The notes beneath the pieces are model-generated. The model was not told where the DNA came from. It ran no database searches and saw only the letters and a list, made by a program, of their open reading frames with translations. Shown piece by piece: positions 1 through 64,000 of a DNA stretch of 64,000 bases; positions within the stretch are counted from its first letter, which is position 1; each line of letters opens with the position of its first letter. The stretch comes from Brochothrix thermosphacta DSM 20171 = FSL F6-1036 (lineage in GTDB: Bacteria; Bacillota; Bacilli; Lactobacillales; Listeriaceae), in the NCBI RefSeq assembly GCF_036884295.1, contig NZ_CP145608.1, forward strand, positions 1,922,001 to 1,986,000, read 5' to 3'. The translations under genes were made by a program, and so were the position numbers.

Positions 1-899
1 TCAATCGCGCGATATTTAGGCATGATTTCGTTGTTTTTTTCATCGGGATGATAACAAGCAATCATTTGATAAAAATCACGCCATGCCAACTCTTTAATAT
101 AAGTTGCTTGGCCACGCGCTTCTGTCGACTGAGCAGCGTGAAATACCTCAACAATAGATAAAACGCCTACTTTTAAATAAGGCGATAGACGACTTGTTCC
201 TTCAATAGAAGGGATATCTCGTGCTGTATCATAATTTTCTAATCCGTTTTTCAAAAACGTCATCATTTGTTGACGAGCTGCTTCTAATCCGATTGTATCA
301 TCCCAGTAGCTTGGCTTTAAGTCAGTTACTAGCTCATTAAAGACCTTTTCTCCCTTTTTAAAACAAGTTAATTGAGCTTTTTCAGCTGTTATAAACTGGA
401 CCTTTAACCGATGATAGCCCGGTTTTTCTAGCGTAACCCACTGACGAAAATAAGGTGTAAAAACCTTATATGGTGAACCATCAGGTTTCATTACATCATA
501 AACAGAATGTAGATGCCCATCAAGAAATTGTTGATAAGGTATCGTATTTTTTTCAAGAAGAGCTATCAACTGTTCATCACGTTTCAAACCAAAGCCTGAC
601 ATTTGCCGATTAAAATAAAAACTGATATCGTTACCTATCTCAGTGATTAGCTCTTGAAATGCTTCTTCAACGGTCCCTACTATAAAATGCAAAGGGGCTA
701 TTTTGCGACACTCCTGTTTAAACCATTCCACAGTTTTAAAAAAATAATCATGACGAGCAGTACCTGCAGCAAATTGCTCTGGGTTTAGATGAAACAAAAA
801 TAGCAACTCATCCTGAGGTTGTTTTGCAGCTATAGCAGCCGCTAATGCTGGTTGTTGATCAAACCTTAAATCATTTCGAAACAAAACAATATGTTTCAT
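1..899 (-). CDS. phr: Deoxyribodipyrimidine photolyase, C-terminus cut by window edge
   Basis: A light-driven flavoenzyme that reverses UV-induced cyclobutane pyrimidine dimers in the cytoplasm. The visible 299 codons start at the ATG at 899 (MKHIVLFRNDLRF) and show the N-terminal antenna-binding Rossmann domain with the typical VLFRNDLR opening. The start of the helical FAD-binding domain follows (SRLSPYLKVG and ELAWRDFYQM). The frame is open to base 1, so the catalytic FAD pocket lies outside the window. The start codon is 4 bp from the stop of the HAD gene upstream, so the two are probably cotranscribed. Family assignment is by motif; the antenna chromophore cannot be told. Confidence 0.93.
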   Translation of the reverse strand, partial: MKHIVLFRNDLRFDQQPALAAAIAAKQPQDELLFLFHLNPEQFAAGTARHDYFFKTVEWFKQECRKIAPLHFIVGTVEEAFQELITEIGNDISFYFNRQMSGFGLKRDEQLIALLEKNTIPYQQFLDGHLHSVYDVMKPDGSPYKVFTPYFRQWVTLEKPGYHRLKVQFITAEKAQLTCFKKGEKVFNELVTDLKPSYWDDTIGLEAARQQMMTFLKNGLENYDTARDIPSIEGTSRLSPYLKVGVLSIVEVFHAAQSTEARGQATYIKELAWRDFYQMIACYHPDEKNNEIMPKYRAI

Positions 900-903
900 A
901 ACT

Positions 904-1737
904 TTAACCTAACAGATGTTGTTTCACGAAGCGTCCAACGCCACCTTCGTTACTATCAACTTCAGAGATAAAAGTAGCGGCTTCTTTCACGACATCTTTA
1001 GCGTTACACATCGCTAAGCTTTGCGGAGTTGATTGTAGCATTGAAATGTCATTTTCATTGTCTCCACAAGTTAAAGTTGTTTCTAATTCGAGATAACCGT
1101 GTTCAGCCAACCATTCTACTGCCGCGCCTTTAGTACTGTTTCCAACCATAACATCCAATAAGTTTGGTCCTGAAATAACTGTTTCAACATCTAATTTAAG
1201 GAATTCAGCACGCACTTTATTTAATAGCTCATTATCTTCAATGATAACAAGCATTTTTAGCATTGCTTCATCCTCGTGTAATGCCCCAAGGATATCAGGA
1301 GTAATTGTATAAGGTGTTTTTTCATCCTCTGTTTTTGCTTGTTCATTCATTTTTACATAACGTGTCATTGTTCCGTATAATTCAGGGCTTAATAAACGTT
1401 CTGTCGTATAAATGTGATAAGGTACGTCATGTGCTTTGGCAATTGAAACCGTTTGTTCCATGATTGACATTGGTACGGCATTTTTATACAATACTTTCCC
1501 TGTTTCCCAGTCACGAATAAGTGCACCATTACATGAAATCACTGGTAATTTGATATTCAGCTGTGACGCATATAAACGTGCACCTAAATCTAACCGTCCA
1601 GTTGCCATAATTAAATTGCCGCCCTGTGCTTGCCATTCAGCAAACGCTTCTAGTGTAATAGGATGTAATTCTTTCGTTGATGTTAATGCTGTGCCATCCA
1701 TATCAGTTACAATTGTTTTAATATGTTTTAAAGTCAT
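904..1737 (-). CDS. Cof-type HAD-superfamily phosphatase
   Basis: A 277-residue cytosolic HAD-IIB hydrolase. Motif I is DMDGTALT near residue 12 (nucleophile and acid/base Asp), motif II is MATGR near 45, and motif III/IV is TCGDNENDISML near 225. The cap domain sits between motifs II and III. Family members dephosphorylate sugar phosphates, nucleotides or flavin precursors; the substrate cannot be read here. The start has a strong CAGGAGGC ribosome site. It is followed 4 bp later by the photolyase gene. Confidence 0.9.
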   Translation of the reverse strand: MTLKHIKTIVTDMDGTALTSTKELHPITLEAFAEWQAQGGNLIMATGRLDLGARLYASQLNIKLPVISCNGALIRDWETGKVLYKNAVPMSIMEQTVSIAKAHDVPYHIYTTERLLSPELYGTMTRYVKMNEQAKTEDEKTPYTITPDILGALHEDEAMLKMLVIIEDNELLNKVRAEFLKLDVETVISGPNLLDVMVGNSTKGAAVEWLAEHGYLELETTLTCGDNENDISMLQSTPQSLAMCNAKDVVKEAATFISEVDSNEGGVGRFVKQHLLG

Positions 1738-1880
1738 GTTTGTAGCCTCCTGATAAATATTTCAGTCCTTAAGACTGTGCCCTTCTATTTTACCATAAAA
1801 GTAGCAACGTTCTACCCTTCCAAAAATAAAGAACTCGCTTTTAAAGCTTCCCTATAAAATGCAGGTTATCATTGTGTTTC

Positions 1881-1913
1881 AAAAAAAAACCACCCACTAA
1901 TTAAAGTGGATGG
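1881..1913 (-). terminator. Rho-independent terminator of the infC-rpmI-rplT operon
   Basis: A 9-bp stem (arms 1905-1913 and 1890-1898, one G-U pair on the minus strand) with a 6-nt loop. It is followed on the minus strand by nine Ts (1881-1889), just downstream of the rplT stop. Confidence 0.9.
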
Positions 1914-1923
1914 TTAAATGTTA

Positions 1924-2283
1924 TTATTTAGCTAATTCAACTTTAGCTGCATCACATAATTGTGTGAATGCTGCAAAGTCATTAACTGCTAATTCAGCTA
2001 ACATTTTACGGTTCATATCAATACCTGCTAATTTTAAGCCATGTACTAATTTAGAATAAGATAATTCGTTCATACGTGCTGCAGCGTTGATACGTGCAAT
2101 CCATAAACGACGGAAGTTACGTTTTGTTTGACGACGATCACGGTAAGCATACATGTTTGCTTTCATTACAGCTTGGTTAGCTACGCTGAAAATAATATGT
2201 TTTGCTCCATAATAACCTTTTGCTAATTTGATGACCTTTTTGCGACGTGCGCGTGTTACAGTACCGCCTTTAACTCGTGGCAT
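1924..2283 (-). CDS. rplT: 50S ribosomal protein L20
   Basis: 119 residues, the usual length. MPRVKGG at the start, the basic N-terminal arm [15 protein letters not shown], and [11 protein letters not shown] identify L20. It binds 23S rRNA early in 50S assembly and, in Bacillus, represses its own operon by binding the infC leader. It is the last gene of infC-rpmI-rplT, with an AGGAGGG ribosome site, and is followed by a strong terminator. Confidence 0.98.
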
Positions 2284-2342
2284 AAGAATTCCCTCCTGAT
2301 TTTAAAAACAATGATTTTTTGTCGTTTCTTAGACGACTTCGA

Positions 2343-2543
2343 TTATTTGATGTTATCTAATTGTTGACGGATACGTTTCATATCGCCAGCTGATACTAAT
2401 GCTGATTTACGTAAATGACGTTTAGCTTTAGTTGACTTGTTTGCAAACAAGTGACTTGTTTTAGCGCGTCCACGTTTTAATTTACCTGAAGCAGTTTTTT
2501 TGAAACGTTTAGCTGTACCTCGGTGTGTTTTCATTTTTGGCAT
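2343..2543 (-). CDS. rpmI: 50S ribosomal protein L35
   Basis: 66 residues, very basic. [17 protein letters not shown] and the C-terminal MKRIRQQL are typical of L35. Middle gene of the infC operon, about 60 bp from rplT and 47 bp after infC, with an AAGGAGG-type site before the ATG. Confidence 0.98.
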
Positions 2544-2590
2544 GATTTTTTCCTCCTTGTATTAACACAGCATGTTTTTTGCTGCTCCGA

Positions 2591-3106
2591 TTAGCTTTCT
2601 TTCGGTGCTAAAACTAAGAACATACTGCGTCCGTCCATTTTAGCTTTTGATTCGACTGTTGCAATTTCTGCACATTCGGATGCAAAACGGTTTAGAACTT
2701 CTAATCCAATTTCTTTATGTGTAATCGCACGTCCTTTGAAACGGATAGAAGCTTTCACTTTATCGCCTTTTTCTAAGAATTTAATAGCGTTACGCAATTT
2801 TGTATTGAAATCATGTTCATCAATTGTTGGACTTAGTCGTACTTCTTTTTGCGTAATAGTCTTTTGATTTTTACGCGCTTCTTTATCTTTCTTTTGTTGT
2901 TCGAATCGGAACTTACCGTAATCCATAATACGGGCTACTGGTGGTTTTGCATTCGGAGCAACTAGAACAAGATCAAGATTTGCACGTTCAGCAAGTTCGA
3001 GCGCTGCAATTTTTGTTTGCACACCTAACTGCTCACCAGTTTGAGTAATTACACGAAGTTCACGAGCACGAATGTTTTCATTGATCAAAGTAGTGTCTTT
3101 GCTAAT
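2591..3106 (-). CDS. infC: Translation initiation factor IF-3, AUU start
   Basis: IF-3 binds the 30S subunit, checks the initiation codon and blocks 50S joining. The N-domain begins [41 protein letters not shown] is the linker-proximal signature; the C-domain carries [20 protein letters not shown] place the start at the ATT at 3106, nine bases after a GGAGG site (3116-3120). This gives 171 residues, in line with the family. The in-frame ATG at 3175 lies inside the leader terminator hairpin and has no family similarity after it. An AUU start is a known IF-3 feature that lets the factor autoregulate its own translation. Confidence 0.95.
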
Positions 3107-3293
3107 GATAATCCACCTCCAAATTAAATTGAACCTAGCATGATGTTCAAAAACATGAAAAAACGGATATTTCATCTCAGAAATACCCGCAAACAGACTT
3201 AATTAAATAGTTTGTTAGCCTGAAAACACTAATGTCAACAAGGCGAGAAGCGGAAACTTCTTCTTTCATGTATTATTTAAACTCACAAGATTT
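3107..3293 (-). promoter_or_regulatory. infC operon 5' leader (L20-leader type)
   Basis: About 185 nt of untranslated leader between the promoter and the IF-3 start, with several inverted repeats and a complete intrinsic terminator in the middle. In Bacillus the matching leader lets ribosomal protein L20 stabilise premature termination when in excess. The control by L20 is inferred from gene content and position; the L20-binding core was not modelled. Confidence 0.7.
3158..3189 (-). terminator. Attenuator in the infC leader
   Basis: A 10-bp stem (arms 3180-3189 and 3164-3173, one G-U pair on the minus strand) with a 6-nt loop and a run of six Ts (3158-3163). It lies upstream of the IF-3 start codon, so it must act as a premature terminator for the whole operon. 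Confidence 0.88.
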
Positions 3294-3322
3294 ATCTTAC
3301 CATACGATTTAAATTACGTCAA
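3294..3322 (-). promoter_or_regulatory. Promoter of the infC operon
   Basis: -35 TTGACG (3317-3322), 17-bp spacer, -10 TAAGAT (3294-3299) on the minus strand. It overlaps the region just after the deacetylase stop, so the translation operon starts independently. Confidence 0.85.
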
Positions 3323-3328
3323 CACCTT

Positions 3329-4156
3329 TTACAATCCATTTTCAATTAAATGCTGATAACTTTCTTGTGATAATCCTGGTACAACTCGAACGCGTTTCAA
3401 CTTGAAATAACCGTCAGCCTTTGATGCCAGTCCAGGTTCTGTTGTAACTGCCATTTTATAACCAACTTCTTTTGTAGCTGCTAACGTATCTTCATTGTAA
3501 CGTCCCACAGGATAACTTACTAAAATTGAATCATGCTTAAGTCGTTGTTTAATAAATAATTTCGAATCGCTTAATTCTTTCAATTGCAACTCTTTTTTGA
3601 GGCTATTTAATTCTTGATGAGTCACTGTATGGCTTTCAATTGTAATGTTATCTTTTATCATATCTTGCATTTGTGCTAGCGTTAAATGATTTTTCTTTCC
3701 AGTTGTATCAGTAATCATGAAGATTGTCCCTTGTTGCTTGTTAGCAGCTAGAATTGGCAACGCTTCGGTATAATTATCGGTATAACCATCATCAAACGTT
3801 AGTAACACTACTTTTTTAGACGGCAATGAATTTGTCTCAAATGCCTTGTACATCTCTGCTGGCGTCAAAGTATAATAACCCGATTCTTTTAAAAAAGCCA
3901 TTTGTTGTTTAAATTCAGCAGGTGGCACTCGTAACGAATTTCCAGTTGAAATACTATGGTACATTAAAATCGGTATTTTTACCGGTTCTGTTTGTTTTAT
4001 CCATTTTACTGTTTCTGCCTTTTTAACTTCTTTTTTAGGTTTTGTCGCCACTTTTTTTATTACTGTGTTTGCTTCTGGTGATGTTGTTTTTTCTTTTATA
4101 AAATTGTTATAACATAACGTTCCAATTATAAAAAGTACAACAATACTAATGATCAC
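3329..4156 (-). CDS. Membrane-anchored polysaccharide deacetylase (CE4/NodB family)
   Basis: One N-terminal membrane segment (IISIVVLFIIGTLCY), a Lys-rich linker, then a NodB-homology domain outside the membrane. LLTFDDGYTDN supplies the catalytic Asp and a metal-binding Asp; ESHTVTHQEL supplies the two metal-binding His. Family members remove acetyl groups from peptidoglycan or other N-acetylated glycans. The substrate is not visible. The start is uncertain: the GTG at 4156 has no good ribosome site, whereas an in-frame ATT at 4180 lies 7 nt after GGGGGAG and would add eight residues (SIKRLIIV after the initiator) that complete the membrane anchor. The gene follows ktrB by a few tens of bases and is probably in the same transcript. 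Confidence 0.88.
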   Translation of the reverse strand: MIISIVVLFIIGTLCYNNFIKEKTTSPEANTVIKKVATKPKKEVKKAETVKWIKQTEPVKIPILMYHSISTGNSLRVPPAEFKQQMAFLKESGYYTLTPAEMYKAFETNSLPSKKVVLLTFDDGYTDNYTEALPILAANKQQGTIFMITDTTGKKNHLTLAQMQDMIKDNITIESHTVTHQELNSLKKELQLKELSDSKLFIKQRLKHDSILVSYPVGRYNEDTLAATKEVGYKMAVTTEPGLASKADGYFKLKRVRVVPGLSQESYQHLIENGL

Positions 4157-4264
4157 GATTATTAGTCTCTTTATTGAAATGTTACTCTCCCCCTAATAAT
4201 AAAATTCATCTTAACCTGAGATAACTTTTTCTTTTGGATAACGGAAACCATACTCATTATCTGT

Positions 4265-5575
4265 TCATGCCGCTGTGAATAAAAGAATATACATCATCGA
4301 AACACGCCCAACAAACATCAACATGATAATGACTAATTTCCCTATCACTGATAGATCACCTGTCGCCCCTAATGATAAACCAGAGGTCCCAAACGCAGAT
4401 GCAGTTTCAAAGAGTAACGATAGCAACGGAATATTTGTTTCAGTGAAGGATAAAATTAATACTGAACCAAAACACAATAGGCCGGAGAACATCGTGACGG
4501 ATAATGCTTTTCTTAAATCTTCTTCTAAAAATTCACGTCCAAAGATATGAACGTGCTTGTGCCCACGAGCCGTTGCAACTATGAAAAGTAAAGTCATAGC
4601 GAACGTTGTTGTCCTAATACCTCCACCGGTTGAACTTGGTGAGGAACCAATAAACATGAACACGATTAAAATTAAAATTGTAGTCGTTGAAAACTGATTC
4701 AAGTCTAACAAAGTGAAGCCCCCACTTCGTGCTGTGGCGGATGTAAACAAGCTATAAAAAAGGCCTTGATGCCAGGATATACCGGCAAATAATTTACGAT
4801 ATTCTAATAAAATAATAAAAAGTGCACCTGAAAAATAAAGACCAAAATAAGTAAATGTTGTTAATTTTGTGAAAAGAGAAAAACGAAACGGACGTTTCCC
4901 TTTCTTACGACCTATTAAGAAACGTTTGATTTCTAATAATACAGGGAAACCAATCCCCCCCATAATCATTAATAACATAACGATAACTTGAATAAAATAA
5001 TCCCCTGCAAAAGGTTCCATTGAAAGGCCATCCATATCCATTCCTGCACTGGTTGCTGCCGCAACACTCAAGAAAAAGCCATGGAAGAATGCTGATCCAA
5101 CATCCTTATAATGCGGAATTGTATATAAGCCAATGAGGATTCCACCAATGATTTCAGCAGTCGTAATCATAATGAACACATCACGAATCAAATTCACCAT
5201 ACCGCTCATTGAATACGAGTTCACATCTGTTTGAATTAAACGGCGTTGCTTTAGACCAATACGACGTCTTAACATCAAATAGAATAAAGTACTCATCATC
5301 ATAATACCCAGCCCACCTATTTGGAAGAAAATCATCATACATATCAATCCAAATGTGCTGTATGTTTCACCTGGGCTTACTGGTGATAGCCCTGTTACAC
5401 TAACTGAACTAGCTGCAACAAATAATGTATCGATAAAAGAGACATCTTGTCCTGGTTTTTTAGCAATAGGCATCAGCAACACTAAAGTGGCAACTGTCAT
5501 TGCTACAAAATAAAACGATACGATAGCTTGCACTGGTGTTAAATTTCGTAACCGCAAGCGTAATTGATACAACAT
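4265..5575 (-). CDS. ktrB: KtrB/TrkH-type potassium transporter subunit, ends at an in-frame TGA
   Basis: Integral membrane subunit of a Ktr K+ uptake system with four M1-P-M2 repeats. Pore-loop glycines are seen in [36 protein letters not shown] and [11 protein letters not shown] Ktr system needs a cytosolic KtrA or KtrC gating ring, which is not in this window. ATG at 5575 has AAAGG before it; a GTG at 5587 overlaps the upstream stop. The coding frame meets TGA at 4265-4267 after 436 residues, but then stays open for 17 more codons (TDNEYGFRYPKEKVISG) to a TAA at 4211. That tail resembles the usual KtrB end, so the stop looks like a recent nonsense change, a readthrough site or a base error. 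Confidence 0.88.
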
Positions 5576-5583
5576 GTTTCCTT

Positions 5584-6333
5584 TCACCCTTTCTTAGGTG
5601 TTTGTTTAACCTTTATTAAAGCGCCGATAATTATCACAATCATAACACCCCAGAATGTCACTTGCCAACCCACACTTTCAGGAAAGTTTAAGGGTAACAA
5701 AGCGATGTCTTTATGAGCCAGAGTTAATACGGCTAATTTAATACCTACCCAACCCACTAATATAAAAGCTGCTTTTTCTAGTACCGGATAAATCCCAAGC
5801 CAACGGACAATCCTAGTCGCTGCAAATCTAATACACAATAGACCCACAAAGCCACCTAAGAACATCACAATGAACTTCCACCCATCCATACCACCTATAT
5901 TAAAGGTATGCGTATTTGGAAGCGTGATAACCAAAGCTGCCGCTGCAAGAATTGAATCAATTGCAAAAGCAATATCAGATAATTCTACTTTAATAACGGT
6001 CCCCCAAAACGAAGGTTCTTTTTCATTGGTGTGAGATACTTTTTTTTGTTTTCTGCTAGGAATAAAATGTTTAATTGCAAGGTATATTAGGTAAACAGCA
6101 CCTAATGCTTGGACATACCACATATCTACTAGCAATGAAATAACAAATAGCGCACTGAATCGTAGAATCATTGCTCCTAAAAGACCATAAAACAGTGCCT
6201 TTTTTTGTTTTTCTGGTTTAAGTCCTTTCACCATAACTGCCATAACAACCGCATTATCCGCTGACAAAACAACTTCTAATCCAATTAACACAACTAAAAC
6301 CCAACCATATTGCAGCAATAAACTTGTATCCAT
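5584..6333 (-). CDS. TerC-family membrane protein, second paralog
   Basis: 249 residues, about seven membrane helices, with the TerC signatures [15 protein letters not shown] near residue 20 and [16 protein letters not shown] near 116. The acidic residues in these helices are thought to bind metal. TerC/Alx proteins of Bacillus (MeeF, MeeY) export manganese, partly to load secreted metalloenzymes. The stop overlaps the upstream end of ktrB, and the gene follows a close paralog, so it is very probably under the manganese riboswitch in front of the first copy. Metal specificity is inferred from family and riboswitch. Confidence 0.9.
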
Positions 6334-6373
6334 AACAATACCCTCTTCCTTTTTATTTCATCGCTAGAAACGA

Positions 6374-6413
6374 ATAAAACCCAATCAGAACAGGAATTAG
6401 CTGTTTCTGATTG
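6374..6413 (-). terminator. Hairpin between the two terC genes
   Basis: Arms around 6382-6394 and 6401-6413 pair well (CAATCAG with CTGATTG plus a second short helix). On the minus strand a short GGTTTTATT follows. The weak T-run suggests partial termination or an RNA-stability element rather than a full stop. Confidence 0.5.
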
Positions 6414-6446
6414 AGCAAAATAACAAATACATTTTTACTATTGAGT

Positions 6447-7211
6447 TTAATGACTGTCTGTCGGTACCTTTGATTTACGTGAACTTAGCACACTTGCAAG
6501 GATGATAACAACCATCACACCATAGAAGATGCTTTGCCATAATGTACCATGTGGAAAGTCATGCGCTAAAATCGCAACTTTTTCATGTGCTAATGTCATA
6601 ACAACTAATTTAACTCCGACCCAACCGACAAGTACAAAGGCACCTGTTTCAAGCGCTGGATATTTTTTCAAGAGATTAACAACTGCTGTTGCAACAAAAC
6701 GAATAATAACTAATCCAATAACGCCCCCAAGGAACATTACAATGAATTGTGCTGTGTCTATTTCAGCAATTTCACCCCAACCTGATTTAGGTAGAGTAAT
6801 TGCTAAAGCAACTGCTGCTAACATTGAATCCACTGCAAAAGCGATATCAGCTAGTTCAACCTTGATAACAGTTGCCCAAAAACCGCCTTCTTTTTTCTTT
6901 TTAGTTTTTTGTTTGCCGATTTTATGGGAATATTTTTTATAAATATTTGAAATTGCTATGTAGAGTAAGTAAGCTGCACCTGCTGCTTGTAGTTCCCAAT
7001 ATTTTGCAAGTGTTGCAATTAAGAACAATGCTATGAAACGGAAAACTAATGCCCCTACTAATCCATAAAAAAGTGCTTTCTTTTGTTGCTCTGGTTCTAA
7101 ATGTTTTACCATTACAGCCATTACAACTGCATTATCCGCTGCTAAAATTCCTTCTAACCCAATTAAAACAATCAATACCCAACCATACTGTAATAACATT
7201 GCTGCATCCAT
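6447..7211 (-). CDS. TerC-family membrane protein, first paralog (riboswitch-controlled)
   Basis: 254 residues, with [15 protein letters not shown] and VELADIAFAVDSMLAA as the two acidic TerC motifs, about seven membrane helices, and a Lys-rich cytosolic loop (KKYSHKIGKQKTKKKK). It is the closest gene to a yybP-ykoY riboswitch, which fits a manganese exporter of the MeeF/MeeY kind. Ribosome site GGAGGCG precedes the ATG. It shares most of its motifs with the gene after it, so the pair arose by duplication. Confidence 0.92.
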   Translation of the reverse strand: MDAAMLLQYGWVLIVLIGLEGILAADNAVVMAVMVKHLEPEQQKKALFYGLVGALVFRFIALFLIATLAKYWELQAAGAAYLLYIAISNIYKKYSHKIGKQKTKKKKEGGFWATVIKVELADIAFAVDSMLAAVALAITLPKSGWGEIAEIDTAQFIVMFLGGVIGLVIIRFVATAVVNLLKKYPALETGAFVLVGWVGVKLVVMTLAHEKVAILAHDFPHGTLWQSIFYGVMVVIILASVLSSRKSKVPTDSH

Positions 7212-7287
7212 ACGATCGCCTCCTCATAATTTGCTTAAATTCACATTGACTACTAAGAGAACAAAAAACATCGCTTTTACTTTTAAC

Positions 7288-7341
7288 AAAAAAAAACGAG
7301 TCCTTTGCCCACCTTAAATAAATAAGTGGACAAAGGTCTCG
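7288..7341 (-). terminator. Expression-platform terminator of the Mn2+ riboswitch
   Basis: A long stem (arms near 7322-7341 and 7297-7314) followed by nine Ts on the minus strand (7288-7296). Its 5' arm includes CCTTTG (7331-7336), which is also the 3' strand of the aptamer base helix, so forming one prevents the other. Confidence 0.88.
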
Positions 7342-7441
7342 CTAGACATAAAAAATATGTTGATAAAACCGATGAATTAAATTCATGTATTGACGACTTT
7401 ATCTCGTTATCTCTAAAAGATAACGACGCTACTCCCCTTTG
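7331..7441 (-). promoter_or_regulatory. yybP-ykoY (manganese) riboswitch aptamer
   Basis: The minus strand shows the hallmark AAAGGGGAGTAGCG (7427-7440), a central hairpin and the second conserved block CGTCAATAC. The outer helix pairs CAAAGG (7436-7441) with CCTTTG (7331-7336). This riboswitch class senses Mn2+ and switches expression on by preventing the terminator; the overlap of the aptamer helix with the terminator arm shows that logic directly. Confidence 0.88.
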
Positions 7442-7475
7442 ACACATAATGTCAAACTGTTATTTAATTGAGTTC

Positions 7476-7505
7476 ATCATACCATAGATTATTTTATCTC
7501 GTCAA
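7476..7505 (-). promoter_or_regulatory. Promoter of the terC-terC-ktrB transcript
   Basis: -35 TTGACG (7500-7505), 18-bp spacer, -10 TATGAT (7476-7481) on the minus strand, about 35 bp upstream of the aptamer. Confidence 0.75.
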
Positions 7506-7609
7506 TTATATTTTCGTTTATAGTTGCACATTTTTTGTTAAACAGTGTAGAATAGGTGTACATACAATTGAGCTGTGTCGAATTAAAATATGAATAGAGG
7601 TATTTATCA

Positions 7610-7810
7610 ATGGACTATTATTTATTACCAATTATAGCAATTGTTTTAGGTTTCTTATTTTTAATATTAGCCTTCTACTTAGCATTATCCAATGCACGTC
7701 GTATAACAAAACTCGGGTTTATTAACTTGATTTTAATTGCTGTTGTTGCAATAGCTTGTGGATTGTTATTAATGTTTGTCTTTACTGGAGACCTTGCTAA
7801 TTTTGTGTAA
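7610..7810 (+). CDS. Small membrane protein of unknown function
   Basis: 66 residues with two hydrophobic helices (about 5-27 and 38-60) separated by a short basic loop (SNARRITKLG). AGAGGT lies 9 nt before the ATG, and a terminator follows the stop directly, so it is a single-gene transcript. I do not recognise the family. Confidence 0.65.
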   Translation: MDYYLLPIIAIVLGFLFLILAFYLALSNARRITKLGFINLILIAVVAIACGLLLMFVFTGDLANFV

Positions 7811-7835
7811 CTCGCAGATATTGCGGGTTTTTTTT
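7811..7835 (+). terminator. Terminator of the small membrane gene
   Basis: CTCGCA (7811-7816) pairs with TGCGGG (7822-7827), then eight Ts (7828-7835). Confidence 0.85.
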
Positions 7836-7848
7836 GTTCTCAAATTAA

Positions 7849-8457
7849 CTATTTTATTTTTTCAGTTTGGTGCTCTATTAATTCAGCAGTATTAAATTCA
7901 ATATAACGCTTTGTTTCCCCCATAATACGTCCGTTATCATATTCTTTAAAAGTCCCCATAATCCTTACTACCTTTTCACTTTCGAAAATTTCAGAAGACG
8001 TATAAGCTGAAATTGTGTAGGTATTCTCCCCTTTGACTTCATTAGTTTTTTGATAATTAACCAACGGTCGCTCTTTCACGGATTTCAACATTACTTCCGC
8101 CTCTGCCTCACTTTTAGCATTCCCTTTAAAATAAATAAACCAATTATTTTTTCTTAGATATTCATCTGTTTCCTTAAAATGATTACTCACCTTAGCTTTG
8201 AAAAATAAATTTGTATAGGTTTGTATTTGTTCCGGTTGATAAACAATACCATCAGACATTAATTGTAATGTGTTAACCTGCACCTGCTGATTAAAAAAAG
8301 TATGACTAATATCTTGTTTCTTATTCATGTAGTCAGTTTCTTTCACAATCTGTCCGGCAACAGTCCTTGTTTCTGAATCAATTTTTCCAGCTTGAACAGG
8401 TACCACTAACAAACTAAAAAACATCACCATCATAAATAGACATAACTGTCTTTTCAC
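7849..8457 (-). CDS. Secreted protein of unknown function
   Basis: About 202 residues from a GTG at 8457, six bases after GGGGGAG. A TTG at 8460 is the other option but is too close to the ribosome site. The N-terminus is a signal peptide (KRQLCLFMMVMFFSLLVV) ending VQA-GK, with no lipobox Cys. The mature part is hydrophilic, has no cysteine and no motif I recognise. It converges on the small membrane gene at 7610. Confidence 0.7.
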   Translation of the reverse strand: MKRQLCLFMMVMFFSLLVVPVQAGKIDSETRTVAGQIVKETDYMNKKQDISHTFFNQQVQVNTLQLMSDGIVYQPEQIQTYTNLFFKAKVSNHFKETDEYLRKNNWFIYFKGNAKSEAEAEVMLKSVKERPLVNYQKTNEVKGENTYTISAYTSSEIFESEKVVRIMGTFKEYDNGRIMGETKRYIEFNTAELIEHQTEKIK

Positions 8458-8663
8458 CAATTACTCCCCCAATCGCATTATAAAATCGTCATGCACTCTC
8501 TTATTTATTATAGCTTATTTACTGACATAGAAACGAATTTATTTGATTAGAAGAATCCTATAGTGCCACCTGTTATTTACAATTAAACCAATTCCGTTAA
8601 AATCACTATCCATTTAATTGATCCATTGTTCTATTCACATCGTTTAATGTTAATTTTCGCAAT

Positions 8664-8746
8664 AAAAAAACACTATCCTGACAAAAAACGTCAAAATAGT
8701 GTTTTATCCAATTTATTTGGAGCTAAACGTTTGTTGTTGCTTTCAT
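8664..8746 (+). repeat. Palindromic repeat, copy A (partial)
   Basis: Contains the core hairpin (AAAACACTAT..TGAC pairing with GTCA..ATAGTGTTTT) and the right arm with TTTGGAGCTAAACG and TTGTTGTTGC. The left arm seen in copies B and C is missing. It lies directly before copy B in the same orientation, between a secreted-protein gene and prfC. Confidence 0.85.
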
Positions 8747-8756
8747 TCTCTAGCAA

Positions 8757-8887
8757 CAGACAAACAACTCCTACAAAATTTCAAAAACACTATCCTGACA
8801 AAGAACGTCAAAATAGTGTTTTATCCAATTTATTTGGAGCTAAACGTTTGTTGTTGCTTTCAATTATTCCAATATCTTCCGTTTTGA
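8757..8887 (+). repeat. Palindromic repeat, copy B (full)
   Basis: About 131 bp. Left arm ACAAACAACTCC, central hairpin of about 16-bp arms with one CC/AA mismatch and a short loop, right arm GGAGCTAAACGTTTGTTG, and a tail ending GTTTTGA. The arms form a long imperfect palindrome. It lies about 20 bp from the 3' end of prfC. Confidence 0.88.
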
Positions 8888-8909
8888 ACCGAGTGTGAAG
8901 ATACTTTTA

Positions 8910-10484
8910 TTAAATTAATTCAAATAATTCTACATCAGGGTTTTTATCTGTGAACCAGCGTAACGCAAATTCATTTTCAAACAAGAAGACTGGATTATCA
9001 TAACGATCACGTACAAGCATGTTACGATTAGATGCCAATTTCTCGTCTGCATCTTCTGGTTTAATCCAACGTGCCATTTTCTTGCCCATTGGTTCCATGA
9101 TGATTTCAGAATTATACTCATTGTTCATACGGTGCTCAAATACTTCAAATTGTAATTGACCAACTGCACCGAGCATATAATCGCCTGCATGCCAAGATTT
9201 ATACAATTGAATTGCACCTTCTTGGACTAATTGTTCAACGCCTTTATGGAAATGTTTTTGTTTCATAACGTTTTTCGCTGATACGCGCATAAATAATTCT
9301 GGCGTAAATTGTGGCATACTTTCAAAATGTAAGTTTTTATCTCCCATTGTAATCGTATCCCCAATTTGGTAATTACCCGTATCATATAACCCAATGATAT
9401 CACCTGAAACAGCGTGACTAACTATTTCTTGGCTATCAGCCATAAATTGTGTCGAGTTATTCAATTTGATTGATTTACCGGTTCTTGTTAAATAAACGTT
9501 CATTCCTTTTTCAAAAGATCCTGAACAAATACGAACAAATGCAATACGATCACGATGTGCTTTATTCATGTTAGCCTGGATTTTAAAGATAAAGCCTGAA
9601 AATTTCTCATCAGTTGGATTTACTAAATTACCTTCTTCAGTTTTACGCGGTTGTGGAGATGGTGCAAAATCAACAAACGTTGATAAGAAGTTTTCAACAC
9701 CAAAGTTAGCTAAAGCACTACCAAAGAATACAGGCGTTAATTCACCTTTAGCAATGGCTTCTTGATCGAATTCATTACCTGCTTCATCAAGCAAGTTAAT
9801 TTCTTCCATTGCTTGATCAAAATAGGTTGATTCTTTCACAGCATGATCACCGAGTAATTCATTTTTATCAGTTAAGGGAATAAAACGATCCGCTTCATCC
9901 TCATAACGATACTGTTCAATACGATGATTATAACGATCAACGTTACCAACAAGCTCTTTCCCCATACCAATTGGCCAGTTCATCGGATAAGCACCAATTT
10001 CAAGTACTTCCTCCAACTCTGAAATTAAATCCATTGGATCGCGTCCTGGGCGGTCCAATTTATTAATAAATGTGAAAATAGGAATACCACGCATACGACA
10101 AACTTTAAATAGTTTCATCGTTTGAGGCTCAATCCCTTTAGCCGAGTCAATAACCATTACTGCGCTATCTACCGCCATCAATGTACGATAAGTATCCTCA
10201 CTAAAATCCTGGTGACCAGGTGTATCTAAAATATTAATACGGTAATGATCAAAATCAAATTGCATCACTGAACTTGTAACAGAAATACCACGTTGTTTCT
10301 CTATTTCCATCCAATCCGATGTTGCGAACTTACCTGATTTTTTACCTTTTACAGTTCCTGCTGAACGAATTGCACCACCAAATAAAAGCAGTTGCTCCGT
10401 AATTGTTGTTTTCCCCGCATCGGGGTGTGAAATAATCGCAAACGTTTTGCGCGATTCAATTTCTTTTTGAATTGAGTCTACCAT
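8910..10484 (-). CDS. prfC: Peptide chain release factor 3 (GTPase)
   Basis: 524 residues, full length. A translational GTPase that removes RF1/RF2 from the ribosome after peptide release. G1 is SHPDAGKTT near residue 20; G2 region [13 protein letters not shown]3 DTPGHQDF; G4 INKLDR. The rest covers EF-Tu-like domain II and the RF3-specific C-terminal domain. GGAGGG precedes the ATG. It is a single gene with its own promoter region, and the downstream repeat pair may act as its transcription end. Confidence 0.97.
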
Positions 10485-10572
10485 TGTTACCCTCCGTTTT
10501 TTACTAGAATCTGATGTGATAGTTTAACGCTACATCGGAATTCCTCCGTATCCTATAAATTGACATAAAAAT

Positions 10573-10581
10573 AGTATAGCA
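10573..10581 (-). promoter_or_regulatory. Probable extended -10 promoter of prfC
   Basis: TGCTATACT on the minus strand, about 90 bp before the prfC start. No good -35 box at the expected distance; the TG extension may compensate. Confidence 0.45.
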
Positions 10582-10610
10582 TATTTCAACACATATCTTT
10601 AGTCTTCTTT

Positions 10611-10643
10611 TATAAAAAGCGAACGTTTTCAGCTCACTTTTTC
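10611..10643 (-). terminator. Terminator of the M42 peptidase gene
   Basis: Arms 10632-10642 and 10614-10624 form an 11-bp stem with two G-U pairs on the minus strand, ending in a T-rich arm. Confidence 0.75.
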
Positions 10644-11690
10644 TCAGTTTTTGGCTAAAGGAGAGAATAAGTATGCACAAACTAGTTCCTCAGTTGCAAC
10701 AACTGCCTCTTTATGAGTACGTTCATATGCGTGTGACGCTTCAATTCCGGCTCCAATAAGCGCATGCTTTACATCAGCGCCTGCTTTCATGGCAGCACTA
10801 GCATCTGAACCATAAAATGGATATATATCAACACAATAAGCAATCTCACTCGCTTGCGCTAACCCTACAAGATGTTGACGTAAGCCATAATGATAAGGGC
10901 CACTACTATCTTTAGCACAAATAGACACGTGGTACTCATCGCTTGTTTGTCCATCACCTATTGCTCCCATATCGACAGCAATATACTCGACAACTTCTTC
11001 AGGGATACTTGAATTTCCCCCATAACCAATCTCTTCATTATTAGAGATTAAAAAATGTGTCGTATAAGGCAATGTTATTTTCTCTTTAGCTAACAGCATC
11101 AAAGCTTCTAACAACACAGCGACACTGACCTTATCGTCAAGATGACGCGATTTGATAAAATCACCCGCTCGCACACTACGTGGATCAAAGCTAATAAAAT
11201 CACCGACTTCAATACCTAATGAGCGAGTCTCATCTGCTGATACAACTTTTTCATCTAACCGAACTTCCATATTTACAGCATTACGTTCAGCTGATCCTGA
11301 ATCTTGATAAACATGTACAGTTGTTTGGTGCATCAGAATTGTGCCTGTATATTTACGTCCATCTGCTGTTTCAATCGTGCAATATTCCCCTTCAATCGCA
11401 TTAAATCTAAAACCGCCAACTAGAGTTAAAGCTAAACGACCATTACTTTTAACTTCTTTAACCATCGCACCTAATGTATCAACATGTGCTGTTAATAAAC
11501 GGTGTTGTGTATTATCCTCACCTGCGATAGTTACAATACGATTACCTTTATTAGTGTTACGAACCTCTAATCCAACCGCTTCCAATCGATGCGTAATATG
11601 TTCCATAATCTTCTCTGTATGACCCGTAGGGCTCGCAATATTTGTTAATTCTAAAATTGTGTTCATTGTAGATTCTGTTGTAATTTTCAT
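10644..11690 (-). CDS. M42-family metallo-aminopeptidase
   Basis: 348 residues. A cytosolic di-metal exopeptidase of the glutamyl aminopeptidase/PepA (frv) type that usually forms a dodecameric shell. Metal and catalytic residues are seen in TAHVDTLG (His, Asp), HLDDK (bridging Asp), NNEEIGYGG (base and metal Glu), VDMGAIGDG (Asp) and a His near the end. The gene is alone, with a terminator after it and a divergent MFS gene upstream. Substrate preference is not readable. Confidence 0.92.
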   Translation of the reverse strand: MKITTESTMNTILELTNIASPTGHTEKIMEHITHRLEAVGLEVRNTNKGNRIVTIAGEDNTQHRLLTAHVDTLGAMVKEVKSNGRLALTLVGGFRFNAIEGEYCTIETADGRKYTGTILMHQTTVHVYQDSGSAERNAVNMEVRLDEKVVSADETRSLGIEVGDFISFDPRSVRAGDFIKSRHLDDKVSVAVLLEALMLLAKEKITLPYTTHFLISNNEEIGYGGNSSIPEEVVEYIAVDMGAIGDGQTSDEYHVSICAKDSSGPYHYGLRQHLVGLAQASEIAYCVDIYPFYGSDASAAMKAGADVKHALIGAGIEASHAYERTHKEAVVATEELVCAYLFSPLAKN

Positions 11691-11947
11691 TATATGTCAC
11701 CTGTCCTTTACTCTATTTTAATTAAGAACGATTAACACTTCAACTATATCTGTTCACATTTAGTCACCTTTTTTACCTATCTGAGACATATGTCCTATAC
11801 TATTTCTTGGAAAAAGGGAATAATATAAATCAGGTAACATTTATATGAAAAATATAAAAAGTATTCTCTCTTATTTATGTTACTATAAGTAGTGGCGCTT
11901 TTATACATTAGCACTCACTTTATTTTTTTATGAAAAGGAGAATGATT

Positions 11948-13411
11948 TTGAAAACAACACACGTTAAATGGGTAACCGTTGCGATATTTGTTTCTACCTT
12001 CATGACTGCCATTGAAGGAACGATTGTTTCGACAGCCGTCCCTCGTATCGTCAGCGAATTGAATGGTATTTCAATTATGAACTGGGTATTCTCAATCTAC
12101 TTACTAACTTCCGCTGTCTGTGTTCCTATTTTCGGGAAACTGGCAGATATCTTTGGCAGAAAACCAATTTTTATTATTGGTACAATCGTCTTTATGATTG
12201 GTTCTGCTCTTTGTGGCTTGGCCCAAGATATGACACAATTGATTATCTTCCGTGCAATCCAAGGGATTGGTGCTGGATCAATTATGCCGCTTAGCTTTAT
12301 TATTATTGCTGATATTTACTCTGTTGAAAAACGCGCAAAAGTTATGGGACTTAATGGAGCAGCCTGGGGTATTGCAGGTATTTTCGGACCTTTATTAGGA
12401 GGATTTCTTGTTGATTTCCTTACTTGGCACTGGATTTTCTTTATCAATGTTCCAATCGGTATTATTTTAATAATATTAATGCAAATTTTCTTCCACGAAA
12501 AAGTTGAAAAATCAGAACAAACAATTGATTATATTGGAACGTTCTTACTTACTATTGGTTTAGTTGCACTTTTACTTGGATTCCAATTCGCAGGCGATAC
12601 ATTAAGTTGGGTTTCGCCAAATGTATTATTAGCATTTGGTATCGCAGTTCTCTTTTTAGGACTCTTTATTTGGCAAGAAAATCGAACAAAATACCCAATT
12701 TTACCATTGCCAATGTTCAAAAACCTTTCATTTACGTTCGCTAATGTAGTTGCCATTTTAGCAAGTGCATTCTTAATTGGTGTCAATGTTTATATGCCAA
12801 TGTGGGTGCAAGGTATCCTTGGCTTAAGTGCAACAATTGCCGGCTTCACACTAGCACCAATGTCTATCACTTGGATTATTGGTTCATTTATTGGTGGAAA
12901 AATGATTGAAAGTTCTAGTATCCGTCGTGTTATTGGTTTAGGAACATTCTTTATTGGCCTTGCAGGTCTTTGGTTAATGGTTCTTACAAAAGATGCAACC
13001 ATTTGGATGTTCCTCGGTGCCTCTGCTGTAATGGGACTAGGTTTTGGTATCACGATTACTATGACAACAATCACAGCTCAAAATGTGGTAGCCCCACGAG
13101 ATATGGGAGCAGCTACTTCTGTTAATACATTGTTCCGTACATTAGGACAAGTTATGGGTATGGCTATCTTTGGTACAATTTTCAACTCGACGACAACACG
13201 TCTTCTTGCTGAAAATAAAAGCCCAGGTGTTACACATGATAATTTAACACAACTATTAAACCCTAATCACGCACCAATCGCTGCTGAAGCAGTTGCTCAA
13301 TTAAAAGATGTACTTTACAGTGGGTTACACACGGTATTTATTTCGATGCTTGTCATTACAATTATTACTTTCTTATTCCATCTTCCAATCAAAACAATGA
13401 AGTATAAATAA
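11948..13411 (+). CDS. MFS multidrug efflux transporter, DHA2 (14-TM) family
   Basis: A proton-driven exporter in the plasma membrane. MFS motif A is seen as GKLADIFGRKPIF and motif C-like GIAGIFGPLLGGFLVD follows; hydrophobicity supports 14 helices. The TTG at 11948 lies 7 nt after AAAAGGAG (11933-11940); the ATGs at 11930 and 11942 sit on or next to that site and are unlikely starts. That gives about 487 residues. It heads a forward run with the esterase and GNAT genes. No regulator gene lies next to it, and the drug range is unknown. Confidence 0.92.
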   Translation: MKTTHVKWVTVAIFVSTFMTAIEGTIVSTAVPRIVSELNGISIMNWVFSIYLLTSAVCVPIFGKLADIFGRKPIFIIGTIVFMIGSALCGLAQDMTQLIIFRAIQGIGAGSIMPLSFIIIADIYSVEKRAKVMGLNGAAWGIAGIFGPLLGGFLVDFLTWHWIFFINVPIGIILIILMQIFFHEKVEKSEQTIDYIGTFLLTIGLVALLLGFQFAGDTLSWVSPNVLLAFGIAVLFLGLFIWQENRTKYPILPLPMFKNLSFTFANVVAILASAFLIGVNVYMPMWVQGILGLSATIAGFTLAPMSITWIIGSFIGGKMIESSSIRRVIGLGTFFIGLAGLWLMVLTKDATIWMFLGASAVMGLGFGITITMTTITAQNVVAPRDMGAATSVNTLFRTLGQVMGMAIFGTIFNSTTTRLLAENKSPGVTHDNLTQLLNPNHAPIAAEAVAQLKDVLYSGLHTVFISMLVITIITFLFHLPIKTMKYK

Positions 13412-13438
13412 GACTTAATAGCTGGAGGAACATATACA

Positions 13439-14164
13439 ATGAATGTAAAAACGAATCAACAGGATCACTTACAAAGCCATTTTCTAAATGAGACGATGCC
13501 GTTCATTATACATTATCCCCCGAATTATGAACCAACGCGTAAATACCGTTATTTAATTGCACAAGATGCGCAAGATTTTATGCAGTTTGGAAGACTATTT
13601 AAAACAATAGATCGAAACATAAATGACAATAAACTCCAAGAGTTTATTATCATTCTTCTTCCCTACGAATCAGTGAAAATCAGAGCACAACGTTGTCATC
13701 CTAATGGTTCAGAATTTTTACTATATCAACGTTTTATTGCTGAAGAATTGGTACCTTATCTTGATTTAAAACTCCCCTCCTTCCAGGATGCGAAAAGTCG
13801 CTTTTTAGCCGGTGTATCCTTAGGTGCAACATTAAGTATTGCACTATGCTTGCGTTACCCATCTACTTTTGGTAAAGTATGTTTATTCTCGCCGTTTTTA
13901 GACGAAGATATGCTGGAAAAATGTCGTACCCAGACACCTGTAACCTTAGTAGTATCGCACGTTTATGGTACACAGGAGCATCATGTTGATACTACCTTTG
14001 GTAATCCGGATTGTGATTTTACCACGCCTAATCAACACTTAGAACAAATTTGGTGTGAGAACCTATATTATTCAAGTTGGACGTTTGAGGGCGGACATAC
14101 TTGGAAGAACTGGCAGCAGGAACTCTCTGCTAGTTTACAAGTTTTTAATGAAAAGGAGTTTTAA
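13439..14164 (+). CDS. Alpha/beta-hydrolase esterase (enterochelin-esterase-like)
   Basis: 241 residues, cytosolic. The nucleophile elbow is AGVSLGA near residue 125 (GxSxG), and a late His in FEGGHTWKNW fits the catalytic base; the acid is not certain. Similar proteins are annotated as putative esterases of the Fes/YbbA group. It has a GGAGG site, starts 27 bp after the MFS gene and is followed 5 bp later by a GNAT gene, so the three are probably one transcript. Confidence 0.85.
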   Translation: MNVKTNQQDHLQSHFLNETMPFIIHYPPNYEPTRKYRYLIAQDAQDFMQFGRLFKTIDRNINDNKLQEFIIILLPYESVKIRAQRCHPNGSEFLLYQRFIAEELVPYLDLKLPSFQDAKSRFLAGVSLGATLSIALCLRYPSTFGKVCLFSPFLDEDMLEKCRTQTPVTLVVSHVYGTQEHHVDTTFGNPDCDFTTPNQHLEQIWCENLYYSSWTFEGGHTWKNWQQELSASLQVFNEKEF

Positions 14165-14169
14165 AGACC

Positions 14170-14622
14170 ATGACAGTTATTAAAATCAACCATACGAATG
14201 CTGAGGAATTAGCTATCGTAAAAAACATCCGCGCGAAAGTATTTGTTGAGGAACAAAATTTCTCACCTGATGAAGATAATGATGGGAAAGAATCAGAATG
14301 TGAACATTTTTTAGCTTATGATGATGAAACAGGTCATCCAGTAGCAACTGGACGTTTATACATTCACGATAACCTTGGCAAAGTGCAACGCATTTGTGTA
14401 TTAAAAGAAGGCCGTGGTAAAGGCTTTGGCCGTGAAATTATTCTTGCGATTGAAAAATCAGCTAAAGAAGATCAACTAGACGGTTTATACCTATCAGCTC
14501 AAGAACACGCTGTACTATTTTATGAAAAACTAGGATTTGTAGCTACATCCGGTGAACGCTATTTGGACATGGGCGGTATCTGGCACGTTGATATGGAATA
14601 TAAAATCCCAGTCTATTCATAA
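14170..14622 (+). CDS. GNAT-family N-acetyltransferase
   Basis: 150 residues of the YjcF/ElaA-like type. The opening KNIRAKVFVEEQNF is typical of this subgroup, and VLKEGRGKGFGREII is the acetyl-CoA pyrophosphate-binding motif A. FYEKLGFVATSG is the usual motif B end. Acceptor substrate unknown. The ribosome site lies inside the end of the esterase gene, which supports coupling. Confidence 0.9.
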   Translation: MTVIKINHTNAEELAIVKNIRAKVFVEEQNFSPDEDNDGKESECEHFLAYDDETGHPVATGRLYIHDNLGKVQRICVLKEGRGKGFGREIILAIEKSAKEDQLDGLYLSAQEHAVLFYEKLGFVATSGERYLDMGGIWHVDMEYKIPVYS

Positions 14623-14640
14623 AAGCACCTTCACACTTGA

Positions 14641-14773
14641 TCAAAACTGAAGAAATTGGAATAATTGAAAGCAACAACAAACGTTTAGCTCCAAATAAAT
14701 TGGATAAAACACTATTTTGACGTTCTTTGTCAGGATAGTGTTTTATCCATTTTGTAGGAGTTGTTTGTCTTTC
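14641..14773 (-). repeat. Palindromic repeat, copy C (full, inverted)
   Basis: Nearly identical to copy B but on the other strand: the same GACAAACAACTCCTAC left arm, hairpin core and TTTGGAGCTAAACG right arm, ending TCAAAACTG at 14641-14649. It lies 18 bp after the GNAT stop, at the 3' end of a transcript like copy B. Confidence 0.88.
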
Positions 14774-14896
14774 AGTGAAGGGTAGATGAACATAATTCGA
14801 TGCTTTTTTTGAAGTAGCGAAAAAATATCCATTACACTCACTCTACAAAACACAGTAAGCATCTGCACTATTATATTTCCAACTGATACTCGTCTT

Positions 14897-14929
14897 CACC
14901 AAGTTGTCTTACTTGACTGTCACTTGGTG
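14897..14929. promoter_or_regulatory. Inverted repeat over the aldo/keto reductase promoter
   Basis: CACCAAGT (14897-14904) and ACTTGGTG (14922-14929) are perfect inverted 8-bp arms 17 bp apart. A TTGACT (-35-like) lies between them, and TAAACT follows about 19 bp later. The layout suggests an operator; the regulator is unknown. Confidence 0.5.
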
Positions 14930-14973
14930 GTAAGTGTTAAACTAGTCATATCAATCTAAGGGAGGCTTTTTTT

Positions 14974-15798
14974 ATGAAATTCAAAGATACTGCTACATTT
15001 ACAAATGGTGTTGAAATCCCCCGTTTGGGCTTTGGTGTATGGCAAGCGAAAGATGGTCAAGAAGCTTATGAAGCTGTCACACATGCACTTAAATCGGGTT
15101 ATACTAGTATTGATACAGCTGCTGCTTATAAGAATGAAGAAAGTGTCGGACGTGCTATTAAAGATTCAAATCTCCCTCGTGAAGAGCTATTTATAACAAC
15201 AAAAGTATGGAATGCTGATCAAGGTTACGAATCAACACTTAAAGCCTTTGATGAAAGTTTAAAAAAATTACAATTGGAGTATATTGACCTTTATTTGATT
15301 CATTGGCCAGTAGCTGATAAATATAGTGACACATGGCGTGCGCTTGAAAATTTATATGAAACAGGTAAAGTACGCGCTATTGGTGTTTGTAATTTCCATG
15401 AACATCACTTAACAGAATTGTTCAAAACTGCAAAAATAAAACCAATGATTAATCAAATTGAATTACATCCAAAACTTTCGCAAGAACCGCTTCGAGCATT
15501 TTGTGAAAAACATCAAATTATTGTTGAAGCATGGTCTCCACTTGGTAATGGTAAAATTCTTACAGATTCAACGATTGCTGAAATTGCTAAAGCGCATGAA
15601 AAATCACCCGCACAAATCATTTTACGCTGGGATTTACAACATGGCATTGTGACCATACCGAAATCAGTCAATGTTGGTCGTATTGCTGAAAACACACAAC
15701 TATTTGATTTTGAATTGTCCGCTGCTGAAATGGCTAAGATTGATGCTCTCAATGAAGATCATCGTACCGGTCCTGATCCTGACAACTTTAATTTTTAA
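14974..15798 (+). CDS. Aldo/keto reductase
   Basis: 274 residues, TIM-barrel NADPH-dependent oxidoreductase of the 2,5-diketogluconate-reductase type. The catalytic tetrad is visible: Asp47 (SIDTAAAY), Tyr52, Lys77 (FITTKVW) and His110 (LIHWPV). The cofactor-binding IPKSVNVGRI lies near residue 228. GGGAGG precedes the ATG. It is a single-gene unit with its own terminator. Substrate not determined; glyoxal or other small aldehydes are common for the family. Confidence 0.93.
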   Translation: MKFKDTATFTNGVEIPRLGFGVWQAKDGQEAYEAVTHALKSGYTSIDTAAAYKNEESVGRAIKDSNLPREELFITTKVWNADQGYESTLKAFDESLKKLQLEYIDLYLIHWPVADKYSDTWRALENLYETGKVRAIGVCNFHEHHLTELFKTAKIKPMINQIELHPKLSQEPLRAFCEKHQIIVEAWSPLGNGKILTDSTIAEIAKAHEKSPAQIILRWDLQHGIVTIPKSVNVGRIAENTQLFDFELSAAEMAKIDALNEDHRTGPDPDNFNF

Positions 15799-15891
15799 AA
15801 AGCATTTCTATTCAAACTTCTCATATCGTAGTCAAAGGCACTTAAATCATATTCAAAAAAAGAAGTATTTCAAGACTTTGTCTACCATCTG

Positions 15892-15917
15892 GAGCAGATT
15901 ATTCTGCTCTTTTTTTA
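15892..15917 (+). terminator. Terminator of the aldo/keto reductase gene
   Basis: GAGCAGA (15892-15898), a 4-nt loop and TCTGCTC (15903-15909), then eight Ts. Confidence 0.9.
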
Positions 15918-15920
15918 TAC

Positions 15921-15956
15921 AAAAAAACCTTTTGTGATAAGTCACCACAAAAGGTT
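15921..15956 (-). terminator. Terminator of rpiA-side transcript
   Basis: Perfect 11-bp arms (15946-15956 and 15926-15936), followed on the minus strand by a run of Ts. Confidence 0.9.
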
Positions 15957-15978
15957 ATTCTCTATTCTAAAGAGACAC

Positions 15979-16659
15979 TTAAATTTCAGTAACCATCGCT
16001 GATCCAGTAGCATCGGCAATAATAGTTACTTCTGTTATATCATTAAATAAACCATGTTCTACTACACCCGTCATCATTTTAAGTTCTGTTGCCAAAGATA
16101 TCGGGTCAGTGATTGGTTCAAATTGTAAATCCAATAGATAGTTACCACTATCTGTTGTATAAGGGGTGTCATCTTCATTCAAGCGTTGCTTCGGTGCATA
16201 TCCTTTAGCTGTTAATTGCTGGAAAACTTGCATATAACCAAATTGAACAACTTCCACAGGTAAACCGAACGCTCCTAAATGCGATACCACCTTCGCATCA
16301 TCAGCAATCCAAATACGCATTTTTGCGGTTTCAGCCACTAGTTTTTCAAATAGTAACGCACCGCCTCCACCTTTGATTCCGTATATATGTCCTGATTCAG
16401 TATAGATTTCATCAGCACCATCCACACACACATCAATCACTTTAACATCGTTTAAATCCATTAAAGGGATGTTTAATTCTTCTGCTAATTTAGCCGTTTG
16501 AATTGATGTAACGACGCCTGTGACTTGTAAACCTTCTGCTACTTTTTTTGACAATGCTTGTAAAAAATAAAAAACAGTCGAACCTGTTCCTAGTCCTACA
16601 ACCATACCATCTTCAATATAGTCTAATGCACGTTCTCCTGCAGCTTGTTTGCCATTCAT
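15979..16659 (-). CDS. rpiA: Ribose-5-phosphate isomerase A
   Basis: 226 residues. Interconverts ribose 5-phosphate and ribulose 5-phosphate in the pentose phosphate pathway. Signatures are VGLGTGSTVFYFL (phosphate loop), DGADE near residue 85, and GGGGALLFEKLVAE with the catalytic Glu. It follows aroK by 24 bp and probably shares its transcript; a strong terminator ends the pair. Confidence 0.97.
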   Translation of the reverse strand: MNGKQAAGERALDYIEDGMVVGLGTGSTVFYFLQALSKKVAEGLQVTGVVTSIQTAKLAEELNIPLMDLNDVKVIDVCVDGADEIYTESGHIYGIKGGGGALLFEKLVAETAKMRIWIADDAKVVSHLGAFGLPVEVVQFGYMQVFQQLTAKGYAPKQRLNEDDTPYTTDSGNYLLDLQFEPITDPISLATELKMMTGVVEHGLFNDITEVTIIADATGSAMVTEI

Positions 16660-16683
16660 TTAGCTTCTTCCTCTCTAGTTATA

Positions 16684-17193
16684 TTATCGCTGTTGAATTG
16701 CTTCTACAATTTCTTCGATTGTTAAATTATCTGTTACTATTGTTGTGGGTGCTTGGGAATATAATTGCTGTCTCGCTTCGAATAATGTATGAATTTCATC
16801 TTCACTATTTTTTTGAAGTAATGGACGCGTTGGACGCAAATCATCAGCTCTTTTTTTCCACTCTTCCCAGCTAATTTTCAGGAAAATAGCATCCCCTTTT
16901 TCAATACAGACTTCACGGATACGATCATTGATAAAAGCACCGCCTCCAAGTGCTAAAACTTGTGGTTGATCCTCAGACAAACAGCTTAATATCATGGCTT
17001 CTTCTAAACCTCTGAAATATATTTCGCCATGAACATCAAATATTTCTTTGACTGTTAAACCAACTTTTTCTTCTACCAATTTATCACTATCATTGAATGT
17101 TAAATCTAACGCTTTAGCAACTTTTTTTCCGATAGTTGTTTTACCAACACCCATAAAACCAACCAGTACAATTGTCTTATTTTGAGTTTTCAT
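16684..17193 (-). CDS. aroK: Shikimate kinase
   Basis: 169 residues. Phosphorylates shikimate at O3 in the chorismate pathway. Walker A is GFMGVGKTT near residue 12; the shikimate-binding DSDK follows near 36; LGGGAF near 81 and the lid Arg in DDLRPTRPLL are typical. It is not next to other aro genes; its partner here is rpiA. Confidence 0.95.
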   Translation of the reverse strand: MKTQNKTIVLVGFMGVGKTTIGKKVAKALDLTFNDSDKLVEEKVGLTVKEIFDVHGEIYFRGLEEAMILSCLSEDQPQVLALGGGAFINDRIREVCIEKGDAIFLKISWEEWKKRADDLRPTRPLLQKNSEDEIHTLFEARQQLYSQAPTTIVTDNLTIEEIVEAIQQR

Positions 17194-17265
17194 TGCGTAA
17201 ATTCCCTTCGATTAGTTTCATACTTCATTATACGTGATAGCTGAAGTGAATGTAAAACAACATCT

Positions 17266-17310
17266 AAAAAAACAAAGCAAAGATGCTTGATAGCTACATA
17301 CTTTGCTTTG
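17266..17310 (-). terminator. Terminator of fabI
   Basis: Long stem (arms 17297-17310 and 17273-17286, near-perfect) followed by seven Ts on the minus strand. Confidence 0.9.
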
Positions 17311-17321
17311 CTGTTTACTAT

Positions 17322-18110
17322 TTAGTAGCCAATAATATGGTAGCCACTATCGACATGAATATTTTCACCTGTAATGCCACTAGCCATATCACTTAAGAGG
17401 AATACAGCCGTCGTTCCAACTTCTTCAACTGTAGTAACTCGACGTAATGGTGCGCGTTCTTCAACCATTTTTTGTGACTCACTAAAGTTTCCAACGCCAC
17501 GTGCTGATAATGTACGAATAGGTCCTGCGGAAATCGCATTCACACGAACGCCTGTTGGTCCGTATTCACTTGCTAAGTATCGAACAGATGATTCTAATGC
17601 AGCTTTTGCTACACCCATTAAGTTGTAATTTTGGATAACGCGTTCTCCACCTAGATATGTTAACGTTAGTAAGCTTGCATTTTCAGCAAGTAAGTCTGCT
17701 AACTTCGCAGCGCGAATGATTGCTGTAAACGAGTAAGCACTGATATCCAACGCTTGAGCAAAGCTCGCACGATCAACTGCAGAATAATCATCACCTAAAA
17801 AGTCTTTATTAGCAAACGCGACTGAATGAACGATACCGTTTAAAGTACCCACTTTTTCTTTTAACTCAGTCACTGCTGTTGTGATATCTTCGTCGCTTGT
17901 AACATCACATTTCACCATCGGTGCTTCTTTATTTAAATCCGATAAGTCTGCGGCTAATTTTACCAATCCTTTTGCTGAACGTTCTTTTGAATATGAAAAA
18001 ATTAATTTAGCTCCTGCTTTATCAAGTTCTTGGGCAATCCCCCATGCGATGCTGCGTTTATTAGCAACACCCATAATTAAATATGTTTTATTTTCAAAGT
18101 TTAAATGCAT
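17322..18110 (-). CDS. fabI: Enoyl-[acyl-carrier-protein] reductase (NADH)
   Basis: 262 residues, short-chain dehydrogenase fold. Performs the last reduction of each fatty-acid elongation cycle and is the triclosan target. The nucleotide loop is GVANKRSIAWG, and the catalytic Tyr152, Tyr162 and Lys169 have the FabI spacing (TYLGG..NYNLMGVAK). GGAGGC precedes the ATG. It stands alone, away from the fabH-fabF pair at 45-47 kb. No clear FapR box was seen in the short upstream region. Confidence 0.97.
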   Translation of the reverse strand: MHLNFENKTYLIMGVANKRSIAWGIAQELDKAGAKLIFSYSKERSAKGLVKLAADLSDLNKEAPMVKCDVTSDEDITTAVTELKEKVGTLNGIVHSVAFANKDFLGDDYSAVDRASFAQALDISAYSFTAIIRAAKLADLLAENASLLTLTYLGGERVIQNYNLMGVAKAALESSVRYLASEYGPTGVRVNAISAGPIRTLSARGVGNFSESQKMVEERAPLRRVTTVEEVGTTAVFLLSDMASGITGENIHVDSGYHIIGY

Positions 18111-18187
18111 AATAGCCTCCTAATGAAATAAGTTCTCTTATTATTTTACATGATAGTTCTCTAAATATCATGCGTTTCTTTATTTTT

Positions 18188-19069
18188 TTATAATCTATCG
18201 AGCATCGCTTGCATATCAGCTGGCACTTCACAATGAAAAGACATTTCTTCATCAGTAAACGGATGGATTAAAGTTAATTTTTCACTATGCAGTGCTTGGC
18301 GTTGAATTTCACTCATATCACCAAGATACATATCATCACCCATTAAGGTATGCCCAATATGTTGAAAATGCACACGTATTTGATGTGTACGCCCCGTTTT
18401 TAATTCTACAGCTACATCCGTCCACTCTTTGTTTCGTTCTAACACTTCAAAGTGTGTCTCGGCATACTTCCCATCTGAACGCACTTCACGCACCATGATG
18501 CTACCATCTTGGCGTCCAATTGGTTCTATAATCGGGCTTTTCGTCTCAATTCTTCCTTTTGCAAAAGCACGGTAACTACGTTTAACCAATCCTTGCTGAT
18601 GTAATTCACTAAGTCTTGCATGACTGTATCGATCCTTAGCAATAAGCATAATACCTGATGTATCTTTATCTAAACGAGAGACGATATGAATAGCTTGATT
18701 TTCACCTTTAGAGTAGTAATGGCCTTTTATAAAATTCGCCATTGTTTTGGTTGGATGATACTGCGCAGTAATTGATGCAACGCCTGCTGGTTTATCAACT
18801 ATCAATAAAAAATCATCTTCATAAATCACTTTTAAAGGCCCAATTTCAGGTATTAATGACTCGTTTTCTTGCTCTATTGGTGTTTGAACAGTGACAATAT
18901 CACCTGTTACGATTTTATATCTTACATTTTCCACATGGTTATTCACACGAATTTCACCACCGCTAAATTTAATAGCTGCAAGTAATCGTTTAGATACATG
19001 ATGATGACTCAAAAAAGTTCTGAGAAGTAATCCATTTTCTTCGGCAAGAGCCGTCCATCTTAATTTCAT
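18188..19069 (-). CDS. RluA/RluD-family pseudouridine synthase
   Basis: 293 residues. Isomerises uridines in rRNA or tRNA. The catalytic motif HIVSRLDKDTSG contains Asp134, and the N-terminal part looks like a weak S4-type RNA-binding domain. The KTGRTHQIRVHFQHIGH block is the family signature. It follows nadK by 21 bp, in the order relQ-nadK-rluD also found in Listeria and Bacillus. Exact RNA target unknown. Confidence 0.93.
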   Translation of the reverse strand: MKLRWTALAEENGLLLRTFLSHHHVSKRLLAAIKFSGGEIRVNNHVENVRYKIVTGDIVTVQTPIEQENESLIPEIGPLKVIYEDDFLLIVDKPAGVASITAQYHPTKTMANFIKGHYYSKGENQAIHIVSRLDKDTSGIMLIAKDRYSHARLSELHQQGLVKRSYRAFAKGRIETKSPIIEPIGRQDGSIMVREVRSDGKYAETHFEVLERNKEWTDVAVELKTGRTHQIRVHFQHIGHTLMGDDMYLGDMSEIQRQALHSEKLTLIHPFTDEEMSFHCEVPADMQAMLDRL

Positions 19070-19090
19070 TTTCTTCGTTCCTTCTATCTA

Positions 19091-19879
19091 TTAGTTAATA
19101 AATGAGTTGTGCACACGATTCCAGAAAGTTGATGCCTTTAAGCGCGCAAATTGCACTTTTTTTCCTGATAATTCATAATCTAAACGCGTGACATCTTCAT
19201 GTAATTCAGTATGGTGATCAATTGTTAAAATACATTTTTTTGCACCCGTAGGTATCAACTTAATTGTTTGATCCTTCGGTAAAATTAAAGGTGAACCAAT
19301 TGTTCTAAAAACGCGATTGTTAATTGATGCCATCTCTGTTAGTTGCATCACTTCTATTGTTGGATGAATAATTGCACCACCAAGTGAACGGTTATAAGCC
19401 GTAGAACCTGTTGGCGTAGAAACACATAAACCATCGCCTCTAAAACATTCAAATAATTCATTTTGTAAGTACACATCCACAGCTAATGTTCCTGATGCTA
19501 AGCGAAACGTCGCCTCATTAAGCACTAAATATTTTTGAGGTTCAGCATTTAGTTTACTCATTCTAACTTCAATTAACGGATAGGTCTCAATGCTATATTT
19601 CCCATGTGCAATGCCTTCAGCTAAAGCATTAATTTCATGAGGTAACCAGTCTGCATAAAAGCCCAGATGACCTGTATGAATGCCTACAAAAGCTGTCATA
19701 TCTAAGCGATCAACATAATGATGAAAAGCATCTAACAAGGTACCATCGCCTCCGATTGTTACAACGATATCCGGTTCAGTGTTATCTTCACTCAGCCCCA
19801 GTGTATCAAAACGTTCTTTTAAATGATTGCGAATTTCTTGGGACATAAGATCATGTCGTGTTCGAATGGCATATTTCAC
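19091..19879 (-). CDS. nadK: NAD kinase
   Basis: 262 residues. Phosphorylates NAD to NADP, the only route to NADP. IGGDGTLLDAFHHY is the conserved GGDGT motif, and FRGDGLCVSTPTGSTAYN is the second NAD-binding block. I prefer the GTG at 19879 (protein starts MKYAIRTRHDL): it lies 8-9 nt after AGAGG and matches the start of the Listeria enzyme. A GTG at 19888 overlaps that site. The gene follows the relQ stop by 5 bp. Confidence 0.95.
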   Translation of the reverse strand: MKYAIRTRHDLMSQEIRNHLKERFDTLGLSEDNTEPDIVVTIGGDGTLLDAFHHYVDRLDMTAFVGIHTGHLGFYADWLPHEINALAEGIAHGKYSIETYPLIEVRMSKLNAEPQKYLVLNEATFRLASGTLAVDVYLQNELFECFRGDGLCVSTPTGSTAYNRSLGGAIIHPTIEVMQLTEMASINNRVFRTIGSPLILPKDQTIKLIPTGAKKCILTIDHHTELHEDVTRLDYELSGKKVQFARLKASTFWNRVHNSFIN

Positions 19880-19884
19880 CTGTA

Positions 19885-20535
19885 TCACCTCTTTTTAGTA
19901 TGGATAGTTGTTTTATGCTGACTTTGTTGTTTTTGTATATAAGTTTGTGCTTCATGGATTTCATCACGAATATGAGACATCTCTTCATCTAATTGAAAAG
20001 CCGCTTCTGATGCTCGTTGCAAACGCGCTTTAATATCTTCTGGAAACTCATCGCGATATTTATAACTGAGTGAATGTTCAATTGTTGCCCAAAAATTCAT
20101 AGCCAACGTTCTGATTTGAATTTCGGCAATCACTTTCTTTTCACCATTGATTGTTTGCACAGGGTACTCTATCACTAAATGATATGAGCGATAACCACTT
20201 GGTTTTTTATTTGAAATGTAGTCACGCTCTTCTAATATTCTAAAGTCATTACGTTTTCGTAAATGCTCAACAACAATAACGATATCCTCTACAAATTGAC
20301 ACATAACACGACAACCAGCAATATCCGTGACCTCTTCGGCAAATCGTGTGATTGAAATGTGTTTTTTCAAGGCTTTATCTACGATGCTTTCAATTGGTTT
20401 GACACGTCCTGTAACAAATTCAATTGGAGAATGTTTCCCCTCTAATTTAAATTGCGTACGAATACCTTTTAATTTCATTTTCAATTCTGCCACAGTTTGT
20501 TGATATGGCGCTAAAAATCCATCCCAATCTTCCAT
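19885..20535 (-). CDS. relQ: Small alarmone synthetase RelQ, (p)ppGpp synthetase
   Basis: About 216 residues, synthetase domain only, with no hydrolase half. Makes (p)ppGpp from GTP/GDP and ATP. Characteristic blocks are FVTGRVKPIESI, DIAGCRVMCQF, SGYRSYHL and the substrate-positioning EIQIRTLAMNFWATIEH. The ATG at 20535 lies 8 nt after GAGG; a GTG at 20544 overlaps the site. First gene of the relQ-nadK-rluD run, divergent from the CYTH gene but separated from it by the accessory island. Confidence 0.95.
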   Translation of the reverse strand: MEDWDGFLAPYQQTVAELKMKLKGIRTQFKLEGKHSPIEFVTGRVKPIESIVDKALKKHISITRFAEEVTDIAGCRVMCQFVEDIVIVVEHLRKRNDFRILEERDYISNKKPSGYRSYHLVIEYPVQTINGEKKVIAEIQIRTLAMNFWATIEHSLSYKYRDEFPEDIKARLQRASEAAFQLDEEMSHIRDEIHEAQTYIQKQQSQHKTTIHTKKR

Positions 20536-20957
20536 TGTACTCACCTCTATTTAATGTTACGCTACCTTTATAGTTTACCATAGGGTGATTAAATAAGCAC
20601 AAATAAACACCGAAAAAACAGTGTTATATAGGTGTTTCTATTGCTTAGAAATTTCAATGCGTTTCAATAGATTAAAACCATATGGGTATCAAAAATATAT
20701 GACAGGCGTTTTGAAGGCAGCTCGCTTTTTTATGCTAAAATTATCAATAACACACATTTTGAGTGACTAATTATCCTCTCAAAATTTTAACATTCATATT
20801 ACTTGTCACATTTAAATCATCATCGATAATTAAATAGTTTCTATATCCTTTATTTAATTTTAATAATAATTTATCATGTTACGTCTTGTTTTAAGATTTA
20901 TAATTATTTTAATGACTTTGATTTTCAACAAATAATTATCCCTAGGAGGATGAAATT
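20536..20957. other. AT-rich non-coding stretch at the island left border
   Basis: About 420 bp without a credible gene. A promoter-like TTGAAG..TAAAAT pair lies near 20710-20745 on the plus strand. Otherwise I see short AT-rich repeats and no clear terminator. Confidence 0.4.
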
Positions 20958-21134
20958 TTGAAAAACACGTTATATTTACTGATTTTCACTTCGATACTTC
21001 CAATTCTACACATTTTCATTGGCATTGAAAATATTATCCCAGGTTGGCTCGGTCGTTTAAGTTTAGCGATTATGCAAATCAGTTTCATGTTATTATTACT
21101 CGGTTATATCGCTGAGAGAAACTCGAAAAAATAA
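20958..21134 (+). CDS. Small membrane protein, unknown
   Basis: 58 residues from a TTG start, eight nt after a strong AGGAGG (20944-20949). Two hydrophobic helices (about 5-22 and 34-51) and a short basic tail (AERNSKK). Hydrophobic, two-helix peptides of this size are common as bacteriocin immunity proteins or toxin partners, but no homology is claimed. It lies in the AT-rich island just before the bacteriocin-like gene. Confidence 0.6.
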   Translation: MKNTLYLLIFTSILPILHIFIGIENIIPGWLGRLSLAIMQISFMLLLLGYIAERNSKK

Positions 21135-21738
21135 TATTACTTCACAAAATAAGAATATCTATAAGTATCAACTGACTAAAAATAACATTTTTGACTGTTT
21201 CACATCTAAATGTCAACAATATAGATTTATTCATTCTGAGTGCTTTACAATTAACTTCTTTATTACCGTAAATAACATTTGTCAGTTCTGGGATTAGTAA
21301 AAATTTTATCTAAATCAATTTCAACTAGTTTCGGTTTTTTCATTCCTTCTAATTCTAATCTGATAAAAGTGCATAACTTATTAACTAAGATAATTATATA
21401 TCTAAGTATCCACAGTTCCCCTAATCTACTAATTAGAACCCCTTTAAACATGGGTGTCGTTGTCACGATCATGAAATTGATTGCACATTTTCAATTTGAC
21501 TAAAAAAATGATTTAAACAACTCACTTACTAACGTTGTTGTTTCTAAATAGATATTATAGCCTTTACATAAAGAACTCTAAATTTAAATTCATCACTTAC
21601 AGAGTAGGCATATAATACCTGTTTCCAAAAAAAATATATGCAAAGCTACTATTGACATGTATATATATATAGTATCATTCACATATTGAAAAGGCAGAAT
21701 ATTTTGTAATTTCCGAAAAATCGGTGGAAGAATGTAAT
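21135..21738. other. AT-rich stretch before the bacteriocin-like gene
   Basis: About 600 bp with only short overlapping open frames on both strands (near 21263-21503) that lack ribosome sites and family features. A promoter-like pair lies at 21652-21678. A small CCGAAAAATCGG hairpin sits directly before the ribosome site of the next gene. Confidence 0.4.
21652..21678 (+). promoter_or_regulatory. Candidate promoter of the bacteriocin-like gene
   Basis: Perfect -35 TTGACA (21652-21657) and TATCAT (21673-21678) with a short 15-bp spacer made of an (AT)n run. The length of that run would set promoter strength. The short spacing may mean activator dependence. Confidence 0.5.
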
Positions 21739-22317
21739 ATGTTTATTAAAACTGCATCGGTTTTTTTAGTTTATTAATTGTTTTATCGCTAGTTTCAGTT
21801 ACTACTACTGTTTTGGCAGATAGTATGGATCCAAATGAATTAAATATTGAAAAAAAACGAATCGGACTCGAGCGTAAGTTATGAGGAAAATATCATCGAA
21901 GAAAATATTCCTTACCTCTACGAACCTCTTATTTTAAATAACGGAGAGTTTGCTAAAGTACCAGAATTTAGCGCCCGAGTTAATTTACCTGTAGGGGTTC
22001 CTATGAACTGGAAATATGTTTCAACTTACACTGGTAATAATGTCACTCCTGAATATATAAAATCTAAGGCTAGCGTTTTCGTGGCAGGTATTATGGCCGT
22101 ACTATCTTCAAAAGCCAAAAGCAAGTTTTTCGCTGGAGCTGCAACGGCTGAGGCATTAAGAAAATCTAATTATGCGATGAAAAAAAAATACTGGACCACA
22201 AGAAAGTATGTTTCTAAAGATGCTCGTAATGTTTATGTTAAATTTGAAGTGAAAATATATAATGACTCCGCAAGAAAAAAATTAGTACAGTCTTATACAG
22301 AAAATCATGTTAGGTAA
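21739..22317 (+). pseudogene. Secreted bacteriocin-like protein, broken by two homopolymer frameshifts
   Basis: Starting at ATG 21739 (GGAAG 8 nt before), the frame reads a signal-peptide start MFIKTASVFL and then stops after the T7 run at 21761-21767. In another frame it continues LLIVLSLVSVTTTVLADSM (signal peptide end ADS) up to the A8 run at 21850-21857. The long third frame (21847-22317) carries the mature part. One extra T and one fewer A would restore a single protein of about 190 residues. The mature part has a Tyr-rich KYVSTYTGNNVTPEY, a Gly/Ala-rich hydrophobic middle (VFVAGIMAVLSSKAKSKFF) and a charged end with VYVKFEVKIYND. This layout resembles small secreted proteins found beside bacteriocin genes in Firmicutes; I cannot name a family. 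Phase variation, a dead gene or base errors are all possible. Confidence 0.6.
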
Positions 22318-22333
22318 TTATAGAAGCAATAAA

Positions 22334-22368
22334 AAAAGCGCTCATTATAATTGAGTGCTTTTCTTTTA
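22334..22368 (+). terminator. Terminator/attenuator between the secreted gene and the CPBP gene
   Basis: 11-bp stem (AAAAGCGCTCA with TGAGTGCTTTT), then TCTTTT. It ends just before the ribosome site of the next gene, so some read-through would give much product and little of the downstream membrane protein. Confidence 0.75.
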
Positions 22369-22384
22369 TTAGTAGGAGGTATTC

Positions 22385-23044
22385 ATGAAAAAACGTATAT
22401 TGGCATTCGCCATTTTACCAATTCAGGTATTAGTAATTAATAGTGCAGTGAAAATTTTAGAACCAGAGTATCCTCACTCTATTGTTTTACATCTCCCTTC
22501 TTTTTTCACTGTAACTCTATTGTTTTTTGTTAGTATCAATTTACATAAGACTGTTTTAAAGCATGACTGGCAATTTTTCAAAAGAAAAAAAATGAAGCTA
22601 TTTCTTTTTTCTTTTCTAGGTGCCTTTCTATTTCAACATATCATGAATGCCGCTAATGACTTCATGATTTACTTAAATATGTTTAACTATCCAGTTAGTC
22701 TGGAAGCGAATGTTACTTTACAAAATTTACATCCTATACAAGTGGTGTTCCTCCCTATTATTAAGGTTTATTATCTCCTAACAACTATCAACGAAGAGTT
22801 ATATTTTAGATATAATTTTCTGTATAGTAATCACAAAAGAAAATTAACTTCTCTATTTTTATTAATATTGTCATCAATTTTATTTGGAATGGCACATTAT
22901 TTTTTCACAAATAGTCTCATTGGAACGTTTCCTTATATAATTGGCGGTTTATTCTTGGGGTTAATTTATCTTAAAACCAAAAATATATATTATGTAATTG
23001 GTATTCATTTTTTAAATAATTTAATATATGGCCTATTACAGTGA
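22385..23044 (+). CDS. CPBP-family intramembrane metalloprotease-like protein
   Basis: 219 residues, six to seven membrane helices. The CPBP (Abi) motifs are present: NEELYFRY (EExxxR type) near residue 137, FGMAHYF (FxxxH) near 168, and IHFLNN near 207. Members cleave membrane substrates, and several bacteriocin loci use such proteins as immunity factors. AGGAGG lies before the ATG. Its position right behind the broken secreted gene supports an immunity role, which is inference. Confidence 0.85.
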   Translation: MKKRILAFAILPIQVLVINSAVKILEPEYPHSIVLHLPSFFTVTLLFFVSINLHKTVLKHDWQFFKRKKMKLFLFSFLGAFLFQHIMNAANDFMIYLNMFNYPVSLEANVTLQNLHPIQVVFLPIIKVYYLLTTINEELYFRYNFLYSNHKRKLTSLFLLILSSILFGMAHYFFTNSLIGTFPYIIGGLFLGLIYLKTKNIYYVIGIHFLNNLIYGLLQ

Positions 23045-23059
23045 AGTCAAAACCGCTAT

Positions 23060-23097
23060 TTACTTGTTTTTGTTTGTTCCTTTTTTTATATTTTTAT
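23060..23097 (-). pseudogene. 3' remnant of the membrane gene split by the IS
   Basis: Once the IS is removed, the frame of the gene at 24151-24316 continues here as NKNIKKGTNKNK and stops at TAA 23060-23062. A charged tail after a hydrophobic helix is a sensible protein end. Confidence 0.5.
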
Positions 23098-24150
23098 TTG
23101 TCAAATTAAGCTAGACAAAATATCATTATTAACATAACTCAAAAATACTTCCAATGGTGTTTTATAGTTCAATGACTTTCTAGGAATGTTATTTCTTTTA
23201 GAAGCAACAGACTGAATGAACGCTTCATCAACTTCATTGAAATTCATTCTCTTAGGTAGTCCGTCCTTGCGTAATAATCCGTTGGAGTTCTCATTTAACC
23301 CTCTTTGTGAGGGAGTACCTGGATCAGCAAAGTAGATATTAATATCATTGGAGTTACTGACAGATTTCCAATTAGAAAATTCTTTACCACAATCAAACGT
23401 AATAGACTTAAATAAATGAGTGGGAATTGTTTTAAACCAGTTGTTTAAACTGTTTTCAATATCTATTGCTTGTCTGCCGGTAGGTTTCAACGTAATAATT
23501 ACTTTTGATAGTCTTTCAACTAAGGTAATAACAGCACTTTTATGATTTCTGCCAACGATAGTGTCACCTTCAAGGTGACCAAACTCACTTTTGAAGTGAC
23601 GATTTTCCTTATCACGCTGATGAATCGTTCTTTTAAAAGCTTGTTTACCTCTCTTTTCTTTGTGACCATTCGGCTTTCTTTTCCCTTTCATTGGTAAGGC
23701 GGCTAAGTTAAAATAGCCACGCTTAAATAGTCTATAAAGAGTACGAACAGAACAAGAAATAGGAAACTCGTTACGACCAATAATCACGTCTGGTGTCCAC
23801 CCTTGAGCCACTTTCTTTTGAATATAGTCAGTTTCATTATCAGGTAAAAGGATAGGAAGTCTCCCACAATTTTTTTTATTATTTTTGTATCGTTGGTAGT
23901 AATCTAGCATAGATAAACCATCATCTAAAGCGTTGTAAACATTATAAATAGTTTGTCTCGAACGTTTTAAAGTCTCTGCAACAAATTTAACTTTCTTAGT
24001 TTGATGATAATATGATTCTATTAAAACGAGTTCATCTGTAGTAAGATGTGTATAGGTCATTTGTGATCACTCTCCTTGTTTTCTTTCGTCGGAAATACAA
24101 TTTGAGTGTATCACAAATGATTTTTTTAATTGTCTAGCTTAATTTTACAA
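23098..24150 (-). mobile_element. Complete IS30-family insertion sequence
   Basis: About 1.05 kb with inverted terminal repeats of 21 bp matching at 20 positions (both contain AATTAAGCTAGACAA), flanking one transposase gene. Size and structure fit IS30. No clear target-site duplication is visible. It interrupts a small membrane-protein gene. Confidence 0.85.
23101..24060 (-). CDS. IS30-family transposase
   Basis: 319 residues, apparently intact. An N-terminal helix-turn-helix (TLKRSRQTIYNVYNAL) and a C-terminal DDE catalytic domain: GHLEGDTIVGR holds the first Asp, TFDCGKEFSNW the second, and a Glu in RGLNENSNGLLR the third. No frameshift is seen, so the element could be active. Confidence 0.95.
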   Translation of the reverse strand: MTYTHLTTDELVLIESYYHQTKKVKFVAETLKRSRQTIYNVYNALDDGLSMLDYYQRYKNNKKNCGRLPILLPDNETDYIQKKVAQGWTPDVIIGRNEFPISCSVRTLYRLFKRGYFNLAALPMKGKRKPNGHKEKRGKQAFKRTIHQRDKENRHFKSEFGHLEGDTIVGRNHKSAVITLVERLSKVIITLKPTGRQAIDIENSLNNWFKTIPTHLFKSITFDCGKEFSNWKSVSNSNDINIYFADPGTPSQRGLNENSNGLLRKDGLPKRMNFNEVDEAFIQSVASKRNNIPRKSLNYKTPLEVFLSYVNNDILSSLI

Positions 24151-24316
24151 TCGGCGTATATAAAATAATGATTAATGAAAGACAAAGAGGAATATAGTTT
24201 ATAAACTTAAATTTATAAGCCGGAGCGACTATACAAGCCCATGAAATAAATCCCATCAAAAACAGAAAATAAGATGAGTTGAGTATTCTATTTATCTTAT
24301 TAATTGACACCACCAC
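24151..24316 (-). pseudogene. 5' part of a small membrane protein gene interrupted by IS30
   Basis: GTG codons at 24316, 24313 and 24310 follow AAGG; the one at 24310 has the best spacing. About 55 residues with two hydrophobic helices (FLFLMGFISWACIVAPAY and IPLCLSLIIILY) run into the IS inverted repeat, where a stop inside the element ends them. The 3' end is at 23060-23097. A two-helix protein of about 68 residues would be restored without the IS. Function unknown; an immunity-type peptide is one possibility. Confidence 0.55.
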
Positions 24317-24566
24317 CTTGTCTCTTTTTATTTATTATTATATCTAATCACCAATTATATTAATAGTTACTAGGCTACGTCAGAAATTTCAAGAATTGAA
24401 GAAAGTCGTCAATTCTAAAATCAAGAATAAGCACCACGTATAACTCACAATTTCAAGGTAAAATATAACATTTTTAAATTATAATAACTATTTAAACGGA
24501 CAAAGCGGTTATAATTAGTTTACAACAGTTAATATTATTTCATAAATCAATTTTAGGAGGAGTGTC

Positions 24567-25085
24567 ATGGGCTTTATAAAAAAAGTGACATTAAGTGATG
24601 TTGAATCATTACAACGTATTAGCATTAAAACTTTCTCTGATACATTTGAAAAGGACAACTCGCCTGAAGATATGCAGAACTACTTATCAACAGCATATTC
24701 GCTAAGTAAACTCTCGAACGAATTAGAGAACCCTAATTCGCAATTTTATTTTATCTATTGTGAAGAAACTATTGCTGGATATTTAAAATTAAATATCGCA
24801 GATGCTCAAACTGAAAATATTGATACAGAAGGTTTAGAAATTGAACGGATATATATTGATACACTATATAAGAGAAAAGGACTAGGCAATAAATTATTAG
24901 AAAAATCGATAAGTATTGCCTCATCCTTAAATAAAAAATCAATATGGTTGGGTGTTTTGGAGCTCAATGCGCCTGCCATTACTTTTTATAATACAATGGG
25001 GTTCAGAAAAGTGGGGGAACATTCCTTCTTCATGGGTGAAGATGAACAATTTGACTTTATTATGAAGAAAGAATTAAACCAATAA
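24567..25085 (+). CDS. GNAT acetyltransferase, PaiA-like
   Basis: 172 residues. Resembles Bacillus PaiA, which acetylates spermidine/spermine. LEIERIYIDTLYKRKGLGNKL is motif A with the acetyl-CoA loop; SIWLGVLELNAPAITFYNTMGF and the C-terminal HSFFMGEDEQFDFIMKK follow the PaiA pattern. GGAGG precedes the ATG. Polyamine substrate is inferred. It sits at the right border of the island. Confidence 0.85.
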   Translation: MGFIKKVTLSDVESLQRISIKTFSDTFEKDNSPEDMQNYLSTAYSLSKLSNELENPNSQFYFIYCEETIAGYLKLNIADAQTENIDTEGLEIERIYIDTLYKRKGLGNKLLEKSISIASSLNKKSIWLGVLELNAPAITFYNTMGFRKVGEHSFFMGEDEQFDFIMKKELNQ

Positions 25086-25141
25086 ATTGCTGACTCGTTT
25101 TCTCTAAGATTATTTTATTAACTATAAAGGTGGTTTTAATT

Positions 25142-25723
25142 ATGAAAGAACAAGAAATTGAATTCAAAAATCTATTATCAAAAGACGAGTACGCTAAACT
25201 TCTACAACACTTTAAATCCGTCCCTAAAAAACAAATAACACAAACAAACATCTATCTTGATACACCTGATTTTAAACTAAAGGAAAAAAAATGTGGGCTA
25301 CGCATTAGAACATTTGCTTCTGGAAATCACGAACTAACTTTAAAAACGCCCTTACCCGTTGGTTTATTGGAAACAACAGATAGTTTAGCACCATCTGAAA
25401 CCAAGGACATATTGGCTGGTGCTTCTCTGCCAAATAAAGAAGTAACAGCAACTTTAAAAAGCTTAAATATTCAACCTCAGGAGATTGTTGCTTTTGGTGA
25501 ACTACATACTAATCGTGTAGAATTCCCCTATGCCTCTGGCTTACTTGTTCTTGATCATAGTCATTATTTAAATAAGGAAGATTATGAAATTGAGTTTGAA
25601 GTAACCGATGCTATTCAGGGTGAACTCGAATTTCAACAACTTTTAACGCAATTAGACATTCAAAAACGTCCAACACTGAATAAAGTTGTACGATTTTACA
25701 ATACTGTGAAAAATCAGTCCTAG
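25142..25723 (+). CDS. CYTH-domain triphosphate-binding protein (YjbK-like)
   Basis: 193 residues from the ATG at 25142, after AAAGGTGG. The N-terminal QEIEFKN is the ExExK signature of the CYTH/triphosphate tunnel fold; YLDTPDFKLKEKKCGLRIR and HELTLKTP supply further tunnel residues. Members hydrolyse tripolyphosphate or bind nucleotides. Its neighbours relQ (divergent) and spxH are the same as in Bacillus and Listeria. Confidence 0.88.
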   Translation: MKEQEIEFKNLLSKDEYAKLLQHFKSVPKKQITQTNIYLDTPDFKLKEKKCGLRIRTFASGNHELTLKTPLPVGLLETTDSLAPSETKDILAGASLPNKEVTATLKSLNIQPQEIVAFGELHTNRVEFPYASGLLVLDHSHYLNKEDYEIEFEVTDAIQGELEFQQLLTQLDIQKRPTLNKVVRFYNTVKNQS

Positions 25724-25854
25724 CAATAGAAAATACGCTTACATTGCCATTTGTTTCACAGAGAATTTTAATTTTCAAAGCTAAATAATTGTCCTGTGGA
25801 CGTTTCGTTGCTAAAATGAAGGTACATTAAATATTAGGGCAAGGTGATTAAGTT

Positions 25855-26616
25855 ATGTTGAACAACCTCCAACACAATATATTTCCGGCAAAGCGAAATG
25901 AAAAACCTCTAGAATTATATTTGTTTTTTAATCCTTTAAATGAAAAAAGTTGGGACCTCGAGCAACTCGTACGGAAGTTAAAATTAACATATGGCAATTA
26001 TTTCAAATTGCGCTATGTGTTAAATGTTGGTTCTTGTATCAGTTGTGAACAAAAAGAAAATGATAACACCATCTTTTATGCTATTAAAGCTGCTGAATTA
26101 CAAGGCCACCGATTAGGTACTGAATTCATTCAAAGATTATTTGATTCTTATTATATTGGTCAAAAAAATATTTATGACAAAAATATCCTAAGTGACATTG
26201 CAAATGAGTCAGGATTAGACGTTTCAGAATTCCAATTGGATTTAACTTCTAGTATTACTGAAAAAGCCTTTTTGTGTGATCAATCAATTGCGACAGAAAT
26301 GGATGTTCGACAATCTCCTTGTCTGGTATTCTTTAACCGTTATCATGATGAAGAAGGTTTGAAAATTGATGGATTACATGCACTAGATATTTATCAACAT
26401 ATCTTTTGCGAGTTACTCAAGAGCGAACCAAAATTAAAAGAAGATCTAACAATTGAAGAATGTATGGAATTTTTAAGATTCTCTACATGCACAGATATAG
26501 CAAACATTCTAAATTTGACGGAGAAAAAAGTAACCTGTGAATTAAAAAAACTGTCTCTTCAAAGCAAAGTGAAACAGACCTTAACACAACAAGGTGTTCT
26601 CTGGAAAAAAAATTAA
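25855..26616 (+). CDS. spxH: ClpXP adaptor SpxH (YjbH), thioredoxin-like, without the usual CPxC
   Basis: 253 residues. In Bacillus and Listeria this DsbA-like cytosolic protein hands Spx to ClpXP. The fold start ELYLFFNPLNEKSWDLEQLVRKL aligns with the family segment where CPEC stands; here residues 29-32 are NEKS. A different CxxC (CISC, residues 61-64) follows shortly after. The rest, including the C-terminal helices, looks intact. The substrate SpxA is at 39 kb. Ribosome site AAGGTGA; a bidirectional terminator follows. Confidence 0.88.
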   Translation: MLNNLQHNIFPAKRNEKPLELYLFFNPLNEKSWDLEQLVRKLKLTYGNYFKLRYVLNVGSCISCEQKENDNTIFYAIKAAELQGHRLGTEFIQRLFDSYYIGQKNIYDKNILSDIANESGLDVSEFQLDLTSSITEKAFLCDQSIATEMDVRQSPCLVFFNRYHDEEGLKIDGLHALDIYQHIFCELLKSEPKLKEDLTIEECMEFLRFSTCTDIANILNLTEKKVTCELKKLSLQSKVKQTLTQQGVLWKKN

Positions 26617-26660
26617 AAGAAGATTCTATGCGATTTAACTGCATAAAATCTTCTTTTTTT
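26615..26660. terminator. Bidirectional terminator between spxH and the Ppx gene
   Basis: AAAGAAGATT..TATGC pairs with GCATA..AATCTTCTTT; A-run on the left and T-run on the right serve both converging genes. Confidence 0.9.
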
Positions 26661-27570
26661 ATTGTTCAGTTAAGATACTTAATAAAACACCTTCTTTAAG
26701 GCCCTTCTCGCTAAATATTAGCTTTGGGCTATCAATTAGTTGTATAATTTCTTTTATCGGGGCTAGTCCAGCAACAATATTTTCTGCACGCTTTTCCCCC
26801 AAAGCAATAATTTTTTTTCTTTCTTCAATTGTTTGTGCCGTAATAGTATCGATGAGTGAAATAACTTCTCTTTTAGTCATTTCACAGCCTTGTACGCTAT
26901 TTTCATTACCTTGTGAAACTCTCATAAGACTTCTGTTTGAACCGCCGACAGCGACGCAAGGAATGCCTTTTAAACCATTAAGAAATGTAACTTTAGCAAT
27001 TTCATCGTGTACATATAAGGCAAGTTGTTCTTTCATATTTGTTGTCCAATGATAATCAGTTGCTTTAAACTTATCTGATAAAGTGACTGCACCAATTTGA
27101 AGACTTGTACTATCATGTAATTTGCCATCTTTTATATAAACGATTTCACAGCTGCCACCACCCGTATCAACCATGACCGCATCTTTTAAATTCGGCAATC
27201 CTGAAATCACACCTAAATAATCATAATAAGCTTCGTCCAGTCCAGAAATAACCGTAATGTCGATACCTGTACTTTCAGCAACATTTTTAATAAAGTATGC
27301 TTGATTACTTGCAGCTCTAACAGCCGCGGTTGCGATTGCTTTATACCGTGTCACATTATGTTCTTTCATAATTTGTTTGAATTCAGCTAGAATAGCGAGA
27401 GCCTCAGCCATTTTATCAGGGGCCAAACGACCTGTTTTGTTCATACCTGAACTCAAACGTGTAAAATGTGTTGCCTTATGTATAATTGTGAGTTTTTGCG
27501 GGTCGTGACCATCGTAAATTGTTAAACGAATTGAATTCGAACCAATATCTATAATAGCAACTAATAACAT
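26659..27570 (-). CDS. Ppx/GppA-family phosphatase (exopolyphosphatase-like)
   Basis: 303 residues from the ATG at 27570, after AGAGGG. ASKHA-fold enzyme; AIIDIGSNSIRLTIYD is the phosphate-1 motif, VDTGGGSCEIVY the phosphate-2 motif, and VGGSNRSLMR the third. Members hydrolyse polyphosphate or pppGpp. At about 300 residues it has the core only, without the C-terminal HD-like domain of the long forms. No polyphosphate kinase is in the window. Confidence 0.9.
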   Translation of the reverse strand: MLLVAIIDIGSNSIRLTIYDGHDPQKLTIIHKATHFTRLSSGMNKTGRLAPDKMAEALAILAEFKQIMKEHNVTRYKAIATAAVRAASNQAYFIKNVAESTGIDITVISGLDEAYYDYLGVISGLPNLKDAVMVDTGGGSCEIVYIKDGKLHDSTSLQIGAVTLSDKFKATDYHWTTNMKEQLALYVHDEIAKVTFLNGLKGIPCVAVGGSNRSLMRVSQGNENSVQGCEMTKREVISLIDTITAQTIEERKKIIALGEKRAENIVAGLAPIKEIIQLIDSPKLIFSEKGLKEGVLLSILTEQ

Positions 27571-27768
27571 ACAAATCACCCTCTCTTATAAAAAAAACAG
27601 AAAAATTTAAAAAGCGATGCCGATTAATATCCTCTAATAAAGTATATTAGTCCATACAACTGAACCTATTAATTCATTGCAGTTTGCTAATTATTTTTAT
27701 ACGCTTTTTAATAGCTTATCACTAATCGCTGCTAACAAAAACTTTTTTTAGAATCTATCAACTATCTA

Positions 27769-27797
27769 TTGCTAAAAAAACGATTTTGTAATACAAT
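27769..27797 (+). promoter_or_regulatory. Promoter of oatA
   Basis: -35 TTGCTA (27769-27774), 17-bp spacer, -10 TACAAT (27792-27797). ACGATT and AATCGT form an inverted repeat around the -10. Confidence 0.75.
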
Positions 27798-27856
27798 CGT
27801 AATGAAACTGTAACATAACGTTTGCGCAATTGCATAGTAGAAATGAGGACCTTATC

Positions 27857-29653
27857 GTGAACAAACTGAAACAAACCTATTTACCTGGCCTTGATGGCAT
27901 TAGAGCTTTTGCTATATTTAGTGTTTTTGCTTATCATTTAAATTATCAATGGGCCAAAGGTGGCTTTATTGGTGTTGATGTATTTTTTGTTTTGTCAGGC
28001 TATTTAATTACCAGTTCGTTGTTAGCTCAATGGCAGAAAAAACAAACAATCGATTACAAACGCTTTTTATATGGACGATTTAAACGTTTAATTCCTGCTG
28101 CTTATTTTATGATTATCGTTGTCGTTGCTTTTTCTTTTATTTTTAAGCAAGAGCTACTTCCAACTCTTCGTGGGGATGCCATCGCATCACTTTTTTATTC
28201 AAGTAATTGGTGGTTTATTTTTCATAATGTGAGTTATTTTGATAGTTTTGGTGCGGGTTCACCCTTAAAAAATCTTTGGTCATTAGCTATTGAGGAACAA
28301 TTTTATTTACTTTGGCCACTCGTTTTTATTGTACTTTTAAAATTATGCAAATCAAAAAAACAGTTAGTTTATATGATTCTATCACTTGCTATGGTTTCTG
28401 TTATTTTAATGGCAGTCCTTTATGTTCCTGGGAGCGATCCAAGTCGCGTTTATTATGGTACTGATACGCGTTATTTTGCACTTTTATTCGGTGCTGTATT
28501 AGCAATTGTATGGCCGATGGCAAAAATGCGTCCTGACGTTCCGCAACATGAAACACGTACTTTAAATATAATTGGAGCAGTTGCCTTCTCACTCTTGGTT
28601 GTTTGGAGTATGGTACTGTCTGAATTCAGCGCCTTTTTATACTACGGTGGTTTTTTATTAATTACGCTCATATCTTTGATTCTGATTGCCGTTACTGCAC
28701 ATCCTTCAAGTATATGGAGTAAAATTTTAGGAATTAAACCACTGCGCTATATCGGATCACGGTCATATGGTATCTACCTCTGGCATTACCCAATTATCAT
28801 TTTAACGACACCTATTACAGCGATAGGTACAACTTCCTTGCTACGCACTGTTTTACAAGTTGGTGCAACTCTAATTATTGCCGAATTTTCTTATCGTTTA
28901 ATTGAAAATCCAATACGTAAAAATGGTTTTAAAGAAGTTTTCCAATGGTTATCATTCAAAAATTTCAAACAAAAATCACCCATTAAAAAAACAAAAAAAA
29001 TTATATTTGTTGCTGTAATTATGGTTTTTTCACTGGCATTAGGTAATGTAAATGCACTTTTTGAGCAAAAACAACCTGAGCACATTGAACAAGTTAAAAT
29101 CAAACCTAAAAAAGCTGTGACTCCTGCACATAAAAATTTTGTTGGTGAAGAAAAGAAACCTAATGCTAATAAAATTCATTATAAACGTTATTTAGCAATT
29201 GGTGATTCATTAATGATTGACGTGAGTAAAAAAATGGAAGAAAACTTTCAACCTTCAGCTATTGATGGTGCGATTGGTCGACAAATGAAAGATGTTCCAA
29301 TTGTTGCTAATAGTTATCTTGAATACAATACACCAGACTCAGCAGTCATTCTTGCTTTGGGAACAAACGGTAATTTTAAAGAGGAAGATTTACAGGCTTT
29401 TCTGACTCTCTTTTCTAAAGCTCATATCTATCTTGTAAATACACGTGTACCAAGAGCATGGGAACAAGTAGTAAACGATACATTAAAAAAAGCTGCAACT
29501 GAAAATAAAAATATTACATTAGTAGATTGGCATGCCACTGCAGTGAATCATCCTGAATACTTCTCAGAAGATGGCGTTCATCTTAACACTGCTGGAGTAA
29601 ATGCTTATATTAAGCTATTAAGCGGATACTTAACACCCTCAGAAACAACCTAG
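27857..29653 (+). CDS. oatA: Peptidoglycan O-acetyltransferase OatA-like
   Basis: 598 residues from the GTG at 27857, eight nt after GAGG. The N-terminal acyltransferase-3 domain has about ten helices, with YLPGLDGIRAFAIFSVFAYH and GGFIGVDVFFVLSGYLIT. An extracytoplasmic SGNH domain follows, with AIGDSLMIDV (Ser), LALGTNG (Asn block) and DGVHLN (Asp/His). It moves acetyl groups across the membrane onto MurNAc O6 and gives lysozyme resistance. The gene has its own promoter and a terminator shared with the PBP gene. Confidence 0.93.
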   Translation: MNKLKQTYLPGLDGIRAFAIFSVFAYHLNYQWAKGGFIGVDVFFVLSGYLITSSLLAQWQKKQTIDYKRFLYGRFKRLIPAAYFMIIVVVAFSFIFKQELLPTLRGDAIASLFYSSNWWFIFHNVSYFDSFGAGSPLKNLWSLAIEEQFYLLWPLVFIVLLKLCKSKKQLVYMILSLAMVSVILMAVLYVPGSDPSRVYYGTDTRYFALLFGAVLAIVWPMAKMRPDVPQHETRTLNIIGAVAFSLLVVWSMVLSEFSAFLYYGGFLLITLISLILIAVTAHPSSIWSKILGIKPLRYIGSRSYGIYLWHYPIIILTTPITAIGTTSLLRTVLQVGATLIIAEFSYRLIENPIRKNGFKEVFQWLSFKNFKQKSPIKKTKKIIFVAVIMVFSLALGNVNALFEQKQPEHIEQVKIKPKKAVTPAHKNFVGEEKKPNANKIHYKRYLAIGDSLMIDVSKKMEENFQPSAIDGAIGRQMKDVPIVANSYLEYNTPDSAVILALGTNGNFKEEDLQAFLTLFSKAHIYLVNTRVPRAWEQVVNDTLKKAATENKNITLVDWHATAVNHPEYFSEDGVHLNTAGVNAYIKLLSGYLTPSETT

Positions 29654-29730
29654 ACATATCGTTTTTCAAGTCTAGATTCAGTCTTTTAGACAACTTATTA
29701 CATTAACAAACTTTTTATTTTATCTAATAT

Positions 29731-29764
29731 AAAAAACATGCCAACAATGTTGGCATGTTTTTTC
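29731..29764. terminator. Bidirectional terminator between oatA and the PBP gene
   Basis: AAAAAACATGCCAAC and TTGGCATGTTTTTT form a near-perfect stem with a tiny loop and A/T runs on both sides. Confidence 0.92.
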
Positions 29765-29765
29765 T

Positions 29766-31784
29766 TTACTTCAAATTATCATAATAAAAACCAAGTATTG
29801 GTTTAGTCACATCAACAATTTTTTTACCTTTTAAATTCACATTTGATTTTTCAACCATTGTGATTGATATGTATGAGGCATCTGTTGTATCCATTGCTAA
29901 TACAAAACTATTCTCATCACCTTTGGTATCCTGTTTCTCTTTAATTTCGGCTGTACCTGTCTTGGCAGCAATATGCTTCCCAGCAGTCTGTAATCCGTGT
30001 GCAGTTCCTTCCGGACGGTTAACCGTTTCATAAAGGGCATTTTTCACTTTTTCAGCCGTTTCTTTAGTGAATATTTCTGTTTCTTTAGGCGCATTTTTAG
30101 TTACTTCTAAGTGGGGGTAAACTAGCTTACCGTCACGAGCAAATGTTGAATACATCACTAACTGTTGAATCGGTGTAATAAGTAACTCTCCTTGCCCGTA
30201 AGAGGTGTCTGCTAACAATATATCACTATTGATACCTTTATTTGATAATTGGGCATCAGCCATATCTAATGGGAGTTTAAAATCAGTTCCAAATGGGAGT
30301 TTTTTCAAACCATTTTCCATTGTATCTTGTCCCATTGCTAATGCTTCTTGAGCAAAATAAATATTATCTGAATAAACCAATGCATCTGTCATGTCCACTT
30401 GGGGCACATCGGAAACACGGGTAACAAAATAGTCACCCCACGATTTATCTTTTTGCCATTTCAAACCCGTAATGGCTCTTTTCTTAAGTGGATCTATTTT
30501 TTTTGCATCTAAACCAATCCCTGCAGTAATCGTTTTAAATGTAGAGCCTGGTGCATAACGTGCGGTATATCTTGCTAAGAATGGTAAATTTTTATCTGAT
30601 TCGTATTTTGCGTAATCTTTGTCAGTAATACCCGCAGTCATCTTATTAGGGTCATAAGCAGGTACACTCACTAAGGCTGTTAAACCCCCTGTTTTAGGAT
30701 CCATCGCTGTGTATGAACCAACAGTATCTTTTAATTCTTCATAAGCTTTGGCTTGAATGTCTGCATTAATTGTTAAATGAATATTTTCACCATTAACAGC
30801 CTTCTTCATCTGAACATTATCAGCTTTATCAGTAACATCATTCACAACAGTAATACTTCCACCATTTTCACCTTTTAAGCGCTTGTTAAACGTATACTCT
30901 AAGCCTGATTTACCAATTAAATCACCTGGTTTAAATGTGGGTTCTTTTTTGATATCCTCTGCAGATACTTCACCAACATAACCAATTAAATGCGATGCAG
31001 CTTCTGAATAAGGATAATAACGCGCACGTACTTCTTTCATCGTAACACCGTTTATAGCATCAGGAACTTTAAAACTCAGTGGTACTATTTTAATCGGAAC
31101 AAAACTATCACCTTGTACCCATTCTTGTTTTAATTGAGCTGTAAGTATTTTTTCATCAACATCAAATAAAGCAGCAATACTTTTAAGATTTTCTTTTTGA
31201 CCTTTTCCTAATTTCAATTGATCTGGATATAAACCTGCTTGTTTTTGTTGCTTATTAAAAGCTAATTTTTCACCATTCACATCAACAATTTCACCACGTT
31301 TTGCTGCAGTATTATCAACAGCTATTTTATCACCTGGAGACATAAACGGTATAATGAGGATTGGTTGCCAAGCAATTTTAACCTCCTCATTATCTTCTAC
31401 AAAAGAACCTTTATATTTAAATTCCTCAGTCCAGCCTAAAAACGTTTTGTATTTTGCCTTATAACTAAAGTGATATTTTTTATCATCTTCATCCTTTTTC
31501 ACATCTACATTAGTTATTTTTGTTTCAGTAACTTCCAAACTATCAAATACATTTTTGTATCTCTTAACAATATCTTCTGAATTTTTTTCATCGTTAGCTT
31601 TATCAGATACAACTAAGGGCGCTATCGCGTCATATTTTTGTTTTTGTAAAGCTTCAGTAAAATTATTAACAACTTTTTTTTCAGCACTACCATTATTTTT
31701 CGCTAATACAGTAAAAACGATAACTGCTATTATAACTACAATTACTAATATCGCTCCACTGATGGCCAATCGTTTATTTTTCAA
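29766..31784 (-). CDS. Class B penicillin-binding protein with MecA_N domain (PBP3/PBP2a-like)
   Basis: About 672 residues. One membrane anchor (AISGAILVIVVIIAVIVF), an NTF2-like MecA_N domain (about residues 35-140), a PBP dimerisation domain, and a transpeptidase with SxxK at about 414 (STFK), SDN at about 472 and KTG at about 608. It crosslinks peptidoglycan outside the membrane. Listeria has a similar PBP (lmo0441 type) tied to intrinsic cephalosporin tolerance; that role here is inference. The TTG at 31784 is preferred over the GTG at 31805 because a TATAAT at 31811-31816 puts the transcript start near 31804, and AGGGTGTGG lies before the TTG. Confidence 0.9.
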   Translation of the reverse strand: MKNKRLAISGAILVIVVIIAVIVFTVLAKNNGSAEKKVVNNFTEALQKQKYDAIAPLVVSDKANDEKNSEDIVKRYKNVFDSLEVTETKITNVDVKKDEDDKKYHFSYKAKYKTFLGWTEEFKYKGSFVEDNEEVKIAWQPILIIPFMSPGDKIAVDNTAAKRGEIVDVNGEKLAFNKQQKQAGLYPDQLKLGKGQKENLKSIAALFDVDEKILTAQLKQEWVQGDSFVPIKIVPLSFKVPDAINGVTMKEVRARYYPYSEAASHLIGYVGEVSAEDIKKEPTFKPGDLIGKSGLEYTFNKRLKGENGGSITVVNDVTDKADNVQMKKAVNGENIHLTINADIQAKAYEELKDTVGSYTAMDPKTGGLTALVSVPAYDPNKMTAGITDKDYAKYESDKNLPFLARYTARYAPGSTFKTITAGIGLDAKKIDPLKKRAITGLKWQKDKSWGDYFVTRVSDVPQVDMTDALVYSDNIYFAQEALAMGQDTMENGLKKLPFGTDFKLPLDMADAQLSNKGINSDILLADTSYGQGELLITPIQQLVMYSTFARDGKLVYPHLEVTKNAPKETEIFTKETAEKVKNALYETVNRPEGTAHGLQTAGKHIAAKTGTAEIKEKQDTKGDENSFVLAMDTTDASYISITMVEKSNVNLKGKKIVDVTKPILGFYYDNLK

Positions 31785-31810
31785 ATTATTGCCACACCCT
31801 TTCACACTCT

Positions 31811-31816
31811 ATTATA
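31811..31816 (-). promoter_or_regulatory. -10 box of the PBP gene
   Basis: Perfect TATAAT on the minus strand. The -35 region overlaps the upstream terminator and is poor. It implies a leader of about 20 nt before the TTG start. Confidence 0.55.
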
Positions 31817-31831
31817 GCCGATTGTAACAGT

Positions 31832-31865
31832 AAAAAGACAGCCAGAATAGTTCTGGCTGTCTTTT
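31832..31865 (-). terminator. Terminator of the glnPH-glnQ operon
   Basis: AAAAGACAGCCAGAA and TTCTGGCTGTCTTTT form a perfect 15-bp stem with a 3-nt loop. It works in both directions. A weaker related hairpin with AGAATAGTTCT lies about 100 bp closer to glnQ (around 31955-31985). Confidence 0.9.
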
Positions 31866-31992
31866 ACTAAAGAAAAACAATGACCTATCGATCATTTAGG
31901 ATACGTACCCTATATACGCACACCCTCATTCACTCAGTTTCTTATTCTATAACCTGAGCTAGAATAGTTCTGTCTCAGACTGAATTATTTTT

Positions 31993-32721
31993 TTATAAAA
32001 CTTTATTGAGGAAATCAATTGTACGTGGATGCTCAGGCTTAGTGAAGACTACTTCAGGATCGCCTTCCTCAACAATATAACCACCATCCATAAAGATAAC
32101 ACGATCACCTACTTCACGAGCAAAACCCATCTCATGAGTAACAACAACCATTGTCATACCTTCTTTGGCTAAATCTTTCATTACTTGTAGAACTTCACCA
32201 ACCATTTCAGGATCTAACGCTGAAGTTGGTTCATCAAATAACATGATATCAGGATTCATAGCTAAAGCACGGGCAATTGCAACACGTTGCTTTTGTCCCC
32301 CTGATAATGTTTGTGGGTAAACATTGGCTTTATCTGATAAGCCAACACGCTCAAGTAATTTCAACCCGTTTTCTTTTGCTTCACTTTTTGTCATTTTCTT
32401 TAACTCTATCGGAGCCAATGTAATATTATCCAAAACTGTTAAGTTAGGGAACAGATTAAAATGTTGAAAAACCATTCCAATACTTTCACGAACTTTATTA
32501 AGATTGACTTTCGTATCAGTTAAATCTTTTCCGTCGATGATAACATTACCGGCTGTAATCTCTTCAAGTTTATTTAAACAGCGTAAAAAGGTACTTTTTC
32601 CAGAACCAGAAGGACCGATAACACAAACCACTTCGCCTTCTTGAATTTCTACATCAACACCTTTTAATACCTCAAGTTGTCCATACGATTTTTTTAGTTG
32701 TTTAACGTTTAACTTTGCCAT
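31993..32721 (-). CDS. glnQ: Polar amino-acid ABC transporter ATPase
   Basis: 242 residues. Energises the fused binding-protein/permease encoded upstream, whose end overlaps this start by 20 bp. Walker A is GPSGSGKST near residue 35, signature LSGGQKQR near 141, Walker [13 protein letters not shown], and the H-loop [10 protein letters not shown]. Ribosome site AAAGGAG. Glutamine is the likely substrate by similarity to GlnQ. Confidence 0.95.
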
Positions 32722-34864
32722 TTGTCATTCTCCTTTCAAGGAAGTCGGACACTTTAGTTAAGCACATGATTACAATAAAGTACATGATACCGACAATCAA
32801 CCAAATTTTCAATGATTCCAAATCACGAGCAATAATAATTTTACCGCTTTGAGTCAGTTCGTAAATACCGATAATCGATAGAATTGATGTATCTTTTAAG
32901 GTCATTACAAATTGATTCACAAACGATGGTATCATTACACGAATTGCTTGTGGAATAACAACGCGTCGCATTGCTGTTTTATATGGTAATCCTAAACTAC
33001 GTGCTGCTTCCATTTGACCAGAATCAACTGATTGGATACCACCTCTAACAATTTCAGCCATATAGGCACCTGCATTAAGACTCAGGGTGATAATACCTGC
33101 TGCAAAGGCAGAAAGGCGGAAATCAAAGGCAGTTGGTACACCAAAGTAGATAAAGAATGCTTGCACAATTAGTGGTGTCCCACGGAAAATATCGATATAT
33201 ATAATACTAATCCAGCGTACAATCGGATTGGTTGATACTCGCATAAATCCAAACATCACACCAACAACTGAGGCAATTGCCAACGAAATCGCTGTTAATA
33301 AAATTGTCATTCCTAATCCTTTTAATAGATCAGGATAATTTGCTTTGATTAAACCAAAAAAAGTTTTATCTTTAGCAGCAGTTTGTGGTGTATCAGTTTT
33401 CAAATAAAGATCTTGAATTTTCTGATACTCGCCACTTGCTTTAATGTTCTTAAGTCCTGTATTAAACGCATTGAGCAATTCGCCATTACGCTCTTTACCT
33501 ACAGCAAAACCATATGAATTACCTTTTTCTTTATCAGTCACTAACTTCAAACCATTACCGTTTTTAACGCCATAAGCTAACACTGGGTAGTCATCAAAGA
33601 CAGCGACTGAATTCCCCGCTTTTACATCGTTGTACATGCTATCCGAGTCATCAAAAGCAACGGTTGTAAAACCATATTTTTCTTTAACAGAATTCGCGAA
33701 AGTTGCTCCTTCTGTTCCCGTCTTAACTGCAACTTTTTTGTCTTTTAAATCGTCATAACTTTTTACTTTATCATCGTCTTTAGCGACAGCCATCACGACA
33801 CCTGAATCAAAATAAGGATCCGAGAAATCAAATTTCGCTTGGCGTTCAGGCGTGATGCTCATACCTGCAATAACAGCATCCACTTGATTCGACTCTAACG
33901 CTTGTACAGCTGAATTAAACCCAACTGATTTTATTTCATACTTAAAGTTTTGATCTTTTGCAATGGCCTTAACAATATCCATATCAATACCTACAAAATC
34001 ACCATTTTTATCAACAAACTCAAACGGTGCAAATGTTGTATCTGTTGCAATTGCATATTTTTTATCACGATCTAATTTTACTTGTTTTGATTTTTCATTG
34101 GATTCACCAAGATATTTACTAATGATTTTATCGTACTCACCAGACTCTTTTAAGTTTGCTAAACCTTTGTTAAAACGTTTTAACAGTTCTTCATTGCCTG
34201 ACTGATTAACAGCAAAACCATATGAATTACCTTTTTCTTTAGGTGTAACAATCTTTAACCCATTACCTTCTTTGACACCATAGGCAAGTACTGGATAATC
34301 ATCAAATGCAGCAACAGAATTTCCTGTCTTCACATCATCATACATATTTGCTGAATCATCAAAAGTAACTGTTTTAAAACCGTACTTAGACTTAATCGAT
34401 TCTGCAAAGCTTGCGCCTTCAGTACCTGTTTTTATAGCGACACGTTTGCCTTTTAAATCAGAATAATCTTTAACTGAATCATCCTTATCAGCGACCGCCA
34501 TTACTACGCCTGAATCAAAATATGGTTTTGAGAAACTAAACTTAGCTTCTCTCTCAGGTGTAATGCTCATTCCAGCAATAACGCCATCTACTTGTTTAGA
34601 TTCTAAAGCTTGAACAGCTGCATTAAAACCGAGCGGCTTAATTTCCACTTTAAAATCTTGATCTTTTGCAATTGCTCTTAAAAGATCCATATCAATTCCA
34701 ACATATTCACCTTTATCTTTATATTCGAATGGAGCGAATGTTACGTCTGTTGCAATTGTATATGTCTCTTGTTTCGTATTTTTATCATTTGAACAACCCA
34801 TTACAAGAGCTGTAATTAATAATAGCAGCAATGATAGCATTGTTATTTTTGTTAACTTTTTCAT
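32702..34864 (-). CDS. glnP: Glutamine-type ABC transporter: two binding domains fused to permease
   Basis: 720 residues. A lipoprotein-like signal ([13 protein letters not shown]), two tandem SBP_bac_3 domains (about 30-255 and 265-490) and a membrane domain (about 505-715) with the EAA loop ([21 protein letters not shown]). The two binding domains share long identical stretches ([26 protein letters not shown]), so they come from an internal duplication. Such GlnPQ fusions tether two receptors to each permease and import glutamine, glutamate or asparagine. GGGAGG precedes the ATG. Confidence 0.94.
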
Positions 34865-35069
34865 TTTATCCTCCCTTTCAAATCAAATAACCCATACTTG
34901 ATATTAACATAAGATTTATCGATTGAATATATTCTTTAAAATGATAAATGCTGTTGTAACATGCTCTCAGCTTCTTTTTTTCTGCTTTTCCCTTGTTTTA
35001 TAAGGTCTTTCCTATTATGGATTTATTAGTCGTCTCTGATAAAATGTTAGATATTCTAACATCAAATAC

Positions 35070-35100
35070 AAAAAAACACCTTCAAAAAATGAAGGTGTTA
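35070..35100 (-). terminator. Terminator of pepF
   Basis: AACACCTTC and GAAGGTGTT arms with a 6-T loop, followed by seven Ts on the minus strand. Confidence 0.92.
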
Positions 35101-35117
35101 CGTTTTAAATCGCACTT

Positions 35118-36926
35118 TTATTTTTCTATAATAATTGCTTCGAATTCAGCTAGACGTGCTTCGAAAACTTTCAAAGCATCCTCAATTGGTTTTGCAGTAG
35201 TCATGTCAACGCCAGCAGCTTTCAACACATCGATTGGATAATCCGAGTTACCTGCTTTTAAGAACGTCATGTAACGTTCTACTGCTGGAGCTCCTTCGTC
35301 CAAAATATGTTGTGCCAAAGCTGAAGCTGCAGAAAAACCAGTTGCATATTGATACACGTAATAATTGTAGTAGAAATGAGGAATACGCGCCCATTCGTTA
35401 CCAATTTCTTCATCGTGTACCAGTGCATCACCATAATATTTCTTATTAATACCATAGTAGAGATCAGTTAGATATTCAGCTGTTAAAGCGTTACCTTCTT
35501 GATCAGCAACATGAATAAGGTGCTCAAATTCTGCAAATTGTGTTTGACGGAAAACAGTACCTTTAAAACCATCAAGGAAATGGTTAATAATATAGGCTTG
35601 GATTTTTTTATCATCATATTTTTTCAGAAGATAATCTGTCAATAAATTTTCATTGGTAGTTGAAGCAATCTCTGCTAAAAAGATTGTATAATCGCCATAA
35701 ACTGCCGGTTGATTTTTTCGAGTGAGATAACTATGCACACTGTGCCCAAACTCATGAACTAATGTATACAAATTATCTAATGTATCATGCCAGTTTAATA
35801 GAATAAATGGATTGGTACCGTATGAACCGCCAGAGTATGCGCCACTACGTTTCCCTTTATTTTCAACCACATCTACCCAACGCTTATCAAAACCTTCTTT
35901 AAGGATAGAAACATATTCTTCACCCAAAGGTGCTAAGGCATTAATTGTTACTTGTTTAGCTTCTTCATACGTAAATGAAAGCTCATCTACATCCGCTACA
36001 AGCGGTGTGTAAAGATCGTAAACATGCAATTCGTCAAGACCTAATACCTGCTTGCGTAAACTCACATAACGATGTAATAAATCAACATTATTCCCTACCG
36101 TTTCAAGCAATGTTTTATGAACTGACTCAGGAATATTATTGCTGAAAACAGCCGACTCTCTGGCAGTACTAAACTTACGAACAGATGCATTGAAGTTATC
36201 TTGCTTAATTTGACCAGTCAACGTTGAGGCAAATGTATTAAGCAATGACTTATACGTTTTATACACATTTTGGAAAGCGTCACGACGCACACGACGATCG
36301 CTATTTTCCAATAATGGACCGTATAGACCGTGTGTAATCTCTACATCTTCACCATTTTCATCTTTGATTGTTGGAAAACGTAAATCTGCATTATTTAGAA
36401 TACCAAAAGTATTTTGTGATGAGCCTAATACTTCGCTCGCTTTAGCTAATAACGCTTCCTCAGGAGCAGACAATGTATGAGGACGTTTCTTATTGATTTG
36501 TTCTAACTCATGCGCGTATACACCTAATTCGTCAGATTCAGAAATAAAGGCGGCAAGTACCGCTTCGTCAATATCTAATAATTCCGGTTCAAAGAAAGAT
36601 AGTGCAGCTGAGGCTTTGGCAGCCAATGATTCTGCACGACTATTTAACGCTTGATACTCTGTATTGCTAGTATCTTGATCATGTTTCATACTTGCATAAA
36701 CATAAACTTGTGATAAACGAACAACAAGCTCATCACTATATTTTAAAGCTGCAAGAAGCTGGTCTGCACTATCACCTAATGTTTTTTGGAATTTAGTTGC
36801 TTCTTCTGCTAATACTTGGACAGCTTTAAATTCTGTTTCCCATGCTTTATCTGTTTCAAAAATACTTGTTAAGTCCCAAGTGTCTTTTACAGGCACTTCA
36901 GAGCGTGTAATTGCTTTTCCAGCCAT
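35118..36926 (-). CDS. pepF: Oligoendopeptidase F (M3 family)
   Basis: 602 residues, the usual length. A cytosolic zinc metallopeptidase that trims short peptides. The zinc site is LVHEFGHSVHSYLTR near residue 390 (HExxH), with a downstream Glu in FLAEIASTTNE. Start ATG with a nearby AAGGA-type site. In the order coiA-pepF after mecA-spxA, as in Listeria. Roles in protein turnover and peptide signalling have been proposed for the family. Confidence 0.96.
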   Translation of the reverse strand: MAGKAITRSEVPVKDTWDLTSIFETDKAWETEFKAVQVLAEEATKFQKTLGDSADQLLAALKYSDELVVRLSQVYVYASMKHDQDTSNTEYQALNSRAESLAAKASAALSFFEPELLDIDEAVLAAFISESDELGVYAHELEQINKKRPHTLSAPEEALLAKASEVLGSSQNTFGILNNADLRFPTIKDENGEDVEITHGLYGPLLENSDRRVRRDAFQNVYKTYKSLLNTFASTLTGQIKQDNFNASVRKFSTARESAVFSNNIPESVHKTLLETVGNNVDLLHRYVSLRKQVLGLDELHVYDLYTPLVADVDELSFTYEEAKQVTINALAPLGEEYVSILKEGFDKRWVDVVENKGKRSGAYSGGSYGTNPFILLNWHDTLDNLYTLVHEFGHSVHSYLTRKNQPAVYGDYTIFLAEIASTTNENLLTDYLLKKYDDKKIQAYIINHFLDGFKGTVFRQTQFAEFEHLIHVADQEGNALTAEYLTDLYYGINKKYYGDALVHDEEIGNEWARIPHFYYNYYVYQYATGFSAASALAQHILDEGAPAVERYMTFLKAGNSDYPIDVLKAAGVDMTTAKPIEDALKVFEARLAEFEAIIIEK

Positions 36927-37002
36927 TGTTAATCAGTCCTTTTTTTTAGTATGATTCTATTATCCAACAAGCCGCACCTTTGTGCAACCGTAAGCACTTA
37001 CA

Positions 37003-38115
37003 TTAATTTAGTTGGATTTGAAGCTGATTCATCGCCTGTTTCAAACGTGGCCATTCGCGTTTCTTTTCGATAGCATTAAAAACAATACCTTCTATTATAT
37101 ATCCATTGTTTTCGATTAACGCATAACCGAGTTTTACAAGCAGCTTAAGATAACTATGCCACAAATGATGCGAATATTGCTGATGGATATAAACAAAATA
37201 TTTCTTCGCAATTATTGTATCCCACCACTTGGAAATTTCTTCTATCGTTTTAAATCCCGTTGTTTGGATATATTTTATTAAGCGGTATTGCCAAATAAAG
37301 GCATCGGTATCAAGCAACCACTGTTGCGGTAAAACGACACCCACGTAATAAGGAAAATATAATAAATGTTCAGATGCACTATACAATTCGCGTTGAAACA
37401 TACGCTGTTCTTTTGATTTAAACTTAAAAATAGCTGTTTGCCTTTTATGTTCTGTCATTTCATTGGTGCTGTTCACTATCAAATCTCTATGCGTAATTAT
37501 CCATCTTGAAAGCTCTGAATAGGTTAAATCGGCTAATCCAATTTTAGCTACTTTAGCAAAAAAGCGTTTAGTGGATACCCCTCTTAAATCATAATATAAG
37601 TGTACTCTTTTTGTGATAGAGCAATAACTTAACAAATAAAAACCACATTTAGGGTGATAATTTATAAAAAAAATTTGCAGCTGACTCAAGTAAAGCGTTC
37701 CACCTTTGTATTTTGGCACACTCGTTAACCAAGTCACTGTTTTGCCTAATGACCGATAGCCTACCATCCGCTCTTTTAAAACCTTAGTTTGTAGATGCGA
37801 CTCTTGATACTCAATAATGTGATTCATTTTTGGTACATATATATCTGCTCGTTGCTTTAATTCAGGGAAATAAAATTCACTGCTTGCGCGATCTGTTTTA
37901 CTAATCCAATCATAAAGCTCTTTTTTTACTAGGCGATGTGTTGCTCCTTCGCCTGACTGGCAGCTGGTATTTTGTTTATGTGCAAAATGATGACGTTTTT
38001 TATCACCCTGTTTAATGATACATATAGCACCGCATGATGGACAATAATAAGGATGTTGCACGTTAGCTTCATTGATTTGTATGAGTTCGTCTTTTTGATT
38101 AATTGCTCGTTGCAT
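37003..38115 (-). CDS. coiA: Competence protein CoiA-like nuclease
   Basis: 370 residues. CoiA promotes recombination during natural transformation. A zinc-finger-like N-terminus (YYCPSCGAIC and RHHFAH) is followed by a PD-(D/E)xK-type core: RADIYVPK with the Asp and HIIEYQESH with Glu-x-Gln. It is full length. The neighbours mecA and spxA also affect competence in other Firmicutes. Whether the host is competent cannot be told. Confidence 0.9.
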   Translation of the reverse strand: MQRAINQKDELIQINEANVQHPYYCPSCGAICIIKQGDKKRHHFAHKQNTSCQSGEGATHRLVKKELYDWISKTDRASSEFYFPELKQRADIYVPKMNHIIEYQESHLQTKVLKERMVGYRSLGKTVTWLTSVPKYKGGTLYLSQLQIFFINYHPKCGFYLLSYCSITKRVHLYYDLRGVSTKRFFAKVAKIGLADLTYSELSRWIITHRDLIVNSTNEMTEHKRQTAIFKFKSKEQRMFQRELYSASEHLLYFPYYVGVVLPQQWLLDTDAFIWQYRLIKYIQTTGFKTIEEISKWWDTIIAKKYFVYIHQQYSHHLWHSYLKLLVKLGYALIENNGYIIEGIVFNAIEKKREWPRLKQAMNQLQIQLN

Positions 38116-38178
38116 ACAATCCCTCCTTAGTATTTAACCATTCGTCTTAATTGTCTAAACTACCTTTTAAATTTATAT

Positions 38179-38226
38179 AAAAAAAAGAGCTTCATCCTGA
38201 CCGAAAAAGGTCGAATGAAACTCTTA
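38179..38226 (-). terminator. Terminator of mecA
   Basis: A long imperfect stem (AAGAG..TTCAT..GACC with GGTC..ATGAA..CTCTT) around an AAAAA loop, with eight Ts on the minus strand. Confidence 0.85.
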
Positions 38227-38235
38227 ATATATGAT

Positions 38236-38916
38236 TTAACGTTCAAAATTTAATTTGATTGTTTCTAAAGCATTTTCTAATGCAATAACTTTCCCATATT
38301 CACGCATAACATGTGGTGATTTTTCTGATTCGTCTCCGTATTCAAGAAGAACACTTAACATGTCATCAATCGCATCAATGGCATTTTCTCGAGAATCAAA
38401 TTCAACCTCCAAGTAATAACGTTCTTTATAGTAATAGATATTAGAGTGTAATCCTGAAATTTTATCTTGGTGAGAAAGAGCAATGACATCTTCTAGCTCT
38501 TTAATCTCTAATACAAAATTGAGATTATCTGTATCTGCTTTTTTAGTATTCATTGCATCCACTTGTTCCTCTAATATTGCTTCGATTTGTTTTTCAACAT
38601 CATCTTCAATTTCTTTAGGTGATTTATTATCGCTGTCATTTTCTGCTGTAAACTCAAGATTGATTCCATCTTTAGCGAGATTTGCTTTAGTGACAACAAC
38701 CTCTAATCCTTTTTTCATTGCTTGTACTTGTATCCATAATGGACCATCTGGATTAAACTGATCTTCATAGTTTAACTCTTCCATCATATTCCAGAAAAGT
38801 TCTTCACTTTTATCACGGTTATACCAAATATCCTCATGATTGAAGCCTCTTTCTTCTAAATCACCATATGAAATATAAAACTTAATTGTATTTTCATTTA
38901 TTCTTTCTATTTCCAT
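38236..38916 (-). CDS. mecA: ClpC adaptor protein MecA
   Basis: 226 residues from the ATG at 38916 (MEIERINENTIKFYISYGDL). It activates ClpC and delivers substrates such as ComK; in streptococci it acts on ComX. N-terminal substrate domain about 1-80, acidic linker (NDSDNKSPKEIEDDVEKQ), C-terminal Clp-binding domain about 120-220. An upstream in-frame start would add 11 residues without family similarity and lie on the AAGGGAG site. Confidence 0.95.
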   Translation of the reverse strand: MEIERINENTIKFYISYGDLEERGFNHEDIWYNRDKSEELFWNMMEELNYEDQFNPDGPLWIQVQAMKKGLEVVVTKANLAKDGINLEFTAENDSDNKSPKEIEDDVEKQIEAILEEQVDAMNTKKADTDNLNFVLEIKELEDVIALSHQDKISGLHSNIYYYKERYYLEVEFDSRENAIDAIDDMLSVLLEYGDESEKSPHVMREYGKVIALENALETIKLNFER

Positions 38917-39124
38917 TTTCCACACTCTCCCTTCTCTTATGAGAAGCACTCTATCAGATGTAAGTATATGTACTCAATATCTTCTAATAGTTCTAATCTC
39001 TTATTATATATCCCATTCTAACCTATTCTCTCAAATAAAGAAAAGTATTTGTTTCATAATTAAGTTTTAATTGCACTAACCCTTTACATGTTGTTCATTT
39101 TTACAATTTTTCTTCAAAAGAAAC

Positions 39125-39157
39125 AAAAAAACTGATGCAATTTCATGCAATCAGCCT
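39125..39157 (-). terminator. Terminator of spxA
   Basis: CTGATTGCA pairs with TGCATCAG (one bulge), followed by seven Ts on the minus strand. Confidence 0.8.
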
Positions 39158-39174
39158 TGTTGTTATCAGTTAAT

Positions 39175-39582
39175 CTATGCTTGTAGTGCATTAGCCAAAC
39201 GTTGTGCTTCGCGTAATTTAAATGTACGCACACCACGAGGTAAGAAACGACGAATTTCGTCTTCATTATAACCCACTTGGATACGTTTTTCGTCAATGAT
39301 AATCGGGCGACGTAACAAACCTGGGTGTTGTTGAATTAACAAACAAAGTTCTTTAAGCGATAAGCTTTCCAAATCAAGATCTAACTTATGGAATGTTTTT
39401 GATCTTGTTGAGATAATCTCATCTGTGCCATTTTCTGTTAAACTTAAAATTCGTTTAATTTCATCCAATGACATATTATCGTTAAAATAATTACGTTCTT
39501 TATATTCAATGTTATGATCTTCTAACCAGTGTTTTGCTTTTCGACATGAAGTACAGCTTGGGGATGTGTATAATGTAACCAT
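39175..39582 (-). CDS. spxA: Spx-family transcriptional regulator
   Basis: 135 residues. Binds the RNA polymerase alpha C-terminal domain and turns on disulfide-stress genes. The redox switch is CTSC (Cys10, Cys13) and the conserved Arg lies in [27 protein letters not shown]. It is a substrate of SpxH-ClpXP, and spxH is at 25.9 kb. Beside mecA and coiA as in Listeria. AGGAGTG site before the ATG. Confidence 0.96.
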
Positions 39583-39745
39583 TTTCCATCCACTCCTTTT
39601 TTAAAATCATTATTAACTTCTATAACCATAGTATATCGCTTCTAAAAAAAGAACAGATGAAAAAAAAGCCCTCTTAACTAAGAATTTAATGAGAATTAGA
39701 AAAAAAGTTTCACTTTTATTATCATTTTACGTCATTTCAAAATGG

Positions 39746-39774
39746 TTGACAGAATAATTGTATCGTTATATCAT
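39746..39774 (+). promoter_or_regulatory. Promoter of trpS
   Basis: Consensus -35 TTGACA (39746-39751), 17-bp spacer, -10 TATCAT (39769-39774). Confidence 0.88.
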
Positions 39775-39784
39775 TAATATATAT

Positions 39785-40048
39785 TAAATGAACCGATGTT
39801 ATGACGAAGATTAGTAAACATAAAAATTACTTACAAGAGAGCCTGTGGTTGCTGGAAAATAGGCAAATAATTATGTTGAATGGACTTCCGAGCACTTTAT
39901 ATGAACCTTAAGTAGTATAAAGCGTCTAATCCACGTTAAACGATGCCTTTTTAGGAAGGCACGAGTGGCCAATTTATTGGCACTTAGGGTGGTACCGCGG
40001 ATTCAACACATTTTCGTCCCTTTTTAAGGAGATAGATGTGTTTTTTAT
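39785..40048 (+). promoter_or_regulatory. T-box leader with Trp specifier
   Basis: The conserved AGGGTGGTACCGCGG (39986-40000) is the T-box that contacts the tRNA acceptor end. TGG at 39881-39883, in the 3' side of stem I (TTGAATGGACTTCC), is the likely tryptophan specifier. A terminator stem (ACACA..TGTGT) with a T-run ends near 40046. Uncharged tRNA-Trp should let transcription continue into trpS. Confidence 0.93.
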
Positions 40049-40066
40049 TTTGTCTTTTTTTATTAA

Positions 40067-41071
<1,005 letters not shown>

Positions 41072-41084
41072 TCTTCACACTAAT

Positions 41085-41121
41085 AAAAAACACCCTGATT
41101 TTTAAAAATCAGGGTGTTTTT
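41085..41121. terminator. Bidirectional terminator between trpS and the peroxidase gene
   Basis: AAAAAACACCCTGATTTT and AAAATCAGGGTGTTTTT form a perfect long stem with A/T runs on both ends. Confidence 0.93.
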
Positions 41122-41133
41122 CTATAGAGTTAA

Positions 41134-41601
41134 TTAATCTAATAATGTCACGATATCTTTTTCGAATGATTCAGGTTCTACCTTACCTTCAAAACGATTC
41201 GTAATGACACCCTCACGATTAATTAAAAATTTAGTGAAGTTCCATGGAATTTTTTTCCCATCTGTTTCAGCTACTAAGTATTGATATAAAGGGTCCGCAT
41301 TGCGACCATTAACTTTAATTTTTTCATGCATTTTAAATGTCACACCATAGTTGATTTGACAGAATTCATTTATCGCTTCGTTACTTTTAGGGTCTTGTGC
41401 CAAAAATTGATTACAAGGAAAGCCCAATACAACAAACCCTTGATCCTCATACTTTTTGTAAAGCTCCTCTAAACCAGTTAACTGTTTAGTAAAGCCACAT
41501 TTACTTGCTGTATTAACAATTAAAATAACTTGATCTTTATACTTACTCAAAGATACTTTTTCCCCACTCATTTCAGTAACTTCAAAATCATAAATTGACA
41601 T
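41134..41601 (-). CDS. Glutathione/thioredoxin peroxidase (GPx family)
   Basis: 155 residues from the ATG at 41601, after AAAGGGTGG. A thioredoxin-fold peroxidase with Cys in place of selenocysteine: NTASKCGFTKQ (Cys35), GFPCNQF with the catalytic Gln, and IPWNFTKFL with the catalytic Trp. Bacterial Cys-type members usually take electrons from thioredoxin. An earlier in-frame start would place 15 unrelated residues in front. Confidence 0.95.
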   Translation of the reverse strand: MSIYDFEVTEMSGEKVSLSKYKDQVILIVNTASKCGFTKQLTGLEELYKKYEDQGFVVLGFPCNQFLAQDPKSNEAINEFCQINYGVTFKMHEKIKVNGRNADPLYQYLVAETDGKKIPWNFTKFLINREGVITNRFEGKVEPESFEKDIVTLLD

Positions 41602-41814
41602 ATTATCCCACCCTTTCTTGCTGTTATTATAACAGAGCATCATCAAATCACCGCCTATTTTGACTGACTATTTTATACATTGAATTTTTGTTAAATGTAT
41701 ATATTTTTAATGAAGTTTGATGGTAATCAAAACATTATCATCTTGGTAACACTGATGTACTATGATATCATTAAGATATATGTTTTTTTATGCGTATATC
41801 AGGAGGGATGTCCT

Positions 41815-42039
41815 TTGTTCATTATTTTCAGCTTAGCCGGTCGTATAATTGGTATAACAATTTCTTTAGTTTTAATCACATTAATCATTATATATATTAG
41901 AAAAGTATGTATTAACATCGATAAGCAACACAAAAACCCAACTTTTTTATTCTTTCTGAAGATAGCAATTGCTGTTACTATCATCGTGATTCTTTTACTC
42001 TTAATGTTCTTATTGTCTTCATTCGGTGTTAATAGCTAG
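41815..42039 (+). CDS. Small membrane protein, unknown
   Basis: 74 residues from the TTG at 41815, eight nt after AGGAGG (41801-41806). Two hydrophobic helices (about 5-28 and 46-68) with a charged loop (RKVCINIDKQHKNP). Single-gene unit with a terminator. Not recognised. Confidence 0.55.
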   Translation: MFIIFSLAGRIIGITISLVLITLIIIYIRKVCINIDKQHKNPTFLFFLKIAIAVTIIVILLLLMFLLSSFGVNS

Positions 42040-42054
42040 CTAGCTAACTATCGA

Positions 42055-42095
42055 TAAAAAAGACCTCCTAATTTTAGGAGGTCTTTTATTTTTCT
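42055..42095. terminator. Bidirectional terminator
   Basis: AAAAGACCTCCTAA and TTAGGAGGTCTTTT perfect stem between converging small membrane genes. Confidence 0.92.
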
Positions 42096-42115
42096 TATTT
42101 TAATTAAATTTCATT

Positions 42116-42331
42116 TCACAACAGTGGTTTTTTCTTGTTCTCACCATCTTTAATATAGGTTGTAAGGATATAACGAAAAATCACAAAACTAACGCTGGTA
42201 ATAAAAATAAGAGTCAGTAGCATTACGATGTTCAATTCACCTGAGCCAATTAAAAAAATAATAATTCCAAGCACACTACCAATACAAACAAACAGCAAAG
42301 ATATAAGTAATTGATTCATTGTTTTATCCAT
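42116..42331 (-). CDS. Small membrane protein, unknown
   Basis: 71 residues, ATG after AGGAGG. Two hydrophobic helices (about 7-28 and 33-55) and a basic tail (YIKDGENKKKPLL). It lies after the ECF transporter genes, about 60 bp from ecfA, on the same strand, and could be the last gene of that transcript. No family recognised. Confidence 0.6.
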   Translation of the reverse strand: MDKTMNQLLISLLFVCIGSVLGIIIFLIGSGELNIVMLLTLIFITSVSFVIFRYILTTYIKDGENKKKPLL

Positions 42332-42393
42332 AAAACTTCCTCCTATTCAATGGGTATGATTATATTATAATATACCCACATTATAGAAAAAAA

Positions 42394-43845
42394 CTACATC
42401 ATCTCTTTAATGCTCTCACCAATTACAGTTGGTTTATCCTCAATGATTTTCCCATCCTTCAAGCGAACAACCCTGGTGCAGCAAGAAGCAATAAAAGCTT
42501 CATCATGAGTCACAATGAAAATACACTTTTCTTTAAACAAAGGTGTTCGAAGGTAATCAGCCATTTGCTCCATATGATACCCATCTAATCCACTCGTTGG
42601 TTCATCTAATATCAAACAATCTCGCTCACGAATCAAACCAACAGATATAGATAGACGCTGTTTTTCTCCACCTGATAATTGCATCGGATGCGCCATTTTT
42701 AAATGTGTCAGTCCCATTTTATCTAAAAGCAACGCTGCTTTTTCAGTAATATTGGGTTGTTTTTCATTTCCCAAAATCAACTCTTTGGCTACGCTCTCAG
42801 AAAAAAGTTGATAATCAGCATCTTGAGCAACAAACCAACTGTGTTGCATCCGTTTACGCTGATTCATTTTAATGCCATTCATTTTAACAACACCTAATTT
42901 TGGTTTTATAAAGCCCGCTAATGCCCGAGCTAAGGTTGTTTTTCCAGCACCATTTCCTCCAACAATTGCAATAACTTCACCCGGGAAACCATTGAGTTCA
43001 GCTATGTTCAATTTAAAGGTACTATCTTTAGGTTGATAGACCAGCTTCTCAACTGAAACAAGTGGTGCTAACTTTGTGGTATCTATTGCTTCGTAAGCTG
43101 CTACTTTTGGTGCTAATTGACGTAAACCTTGATTCTTTCCTTCATTTTCAAGATACTCTTCTACTTCAATTTGCGGAATATCTGCTACAATTTCTCCTTG
43201 CTTTAATACAACTAAACGATCCATTACACCCATTAAATAATGCAGTCGGTGCTCACTGATAATCAGCGTTGCCCCTTGTTTTTTTAATTTTTCAATAAAA
43301 CTTGTTAAAAAAACAGCCATTTCAGCATCAAGATTCGATGAGGGTTCATCAAACAAGTAAACATTTGGGCTCATCATCTGTACGGATGAAAGTGCCACGC
43401 GCTGTTTTTCTCCACTTGAAAGTTGATACAATGAATGGTTCAATAAGTGGTTAATTTTTAAAGCTTCACTCACTTCTGACAACCTCGTTTGGATATCCGC
43501 TTGAGGCACTGCATGATTTTCCGCACCAAATACAACCTCATCCTTCACATGTAAACCGAAGAATTGGCTGCGAGGGTCTTGTAAGACAGAACCTACAGTA
43601 AAAGGAAGTTTCCATAACGGTTGAGTTGCTGTGTCAATACCATTCACAGTCACTTTTCCTTGGAGCTGCCCCTCATAATAATGAGGTACGAGACTATTCA
43701 TTAATCGTGTCAACGTTGTTTTACCTGAACCACTTTTACCAGTGATCACAACGACCTGACCTTGTGGTATTTTCAAGTTAAGCCCTTTAATACTTGGTTC
43801 TTCACGGCCCTGATATTTATATGTGACATCTTTTAGCTCTATCAT
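42394..43845 (-). CDS. ECF transporter ATPase, two ABC domains in one chain
   Basis: 483 residues. Two full ABC cassettes: first with GKSGSGKTT, LSSGEKQR and YLFDEPSSNLD; second with GGNGAGKTT, LSGGEKQR and LILDEPTSGLD. It replaces the usual EcfA-EcfA' pair and powers the T component encoded directly upstream, with one base between the genes. Being next to its own S component, it is a dedicated (group I) system. Confidence 0.93.
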   Translation of the reverse strand: MIELKDVTYKYQGREEPSIKGLNLKIPQGQVVVITGKSGSGKTTLTRLMNSLVPHYYEGQLQGKVTVNGIDTATQPLWKLPFTVGSVLQDPRSQFFGLHVKDEVVFGAENHAVPQADIQTRLSEVSEALKINHLLNHSLYQLSSGEKQRVALSSVQMMSPNVYLFDEPSSNLDAEMAVFLTSFIEKLKKQGATLIISEHRLHYLMGVMDRLVVLKQGEIVADIPQIEVEEYLENEGKNQGLRQLAPKVAAYEAIDTTKLAPLVSVEKLVYQPKDSTFKLNIAELNGFPGEVIAIVGGNGAGKTTLARALAGFIKPKLGVVKMNGIKMNQRKRMQHSWFVAQDADYQLFSESVAKELILGNEKQPNITEKAALLLDKMGLTHLKMAHPMQLSGGEKQRLSISVGLIRERDCLILDEPTSGLDGYHMEQMADYLRTPLFKEKCIFIVTHDEAFIASCCTRVVRLKDGKIIEDKPTVIGESIKEMM

Positions 43846-44514
43846 TTATAACCCTACTTCCAAAGCGATTCCAAGAATAACTGCCAGTATGCTTACCGTT
43901 TTATCAAACCACTTAAAATGTAACTGCTCAGCATTTGTACGCGTATTGTTCAACTCAATCCCACGTAATGTTGCCGATACAGATAATTCCTCACTAATTT
44001 TAATGCTACGAAATAAAAACGGAATCATCAAATATTCCCATTTTTCCCAGAACGGTCTTCCCATTAAACGTTGTTTGACGTATTGGCGAATTGTTTTATA
44101 TTCATTTAACAGCGTAGGCGTATAACGCATACAAACGACCACCGGCAAACTAATTCGACGTGAAAAATGCATTTTCTCAAAAAACTGGAGCATTTCAGAA
44201 GGCGAGATTTTTCTCAATAAAGGAACAGCTGCCATGTAGATTGGCATTAAGCGTAGACCGAAATACGGAAAGATTAAAAACATTGAAATACTTTGGGGTA
44301 AGTCCATGCTTTCGCCAACCGCATAAAGGGCATAAAAAATAACAAATGTGAGAATCATGTAAAATGTAGTCTTATAAAAACCTTGTACAACTAAATACAA
44401 GGCTAAAAAGGCGCTGAACCACATTATTGGGATTAAACTATTCGCAACAAAAGCCATAATCATTGCCATTATTAAAACAATAATGGTGCTTAATGGGTGA
44501 AATCTAACTGACAT
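43846..44514 (-). CDS. ECF transporter transmembrane component (EcfT)
   Basis: 222 residues, five to six helices. The coupling region has VSATLRGIELNN, a match to the AxRG motif that docks on the ATPases. It starts with an AGGAG site and is 12 bp after the S-component gene. Forms the membrane scaffold of the transporter. Confidence 0.9.
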   Translation of the reverse strand: MSVRFHPLSTIIVLIMAMIMAFVANSLIPIMWFSAFLALYLVVQGFYKTTFYMILTFVIFYALYAVGESMDLPQSISMFLIFPYFGLRLMPIYMAAVPLLRKISPSEMLQFFEKMHFSRRISLPVVVCMRYTPTLLNEYKTIRQYVKQRLMGRPFWEKWEYLMIPFLFRSIKISEELSVSATLRGIELNNTRTNAEQLHFKWFDKTVSILAVILGIALEVGL

Positions 44515-44526
44515 GTTCTTGGCTCC

Positions 44527-45111
44527 TTAGTGTCGACTAACAGATGTGAAGTGTTTGTTGACCATTTTTATACTAATATATGCAGCAACTAATGAAAATA
44601 CGACTGTGATGGCACCCACAAATAGTTGACCTTGAACGCTTAAATACAAATCAATCATTTCGTTAGCATATGGCTTACTTGAGCGTAATGCTGAAATATA
44701 TTTTTCTCTAAAGAATGTGAATGGAATAATCATTGAAATATTGACAACGACATAATGTAGAATATGTGAAAAGACAATCAGTTTATTACTCTTATAACCG
44801 TTATTTACTTTAAGCAACCACTCACTAATTAAAGCAGCTACTAAGATAAATGGCACTGTATACCACATTCCCATAAACATTAATAAAATACCTAAAACTA
44901 CGTTAAAAATCAAAATTACACCTGGTTTAGCAATTCGGCGGCACATTACCAAATAAGGTAACATTGTTAAAAGCGACATTGTTGCAGTTTCTATATAAAC
45001 ACGAATAGGTGTCACAATTGTAAGTCCAAAACCTACAACACCCATTAAAATATAAATTATACCTGTGAAAATACCAATTGTTACCAAATCGCGAATGGTT
45101 AATTTTTCCAT
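44527..45111 (-). CDS. ECF substrate-binding membrane component (Trep_Strep/MptS type)
   Basis: 194 residues from the ATG at 45111, after AGAGGA. Six hydrophobic helices; TIRDLVTIGIFTGIIYILMG fits the start of the Trep_Strep group of S components. The ligand is unknown for most members. The Fur-type box in the promoter points to iron or an iron compound such as heme. ECF heme importers are known in other Firmicutes (for example the Fur-controlled LhaSTA of Staphylococcus lugdunensis); assignment here is inference. Confidence 0.85.
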   Translation of the reverse strand: MEKLTIRDLVTIGIFTGIIYILMGVVGFGLTIVTPIRVYIETATMSLLTMLPYLVMCRRIAKPGVILIFNVVLGILLMFMGMWYTVPFILVAALISEWLLKVNNGYKSNKLIVFSHILHYVVVNISMIIPFTFFREKYISALRSSKPYANEMIDLYLSVQGQLFVGAITVVFSLVAAYISIKMVNKHFTSVSRH

Positions 45112-45152
45112 GAAGTTCATTCCTCTTTTCTTTCTGATGACATACTCATTCT

Positions 45153-45182
45153 ATTTTAATTGATAGTCATTCTCAATGTCAA
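45153..45182 (-). promoter_or_regulatory. Fur-box promoter of the ECF operon
   Basis: -35 TTGACA (45177-45182) and -10 TAAAAT (45153-45158) with an 18-bp spacer. Inside the spacer, TGATAGTCATTCTCA (45161-45175) matches the Fur/PerR/Zur 7-1-7 core TGATAATnATTATCA at 12 of 14 positions. Repression by a Fur-family protein with iron is the best reading. Confidence 0.75.
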
Positions 45183-45196
45183 TGTTTTAGCTATAT

Positions 45197-45227
45197 AAAA
45201 AGTACATTCACTAGGAATGTACTTTCT
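45197..45227 (-). terminator. Terminator of fabF
   Basis: AAAGTACATTC and GAATGTACTTT arms with a short loop, then a T-rich tail on the minus strand. Confidence 0.88.
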
Positions 45228-45255
45228 TTAGTAGTAACTTATTCAAACGAAGTAC

Positions 45256-46494
45256 TTAGTCGTTAAACTGTTTGAAAATCAAACACGCGTTATGTCCACC
45301 GAACCCAAATGAGTTAGATAAAACAGTATTTACTTCTACTTCACGCTTCACGTTAGGTACATAATCTAAATCACATACTTCATCCGCTTCATTTAAGTGA
45401 ATTGTAGGAGCAATTGCATTGTCACGAATTGTTTGAACAGCGAATACCGCTTCAATTCCACCAGATGCACCGAGCGTATGCCCTGTCATCGATTTAGTTG
45501 AAGAAATAGGCGTTGAGTAAGCAGCTTCACCAAAAACTGATTTGATTGCTGCTGTTTCGTACTCATCGTTGTAAGGTGTGCTTGTTCCATGAGCATTGAT
45601 ATAATCAATTGCCTCTGGTTCAAGCGTAGCATCTGCTAAAGCTTTTTTCATCGCACGAGCAGCACCTTCGCCATTTGGAGCAGGTGCAGTCATATGATAA
45701 GCATCTCCAGTAGAACCATAACCAACAAGCTCTGCATAAATTTTAGCACCACGCGCTTGCGCATGTTCCAACTCTTCAATAACTAAAATACCAGCGCCTT
45801 CTCCGATAACGAAACCATCACGGTTTTTATCAAATGGACGTGAAGCTGTGTCAACATCAGGATTAAGCGATAACGCTTTGCTTGATGTGAAACCTGCCAT
45901 CGACATTTTAGTAATCGGTGCTTCAGCTCCACCAGTAATCATCGCTACTGCATCGCCACGTTGAACTACTCTAAAAGCATCACCAATAGAATTTGTTCCT
46001 GTTGCACATGCTGTAACAGTTGCAGAGTTAACTCCCTTAGCTCCTAATTGAATTGAAACTTGACCTGTTGCCATATCAGGAATCATCATTGGAACGAAGA
46101 AAGGACTCACACGACTAGGACCACGTTTAATTAACTTCTCAAATTCTTTTTCGTATGTTTCCATACCACCGATACCAGATCCAATCCAAACACCAATATC
46201 TTCAGCATTTGTTTCATCAATTGTTAACTGAGCATCTTCAACTGCCATAAAAGCAGATGCAACTGCGAATTGTGTAAAACGGTCCATATGACGGCCGGCT
46301 TTACGATCAATGTACGTTGCAATATCAAAATCTTTTACTTCCGCACCAACTTTAACTGCGTATTCAGTAGTGTCTAATCGAGTAAGCTCTCCAACCCCAT
46401 TTTTACCTGCTAAAGCATTTTCCCATGACTCTTCAGCTGTGTTTCCTAATGGTGTTATTGAACCAACACCCGTGATAACTACACGTTTGGTCAT
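45256..46494 (-). CDS. fabF: 3-oxoacyl-[ACP] synthase II
   Basis: 412 residues. Condenses malonyl-ACP with growing acyl chains. The Cys-His-His triad is visible: [27 protein letters not shown] and [14 protein letters not shown]. It follows fabH by about 150 bp and is probably in the same FapR-controlled operon. The spacing leaves room for a minor promoter. Confidence 0.97.
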
Positions 46495-46645
46495 CGTATC
46501 TTTCGCTCCTTTTAAAGTAATATAAACTACCTTTGTAAATTTAGTCTTTTAGAAAAAGTATAATAATGTCGTTAAATAAAAAGACCATCCTCTTCTATTA
46601 TATATTAATTTCAGTATTTGTGAATTCATTTGTATCTTTTATCTT

Positions 46646-47584
46646 TTATTTACCCCAACGAAGTAACACTGCACCCCATGTTAAACCGCCACCAAAGCCT
46701 ACAAGTACAATATTGTCACCGTCTTTAACTTTACCTGAACGAACGGCATCACAAAGAGCTACAGGTATTGAAGCTGATGATGTATTACCATATTTGTGAA
46801 CAGTTTTAATCATTTTTTCTTCTGGTAAATTAAGTCGTTCACGAGCAGCATTCATAATACGAATATTAGCTTGATGAGGAATTAATAAATCGAGCTCTTC
46901 TTTTTCAATGCCTGCTTTTTCAAGAACCGACAAGGCTGAATAACCCATTTGACGTACTGCGAATTTAAAGACTTCGCTTCCGTTCATATTAATATTATGA
47001 TTTTCATCTTCATAAAGGAATTCAGCGCCAGCTCCATCCGAACCTAACTCAAAGCTCAAAATACCATTGTCATCGCTTACTGCTCCTAAAACGGCTGCTC
47101 CTGCTCCATCGCCAAAAAGAACAGCAGTTGAGCGGTCTTCCCAGTTTGTCGCTTTAGAAAGCTTATCAGCACCAATAACAAGCACATTTTTATACGTACC
47201 CGCTTCAATAAAATGTTTAGCAGTTACAACACCAAACATAAAACCTGAACAAGCTGCTTCAAGATCCATGCCAGGGATTTTTTTAGAACCAATCGCATGT
47301 TGCACATAATTTGAAATAGAAGGATGGCGTTGTGTCTGCGTTACAGTAGCAGTGATAATAAAATCAATATCTTCGGGCTGTAACCCTGCATCTTTGATAG
47401 CATCTTTTGCAGCTCCAATTGCCATATCAACAGTATCAATATCATCTGGTGCAATACGTCGTTCTTCAATTCCTGTTCGTGTGCGAATCCACTCATCATT
47501 TGTATCGATAATTTTTTCTAAATCTTTATTTGTAACGATATTATCTGGAATATAACTTCCGACCCCTAAAATTCCTGCGTTCAT
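46646..47584 (-). CDS. fabH: 3-oxoacyl-[ACP] synthase III
   Basis: 312 residues from the ATG at 47584 ([15 protein letters not shown], as in Listeria FabH). A TTG six bases upstream also suits the AAGGAG site. Starts fatty-acid synthesis by joining acyl-CoA and malonyl-ACP; in this family branched primers are usual. Catalytic Cys in LEAACSGF, His in [11 protein letters not shown], Asn in KYGNTSSAS. Confidence 0.96.
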
Positions 47585-47610
47585 TTTCAAAAACACTCCT
47601 TCGATTCTTA

Positions 47611-47655
47611 TTATGACCTGGTACTAATTTTAAAACATTTATTTGTTTTTTGCAA
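47611..47655 (-). promoter_or_regulatory. FapR operator overlapping the fabH promoter
   Basis: -35 TTGCAA (47650-47655), 17-bp spacer, -10 TAAAAT (47627-47632). TTAGTACCAGGTCATAA (47611-47627) right after the -10 matches the FapR operator pattern (TTAGTACC..GGT). Malonyl-CoA should relieve FapR repression of the fabH-fabF operon. Confidence 0.8.
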
Positions 47656-47790
47656 CTTTGTTTGTTCATTTATCACGCACTCTTTATTTATAATGACACA
47701 TTTACCGATTATTTTATAGATTAACGTTCATAACTTCTGTAAATATGCTAAAATGAAAGCAGCAATGGTTATAATTTGGAGGTGTCAACG

Positions 47791-47973
47791 ATGCGTTATT
47801 TTATCTCTGCGCTTTGGGTTTTCATTTTAAGTGCAATGTCTAACTATGTTGTAAGTTCGATGTCTGATGTGCCTTTCCACATAGGTCAAACAGTCATCCT
47901 AGGGACTCTCGTTACCTTAGCGATCTGGTTCTTACCAGCTATCCTTAAAAGTCACGATGAGCTTTCTGAATAA
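47791..47973 (+). CDS. DUF2929/YjzD-like small membrane protein
   Basis: 60 residues from the ATG at 47791, after GGAGGTG. Two hydrophobic helices (about 3-22 and 33-53). The opposite orientation to fabH matches the place of yjzD in Bacillus. Function unknown. Confidence 0.8.
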   Translation: MRYFISALWVFILSAMSNYVVSSMSDVPFHIGQTVILGTLVTLAIWFLPAILKSHDELSE

Positions 47974-47983
47974 TACGTATGAA

Positions 47984-48013
47984 ACTCTATGCCCAACGCA
48001 TAGGGTTTTTATT
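47984..48013 (+). terminator. Terminator of the DUF2929 gene
   Basis: ACTCTATGC and GCATAGGGT arms, 5-nt loop, then TTTTTATTT. Confidence 0.85.
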
Positions 48014-48016
48014 TAC

Positions 48017-48057
48017 AAAAAAAGGTGCTGAATATTTTTATTCAGCACCTTTCTTTT
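48017..48057 (-). terminator. Terminator of gpmA (works both ways)
   Basis: AAAGGTGCTGAATA and TATTCAGCACCTTT near-perfect stem, A-run before and T-run after. Confidence 0.92.
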
Positions 48058-48078
48058 TAGCTTAGTCTAATTACCACT

Positions 48079-48765
48079 TTATTTTAAATAATGTTTACTC
48101 ACGACTGTTAAATCATCTGCTAATTCGTATACAAGTGGTGTTCCTGTTGGAATTTCCACTTCCATAATATCAGCATCAGAAATATTATCGAGATATTTTA
48201 TTAACGCTCTTAAACTGTTACCATGTGCTGCAACAACAACGTTCTCACCACGTAAAAGTGCTGGTGAAATCGCATCAGACCAATAAGGTAGCACACGTTC
48301 TAATGTTACTTTAAGGTTTTCACCACCAGGTAACACACGTTGATCAACGTTTGCGTAGCGGCGATCATGCGTTGGGTGATGTTCATCACTCACTTCCATC
48401 AAAGGTGGCAAAACATCATAACTACGACGCCATTGGTGCACTTTTTCATCACCATACTTCGCAGCAGTTTCAGCTTTGTTTAATCCTTGTAAAGCTCCGT
48501 AATGACGTTCATTTAGACGCCAATGTTTTGTTACAGGCAACCAATCTTGATCGCTTTCCTGCAATACAAAATTCAACGTATGAACTGCCCGTTTTAAAAC
48601 CGATGTAAAGGCGTGATCAAATGAAATGTTTTCGTTTTTGATTAGCTGACCTGCATGCTTCGCTTCCTCAATACCTTGTTCCGAAAGTTCAACATCTTCC
48701 CAGCCAGTAAAAAGATTCTTTTTGTTCCATTCACTTTGTCCATGACGAATTAACACTAATTTCAT
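48079..48765 (-). CDS. gpmA: 2,3-bisphosphoglycerate-dependent phosphoglycerate mutase
   Basis: 228 residues. Interconverts 3- and 2-phosphoglycerate in glycolysis. [10 protein letters not shown] holds the phospho-His; [16 protein letters not shown] and [13 protein letters not shown] hold the other active-site residues. AGGAGG site before the ATG. It follows clpB by 18 bp and is likely read through from the CtsR-controlled promoter. Confidence 0.96.
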
Positions 48766-48783
48766 ATGATCTCCTCCTTCTGA

Positions 48784-51372
48784 TTACGCTTCTTTCGTAA
48801 TCAGTAATTGCCCTTCTTGAACAGTCACAACTGCTGTATCACCTTCACCTATATCCCCGGCAATAATTTCACGCGCAAGCGGTGTTTCAATATGACGAAT
48901 CATATAGCGATTGAGCGGACGAGCGCCATATGCTGGATCATAAGCTTCCTCACCAATGAATTTAGCTGCTTCATCAGTGATTTTCAAAGTGATTTGTTGT
49001 TCGTTAAGACGTTCTTCGAGGCTCTTAGCTAATTTTAATACAATCCCTGAAATATTATCAAGCGATAACGGTTTAAATAACACTATGTCATCCACACGAT
49101 TTAAAAATTCAGGTTTGAAATGTCCTCTTAACGTTGCCATAACTTGCTCCTCAGCTTCTGGGCTAATTTGTTGATTTTTTGTTCCTTCAAGTAAATATTG
49201 TGAACCGATATTCGATGTCATAATAATGACTGTGTTTTTAAAATCAACGAGTCGACCTTGTGAGTCAGTGATTCGTCCATCATCTAACACTTGTAATAAA
49301 ATGTTAAATACATCTGGATGGGCTTTCTCAATCTCATCAAGCAATATAATTGAGTAAGGGTTTCGACGCACTGCCTCAGTGAGTTGTCCACCTTCTTCAT
49401 AACCTACATAGCCTGGTGGTGCTCCAACTAAACGAGACACTGAGTATTTTTCCATGTATTCGCTCATATCGATGCGAACCATATGATCTTCACTGTCAAA
49501 CAATTGGTTAGCCAAAGCTTTGGCTAACTCTGTTTTACCAACACCTGTAGGACCTAAGAAGATGAACGAACCAATAGGACGTCGTGGATTTTTTATACCT
49601 GCACGTGCTCTAATAACGGCATCACTCACTAATTCAACAGCTTCATTTTGACCAATAACACGTTCATGCAATGCATCGTCAAGATGTAGTAATTTGTTAC
49701 GTTCTCCTTCGACAAGCCGTTTAACTGGTACGCCTGTCCAACGAGATACTACATCAGCTATTTCTTCTTGTGTCACAGATTCTTGCACTAAACGATTATC
49801 ATCTGATGCATTTTCAGCCGTTGCTTCTAGTTCAGCCAAACGTTGTTCCTCTTCAGGAATTTTACCATGACGCAACTCTGCTGCTTTGCTTAGGTCATAG
49901 TTGTTTTCAGCATCTTCCAACTGATGACGTAATTCATCAATATAGCTACGCACTTCACGTACATTAGCAATTTCATCTTTTTCTGCTTTCCATTTTGCTT
50001 CCATTTGTTGTTTCTCTTCTTTAAGTTCACTTAACTCTTCTCGTAATACATCTAAACGAGTTGCACTCACATCATCTTTTTCTTGTTCAAGTGCTGCTTC
50101 CTCAATCTCTAGTTGCATCACACGACGCGTTATTTCATCTAACTCATTTGGCATTGAGTCAATTTCAACACGAATGGTTGCACAAGCTTCATCAACAAGG
50201 TCAATGGCTTTATCTGGTAAGAATCGATCGGTAATGTAACGATCAGCCAATGTTGCTGCTGATACTAGCGCATTATCGTGGATATTAACACCATGATGGA
50301 TTTCAAAACGTTCTTTCAATCCACGTAAAATTGATACTGTATCCTCAACTGATGGTTCAGGTACTAATACTTTTTGGAAACGACGCTCTAGCGCTGCGTC
50401 TTTTTCAATATATTGACGGTACTCATCTAATGTTGTAGCACCAATACAATGCAATTCACCACGTGCTAACATCGGTTTCAACATATTCCCCGCATCCATT
50501 GCTCCGTCAGTTTTACCTGCACCAACAATCGTGTGAATCTCATCAATAAAGAGTATGATATTCCCTTCACTATTTTGAACTTCTTCCAACACTGCTTTGA
50601 GTCGTTCTTCAAATTCACCACGGTATTTAGCACCGGCGATTAAAGAACCAATATCTAAAGAGAATATTGTTTTATCTTTAAGGTTTTCCGGTACATCTTT
50701 TCGAACAATACGTGCTGCTAAGCCTTCAACAATAGCTGTTTTACCAACACCTGGTTCTCCAATCAATACAGGATTATTTTTTGTTTTACGACTAAGTATT
50801 CGGATTACATTTCTAATTTCAGTATCACGTCCGATAACTGGCTCAATTTTACCAGCACGAACAGCCTCTACTAAATCAATACCATATTTACTTAGTGCTT
50901 CATATGTTTGTTCTGCGTTTTGATTCATAACATGTTTCCCCCCTCTGACTTTATCAACTACTGCCTGTAGTTCTTTTGTTTTTAGATTCAATTTCTTTTT
51001 CAATTCATTTTTAGTCATGCTTTGTAAACCTAATAGAAAATGTTCTGTCGATAAAAAAGCATCTTCTAAGGTTTCTCTGTGTTTGTTGGCTTCAGCTAGC
51101 ACTTCATACAAATCGCCTGAAAGTTGCTGTCCGTAAGTTACACTATTACCAGTCACAATTGGTTGTTTATCTAATTGTTCATTAAGATATTTCTCAATTT
51201 GTTTTAAATCAATATTTAATTCTGTGTAGATACGTTTTGCAAGTTCATTAGATGTGATAAAGACTAACCATAAATGCCAAATATCAATCGTTTGATGTTG
51301 TCGCGTTACTGCTATTTGTTGGGCTTCTGCGATATCAGATTGAACTTGACTTGTCATTTTATTCGGTTCCAA
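48784..51372 (-). CDS. clpB: ATP-dependent disaggregase ClpB
   Basis: About 862 residues. A hexameric AAA+ chaperone that pulls proteins out of aggregates with DnaK. N-domain about 1-145; NBD1 with [13 protein letters not shown] near 205; coiled middle domain about 400-525; NBD2 with [14 protein letters not shown] near 600. The TTG at 51372 lies eight nt after GAGG and is preferred; a GTG at 51381 and ATG at 51378 overlap that site, while ATG 51357 is a further option. No ClpP-binding loop is expected. Controlled by a CtsR box. Confidence 0.96.
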
Positions 51373-51403
51373 GATCATCACCTCTTCTTTAATTTATAAA
51401 TCA

Positions 51404-51432
51404 ATTATAAGTCAAAATAGGTCAGCAATCAA
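51404..51432 (-). promoter_or_regulatory. CtsR operator inside the clpB promoter
   Basis: -10 TATAAT (51404-51409) and -35 TTGATT (51427-51432), 17-bp spacer. The spacer itself is AGTCAAAATAGGTCAGC on the plus strand (51410-51426), which fits the CtsR heptad repeat RGTCAAA-NAN-RGTCAAA at 15 of 17 positions. Heat or protein stress should release CtsR. Confidence 0.85.
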
Positions 51433-51718
51433 TAAAAAACACTTATTTTTCCAACAAATTATTTTTAAATTTTGGTGGTGGCGTTGAAAAATACAGCTTT
51501 TAAAAATCTTTATGATACTTTTTAAATTACCGCTATGAGTTATTTCAAGTCAAAAAAATTCGGCGTTACCTTTGCTTTATTTCCTGGGAAAAACACTTGA
51601 TCATTGTTTGCAACCACCATTAACAGTTGCGCAACTAATGAGTGCGTTACTCCTTTAATTGCTTATATTATACTTTTAACAAAGAACGGAATTATATTAT
51701 AAGGAGACTGTATTTTAA

Positions 51719-52072
51719 ATGGATAACAAAATAAAAGTTAGTGTTCTAATTATGTTAATGGTGCTTTCTTATCTCTATTTTTTCAAATTTCATGAGTATG
51801 AAGCAATGAAAGAAATAAATCGTACTATAGTCAAACAAGGATTACATAGAAATGATATTCTACGGCAAACAAAACTTAAAAAAGATAGAAATAGGGATGT
51901 TTACTATTCTGAGATAATTTTTAAAGACGATGTTAACACAGTCTATACCTATTTTTATTCACATTCACGTAAAGCTGTGCCTTTTCAAATTTCAATCACA
52001 TCCTTTAACTCTAAAAATAAGTCGCCAAAACATTCAAGTATTTATGACATAAAAAAAATCATTATTAAATAA
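51719..52072 (+). CDS. DUF3139-like small secreted/membrane protein
   Basis: 117 residues: one N-terminal helix (VSVLIMLMVLSYLYFF), then a basic, Tyr-rich extracellular part (RDVYYSEIIFKDDVNTVYTYFY). Length and layout fit DUF3139. AAGGAG lies 12-13 nt before the ATG, a bit far. First of three small membrane genes in a row. Upstream (51625-51636) lies a perfect 12-bp palindrome AGTTGCGCAACT. Confidence 0.65.
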   Translation: MDNKIKVSVLIMLMVLSYLYFFKFHEYEAMKEINRTIVKQGLHRNDILRQTKLKKDRNRDVYYSEIIFKDDVNTVYTYFYSHSRKAVPFQISITSFNSKNKSPKHSSIYDIKKIIIK

Positions 52073-52103
52073 TGATATACTATATTAAAAGGAGTGAAAC
52101 AGC

Positions 52104-52226
52104 ATGCTTTTATCAACTTTAAAAAACACTTTTATTTTTGCATTTAAATTTGCATTACTTTTATTTGTTATTTTATCTTCAGTGGTTTTATTTCAATTAA
52201 TCATTGCATTCTTTGTTTTACATTAA
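52104..52226 (+). CDS. 40-residue single-helix membrane peptide
   Basis: ATG eight nt after AAAGGAG, then 40 codons with one long hydrophobic helix (FALLLFVILSSVVLFQLIIA) after a short basic start. It follows the DUF3139-like gene by 31 bp and ends about 60 bp before the next gene. Function unknown. Confidence 0.55.
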   Translation: MLLSTLKNTFIFAFKFALLLFVILSSVVLFQLIIAFFVLH

Positions 52227-52287
52227 TCTTTGTTATAACTTAGCATATTTATTCAACACTAATTTTCACGAAATGGAGCGATATGAT

Positions 52288-52617
52288 TTGAAAAAAATAC
52301 TTTTTCGTATGGTTATCCTTGGAATTGTTAGCGTGCTTTATTTAATGCTATTTACAGATTTTCCGCTTGTTACTACTGTCCTTTTAACTGTTACTGCCTG
52401 TATACTATTTTTCATCCACGATTACTTTAAAATAAATCAACATTTAACGTTTTTTAAAATAGTATTAAATACGCTATGCCTGGGCCTATTAATCGCCGTT
52501 TTTTCTATATTCTATTTTGGAGTCGACATCAGCAATACTGCTTTGATAATTGTGATATATTGTCCTATTTATTTTATAGTGCTCGCAATTTCACGTGATA
52601 TTCGATCTCAGGTCTAA
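52288..52617 (+). CDS. Multi-helix membrane protein, unknown
   Basis: 109 residues from the TTG at 52288, nine nt after GGAG; an in-frame ATG at 52273 is another option. Three to four helices (about 5-22, 27-45, 55-75, 80-100). Probably cotranscribed with the two genes upstream. Not recognised. Confidence 0.6.
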   Translation: MKKILFRMVILGIVSVLYLMLFTDFPLVTTVLLTVTACILFFIHDYFKINQHLTFFKIVLNTLCLGLLIAVFSIFYFGVDISNTALIIVIYCPIYFIVLAISRDIRSQV

Positions 52618-52848
52618 CGAGAAGTAATTAGTTTAATCTTACCGTTTAAACAACTAAGACATTTTTGTTGTTGTTTTTTTGTTTGATCAATTAAAAGGCT
52701 TTAATGACAAGTTTAAGCTACGAAAAAACGCCTATTTCATTGCATCCTTTATTTATCTTAATTTGTTGTATTAGTCCCCAGTTATTGTATGCAATTGTTA
52801 TCTCAACTATACTTAATTGATAAACGTTTATCTCATAGGAGGGATTTA

Positions 52849-53247
52849 ATGAAAAAAATATTAGCTTTATTCTTATACTTAAGCATCATTTCATTAGTTA
52901 TTGGTTGTGGTAATTCAACAACTGGAGCAAAGAACGATAATTCATCGACTGATAAAAATATCGACGTTACAATTATTTTGAAAGAAAAACACAAGGAGTT
53001 TGAACGCAAAGAAATTAAAGTAAAAAACAAGACAGATTTGCAAACAGCAATGAATGACAATTTTAAGCTTGAATTGGATAATGGCCTAATCATTAGTATT
53101 GCTGGTAAAGAGCAAGATAATGCTAAAGAAAATACTAAAGATTGTTACTGGATTTATGATGTCAACGGAACACCTGCAATGGTCGGTGCTAACGAAACTA
53201 AACTTAAAGATGGCGATAAAATCGTTTGGGATTTAAGTGCATCGTAA
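52849..53247 (+). CDS. DUF4430-type lipoprotein
   Basis: 132 residues from the ATG at 52849, after AGGAGGG. Lipoprotein signal with lipobox LVIGC near residue 20, a Ser/Asn linker, then a domain with DCYWIYDVNGTPAMVGANETKLKDGDKIVWDL, the pattern of DUF4430 (transcobalamin-like). Such domains may bind cobalamin-like ligands or act in surface assembly; no ligand can be assigned. It converges on queT, whose riboswitch senses a different metabolite. Confidence 0.8.
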   Translation: MKKILALFLYLSIISLVIGCGNSTTGAKNDNSSTDKNIDVTIILKEKHKEFERKEIKVKNKTDLQTAMNDNFKLELDNGLIISIAGKEQDNAKENTKDCYWIYDVNGTPAMVGANETKLKDGDKIVWDLSAS

Positions 53248-53285
53248 CATTTCTTATACTGAATAAACATATTTATGATATTCTG

Positions 53286-53317
53286 AGTCTTACAATAAAT
53301 TATTGTAAGACTTTTTT
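53286..53317 (+). terminator. Terminator of the DUF4430 gene
   Basis: AGTCTTACAAT and ATTGTAAGACT perfect arms, 4-nt loop, then six Ts. Confidence 0.92.
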
Positions 53318-53378
53318 ACTGTCTTCTATAACAAATGATTACAATAATACCTTATAGAATACCTATACCCTGATTCAT

Positions 53379-53417
53379 AAAAAAAAATTACTACAGAGAC
53401 TTTCTCCATAGTAATTT
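53379..53417 (-). terminator. Terminator of queT
   Basis: AATTACTA and TAGTAATT arms with a 15-nt loop and nine Ts on the minus strand. Confidence 0.75.
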
Positions 53418-53450
53418 CAGATGTTATTAATATCGCTTATTTACAAGCTT

Positions 53451-53954
53451 TTATTTTTCTATTGCTTTACTTAAATCAATTCGTTTATTCAAGAAGTACA
53501 TCACTAACATACCAATTGACATGACAGCCATTTCACCGAGTGCCATATAGAACCAAGCTAATCCAAATGCCATATTAGCATCGCCTAGCACACCTATAAT
53601 TTTTAACATAAAGGCAACAAAAGACATTGTTATTCCAAATATCACAGTGTTTATTGCCATTAACAGCACTTTATTCTTGATGAATTTTGCTATGAAAATA
53701 ATCAATCCTAAAGAAACGACAGATTGTGCTACACCAAATACAAGATCAATTAAACCATTTGATGAAAAGAAATTAGCAACAATAACACCAATAATAATAG
53801 CCGGAAAATATTTTTTATTATAAACTACTAAATGGTTCATCATTTCAGAAACCCTAAATTGTGCCCAGCCATAAGCAAATGGTCCACTCAAAAGAGTTAA
53901 AACGACGTATATAGCCGCTAAAACGCCGCTTATCGCCAATGTTTTTGTTTTCAT
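53451..53954 (-). CDS. queT: QueT-family queuosine-precursor transporter
   Basis: 167 residues, five to six helices. FAYGWAQFRVSEMMNHLVVYN is the typical QueT segment. It is an ECF S component for queuosine precursors (preQ1 or queuine) that uses shared ECF modules encoded elsewhere. AGGAGG lies before the ATG and forms the tail of a probable preQ1 riboswitch. Confidence 0.9.
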   Translation of the reverse strand: MKTKTLAISGVLAAIYVVLTLLSGPFAYGWAQFRVSEMMNHLVVYNKKYFPAIIIGVIVANFFSSNGLIDLVFGVAQSVVSLGLIIFIAKFIKNKVLLMAINTVIFGITMSFVAFMLKIIGVLGDANMAFGLAWFYMALGEMAVMSIGMLVMYFLNKRIDLSKAIEK

Positions 53955-53967
53955 TATTCATATTCCT

Positions 53968-54006
53968 CCTAGTTTTTGTATCGCAGGATGGTATCAATAA
54001 ACTGCG
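53968..54006 (-). promoter_or_regulatory. Probable preQ1-I riboswitch of queT
   Basis: The minus strand shows a short helix (CGCAG with CTGCG), a 14-nt loop containing GATACC, and an A-rich tail ATACAAAAACTAGGAGG. This is the compact layout of preQ1-I aptamers, where the A-rich tail folds into the helix groove. The tail runs straight into the ribosome site, so control would be at translation. The loop differs from the usual UUCUAGCUACACC, so this is a variant. Confidence 0.65.
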
Positions 54007-54137
54007 TGCAGAGCATTCTGCATAATAACTAAATCAATAGCCTTTCCCATTGTAACGGTTTCGTTCGCTAAACTCAAGTACTCATTTTATTCTTATAAAA
54101 TACGGAAAAGACTTAACAAACCTTTATTTTATTCCAT

Positions 54138-54196
54138 AAAAAAAGACCCTCACTCCTCTTATCGCAATAAGCAATATCGGAGTAACAGTCTTGCGT
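54138..54196 (-). terminator. Terminator of the coiled-coil protein gene
   Basis: Long imperfect stem (AAGAC..TTACTCC with GGAGTGA..GTCTT) and seven Ts on the minus strand. Confidence 0.8.
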
Positions 54197-54198
54197 AC

Positions 54199-54861
54199 TT
54201 ATTTATATTTGTTTTCTAATTGAGATGCATAGTCTTTCAAATCTTGTACTTCTTTTTGTGCTTTTTCTAATTTTATTTTCGTCTCATCATTATCAGCTTT
54301 TAAACTTTCTAAAGATGTTTGCAAGTTACGTTTATCAGTTGTATACTGAGCAATTGTTTGCGTAGCTGCAACTAATTTTTCGTTTGCTGTATTTAATTCT
54401 GCTTGTTTTGCATCAAACTCTTTTTGTTTTGCTGCTACTTTTTGGTTACCTTCTTCAATCTTTTGTTGAATTTCAGCTATTTTTTGTTGAATTTCACCAT
54501 TTTTTTGTTGAATTTCGCCATTTTTTTGTTGTACCTCGGCATCTTTACGTGACACAGTAGCAGTTAATTCTGAAACTTGTGATTTTAATGAGTCATTTGT
54601 TTGTTTCAGTTGATCTAATTCTGTTTTACTTGTTTTAGATGCTGCTTCAGCTGCTACTAAAGCATCCTTAGCTGTTTTTAATTCTGTTTGTTTGATACCT
54701 AATTTACCATCTAACGTACTCAATGCTGCATAAATTGAAGTGATTTCCCCTTCTTTTCCCCAATTTATTGTTTTGTCTGCCCCACTAATAGCTGCTCCCC
54801 CTACGAACAAACCAATACTGATGACAACCGCAATCCCTGTTTTAATAACTTTCCCCTTCAT
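54199..54861 (-). CDS. Exported coiled-coil protein
   Basis: 220 residues from the ATG at 54861, seven nt after GGGG. A hydrophobic N-terminal segment (TGIAVVISIGLFVGGAAIS) acts as signal or anchor. From about residue 45 to the end it is a continuous coiled coil rich in Ala, Glu, Lys and Gln, with seven-residue repeats EIQQKNG/EIQQKIA in the middle. No sorting motif at the end. It may span part of the cell wall or act as a spacer, but no family is recognised. Confidence 0.75.
   Translation of the reverse strand: MKGKVIKTGIAVVISIGLFVGGAAISGADKTINWGKEGEITSIYAALSTLDGKLGIKQTELKTAKDALVAAEAASKTSKTELDQLKQTNDSLKSQVSELTATVSRKDAEVQQKNGEIQQKNGEIQQKIAEIQQKIEEGNQKVAAKQKEFDAKQAELNTANEKLVAATQTIAQYTTDKRNLQTSLESLKADNDETKIKLEKAQKEVQDLKDYASQLENKYK
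54451..54534 (-). repeat. 21-bp tandem repeats in the coiled-coil gene
   Basis: Four in-frame copies of a 21-bp unit encoding EIQQKxx, two of them nearly identical. Copy number can change without breaking the frame. Confidence 0.85.
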
Positions 54862-54867
54862 AACCAT

Positions 54868-55291
54868 ACCCCTAACTTGACGCTATTTATTTTTACTAAA
54901 TATAAAAATACCACATAAGTTAACCATAAAGATACACTTTACATGTAAAATGAGGATATATACTCAAGGAAAAAACTAACAAAAAGTAAGTTATGATGTT
55001 TAATAACTATTTTGGTATATTATCAATTTGAGATTAAGGGGAGTAATTCCCTATTTCGATCCCCTCCTTTTTAACAGTTCAATAACCTAAAAAAACAGCT
55101 GTTTTTTCTCCGAAACTTAATTTCATAAGAACACACCGTCAAATGGTTATTTTGTGAAACAAAATTACAACATTTCTTTCATTTATAAAGCTCGTTTCTT
55201 TTTTAAAGACATCTTAATTCGCAAAAAAATAAATAAAAAAGCTAGCAAAACACTAGCTTTTAAATCACACTTCATATAATTTTGATTATAT
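54868..55291. other. Intergenic stretch with hairpins
   Basis: No gene seen. Contains a GGGGA..TCCCC hairpin followed by CCTTTTT (about 55037-55077, plus strand), a perfect 18-bp palindrome AAAAAACAGCTGTTTTTT (55090-55107), and the terminator of the gene on the right. Confidence 0.5.
55231..55264 (-). terminator. Terminator of the VanZ-RDD gene
   Basis: AAAAGCTAG and CTAGCTTTT arms, 6-7-nt loop, then T-rich tail on the minus strand. Confidence 0.85.
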
Positions 55292-56449
55292 CTAACGTTT
55301 CTTTTTAAACAAGCTAAATGAGCTCATCATATGGGTATAACTTATTTTTTCATAAAAAAGCGGTTCATTTTTACGTAATTTACTCATTAGTAAATGAATT
55401 GCAAACACTAGCGTAAAGAAGAATGAAATTATTATTAAATAATTTAATAAATTTAAATGATTCGAAGTTCCTGTTAAGTCTAGCATCGTTACTGTTAAAT
55501 TAATATTTGTGAAAATTAAACCATACAAAATCCCGTACCTTACCATGTAAAGATTGGGTGAAGGGGGTTGATCTAAATCATTAACAATTTTAAGATGAAC
55601 GATTGCTTTACCAAGTGTACGCCCATTAGTCAAGTAAGGTATGATAACGAAAAAAACGATGATTGTCATAAGATATCGCAATATGTTAAGAATACTAAAT
55701 TCATATATTACATTAGACACAAAGATAGCTTCTCCACCAATAGTTACAAAAACCGCGATGATGGCCATAATTGTCCAATCAATCATAAATGCAATGAAGC
55801 GTCGCAAATAACTCACACGATGACTACGTGAATAGGCGGTATTAATTAAACGTTCTTCATCGGGTATAAAAAAGGTTATCGCCGGAGCAATGGCAAAACC
55901 TAATAAAGCACCTGCAGTATTCAACATCAAATCATCCACATCAAATAAACGATATGAACGTGAATAGATACCATATAAACCTGAGAGCTGTGTTAATTCA
56001 AAAAAGAGCGCTGTAAAAAAGCCGGCTAATATCACAAATTTAAATGAACGCTTGAAGTAAAAACGAAGATAAACACCTAAAGGTAATAATAGTAATAAAT
56101 TGAACAGCGGTTGTATCAACACGCCTTGTTTAAGAGCCTCTGCATAGGTTCTTGGATGTGAAAAAGAAAAAACGGTCTCCCGTACAAAATCAATTACAAA
56201 CTGAAAGGGGATAAATTGTACCCTTCGGGTTGTTAATTCGTTTACTTCTGCCTGTGAAGGCAAAGGTAATATCACTAAAAAATAAGCACACATCAAATAG
56301 AAAATAAAGCTAAAAATAATAAAAGCTCGCCAAAAAGTAAAGCCTCCATATTTATGATATTGATGTATTAAAAATGGCAATGATAGCAAAAACGCGATGA
56401 ATGGAAAGGTTAACAATGCAATCTTTATTGGTGTAATATAGGCTTCCAT
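55292..56449 (-). CDS. VanZ-RDD fusion membrane protein
   Basis: 385 residues from the ATG at 56449 (GGAGGAA site; a TTG at 56464 lies on it). N-terminal VanZ domain about 1-200 with five helices (VQFIPFQFVIDF; FFTALFFELTQL; DVDDLMLNTAGALLG). C-terminal RDD domain about 205-365 (YLRRFIAFMIDWTIMAII; NGRTLGKAIVHLKIVN). VanZ proteins are linked to glycopeptide and lipopeptide tolerance, and RDD proteins to ion or small-molecule movement; the role of the fusion is unknown. Confidence 0.9.
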   Translation of the reverse strand: MEAYITPIKIALLTFPFIAFLLSLPFLIHQYHKYGGFTFWRAFIIFSFIFYLMCAYFLVILPLPSQAEVNELTTRRVQFIPFQFVIDFVRETVFSFSHPRTYAEALKQGVLIQPLFNLLLLLPLGVYLRFYFKRSFKFVILAGFFTALFFELTQLSGLYGIYSRSYRLFDVDDLMLNTAGALLGFAIAPAITFFIPDEERLINTAYSRSHRVSYLRRFIAFMIDWTIMAIIAVFVTIGGEAIFVSNVIYEFSILNILRYLMTIIVFFVIIPYLTNGRTLGKAIVHLKIVNDLDQPPSPNLYMVRYGILYGLIFTNINLTVTMLDLTGTSNHLNLLNYLIIISFFFTLVFAIHLLMSKLRKNEPLFYEKISYTHMMSSFSLFKKKR

Positions 56450-56504
56450 GAAGTATTCCTCCAAATTTTTTTGTTACTGTTATCATACCATAATATACGG
56501 GTAT

Positions 56505-56543
56505 AAAAAAAAGCCTTATCAACGTTTTACCGTTGATAAGGCT
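56505..56543 (-). terminator. Terminator of the DsbA-like gene
   Basis: GCCTTATCAACG and CGTTGATAAGGC perfect arms, then eight Ts on the minus strand. Confidence 0.93.
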
Positions 56544-56553
56544 GAGTCATTCA

Positions 56554-57069
56554 TTATTTTTCTGCCAATAAAGCTTCAATTGTTTCAACTAACTCTTCTG
56601 GTGAAACTTGAGAATCAAATACTTTATCGCCTATAAAAATAGTAGGCACCGTTTTAACATTATTACCGTTTGCTTCAGCAATTATTAAATTGGTTGCCTC
56701 TTGATGATTTTCTAGCTCTTTCAAACCAAAGTTTTCTTCAAAATAAGTAGTAAGTTCTTCTTTCGAAAGGTTCCCCCACTCATCTTGCGAACTAAATAAC
56801 AAGTTAACAATTTTTTCAGATTCAGGATCATTGTAATCAATAAAATGATGCGCATGGTTTCCAATTTCTAATGTTTCTTTCGGTTTATCATAAAATTTTA
56901 TTATTTCTTCTACTTGTCCAGCTTTAACATATTTATCTAATACATTATTAGCTTTAAAATGCCAACTTGCACAGAATGGGCATCGAAAGTTTACAAAACT
57001 GGTAACCTTAACTGGTGCATCGGCTTGACCGACATGTAAACCTACATCTGAAAATTTTGTAATTGTCAT
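56554..57069 (-). CDS. Cytosolic DsbA-like thioredoxin-fold protein
   Basis: 171 residues. The active site CPFC (Cys30-Cys33) lies in VNFRCPFCASWHF, and the cis-Pro in VKTVPTIFIGD. A helical insertion lies between. No signal peptide, so it should act in the cytoplasm, for instance as a disulfide oxidoreductase in stress. GGGGGA lies before the ATG. Similar short DsbA-like proteins exist in Listeria and Bacillus. Confidence 0.9.
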   Translation of the reverse strand: MTITKFSDVGLHVGQADAPVKVTSFVNFRCPFCASWHFKANNVLDKYVKAGQVEEIIKFYDKPKETLEIGNHAHHFIDYNDPESEKIVNLLFSSQDEWGNLSKEELTTYFEENFGLKELENHQEATNLIIAEANGNNVKTVPTIFIGDKVFDSQVSPEELVETIEALLAEK

Positions 57070-57145
57070 TAAATCATTCCCCCATTAAAATTCTATTTAA
57101 CTTCATTATAAGGGGTTACGTCTTTTAGTTCTATCAAACTGCCTA

Positions 57146-57691
57146 TCAAATACTATATAAAACTTCTTCACCTGAAATTTTACTTTTCACGACATCAACT
57201 ATTTTCTGATTTAAACTACCCCGATAGGCTAAATTAGGTTTGAATAACTCTTGAATAAATTGCCCATCAACTAGGATATCGCAATAACTTAAAAGTTCTT
57301 GTTTATCCTCACTCTCGTTGCACAGTTCATCGTAAGTATAACCACTCCATATCCAAATATCACGTGTTAAACCATACCGTTCTCTTAATTTTTTCACTAA
57401 ACTTAAACACACTTGTGTATTCATAAATGGCTCACCACCTAATAGAGATAACCCTTGCACACCTTCGTGCCCAATATCAGTCAAAATCTTCTCTTCTAGT
57501 GCTTCAGTATAGAGCTCACCATACTTAAATGATTGAGCCACCTTATTATAACAACCTTTGCAATTAAACAAACAACCAGAAACATAGACACTACAACGAA
57601 TACCTTCTCCATCAACTGCATTAAAGGGTTGATAACTTGCAATACGTTGACAGCTAAAATCTTCCGCTAAAAATTGTTTGTTTTTACTCAA
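57146..57691 (-). CDS. nrdG: Anaerobic ribonucleotide reductase activating protein
   Basis: 181 residues. A radical-SAM enzyme with CLFNCKGCYN (CxxxCxxC at 40, 44, 47) that puts the glycyl radical on NrdD. LLGGEPF is the SAM-binding GGE motif. Its start overlaps the nrdD end by 8 bp, so translation is coupled. Confidence 0.96.
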   Translation of the reverse strand: MSKNKQFLAEDFSCQRIASYQPFNAVDGEGIRCSVYVSGCLFNCKGCYNKVAQSFKYGELYTEALEEKILTDIGHEGVQGLSLLGGEPFMNTQVCLSLVKKLRERYGLTRDIWIWSGYTYDELCNESEDKQELLSYCDILVDGQFIQELFKPNLAYRGSLNQKIVDVVKSKISGEEVLYSI

Positions 57692-59555
57692 TAAAATCCC
57701 CTCCTGAGTGTTTGACTCGATGAATTATTTCATCATGACGTCCATGAACCATCGGTCTTTTGGCAGGATTTCCGAGATAACCACAGGTTCTTTTTACAAC
57801 ATCGCAAGTCAATGGATTTGTATTATGACATTCTGGGCATTCAAAGCCTTCTTTTGTAGGCTTAAACTCTCCTTCGAATCCACATTCAAAACATTTATCG
57901 ATTGGTGTATTTGTTCCTAAGTAGGCAACTCTATCGTAGGCATAATCCCAAACAGTTTCTAATGCTTTTAAGTTATGGACTAAAACCGGATACTCACAAT
58001 AATGTATAAACCCACCTGATGTTAATGGTGCAAAGTCTTTCTCATAATCAATTTTATCAAATGCTGATACACTTTCCCTCACATCATAATGAAACGAATT
58101 TTGATAATAATCTTTATCTGTTATAAAAGGCACAACACCATATTTTTCTCTATCCATACGGTTAAAACGATCGGTTAAACTTTCAGATGGTGTTGAGTAG
58201 ATACTAAACCAATAACCTGATTCAGCTTTCCAATCATCTGCATATTCATTCAGTTTTTCGAGAATAGTAAGAATAAAATGTTTTGCTTTTTTATTTTTTT
58301 CAGGGTTTGCACCATAAAAATGAGCGGCAACCTCATAAAGTCCAATATAACCAATTGAAACAGTTGCACGTCCATCTTTAAAGAGCTCATCAACATTTTC
58401 TGATTTCTTTAGACGTTCGCCAAAGGCACCATGTTGATACAATATCGGAGCATTTTCAGGTCGCGCTTCCTTTGTACGTTCAATGCGATAAAACAATGCT
58501 GTTTTCATAGTAATCATCTGCTCTTCAAAATACTTCCAAAACAATTTTTTATCTCCATCAGAACGAATCGCCAAACGCGGTAAATTTAGCGTGACAACAC
58601 CTAAATTCATACGGCCCGCATTAACCAGTTGTCCTTCTTTATTTTTCCAAGCTGGTAAAAATGAGCGGCAGCCCATAGGCACTTTAAAGTCACCAGCAAT
58701 TTCCACTAACTTATCATAGTTTAATACGTCCGGATACATGCGTTTCGCTGAACATTCTAATGCCAATTGTTTGATATCATAATTTTCATCCGTTTCATTG
58801 AGATTAACACCACGCTTAAGGCTAAACACTAATTTTGGAAAAATAGCAGTTTGTTTTTGTTTACCTAAACCACCCATACGCACATTCAAAATAGCACGCT
58901 GAATTTCTCTTTCTATCCAAGAAGTTCCTAAACCAAATCCCAATGTAACGAATGGTGTTTGACCGTTGCTTGAATACAATGTATTAATCTCATATTCTAG
59001 ACTTTGCATCGCATCATATATATCTTTTTTTGTAAAACTAAGTGCATATTCATCACGACGACTTGGGTCAACCCATTCACTCGCCTTAACCAAATGTTTT
59101 TCATAATTACATTCAGCATAATGTGCCAAAATTTCATCGATACGATCCACAGAGCATCCACCGTATTGAGAACTGGATACATTTGCAATAATTTGTGCTA
59201 TTTGTGCTGCTGCTGTTTGAATGGAATGTGGCGGTTCAACACTCGCATTACCGATTTGAAAGCCATGTTCTAACATCCCTGCAATATCAATCAAACAACA
59301 ATTTGTTAAGGGTTGATAGGGTTGATAATCTAAATCATGGAAATGAATATCACCTGCCTCATGTGCCGATGCGACTTCTTTTGGCAGTTGGTATCGCATT
59401 GCGTAATATTTGGCAACTATCCCTGCTGTTAAATCTCGTTGTGTATTAAAAACTGTACTGTCCTTGTTAGCATTTTCATTTACAATTGCTTTTTCTTGGC
59501 GCCACAATTTTTTTATATCTTGTTCTAAAGGCCTAAATCGCTTTCTGTTTCCCAT
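57684..59555 (-). CDS. nrdD: Anaerobic (class III) ribonucleotide reductase, no ATP-cone
   Basis: 623 residues. Makes deoxyribonucleotides without oxygen. The catalytic barrel is complete (HFHDLDYQPYQPLTNCCLIDI; AGRMNLGVVTLNLPR), with zinc cysteines CFECGF and CPECH and the glycyl-radical motif RTCGYLGNPAKRPMV near the end. Usual forms of about 700 or more residues start with an ATP-cone; here the protein begins at MGNRKRFRPLEQDIKKLW, directly after a good GGAGGG site, and no cone is encoded upstream. So dATP overall inhibition through a cone should be missing. Confidence 0.95.
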   Translation of the reverse strand: MGNRKRFRPLEQDIKKLWRQEKAIVNENANKDSTVFNTQRDLTAGIVAKYYAMRYQLPKEVASAHEAGDIHFHDLDYQPYQPLTNCCLIDIAGMLEHGFQIGNASVEPPHSIQTAAAQIAQIIANVSSSQYGGCSVDRIDEILAHYAECNYEKHLVKASEWVDPSRRDEYALSFTKKDIYDAMQSLEYEINTLYSSNGQTPFVTLGFGLGTSWIEREIQRAILNVRMGGLGKQKQTAIFPKLVFSLKRGVNLNETDENYDIKQLALECSAKRMYPDVLNYDKLVEIAGDFKVPMGCRSFLPAWKNKEGQLVNAGRMNLGVVTLNLPRLAIRSDGDKKLFWKYFEEQMITMKTALFYRIERTKEARPENAPILYQHGAFGERLKKSENVDELFKDGRATVSIGYIGLYEVAAHFYGANPEKNKKAKHFILTILEKLNEYADDWKAESGYWFSIYSTPSESLTDRFNRMDREKYGVVPFITDKDYYQNSFHYDVRESVSAFDKIDYEKDFAPLTSGGFIHYCEYPVLVHNLKALETVWDYAYDRVAYLGTNTPIDKCFECGFEGEFKPTKEGFECPECHNTNPLTCDVVKRTCGYLGNPAKRPMVHGRHDEIIHRVKHSGGDFIE

Positions 59556-60088
59556 ACTATCCCTCCGTCACTTTAACTGGTTCATTCTTTAATCTAGTTT
59601 TAGACTATCATATTGTTGTTATCTTCATTTCGATTTAAATGGTTAGTCATAAAACTGTCGGTATTTTATTACTATTTGGTTAACAAAAAGAGGGGAAACT
59701 TGCAGTATGTTTTTTACTTTGAACAATATTATGTCAAACAAGTGAACCAAATCAGCTCTTTATTTGGGAGATACAACTTTTCCAAATAAAAGAGGCCTAC
59801 AGAATTAGTCTGTAAACCGGCTTGTTTTACTATTTTGATGCTCTATTAGATTCATATTAAATGACAATTTTTAAAAAACAACATCCTCTTTGTCTGTATG
59901 TAAATTTATACAAACTCTATAATAATAACGGTTGTTCATCCTACCATGAAAATTATTCATGTTTTCTTCTGTTACACCAATAACTCCAAAAAACCATTCA
60001 TTCACAATTGTGAAGACTCAAAAAAAACCACACAAAAGTGTGGCCAGCTCAATAACTATTTAAAACAATCGATTAGTTCATAGTGTTA
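59556..60088. other. Intergenic region upstream of nrdD
   Basis: About 530 bp without a firm gene. On the minus strand it should hold the nrdD promoter; a TTGACA (around 59730) lacks a convincing -10. Contains an ACAGA..TCTGT hairpin (about 59798-59813), a perfect palindrome TTCACAATTGTGAA (60001-60014) and the terminator of the DUF59 gene. Confidence 0.45.
60020..60043 (-). terminator. Terminator of the DUF59 gene
   Basis: CCACAC, TTTT loop, GTGTGG, then eight Ts on the minus strand. Confidence 0.93.
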
Positions 60089-60409
60089 TTAGCGAATACC
60101 TAATGCAATTTTTGCATAACGCGACATTCTATCTTTTGTCCAAGGTGGATCCCAAATGACGTTAACCACTGTATCATTAACTTCAGGTAAATCCTCCAGA
60201 GCGCTTTCAATCTGTTCAACAATAATACCTGCTAATGGGCAACCCATTGATGTTAAGGTCATTGTAACCGTACATATATCTTCATCATCGATATCTACAC
60301 CATAAATTAATCCCAGGTTAACGATATCAATCCCTAATTCAGGGTCGATTACTTGTTCTAAACAAGCCAGTATACTATCTTGTAATTCCTCTGTCATTTC
60401 TGCCATCAT
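60089..60409 (-). CDS. DUF59/MIP18-family iron-sulfur assembly protein
   Basis: 106 residues. VIDPELGIDIVNLGLIY and TLTSMGCPL are the family marks; the Cys in GCP is the likely metal/cluster contact, and DPPWTKDRMS closes the domain. Members (SufT, YitW) help Fe-S cluster assembly. No suf genes in the window. GAGGTG site before the ATG. Confidence 0.93.
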   Translation of the reverse strand: MMAEMTEELQDSILACLEQVIDPELGIDIVNLGLIYGVDIDDEDICTVTMTLTSMGCPLAGIIVEQIESALEDLPEVNDTVVNVIWDPPWTKDRMSRYAKIALGIR

Positions 60410-60579
60410 AAATCACCTCTTTATCTGAAACTATTATAACAAATTCACCGAATGAACGCATGTTTTATCTTTGATTACTTGCTGATTCAGCATTAATATG
60501 GCAATATAATAGATAGCAACTTGTTAATCTTATAACAATCGCTAATAAATTCTGATGCACAATCTGAAGGGATACGATT

Positions 60580-61410
60580 ATGACAAAAAAATTAATTGCT
60601 ATCGATTTAGATGGCACAACATTACGAAATGATGCAACAATTTCATTAGAAACTAAACAAACACTGGCAATTGCTCGTGAGCAAGGTCATACAGTAATGA
60701 TTGCGACGGGGCGACCTTATCGAATGAGCAAACATTTTTACGATGAATTACAACTTGATACGCCAATCGTTAACTTTAATGGTGCTTATTTACATAATCC
60801 TAAACAACCAAACTATAAAGGCTATCGCCAAAATATTGATCTTAAAACAGCTCATGAGCTATTCGATTTTTCACAAAGTTTGGAGCTGAATAATGTCATT
60901 GCTGAAGTTAATGATTCTGCGTTTATTTTGCGTGATGATGAATCAGTACCTCAAAACATGCGCGATTCGGATCCTCGCTTTATTCACTTCGGTCAGCTTA
61001 CACAATTAATTACTAATGATCCAACAGCAATCATGTTTTCAGCTGGAAATGAACAACTTAAACTTATCAAAAAACAACTAGATGATGCTTTTTCTGGTAT
61101 TATTGAACAACGTAGTTGGGGGAAACCCTATGAATATCTTGAATTAACTAAGTCTGGTTTAAATAAAGCAGTTGCATTACGTCACGCAGCAAAAGATTTA
61201 GGCTTCACGATGAACGATGTCATTGCTTTTGGTGATGCCGACAACGATTGGGAAATGCTTGATGAAGCCGGTCTTGGTGTTGCGATGGGTAATGCTGATG
61301 CTGAAACAAAACGCATTGCAAATACTGTAACACTTTCTAATGAAGAACACGGTATTGCACAATTCTTAACGGAGTACTTAAATCTCAAAAAGAAAGCTTT
61401 TTTTGGATAA
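60580..61410 (+). CDS. Cof-type HAD-superfamily phosphatase
   Basis: 276 residues, HAD-IIB. Motif I AIDLDGTTLRND near residue 8, motif II MIATGRPYRM, conserved Lys in LTKSGLNKAVAL, motifs III/IV FGDADNDWEMLDEAG. A second member of the family seen at 904-1737 but clearly different in sequence. Substrates are phospho-sugars or similar. AAGGGA site before the ATG; own terminator. Confidence 0.93.
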   Translation: MTKKLIAIDLDGTTLRNDATISLETKQTLAIAREQGHTVMIATGRPYRMSKHFYDELQLDTPIVNFNGAYLHNPKQPNYKGYRQNIDLKTAHELFDFSQSLELNNVIAEVNDSAFILRDDESVPQNMRDSDPRFIHFGQLTQLITNDPTAIMFSAGNEQLKLIKKQLDDAFSGIIEQRSWGKPYEYLELTKSGLNKAVALRHAAKDLGFTMNDVIAFGDADNDWEMLDEAGLGVAMGNADAETKRIANTVTLSNEEHGIAQFLTEYLNLKKKAFFG

Positions 61411-61451
61411 AATACGTGTCTCATCAACAAATAGTTAGTTTCTATAAATAA

Positions 61452-61498
61452 TAGCGCTTGAATGAATCATATGATTACTCATTCAAACGCTTTTTTTA
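61452..61498 (+). terminator. Terminator of the second HAD gene
   Basis: AGCG-TTGAATGA arms pair with TCATTCAA-CGCT, around a small ATCATATGAT inner hairpin, then seven Ts. Confidence 0.85.
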
Positions 61499-61876
61499 TT
61501 GTTGTTTTGCTTGCATCATTTTTCGCCAATAAAGAGCACTCATTTCTTTTAAGCGAACACGACCTTTAAAACGTTCCCAGTCCTGTTCAAATTCAACATA
61601 CGGTTGCAATAAAGTTAAGGGGTATTTCGCCATTGTAATATAGTCGATTGCTGTTAATGGCTCAGTTTCATCCATCTCTAAAAAATCTTCAAGTATATTT
61701 TCATACCATAACAACGCTTCATTAAATGCGTACTGAATTGCTGAAGAACGATCAAAAAAATGATTTAAAAATGAGCCTCCATAGACATCTGTCAATAACA
61801 CATAGTAGCCTTCTTCATCAGTATGTGCTTGATAGATCATAATTGACGTATTCTCTAAGTCAAAAATTGCACGCAT
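61496..61876 (-). CDS. Conserved-looking cytosolic protein, unknown
   Basis: 126 residues from the ATG at 61876, after GGGGGTGG. No signal or membrane segment; acidic and rich in aromatics (EEGYYVLLTDVYGG, ALLWYENILEDFLEMDE). Composition and a good ribosome site support a real gene. I do not recognise a family. Confidence 0.65.
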   Translation of the reverse strand: MRAIFDLENTSIMIYQAHTDEEGYYVLLTDVYGGSFLNHFFDRSSAIQYAFNEALLWYENILEDFLEMDETEPLTAIDYITMAKYPLTLLQPYVEFEQDWERFKGRVRLKEMSALYWRKMMQAKQQ

Positions 61877-61909
61877 ACTCACCACCCCCTTTTTATCTCA
61901 ATCGATTAC

Positions 61910-62029
61910 TTAACGATTCAATAGTTTTTTCTCTCGTTTAAAGTCTTTTATCACTTTCAAAGCACGTTTGCGTGTTTTAATATTTGGACTTTTCAATTCA
62001 CGATACGCAGTAGCCAAATCTTTTTTCAT
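61910..62029 (-). CDS. 39-residue basic protein, unknown
   Basis: ATG at 62029 after AGAGGAAG; an in-frame ATG at 62035 sits on that site. Sequence starts MKKDLATAYRELKSPNIKTR and ends KREKKLLNR; very rich in Lys and Arg, helix-forming. It sits between addA and the unknown gene at 61496 on the same strand. Possibly nucleic-acid binding, but this rests on charge alone. Confidence 0.55.
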   Translation of the reverse strand: MKKDLATAYRELKSPNIKTRKRALKVIKDFKREKKLLNR

Positions 62030-62131
62030 TGTCATCTTCCTCTCTTTTTAAATCGTAATGATTACGTTTTAAATACTAACATGCGTATTATTCGCTGTCA
62101 ACATAACCTATATAACGGCATATTTTAATAT

Positions 62132-62165
62132 AAAAAAAGGAAAACACACTTCGTGTTTTCCTTTT
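62132..62165 (-). terminator. Terminator of addA
   Basis: GGAAAACAC and GTGTTTTCC arms, 5-nt loop, then seven Ts on the minus strand. Confidence 0.93.
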
Positions 62166-62167
62166 TC

Positions 62168-64000
62168 TTATAATTCTGCAATATGGCCACCATCAAAGAA
62201 ATATAAATATTTCGCTACGACTGGTCGTGCGCTTGCTGCTTCAATCGCTTCTGCATATAGGTTAATCTGCACTTCATACTTCTTACGGTACGATTCTGAG
62301 ACTTTTTCCCATTCACCAATAATGCGATCTGTTTTGTAGTCAATGATGATTAAACCATCTTCAGTTTCGACTAAACAATCCACAATCCCTTGGACAATTG
62401 TTTGTTCAGCTGTTTCCGTTTCATAAATTTCTTTTGCATTTATTAGATACATAAACGGTACTTCACGTCGTGTTTTATTCGTCAGTGTAAGTTCACCTAA
62501 AAACGTTTCAAAGAAGTGTACAACACGTGGAACATTAATGACATCGGCCTCTTCTTGCTTCATGGTTTTTTTCAAAACCAAATCAGTCAATAACGCTTGA
62601 ACGCTTAACGAAGTTGGTTTTTCAGTTAAGGGTACTTGCTGCATCACACTGTGCATCGCTGTCCCTATTTCATTCGCCTTCATTTTCTTGGTTTGTAAGA
62701 ACCGAGGACGCTCTAATGAAATCGGTGCTATTTGCTCACTATACGTAGTAATACCTGCCATTTCACGCTCAGCCATTAATCGCTTAACTTCGGTCACACT
62801 TGTTTTTGATGGTATTCTGGTCGCTGCCTGAGCTTCGTATTGATACGTTAACAACTCAGATACCGCTGGGCTAATTGTGACATCTTTTAACGGTGACATT
62901 GAATGCGTGGCTTCTAACCATTCATTCCCAGCTGATTCTTTGATTTCCCGCTCTTTCATTAAGGTCGTATAAGTTGTCCATTTAATAGTAGGAGCATGTT
63001 CGAAGCTACATTGATGTCCTCCTGAATAATCTGGAAACTGTTCAGTAAAACTAGTATCGCGGCTGAAAGCAAACCCTATCCAGTCTAAATAGCTGGTTGC
63101 TGAAGCACGCATAAATTCTGGCAAAACAACTTCAGAATATTGTCGAGCCGTTGCCCATTTTTCTATCGTTTTAGCTAATTTCTTAGCCGAACCAATTAAT
63201 ATTAATTTTTCTTTTGCTCGGGTTAATGCAACATATAAAATACGCATTTCTTCTGCTTGCAAAGCACGCATTTGTTTACTGCGAAAAGCATATTGTGCAA
63301 TTGTAGGCTGTTTCGTTCGTGTATCTAAACGCACCAGATTTGAAGCGAAACCAAACTCTTTATCCACCAATTCAGAACTATTGATGTCTTGACGATTAAA
63401 GCCTTTTCCTAAACCAACAACAAATACAATTGGAAATTCAAGTCCTTTACTTTTATGAATTGTCATAATTCGAACGACATTATCATGTTCCCCAACAGCT
63501 TTAGCCGTTCCTAAATCTTTTCCTTTGATTTGTAATCTATCTATAAAGCGAATAAAGCGGAAGAGTCCTCTGAAAGATGTTTGTTCATATTGGTGCGCAC
63601 GATCATACAAGGCTCGTAAATTAGCCTGTCTTTGTCGGCCACCAATCAAACCGCCAACATAATCATAATAATGTGATTCTTCATAAATTTGCCAAATTAA
63701 ATCTGCTGTCGTTATTTGGTGTGCTTGTTGACGCCAATTTTCTAAACGTTCAATAAATAATTTCACTTTAGCTTGATACACACTTTCTTCACTAGCATCT
63801 ACTAACAACGCATCATAATAATTCCCTTTTGTATCCGCTAATCGAATTTTAGCTAGCTCTTCTTCTGTCAAACCAACAATCGGTGAGCGTAAGACTGCTG
63901 CCAATGGAATATCTTGATAAGGATTGTCTATTACTTTCAAAACAGCCATCATCGTCATTACTTCGATTGATTCAAAATAGCCACTATTGGTAGTTGCATA
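62168..64000 (-). CDS. addA: ATP-dependent helicase/nuclease subunit A, C-terminal half (cut by window edge)
   Basis: 610 visible residues; the frame is open to base 64000, and YFESIEV..VIDNPYQDIPLAAVLRSP is internal AddA sequence, so the ATG at 63958 is not the start. UvrD-type helicase motif V (MTIHKSKGLEFPIVFVVG) and motif VI (MRILYVALTRAKEKL) are present. The C-terminal RecB-like nuclease has GTAMHSVMQQ, QGIVDCLVETEDGLIIIDYKTD. With AddB it processes double-strand breaks to Chi sites for RecA. AddB should lie just upstream, outside the window. Confidence 0.95.
   Translation of the reverse strand, partial: YATTNSGYFESIEVMTMMAVLKVIDNPYQDIPLAAVLRSPIVGLTEEELAKIRLADTKGNYYDALLVDASEESVYQAKVKLFIERLENWRQQAHQITTADLIWQIYEESHYYDYVGGLIGGRQRQANLRALYDRAHQYEQTSFRGLFRFIRFIDRLQIKGKDLGTAKAVGEHDNVVRIMTIHKSKGLEFPIVFVVGLGKGFNRQDINSSELVDKEFGFASNLVRLDTRTKQPTIAQYAFRSKQMRALQAEEMRILYVALTRAKEKLILIGSAKKLAKTIEKWATARQYSEVVLPEFMRASATSYLDWIGFAFSRDTSFTEQFPDYSGGHQCSFEHAPTIKWTTYTTLMKEREIKESAGNEWLEATHSMSPLKDVTISPAVSELLTYQYEAQAATRIPSKTSVTEVKRLMAEREMAGITTYSEQIAPISLERPRFLQTKKMKANEIGTAMHSVMQQVPLTEKPTSLSVQALLTDLVLKKTMKQEEADVINVPRVVHFFETFLGELTLTNKTRREVPFMYLINAKEIYETETAEQTIVQGIVDCLVETEDGLIIIDYKTDRIIGEWEKVSESYRKKYEVQINLYAEAIEAASARPVVAKYLYFFDGGHIAEL

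Follow-up and report, generated by a model that had tools for sequence, protein, structure and literature searches.

A probable Fur-controlled ECF importer of iron complexes in Brochothrix thermosphacta and its place in the PF09605 family

Within the 64,000-nucleotide stretch of Brochothrix thermosphacta DNA analysed here (referred to as the window), three consecutive minus-strand open reading frames encode the S, T and A components of an energy-coupling factor (ECF) transporter. The S component (44527-45120, with 45111 as the likely true start; 197 amino acids) was recognised in a profile search by PF09605 (Trep_Strep) with an E value of 8.5e-35 and 120.9 bits, against a cut-off of 28.7, and it also passed TIGR02185, the ‘MptD family putative ECF transporter S component’ model, at 85.6 bits (cut-off 76.45). 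It is followed after 12 bases by the T component (43846-44514; 222 amino acids), for which the CbiQ/EcfT match was weak (PF02361, 21.8 bits, under the curated Pfam cut-off of 25); a profile grown from this protein found a T-like gene in the equivalent slot of most related loci. The A component (42394-43845; 483 amino acids), separated from T by 0 bases in the list of open reading frames, is a fused double ECF ATPase with two ABC_tran stretches, and its top NCBIfam model was ECF_ATPase_1 at 280.9 bits, the equivalog cut-off of 315 not being reached. The 12- and 0-base gaps suggest that the three genes are transcribed as one unit, and the gene set is that predicted for an ECF transporter with its own dedicated module. 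The original prediction of a dedicated S-T-A operon with a Trep_Strep-type S component was thus borne out by the three reading frames together with the PF09605, ABC_tran and weak CbiQ matches. Among open-licence papers, none was found that describes the Brochothrix operon or names ligands for PF09605 as a whole.

The fold of the S component was examined on an AlphaFold2 model built from 18 sequences, which had a mean pLDDT of 85.3 and a pTM of 0.82. In VIA-align, ranks 1 to 6 were all ECF S components, with Z values of 11.3 (5edl, rmsd 3.6 over 169 residues), 9.6 (4tkr) and 9.4 (3rlb), it being noted that values below about 13 are not decisive for helical proteins; the best E value in Foldseek was only 0.15. 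A sequence search found no solved structure of a PF09605 protein, the one row retrieved (E 0.62) being an unrelated enzyme. The model is consistent with an S-component fold.

Upstream of S on the minus strand lie a -35 element TTGACA (45177-45182) and a -10 element TAAAAT (45153-45158), and the 18-base spacer between them contains a Fur-like 15-mer (45161-45175), which reads TGATAGTCATTCTCA on the plus strand and has 2 mismatches to TGATAATNATTATCA. A ribosome-binding site GAGGA, read from the sequence, occupies 45121-45125 and touches the first ATG (45118-45120), and on account of this spacing the second ATG (45109-45111) appears the more likely start of S. The box that had been predicted between the -35 and -10 elements is therefore present, albeit with two mismatches, and its counterpart in Brochothrix campestris is perfect: there, a 0-mismatch Fur box occupies the equivalent promoter place, flanked by TTGACT and an identical TAAAAT.

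The possibility that the box is a chance match, and that the operon is not regulated by iron, deserves attention, since sites with up to 2 mismatches number 81 in the whole Brochothrix genome (2.56 Mb, in a single contig) against 47 for the reversed pattern; a 2-mismatch match alone is therefore weak. Sites with up to 3 mismatches in the window numbered 18 against 13.0 expected, and the 2-mismatch box was accordingly rejected as strong evidence by itself. Nonetheless, the location of the site within the promoter, the perfect box in B. campestris and the recurrence of such boxes in other PF09605 loci, described below, make a chance match very improbable. In the 310 bp before S, shuffled sequences attained 2 mismatches with P ~0.003. 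The identical 15-mer also heads another Brochothrix operon, which encodes a Peripla_BP_2 lipoprotein and a FecCD permease (locus L022, position 7379). Perfect Fur boxes in the Brochothrix genome number four, of which three precede a FecCD/reductase pair, a FecCD operon and a NEAT locus, and the fourth (656309, L003) has no obvious iron gene beside it. A Fur box placed in the S promoter and conserved in a relative suggests that the operon belongs to the Fur regulon.

The conservation of the system is confined to a narrow part of the host's family, where PF09605 was detected in 2 of 36 genomes, both of the genus Brochothrix, and either gain by Brochothrix or loss from the other genomes would account for this distribution. 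The second genome is that of B. campestris FSL F6-1037, with an S component 79% identical, and it was recovered by scanning named genomes with a single pattern, which gave 20 loci and is no census. For the family-wide comparison, a set of 65 S rows was assembled, which became 69 upon addition of L221-L224; L091 and L095 (the same loci as L152 and L153), L103 (a near-copy of L102) and fragments shorter than 150 amino acids were left out of the 65. Several of the genomes behind these rows are labelled Paenibacillaceae-type, Staphylococcus or Streptococcus as probable assignments; in particular, gene order suggests that G842 is S. lugdunensis and G910 is S. pyogenes.

In Brochothrix, Staphylococcus, the Paenibacillaceae-type genomes and two other Bacilli taken together, a Fur box with up to 2 mismatches preceded the PF09605 S gene at 16 of 23 loci, where shuffled sequences gave a summed mean of about 0.3; with Brochothrix set aside, the count was 14 of 21. 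By group, the counts were 2/2 for Brochothrix (shuffle mean 0.02), 7/8 for Staphylococcus (0.15), 6/11 for the Paenibacillaceae-type loci (0.07), a group that here also includes L097 and L165, and 1/2 for the other Bacilli (0.04). Such boxes were absent from all 12 streptococcal/enterococcal-type PF09605 loci. Among 13 further Lactobacillales loci, a 2-mismatch box preceded L293 and L302, the others having 3 to 5 mismatches. This recurrence strengthens the proposed control by iron.

It may be argued that the transporter serves for some other metal chelate, or else for the precursor of a cofactor, its Fur control being incidental or a matter of cross-regulation. PF09605 is a broad family, in which a Fur-like box preceded S in just 1 of the 30 remaining, mostly clostridial, loci, and at L165/L226 a perfect Zur box takes the place of the Fur box before S, with a CobW-family gene after A that we take to be linked to zinc. 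Both features of L165/L226 point to zinc. The Brochothrix promoters do not follow this pattern, since the B. campestris Fur box is perfect where the best Zur match has 4 mismatches, and the Zur match in the window promoter has 6 (5 in a longer stretch). This alternative is accordingly considered improbable, although more credible than a chance box.

The ligands of this S-component group had been described in the original prediction as mostly unknown, which proved too strong a statement, as family members occupy positions in known heme and siderophore systems. In a Staphylococcus genome with an S. lugdunensis-like isd layout, the S protein at the LhaS position belongs to PF09605 (E 1.3e-50); a passage of the LhaS paper places the lha genes of S. 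lugdunensis between isdJ and isdB, and another has its authors describing heme S subunits as remarkably dissimilar in sequence (PMC7299338). Of 147 Streptococcus genomes, 6 contained NEAT proteins, and four Shr-bearing loci displayed the order shr, shp-like gene, binding protein, permease, ATPase, two exporter-type ABC genes, S, T and A. This order fits the sia operon, to which the loci were assigned, and in all four the S protein at the SiaF position is a PF09605 member (E 1.7e-42 to 6.4e-48). SiaFGH is presumably the streptococcal heme ECF that PMC7299338 mentions. Another report lists siaF as the S, siaG as the T and siaH as the A component and puts them under MtsR (PMC6593403). The Staphylococcus genome also contains a second PF09605 ECF, L221 (E 2.2e-62), that adjoins a condensation-domain protein and a reductase/methyltransferase protein, and its S-T-A-exporter-exporter order matches eqbHIJKL. 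Excerpts of the literature state that EqbHIJ is needed for siderophore-linked iron import (PMC3672683) and that an equibactin-like cluster with an ECF occurs in S. lugdunensis (PMC12709192).

Phylogenetic analysis placed the Brochothrix system apart from both heme transporters. Trees of S only (65 rows), of T+A (50 rows) and of S+T+A agreed in grouping Brochothrix with Paenibacillaceae-type and related rows and in separating it from LhaSTA and SiaFGH. The T+A tree gave support of 88 for a small set with Brochothrix; a careful S+T+A tree of 49 rows put Brochothrix into a set of 10 rows (support 99/96) shared with Paenibacillaceae-type, Treponema and further rows, and in a quick S+T+A tree of 60 rows it fell in a 19-row set with support of 99. 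It is to be mentioned that the T+A and S+T+A trees omit 15 of the 65 rows, in which a T or an A was lacking where expected (including L150, L156, L160, L170 and L154), that L109, a long branch, was dropped from the 49- and 60-row trees, and that L295, L298 and L299 are absent from the 60-row tree, L298 having no picked T/A. In approximately unbiased (AU) tests, a clade uniting Brochothrix and LhaSTA was rejected at p 4.3e-7, one uniting it and SiaFGH at p 1.4e-4 and one of all three at p 3e-74, so that the Brochothrix S was rejected as a close relative of LhaS or SiaF, and the comparison with heme ECF proteins proposed alongside the original prediction gave a negative answer as to close kinship.

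The position inside this branch must be read with some caution. The Brochothrix branch is long (1.62 changes per column in the 49-row tree), its sister inside the branch is not fixed, and outside the genus the S, T and A proteins are at most 27%, 26% and 39% identical, respectively, to any row; in view of the branch length and the S and T identities, the context of the branch transfers weakly to Brochothrix. By path in the 49-row tree, the row nearest to Brochothrix is L165, which has a Zur box and no Fur box. Moreover, ligand type does not track the tree cleanly: the equibactin-like rows L221 and L147 share an 18-row set (support 95) with LhaSTA, with SiaFGH outside, in the 60-row tree. Tree position alone was therefore rejected as an indicator of ligand.

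The gene neighbourhoods of the branch include siderophore-type genes. Neighbours of the nonribosomal peptide synthetase (NRPS) kind were sought in the gene lists of 12, up to 20 and 13 loci, out of the 69 rows. At L150, L152, L153, L156 and L170, S is adjoined by a fusion protein of about 1000 amino acids with AMP-ligase and chorismate-binding parts and by a thioesterase gene, and the stretches that separate these siderophore-type genes from S contain Fur-like boxes with 0 to 1 mismatch; a PPTase gene is also present at L150 and L170. We take the fusion and the thioesterase to be a salicylate-siderophore signature, as in yersiniabactin or equibactin. L152 and L153 are complete S-T-A loci, and L150, L156 and L170 have S without T or A alongside and were placed by the S tree only. 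An NRPS-like protein with AMP-binding, methyltransferase and thioesterase domains adjoins L097. At L291, L292 and L294, a family-5 binding lipoprotein comes after A, at L294 with one amidotransferase gene in between, and a FecCD system is nearby; at L293, a FecCD system and an esterase lie about 4-9 kb upstream. No NEAT or isd genes were seen by eye in the gene lists of the branch neighbourhoods. Brochothrix thus shares its branch with siderophore-linked PF09605 members, and because the branch includes siderophore gene clusters, an iron chelate is a somewhat better candidate than heme.

Inspection by eye of the open reading frames between 36000 and 52000 revealed neither siderophore biosynthesis genes nor an exporter pair near the Brochothrix operon, and the full-length exporter-type ABC proteins of the genome lie elsewhere. 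An exporter pair accompanies 5 of the 9 siderophore-cluster-linked rows, but not the Brochothrix operon. The genome has two chorismate-binding proteins (L304 and L305), one beside a glutamine amidotransferase and the other between menA- and menD-like genes; judged by eye from these neighbours, they look like TrpE and MenF, and no salicylate synthase was seen among them.

A heme importer of the LhaSTA/SiaFGH kind is the main competing explanation, and in Brochothrix it would provide a second heme route beside a NEAT (Isd-like) locus. Apart from the PF09605 membership of the S proteins at the LhaS and SiaF positions, this explanation is favoured by an S-T-A arrangement that, like LhaSTA, has no exporter pair, and by the other iron genes of the host. 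The NEAT locus is present in both Brochothrix genomes; in that of B. thermosphacta it is Fur-boxed and encodes a one-NEAT protein, a 1508-residue protein with nine NEAT stretches, a Peripla_BP_2 protein, a FecCD permease and a sortase. A Fur-boxed ABM-domain protein, presumably IsdG-like, is found in the genome as well. The AU tests argue against the heme explanation, and so does the lack of a histidine. Exactly two histidine columns were invariant in 11 LhaS/SiaF-type rows (six of LhaS type, namely two isd-linked and four more of that clade, and five sia-linked): one near the C-terminus, and another that immediately follows a conserved glycine, defined here as the GH histidine. The C-terminal histidine is family-wide and is kept in Brochothrix, whereas the position of the GH histidine is Met85 in both Brochothrix species, so that the Brochothrix S appears to lack the feature common to the heme ECFs of those two clades. 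In the structural model, this position falls in the loop between TM3 and TM4, which would face outward if the N-terminus is inside. In a passage of the LhaS study, the spectrum of the protein was interpreted as histidine coordination (PMC7299338).

The distribution of the GH histidine is to be taken as a pattern and not as an independent count, since the rows that have it are kin. It is present in 23 of the 69 PF09605 rows, several of them without an assigned ligand, and absent from nine NRPS/salicylate-linked rows (L097, L149, L150, L152, L153, L156, L170, L181 and L221), these being the ones, at least nine, among the gene lists examined, with the link of L181 loose at a distance of 3.7 kb. 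In L291 and L294, the closest Lactobacillales rows, a histidine lies three places past the glycine. The heme explanation therefore has to invoke a different heme contact, a part for which Met85, or His122, which is kept in both Brochothrix species, could serve. On this evidence, heme import is a serious contender, though one that we would not bet on.

The regulatory and comparative data together make Fur-controlled import of an iron complex, whether siderophore or heme, very probable, and the proposal that the ligand is heme or an iron chelate gains from the 16 Fur-boxed Bacilli loci, with the chelate somewhat favoured. The single explanation that we prefer, at close to even odds, is a Fur-repressed ECF importer of a scavenged ferric siderophore, or of a similar small metallophore, made by neighbouring organisms; a siderophore is somewhat more likely than heme as the ligand. 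When iron is short, Fur would leave the promoter box and the S-T-A transcript would be made; the S protein would then bind the iron complex at the outer face, and the T/A module would spend ATP to make S turn over and release its cargo inside.

So far, ECF transporters that take up heme or siderophores have been described one case at a time. Here, the LhaS-, SiaF- and equibactin-type S genes fall into a single family, whose members are often preceded by iron boxes and in one case by a zinc box, and this grouping, combined with the boxes, offers a simple, testable rule for the ligands of many unassigned ECFs, besides suggesting where a meat spoiler probably gets its iron. A bolder and rather doubtful extension would make PF09605 S components a broad family of metal-complex importers, in which the regulator indicates which metal is carried (Fur for iron complexes, Zur for zinc), the extracellular residue after the conserved glycine separates importers of heme (His) from those of metallophores (Met, Tyr, Ser), and the Brochothrix ECF pirates foreign ferric siderophores. 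If this is true, Brochothrix, without salicylate synthesis of its own, would take siderophores on meat that it shares with the producers.

Among comparable systems, the Paenibacillaceae-type loci (L146, L150-L153, L155, L156, L160 and L170) share the S or S+T+A branch of Brochothrix and have Fur-like boxes before many of them, but they differ in the exporter pair, AraC regulator or siderophore genes that adjoin them, and their S proteins are 22-25% identical to that of Brochothrix; the open-licence literature yielded no characterised locus of this type. LhaSTA of Staphylococcus lugdunensis resembles the Brochothrix operon in its gene order (S-T-A), in the family of its S component (PF09605), in its fused double ATPase and the Fur box that precedes S, and in lacking an adjoining exporter pair. 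It differs in lying in the isd locus, in having the GH histidine and in belonging to another clade, and its copy in L140 is 20-21% (S), 21% (T) and 34% (A) identical to Brochothrix. SiaFGH of Streptococcus pyogenes likewise has the S-T-A order and a PF09605 S, here 17-19% identical and again of a separate clade; it differs in that the sia genes follow two exporter-type ABC genes, are under MtsR and encode the GH histidine, and no Fur box was found. EqbHIJ of Streptococcus equi is, like the Brochothrix operon, a three-gene importer under iron control, and the layout of the equibactin-like L221 suggests that EqbH itself may be a PF09605 protein. In L221, a PF09605 S is followed by T and A, as in Brochothrix, and then by an exporter pair, whereas neither an NRPS nor an exporter pair adjoins the Brochothrix operon.

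The PF09605 S-T-A operon that lies nearest to the Brochothrix operon by path in the 49-row S+T+A tree (L226 12276-16518, the same place as L165) has a perfect Zur box, with 0 mismatches, ahead of S, and a CobW-family gene is located 3' of A; together, these two features suggest that it is a zinc or zincophore ECF. In the window, A is followed on the same strand by a membrane-like ORF of 71 amino acids (42116-42331, minus strand), for which a Pfam search returned 0 families above the cut-off.

In one Lactobacillales genus (L291, L292 and L294), the S-T-A genes are followed, past A, by a family-5 solute-binding lipoprotein, and a FecCD system is found nearby. The S component of this genus contains KLTIRDLVTIGI, which is the same in Brochothrix, and has GVPH at the loop that the model places between TM3 and TM4.

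Brochothrix itself possesses a NEAT heme locus (L186 10320-18301; genome 894319-902300) with a perfect Fur box, encoding a one-NEAT protein, a 1508-aa protein with nine NEAT stretches, a binding protein, a FecCD permease and a sortase; no ATPase gene is among the genes listed for this locus.

PF09605 S genes were also found without T or A at the Fur-boxed promoters of salicylate-siderophore clusters (L150, L156 and L170), and two of these genomes have a complete S-T-A operon at another site (L155 in G258 and L151 in G391). Lastly, the second PF09605 ECF of a S. lugdunensis-like genome resides within an equibactin-like NRPS cluster (L221 4240-19900), with a gene layout like that of the siderophore-import genes eqbHIJKL.
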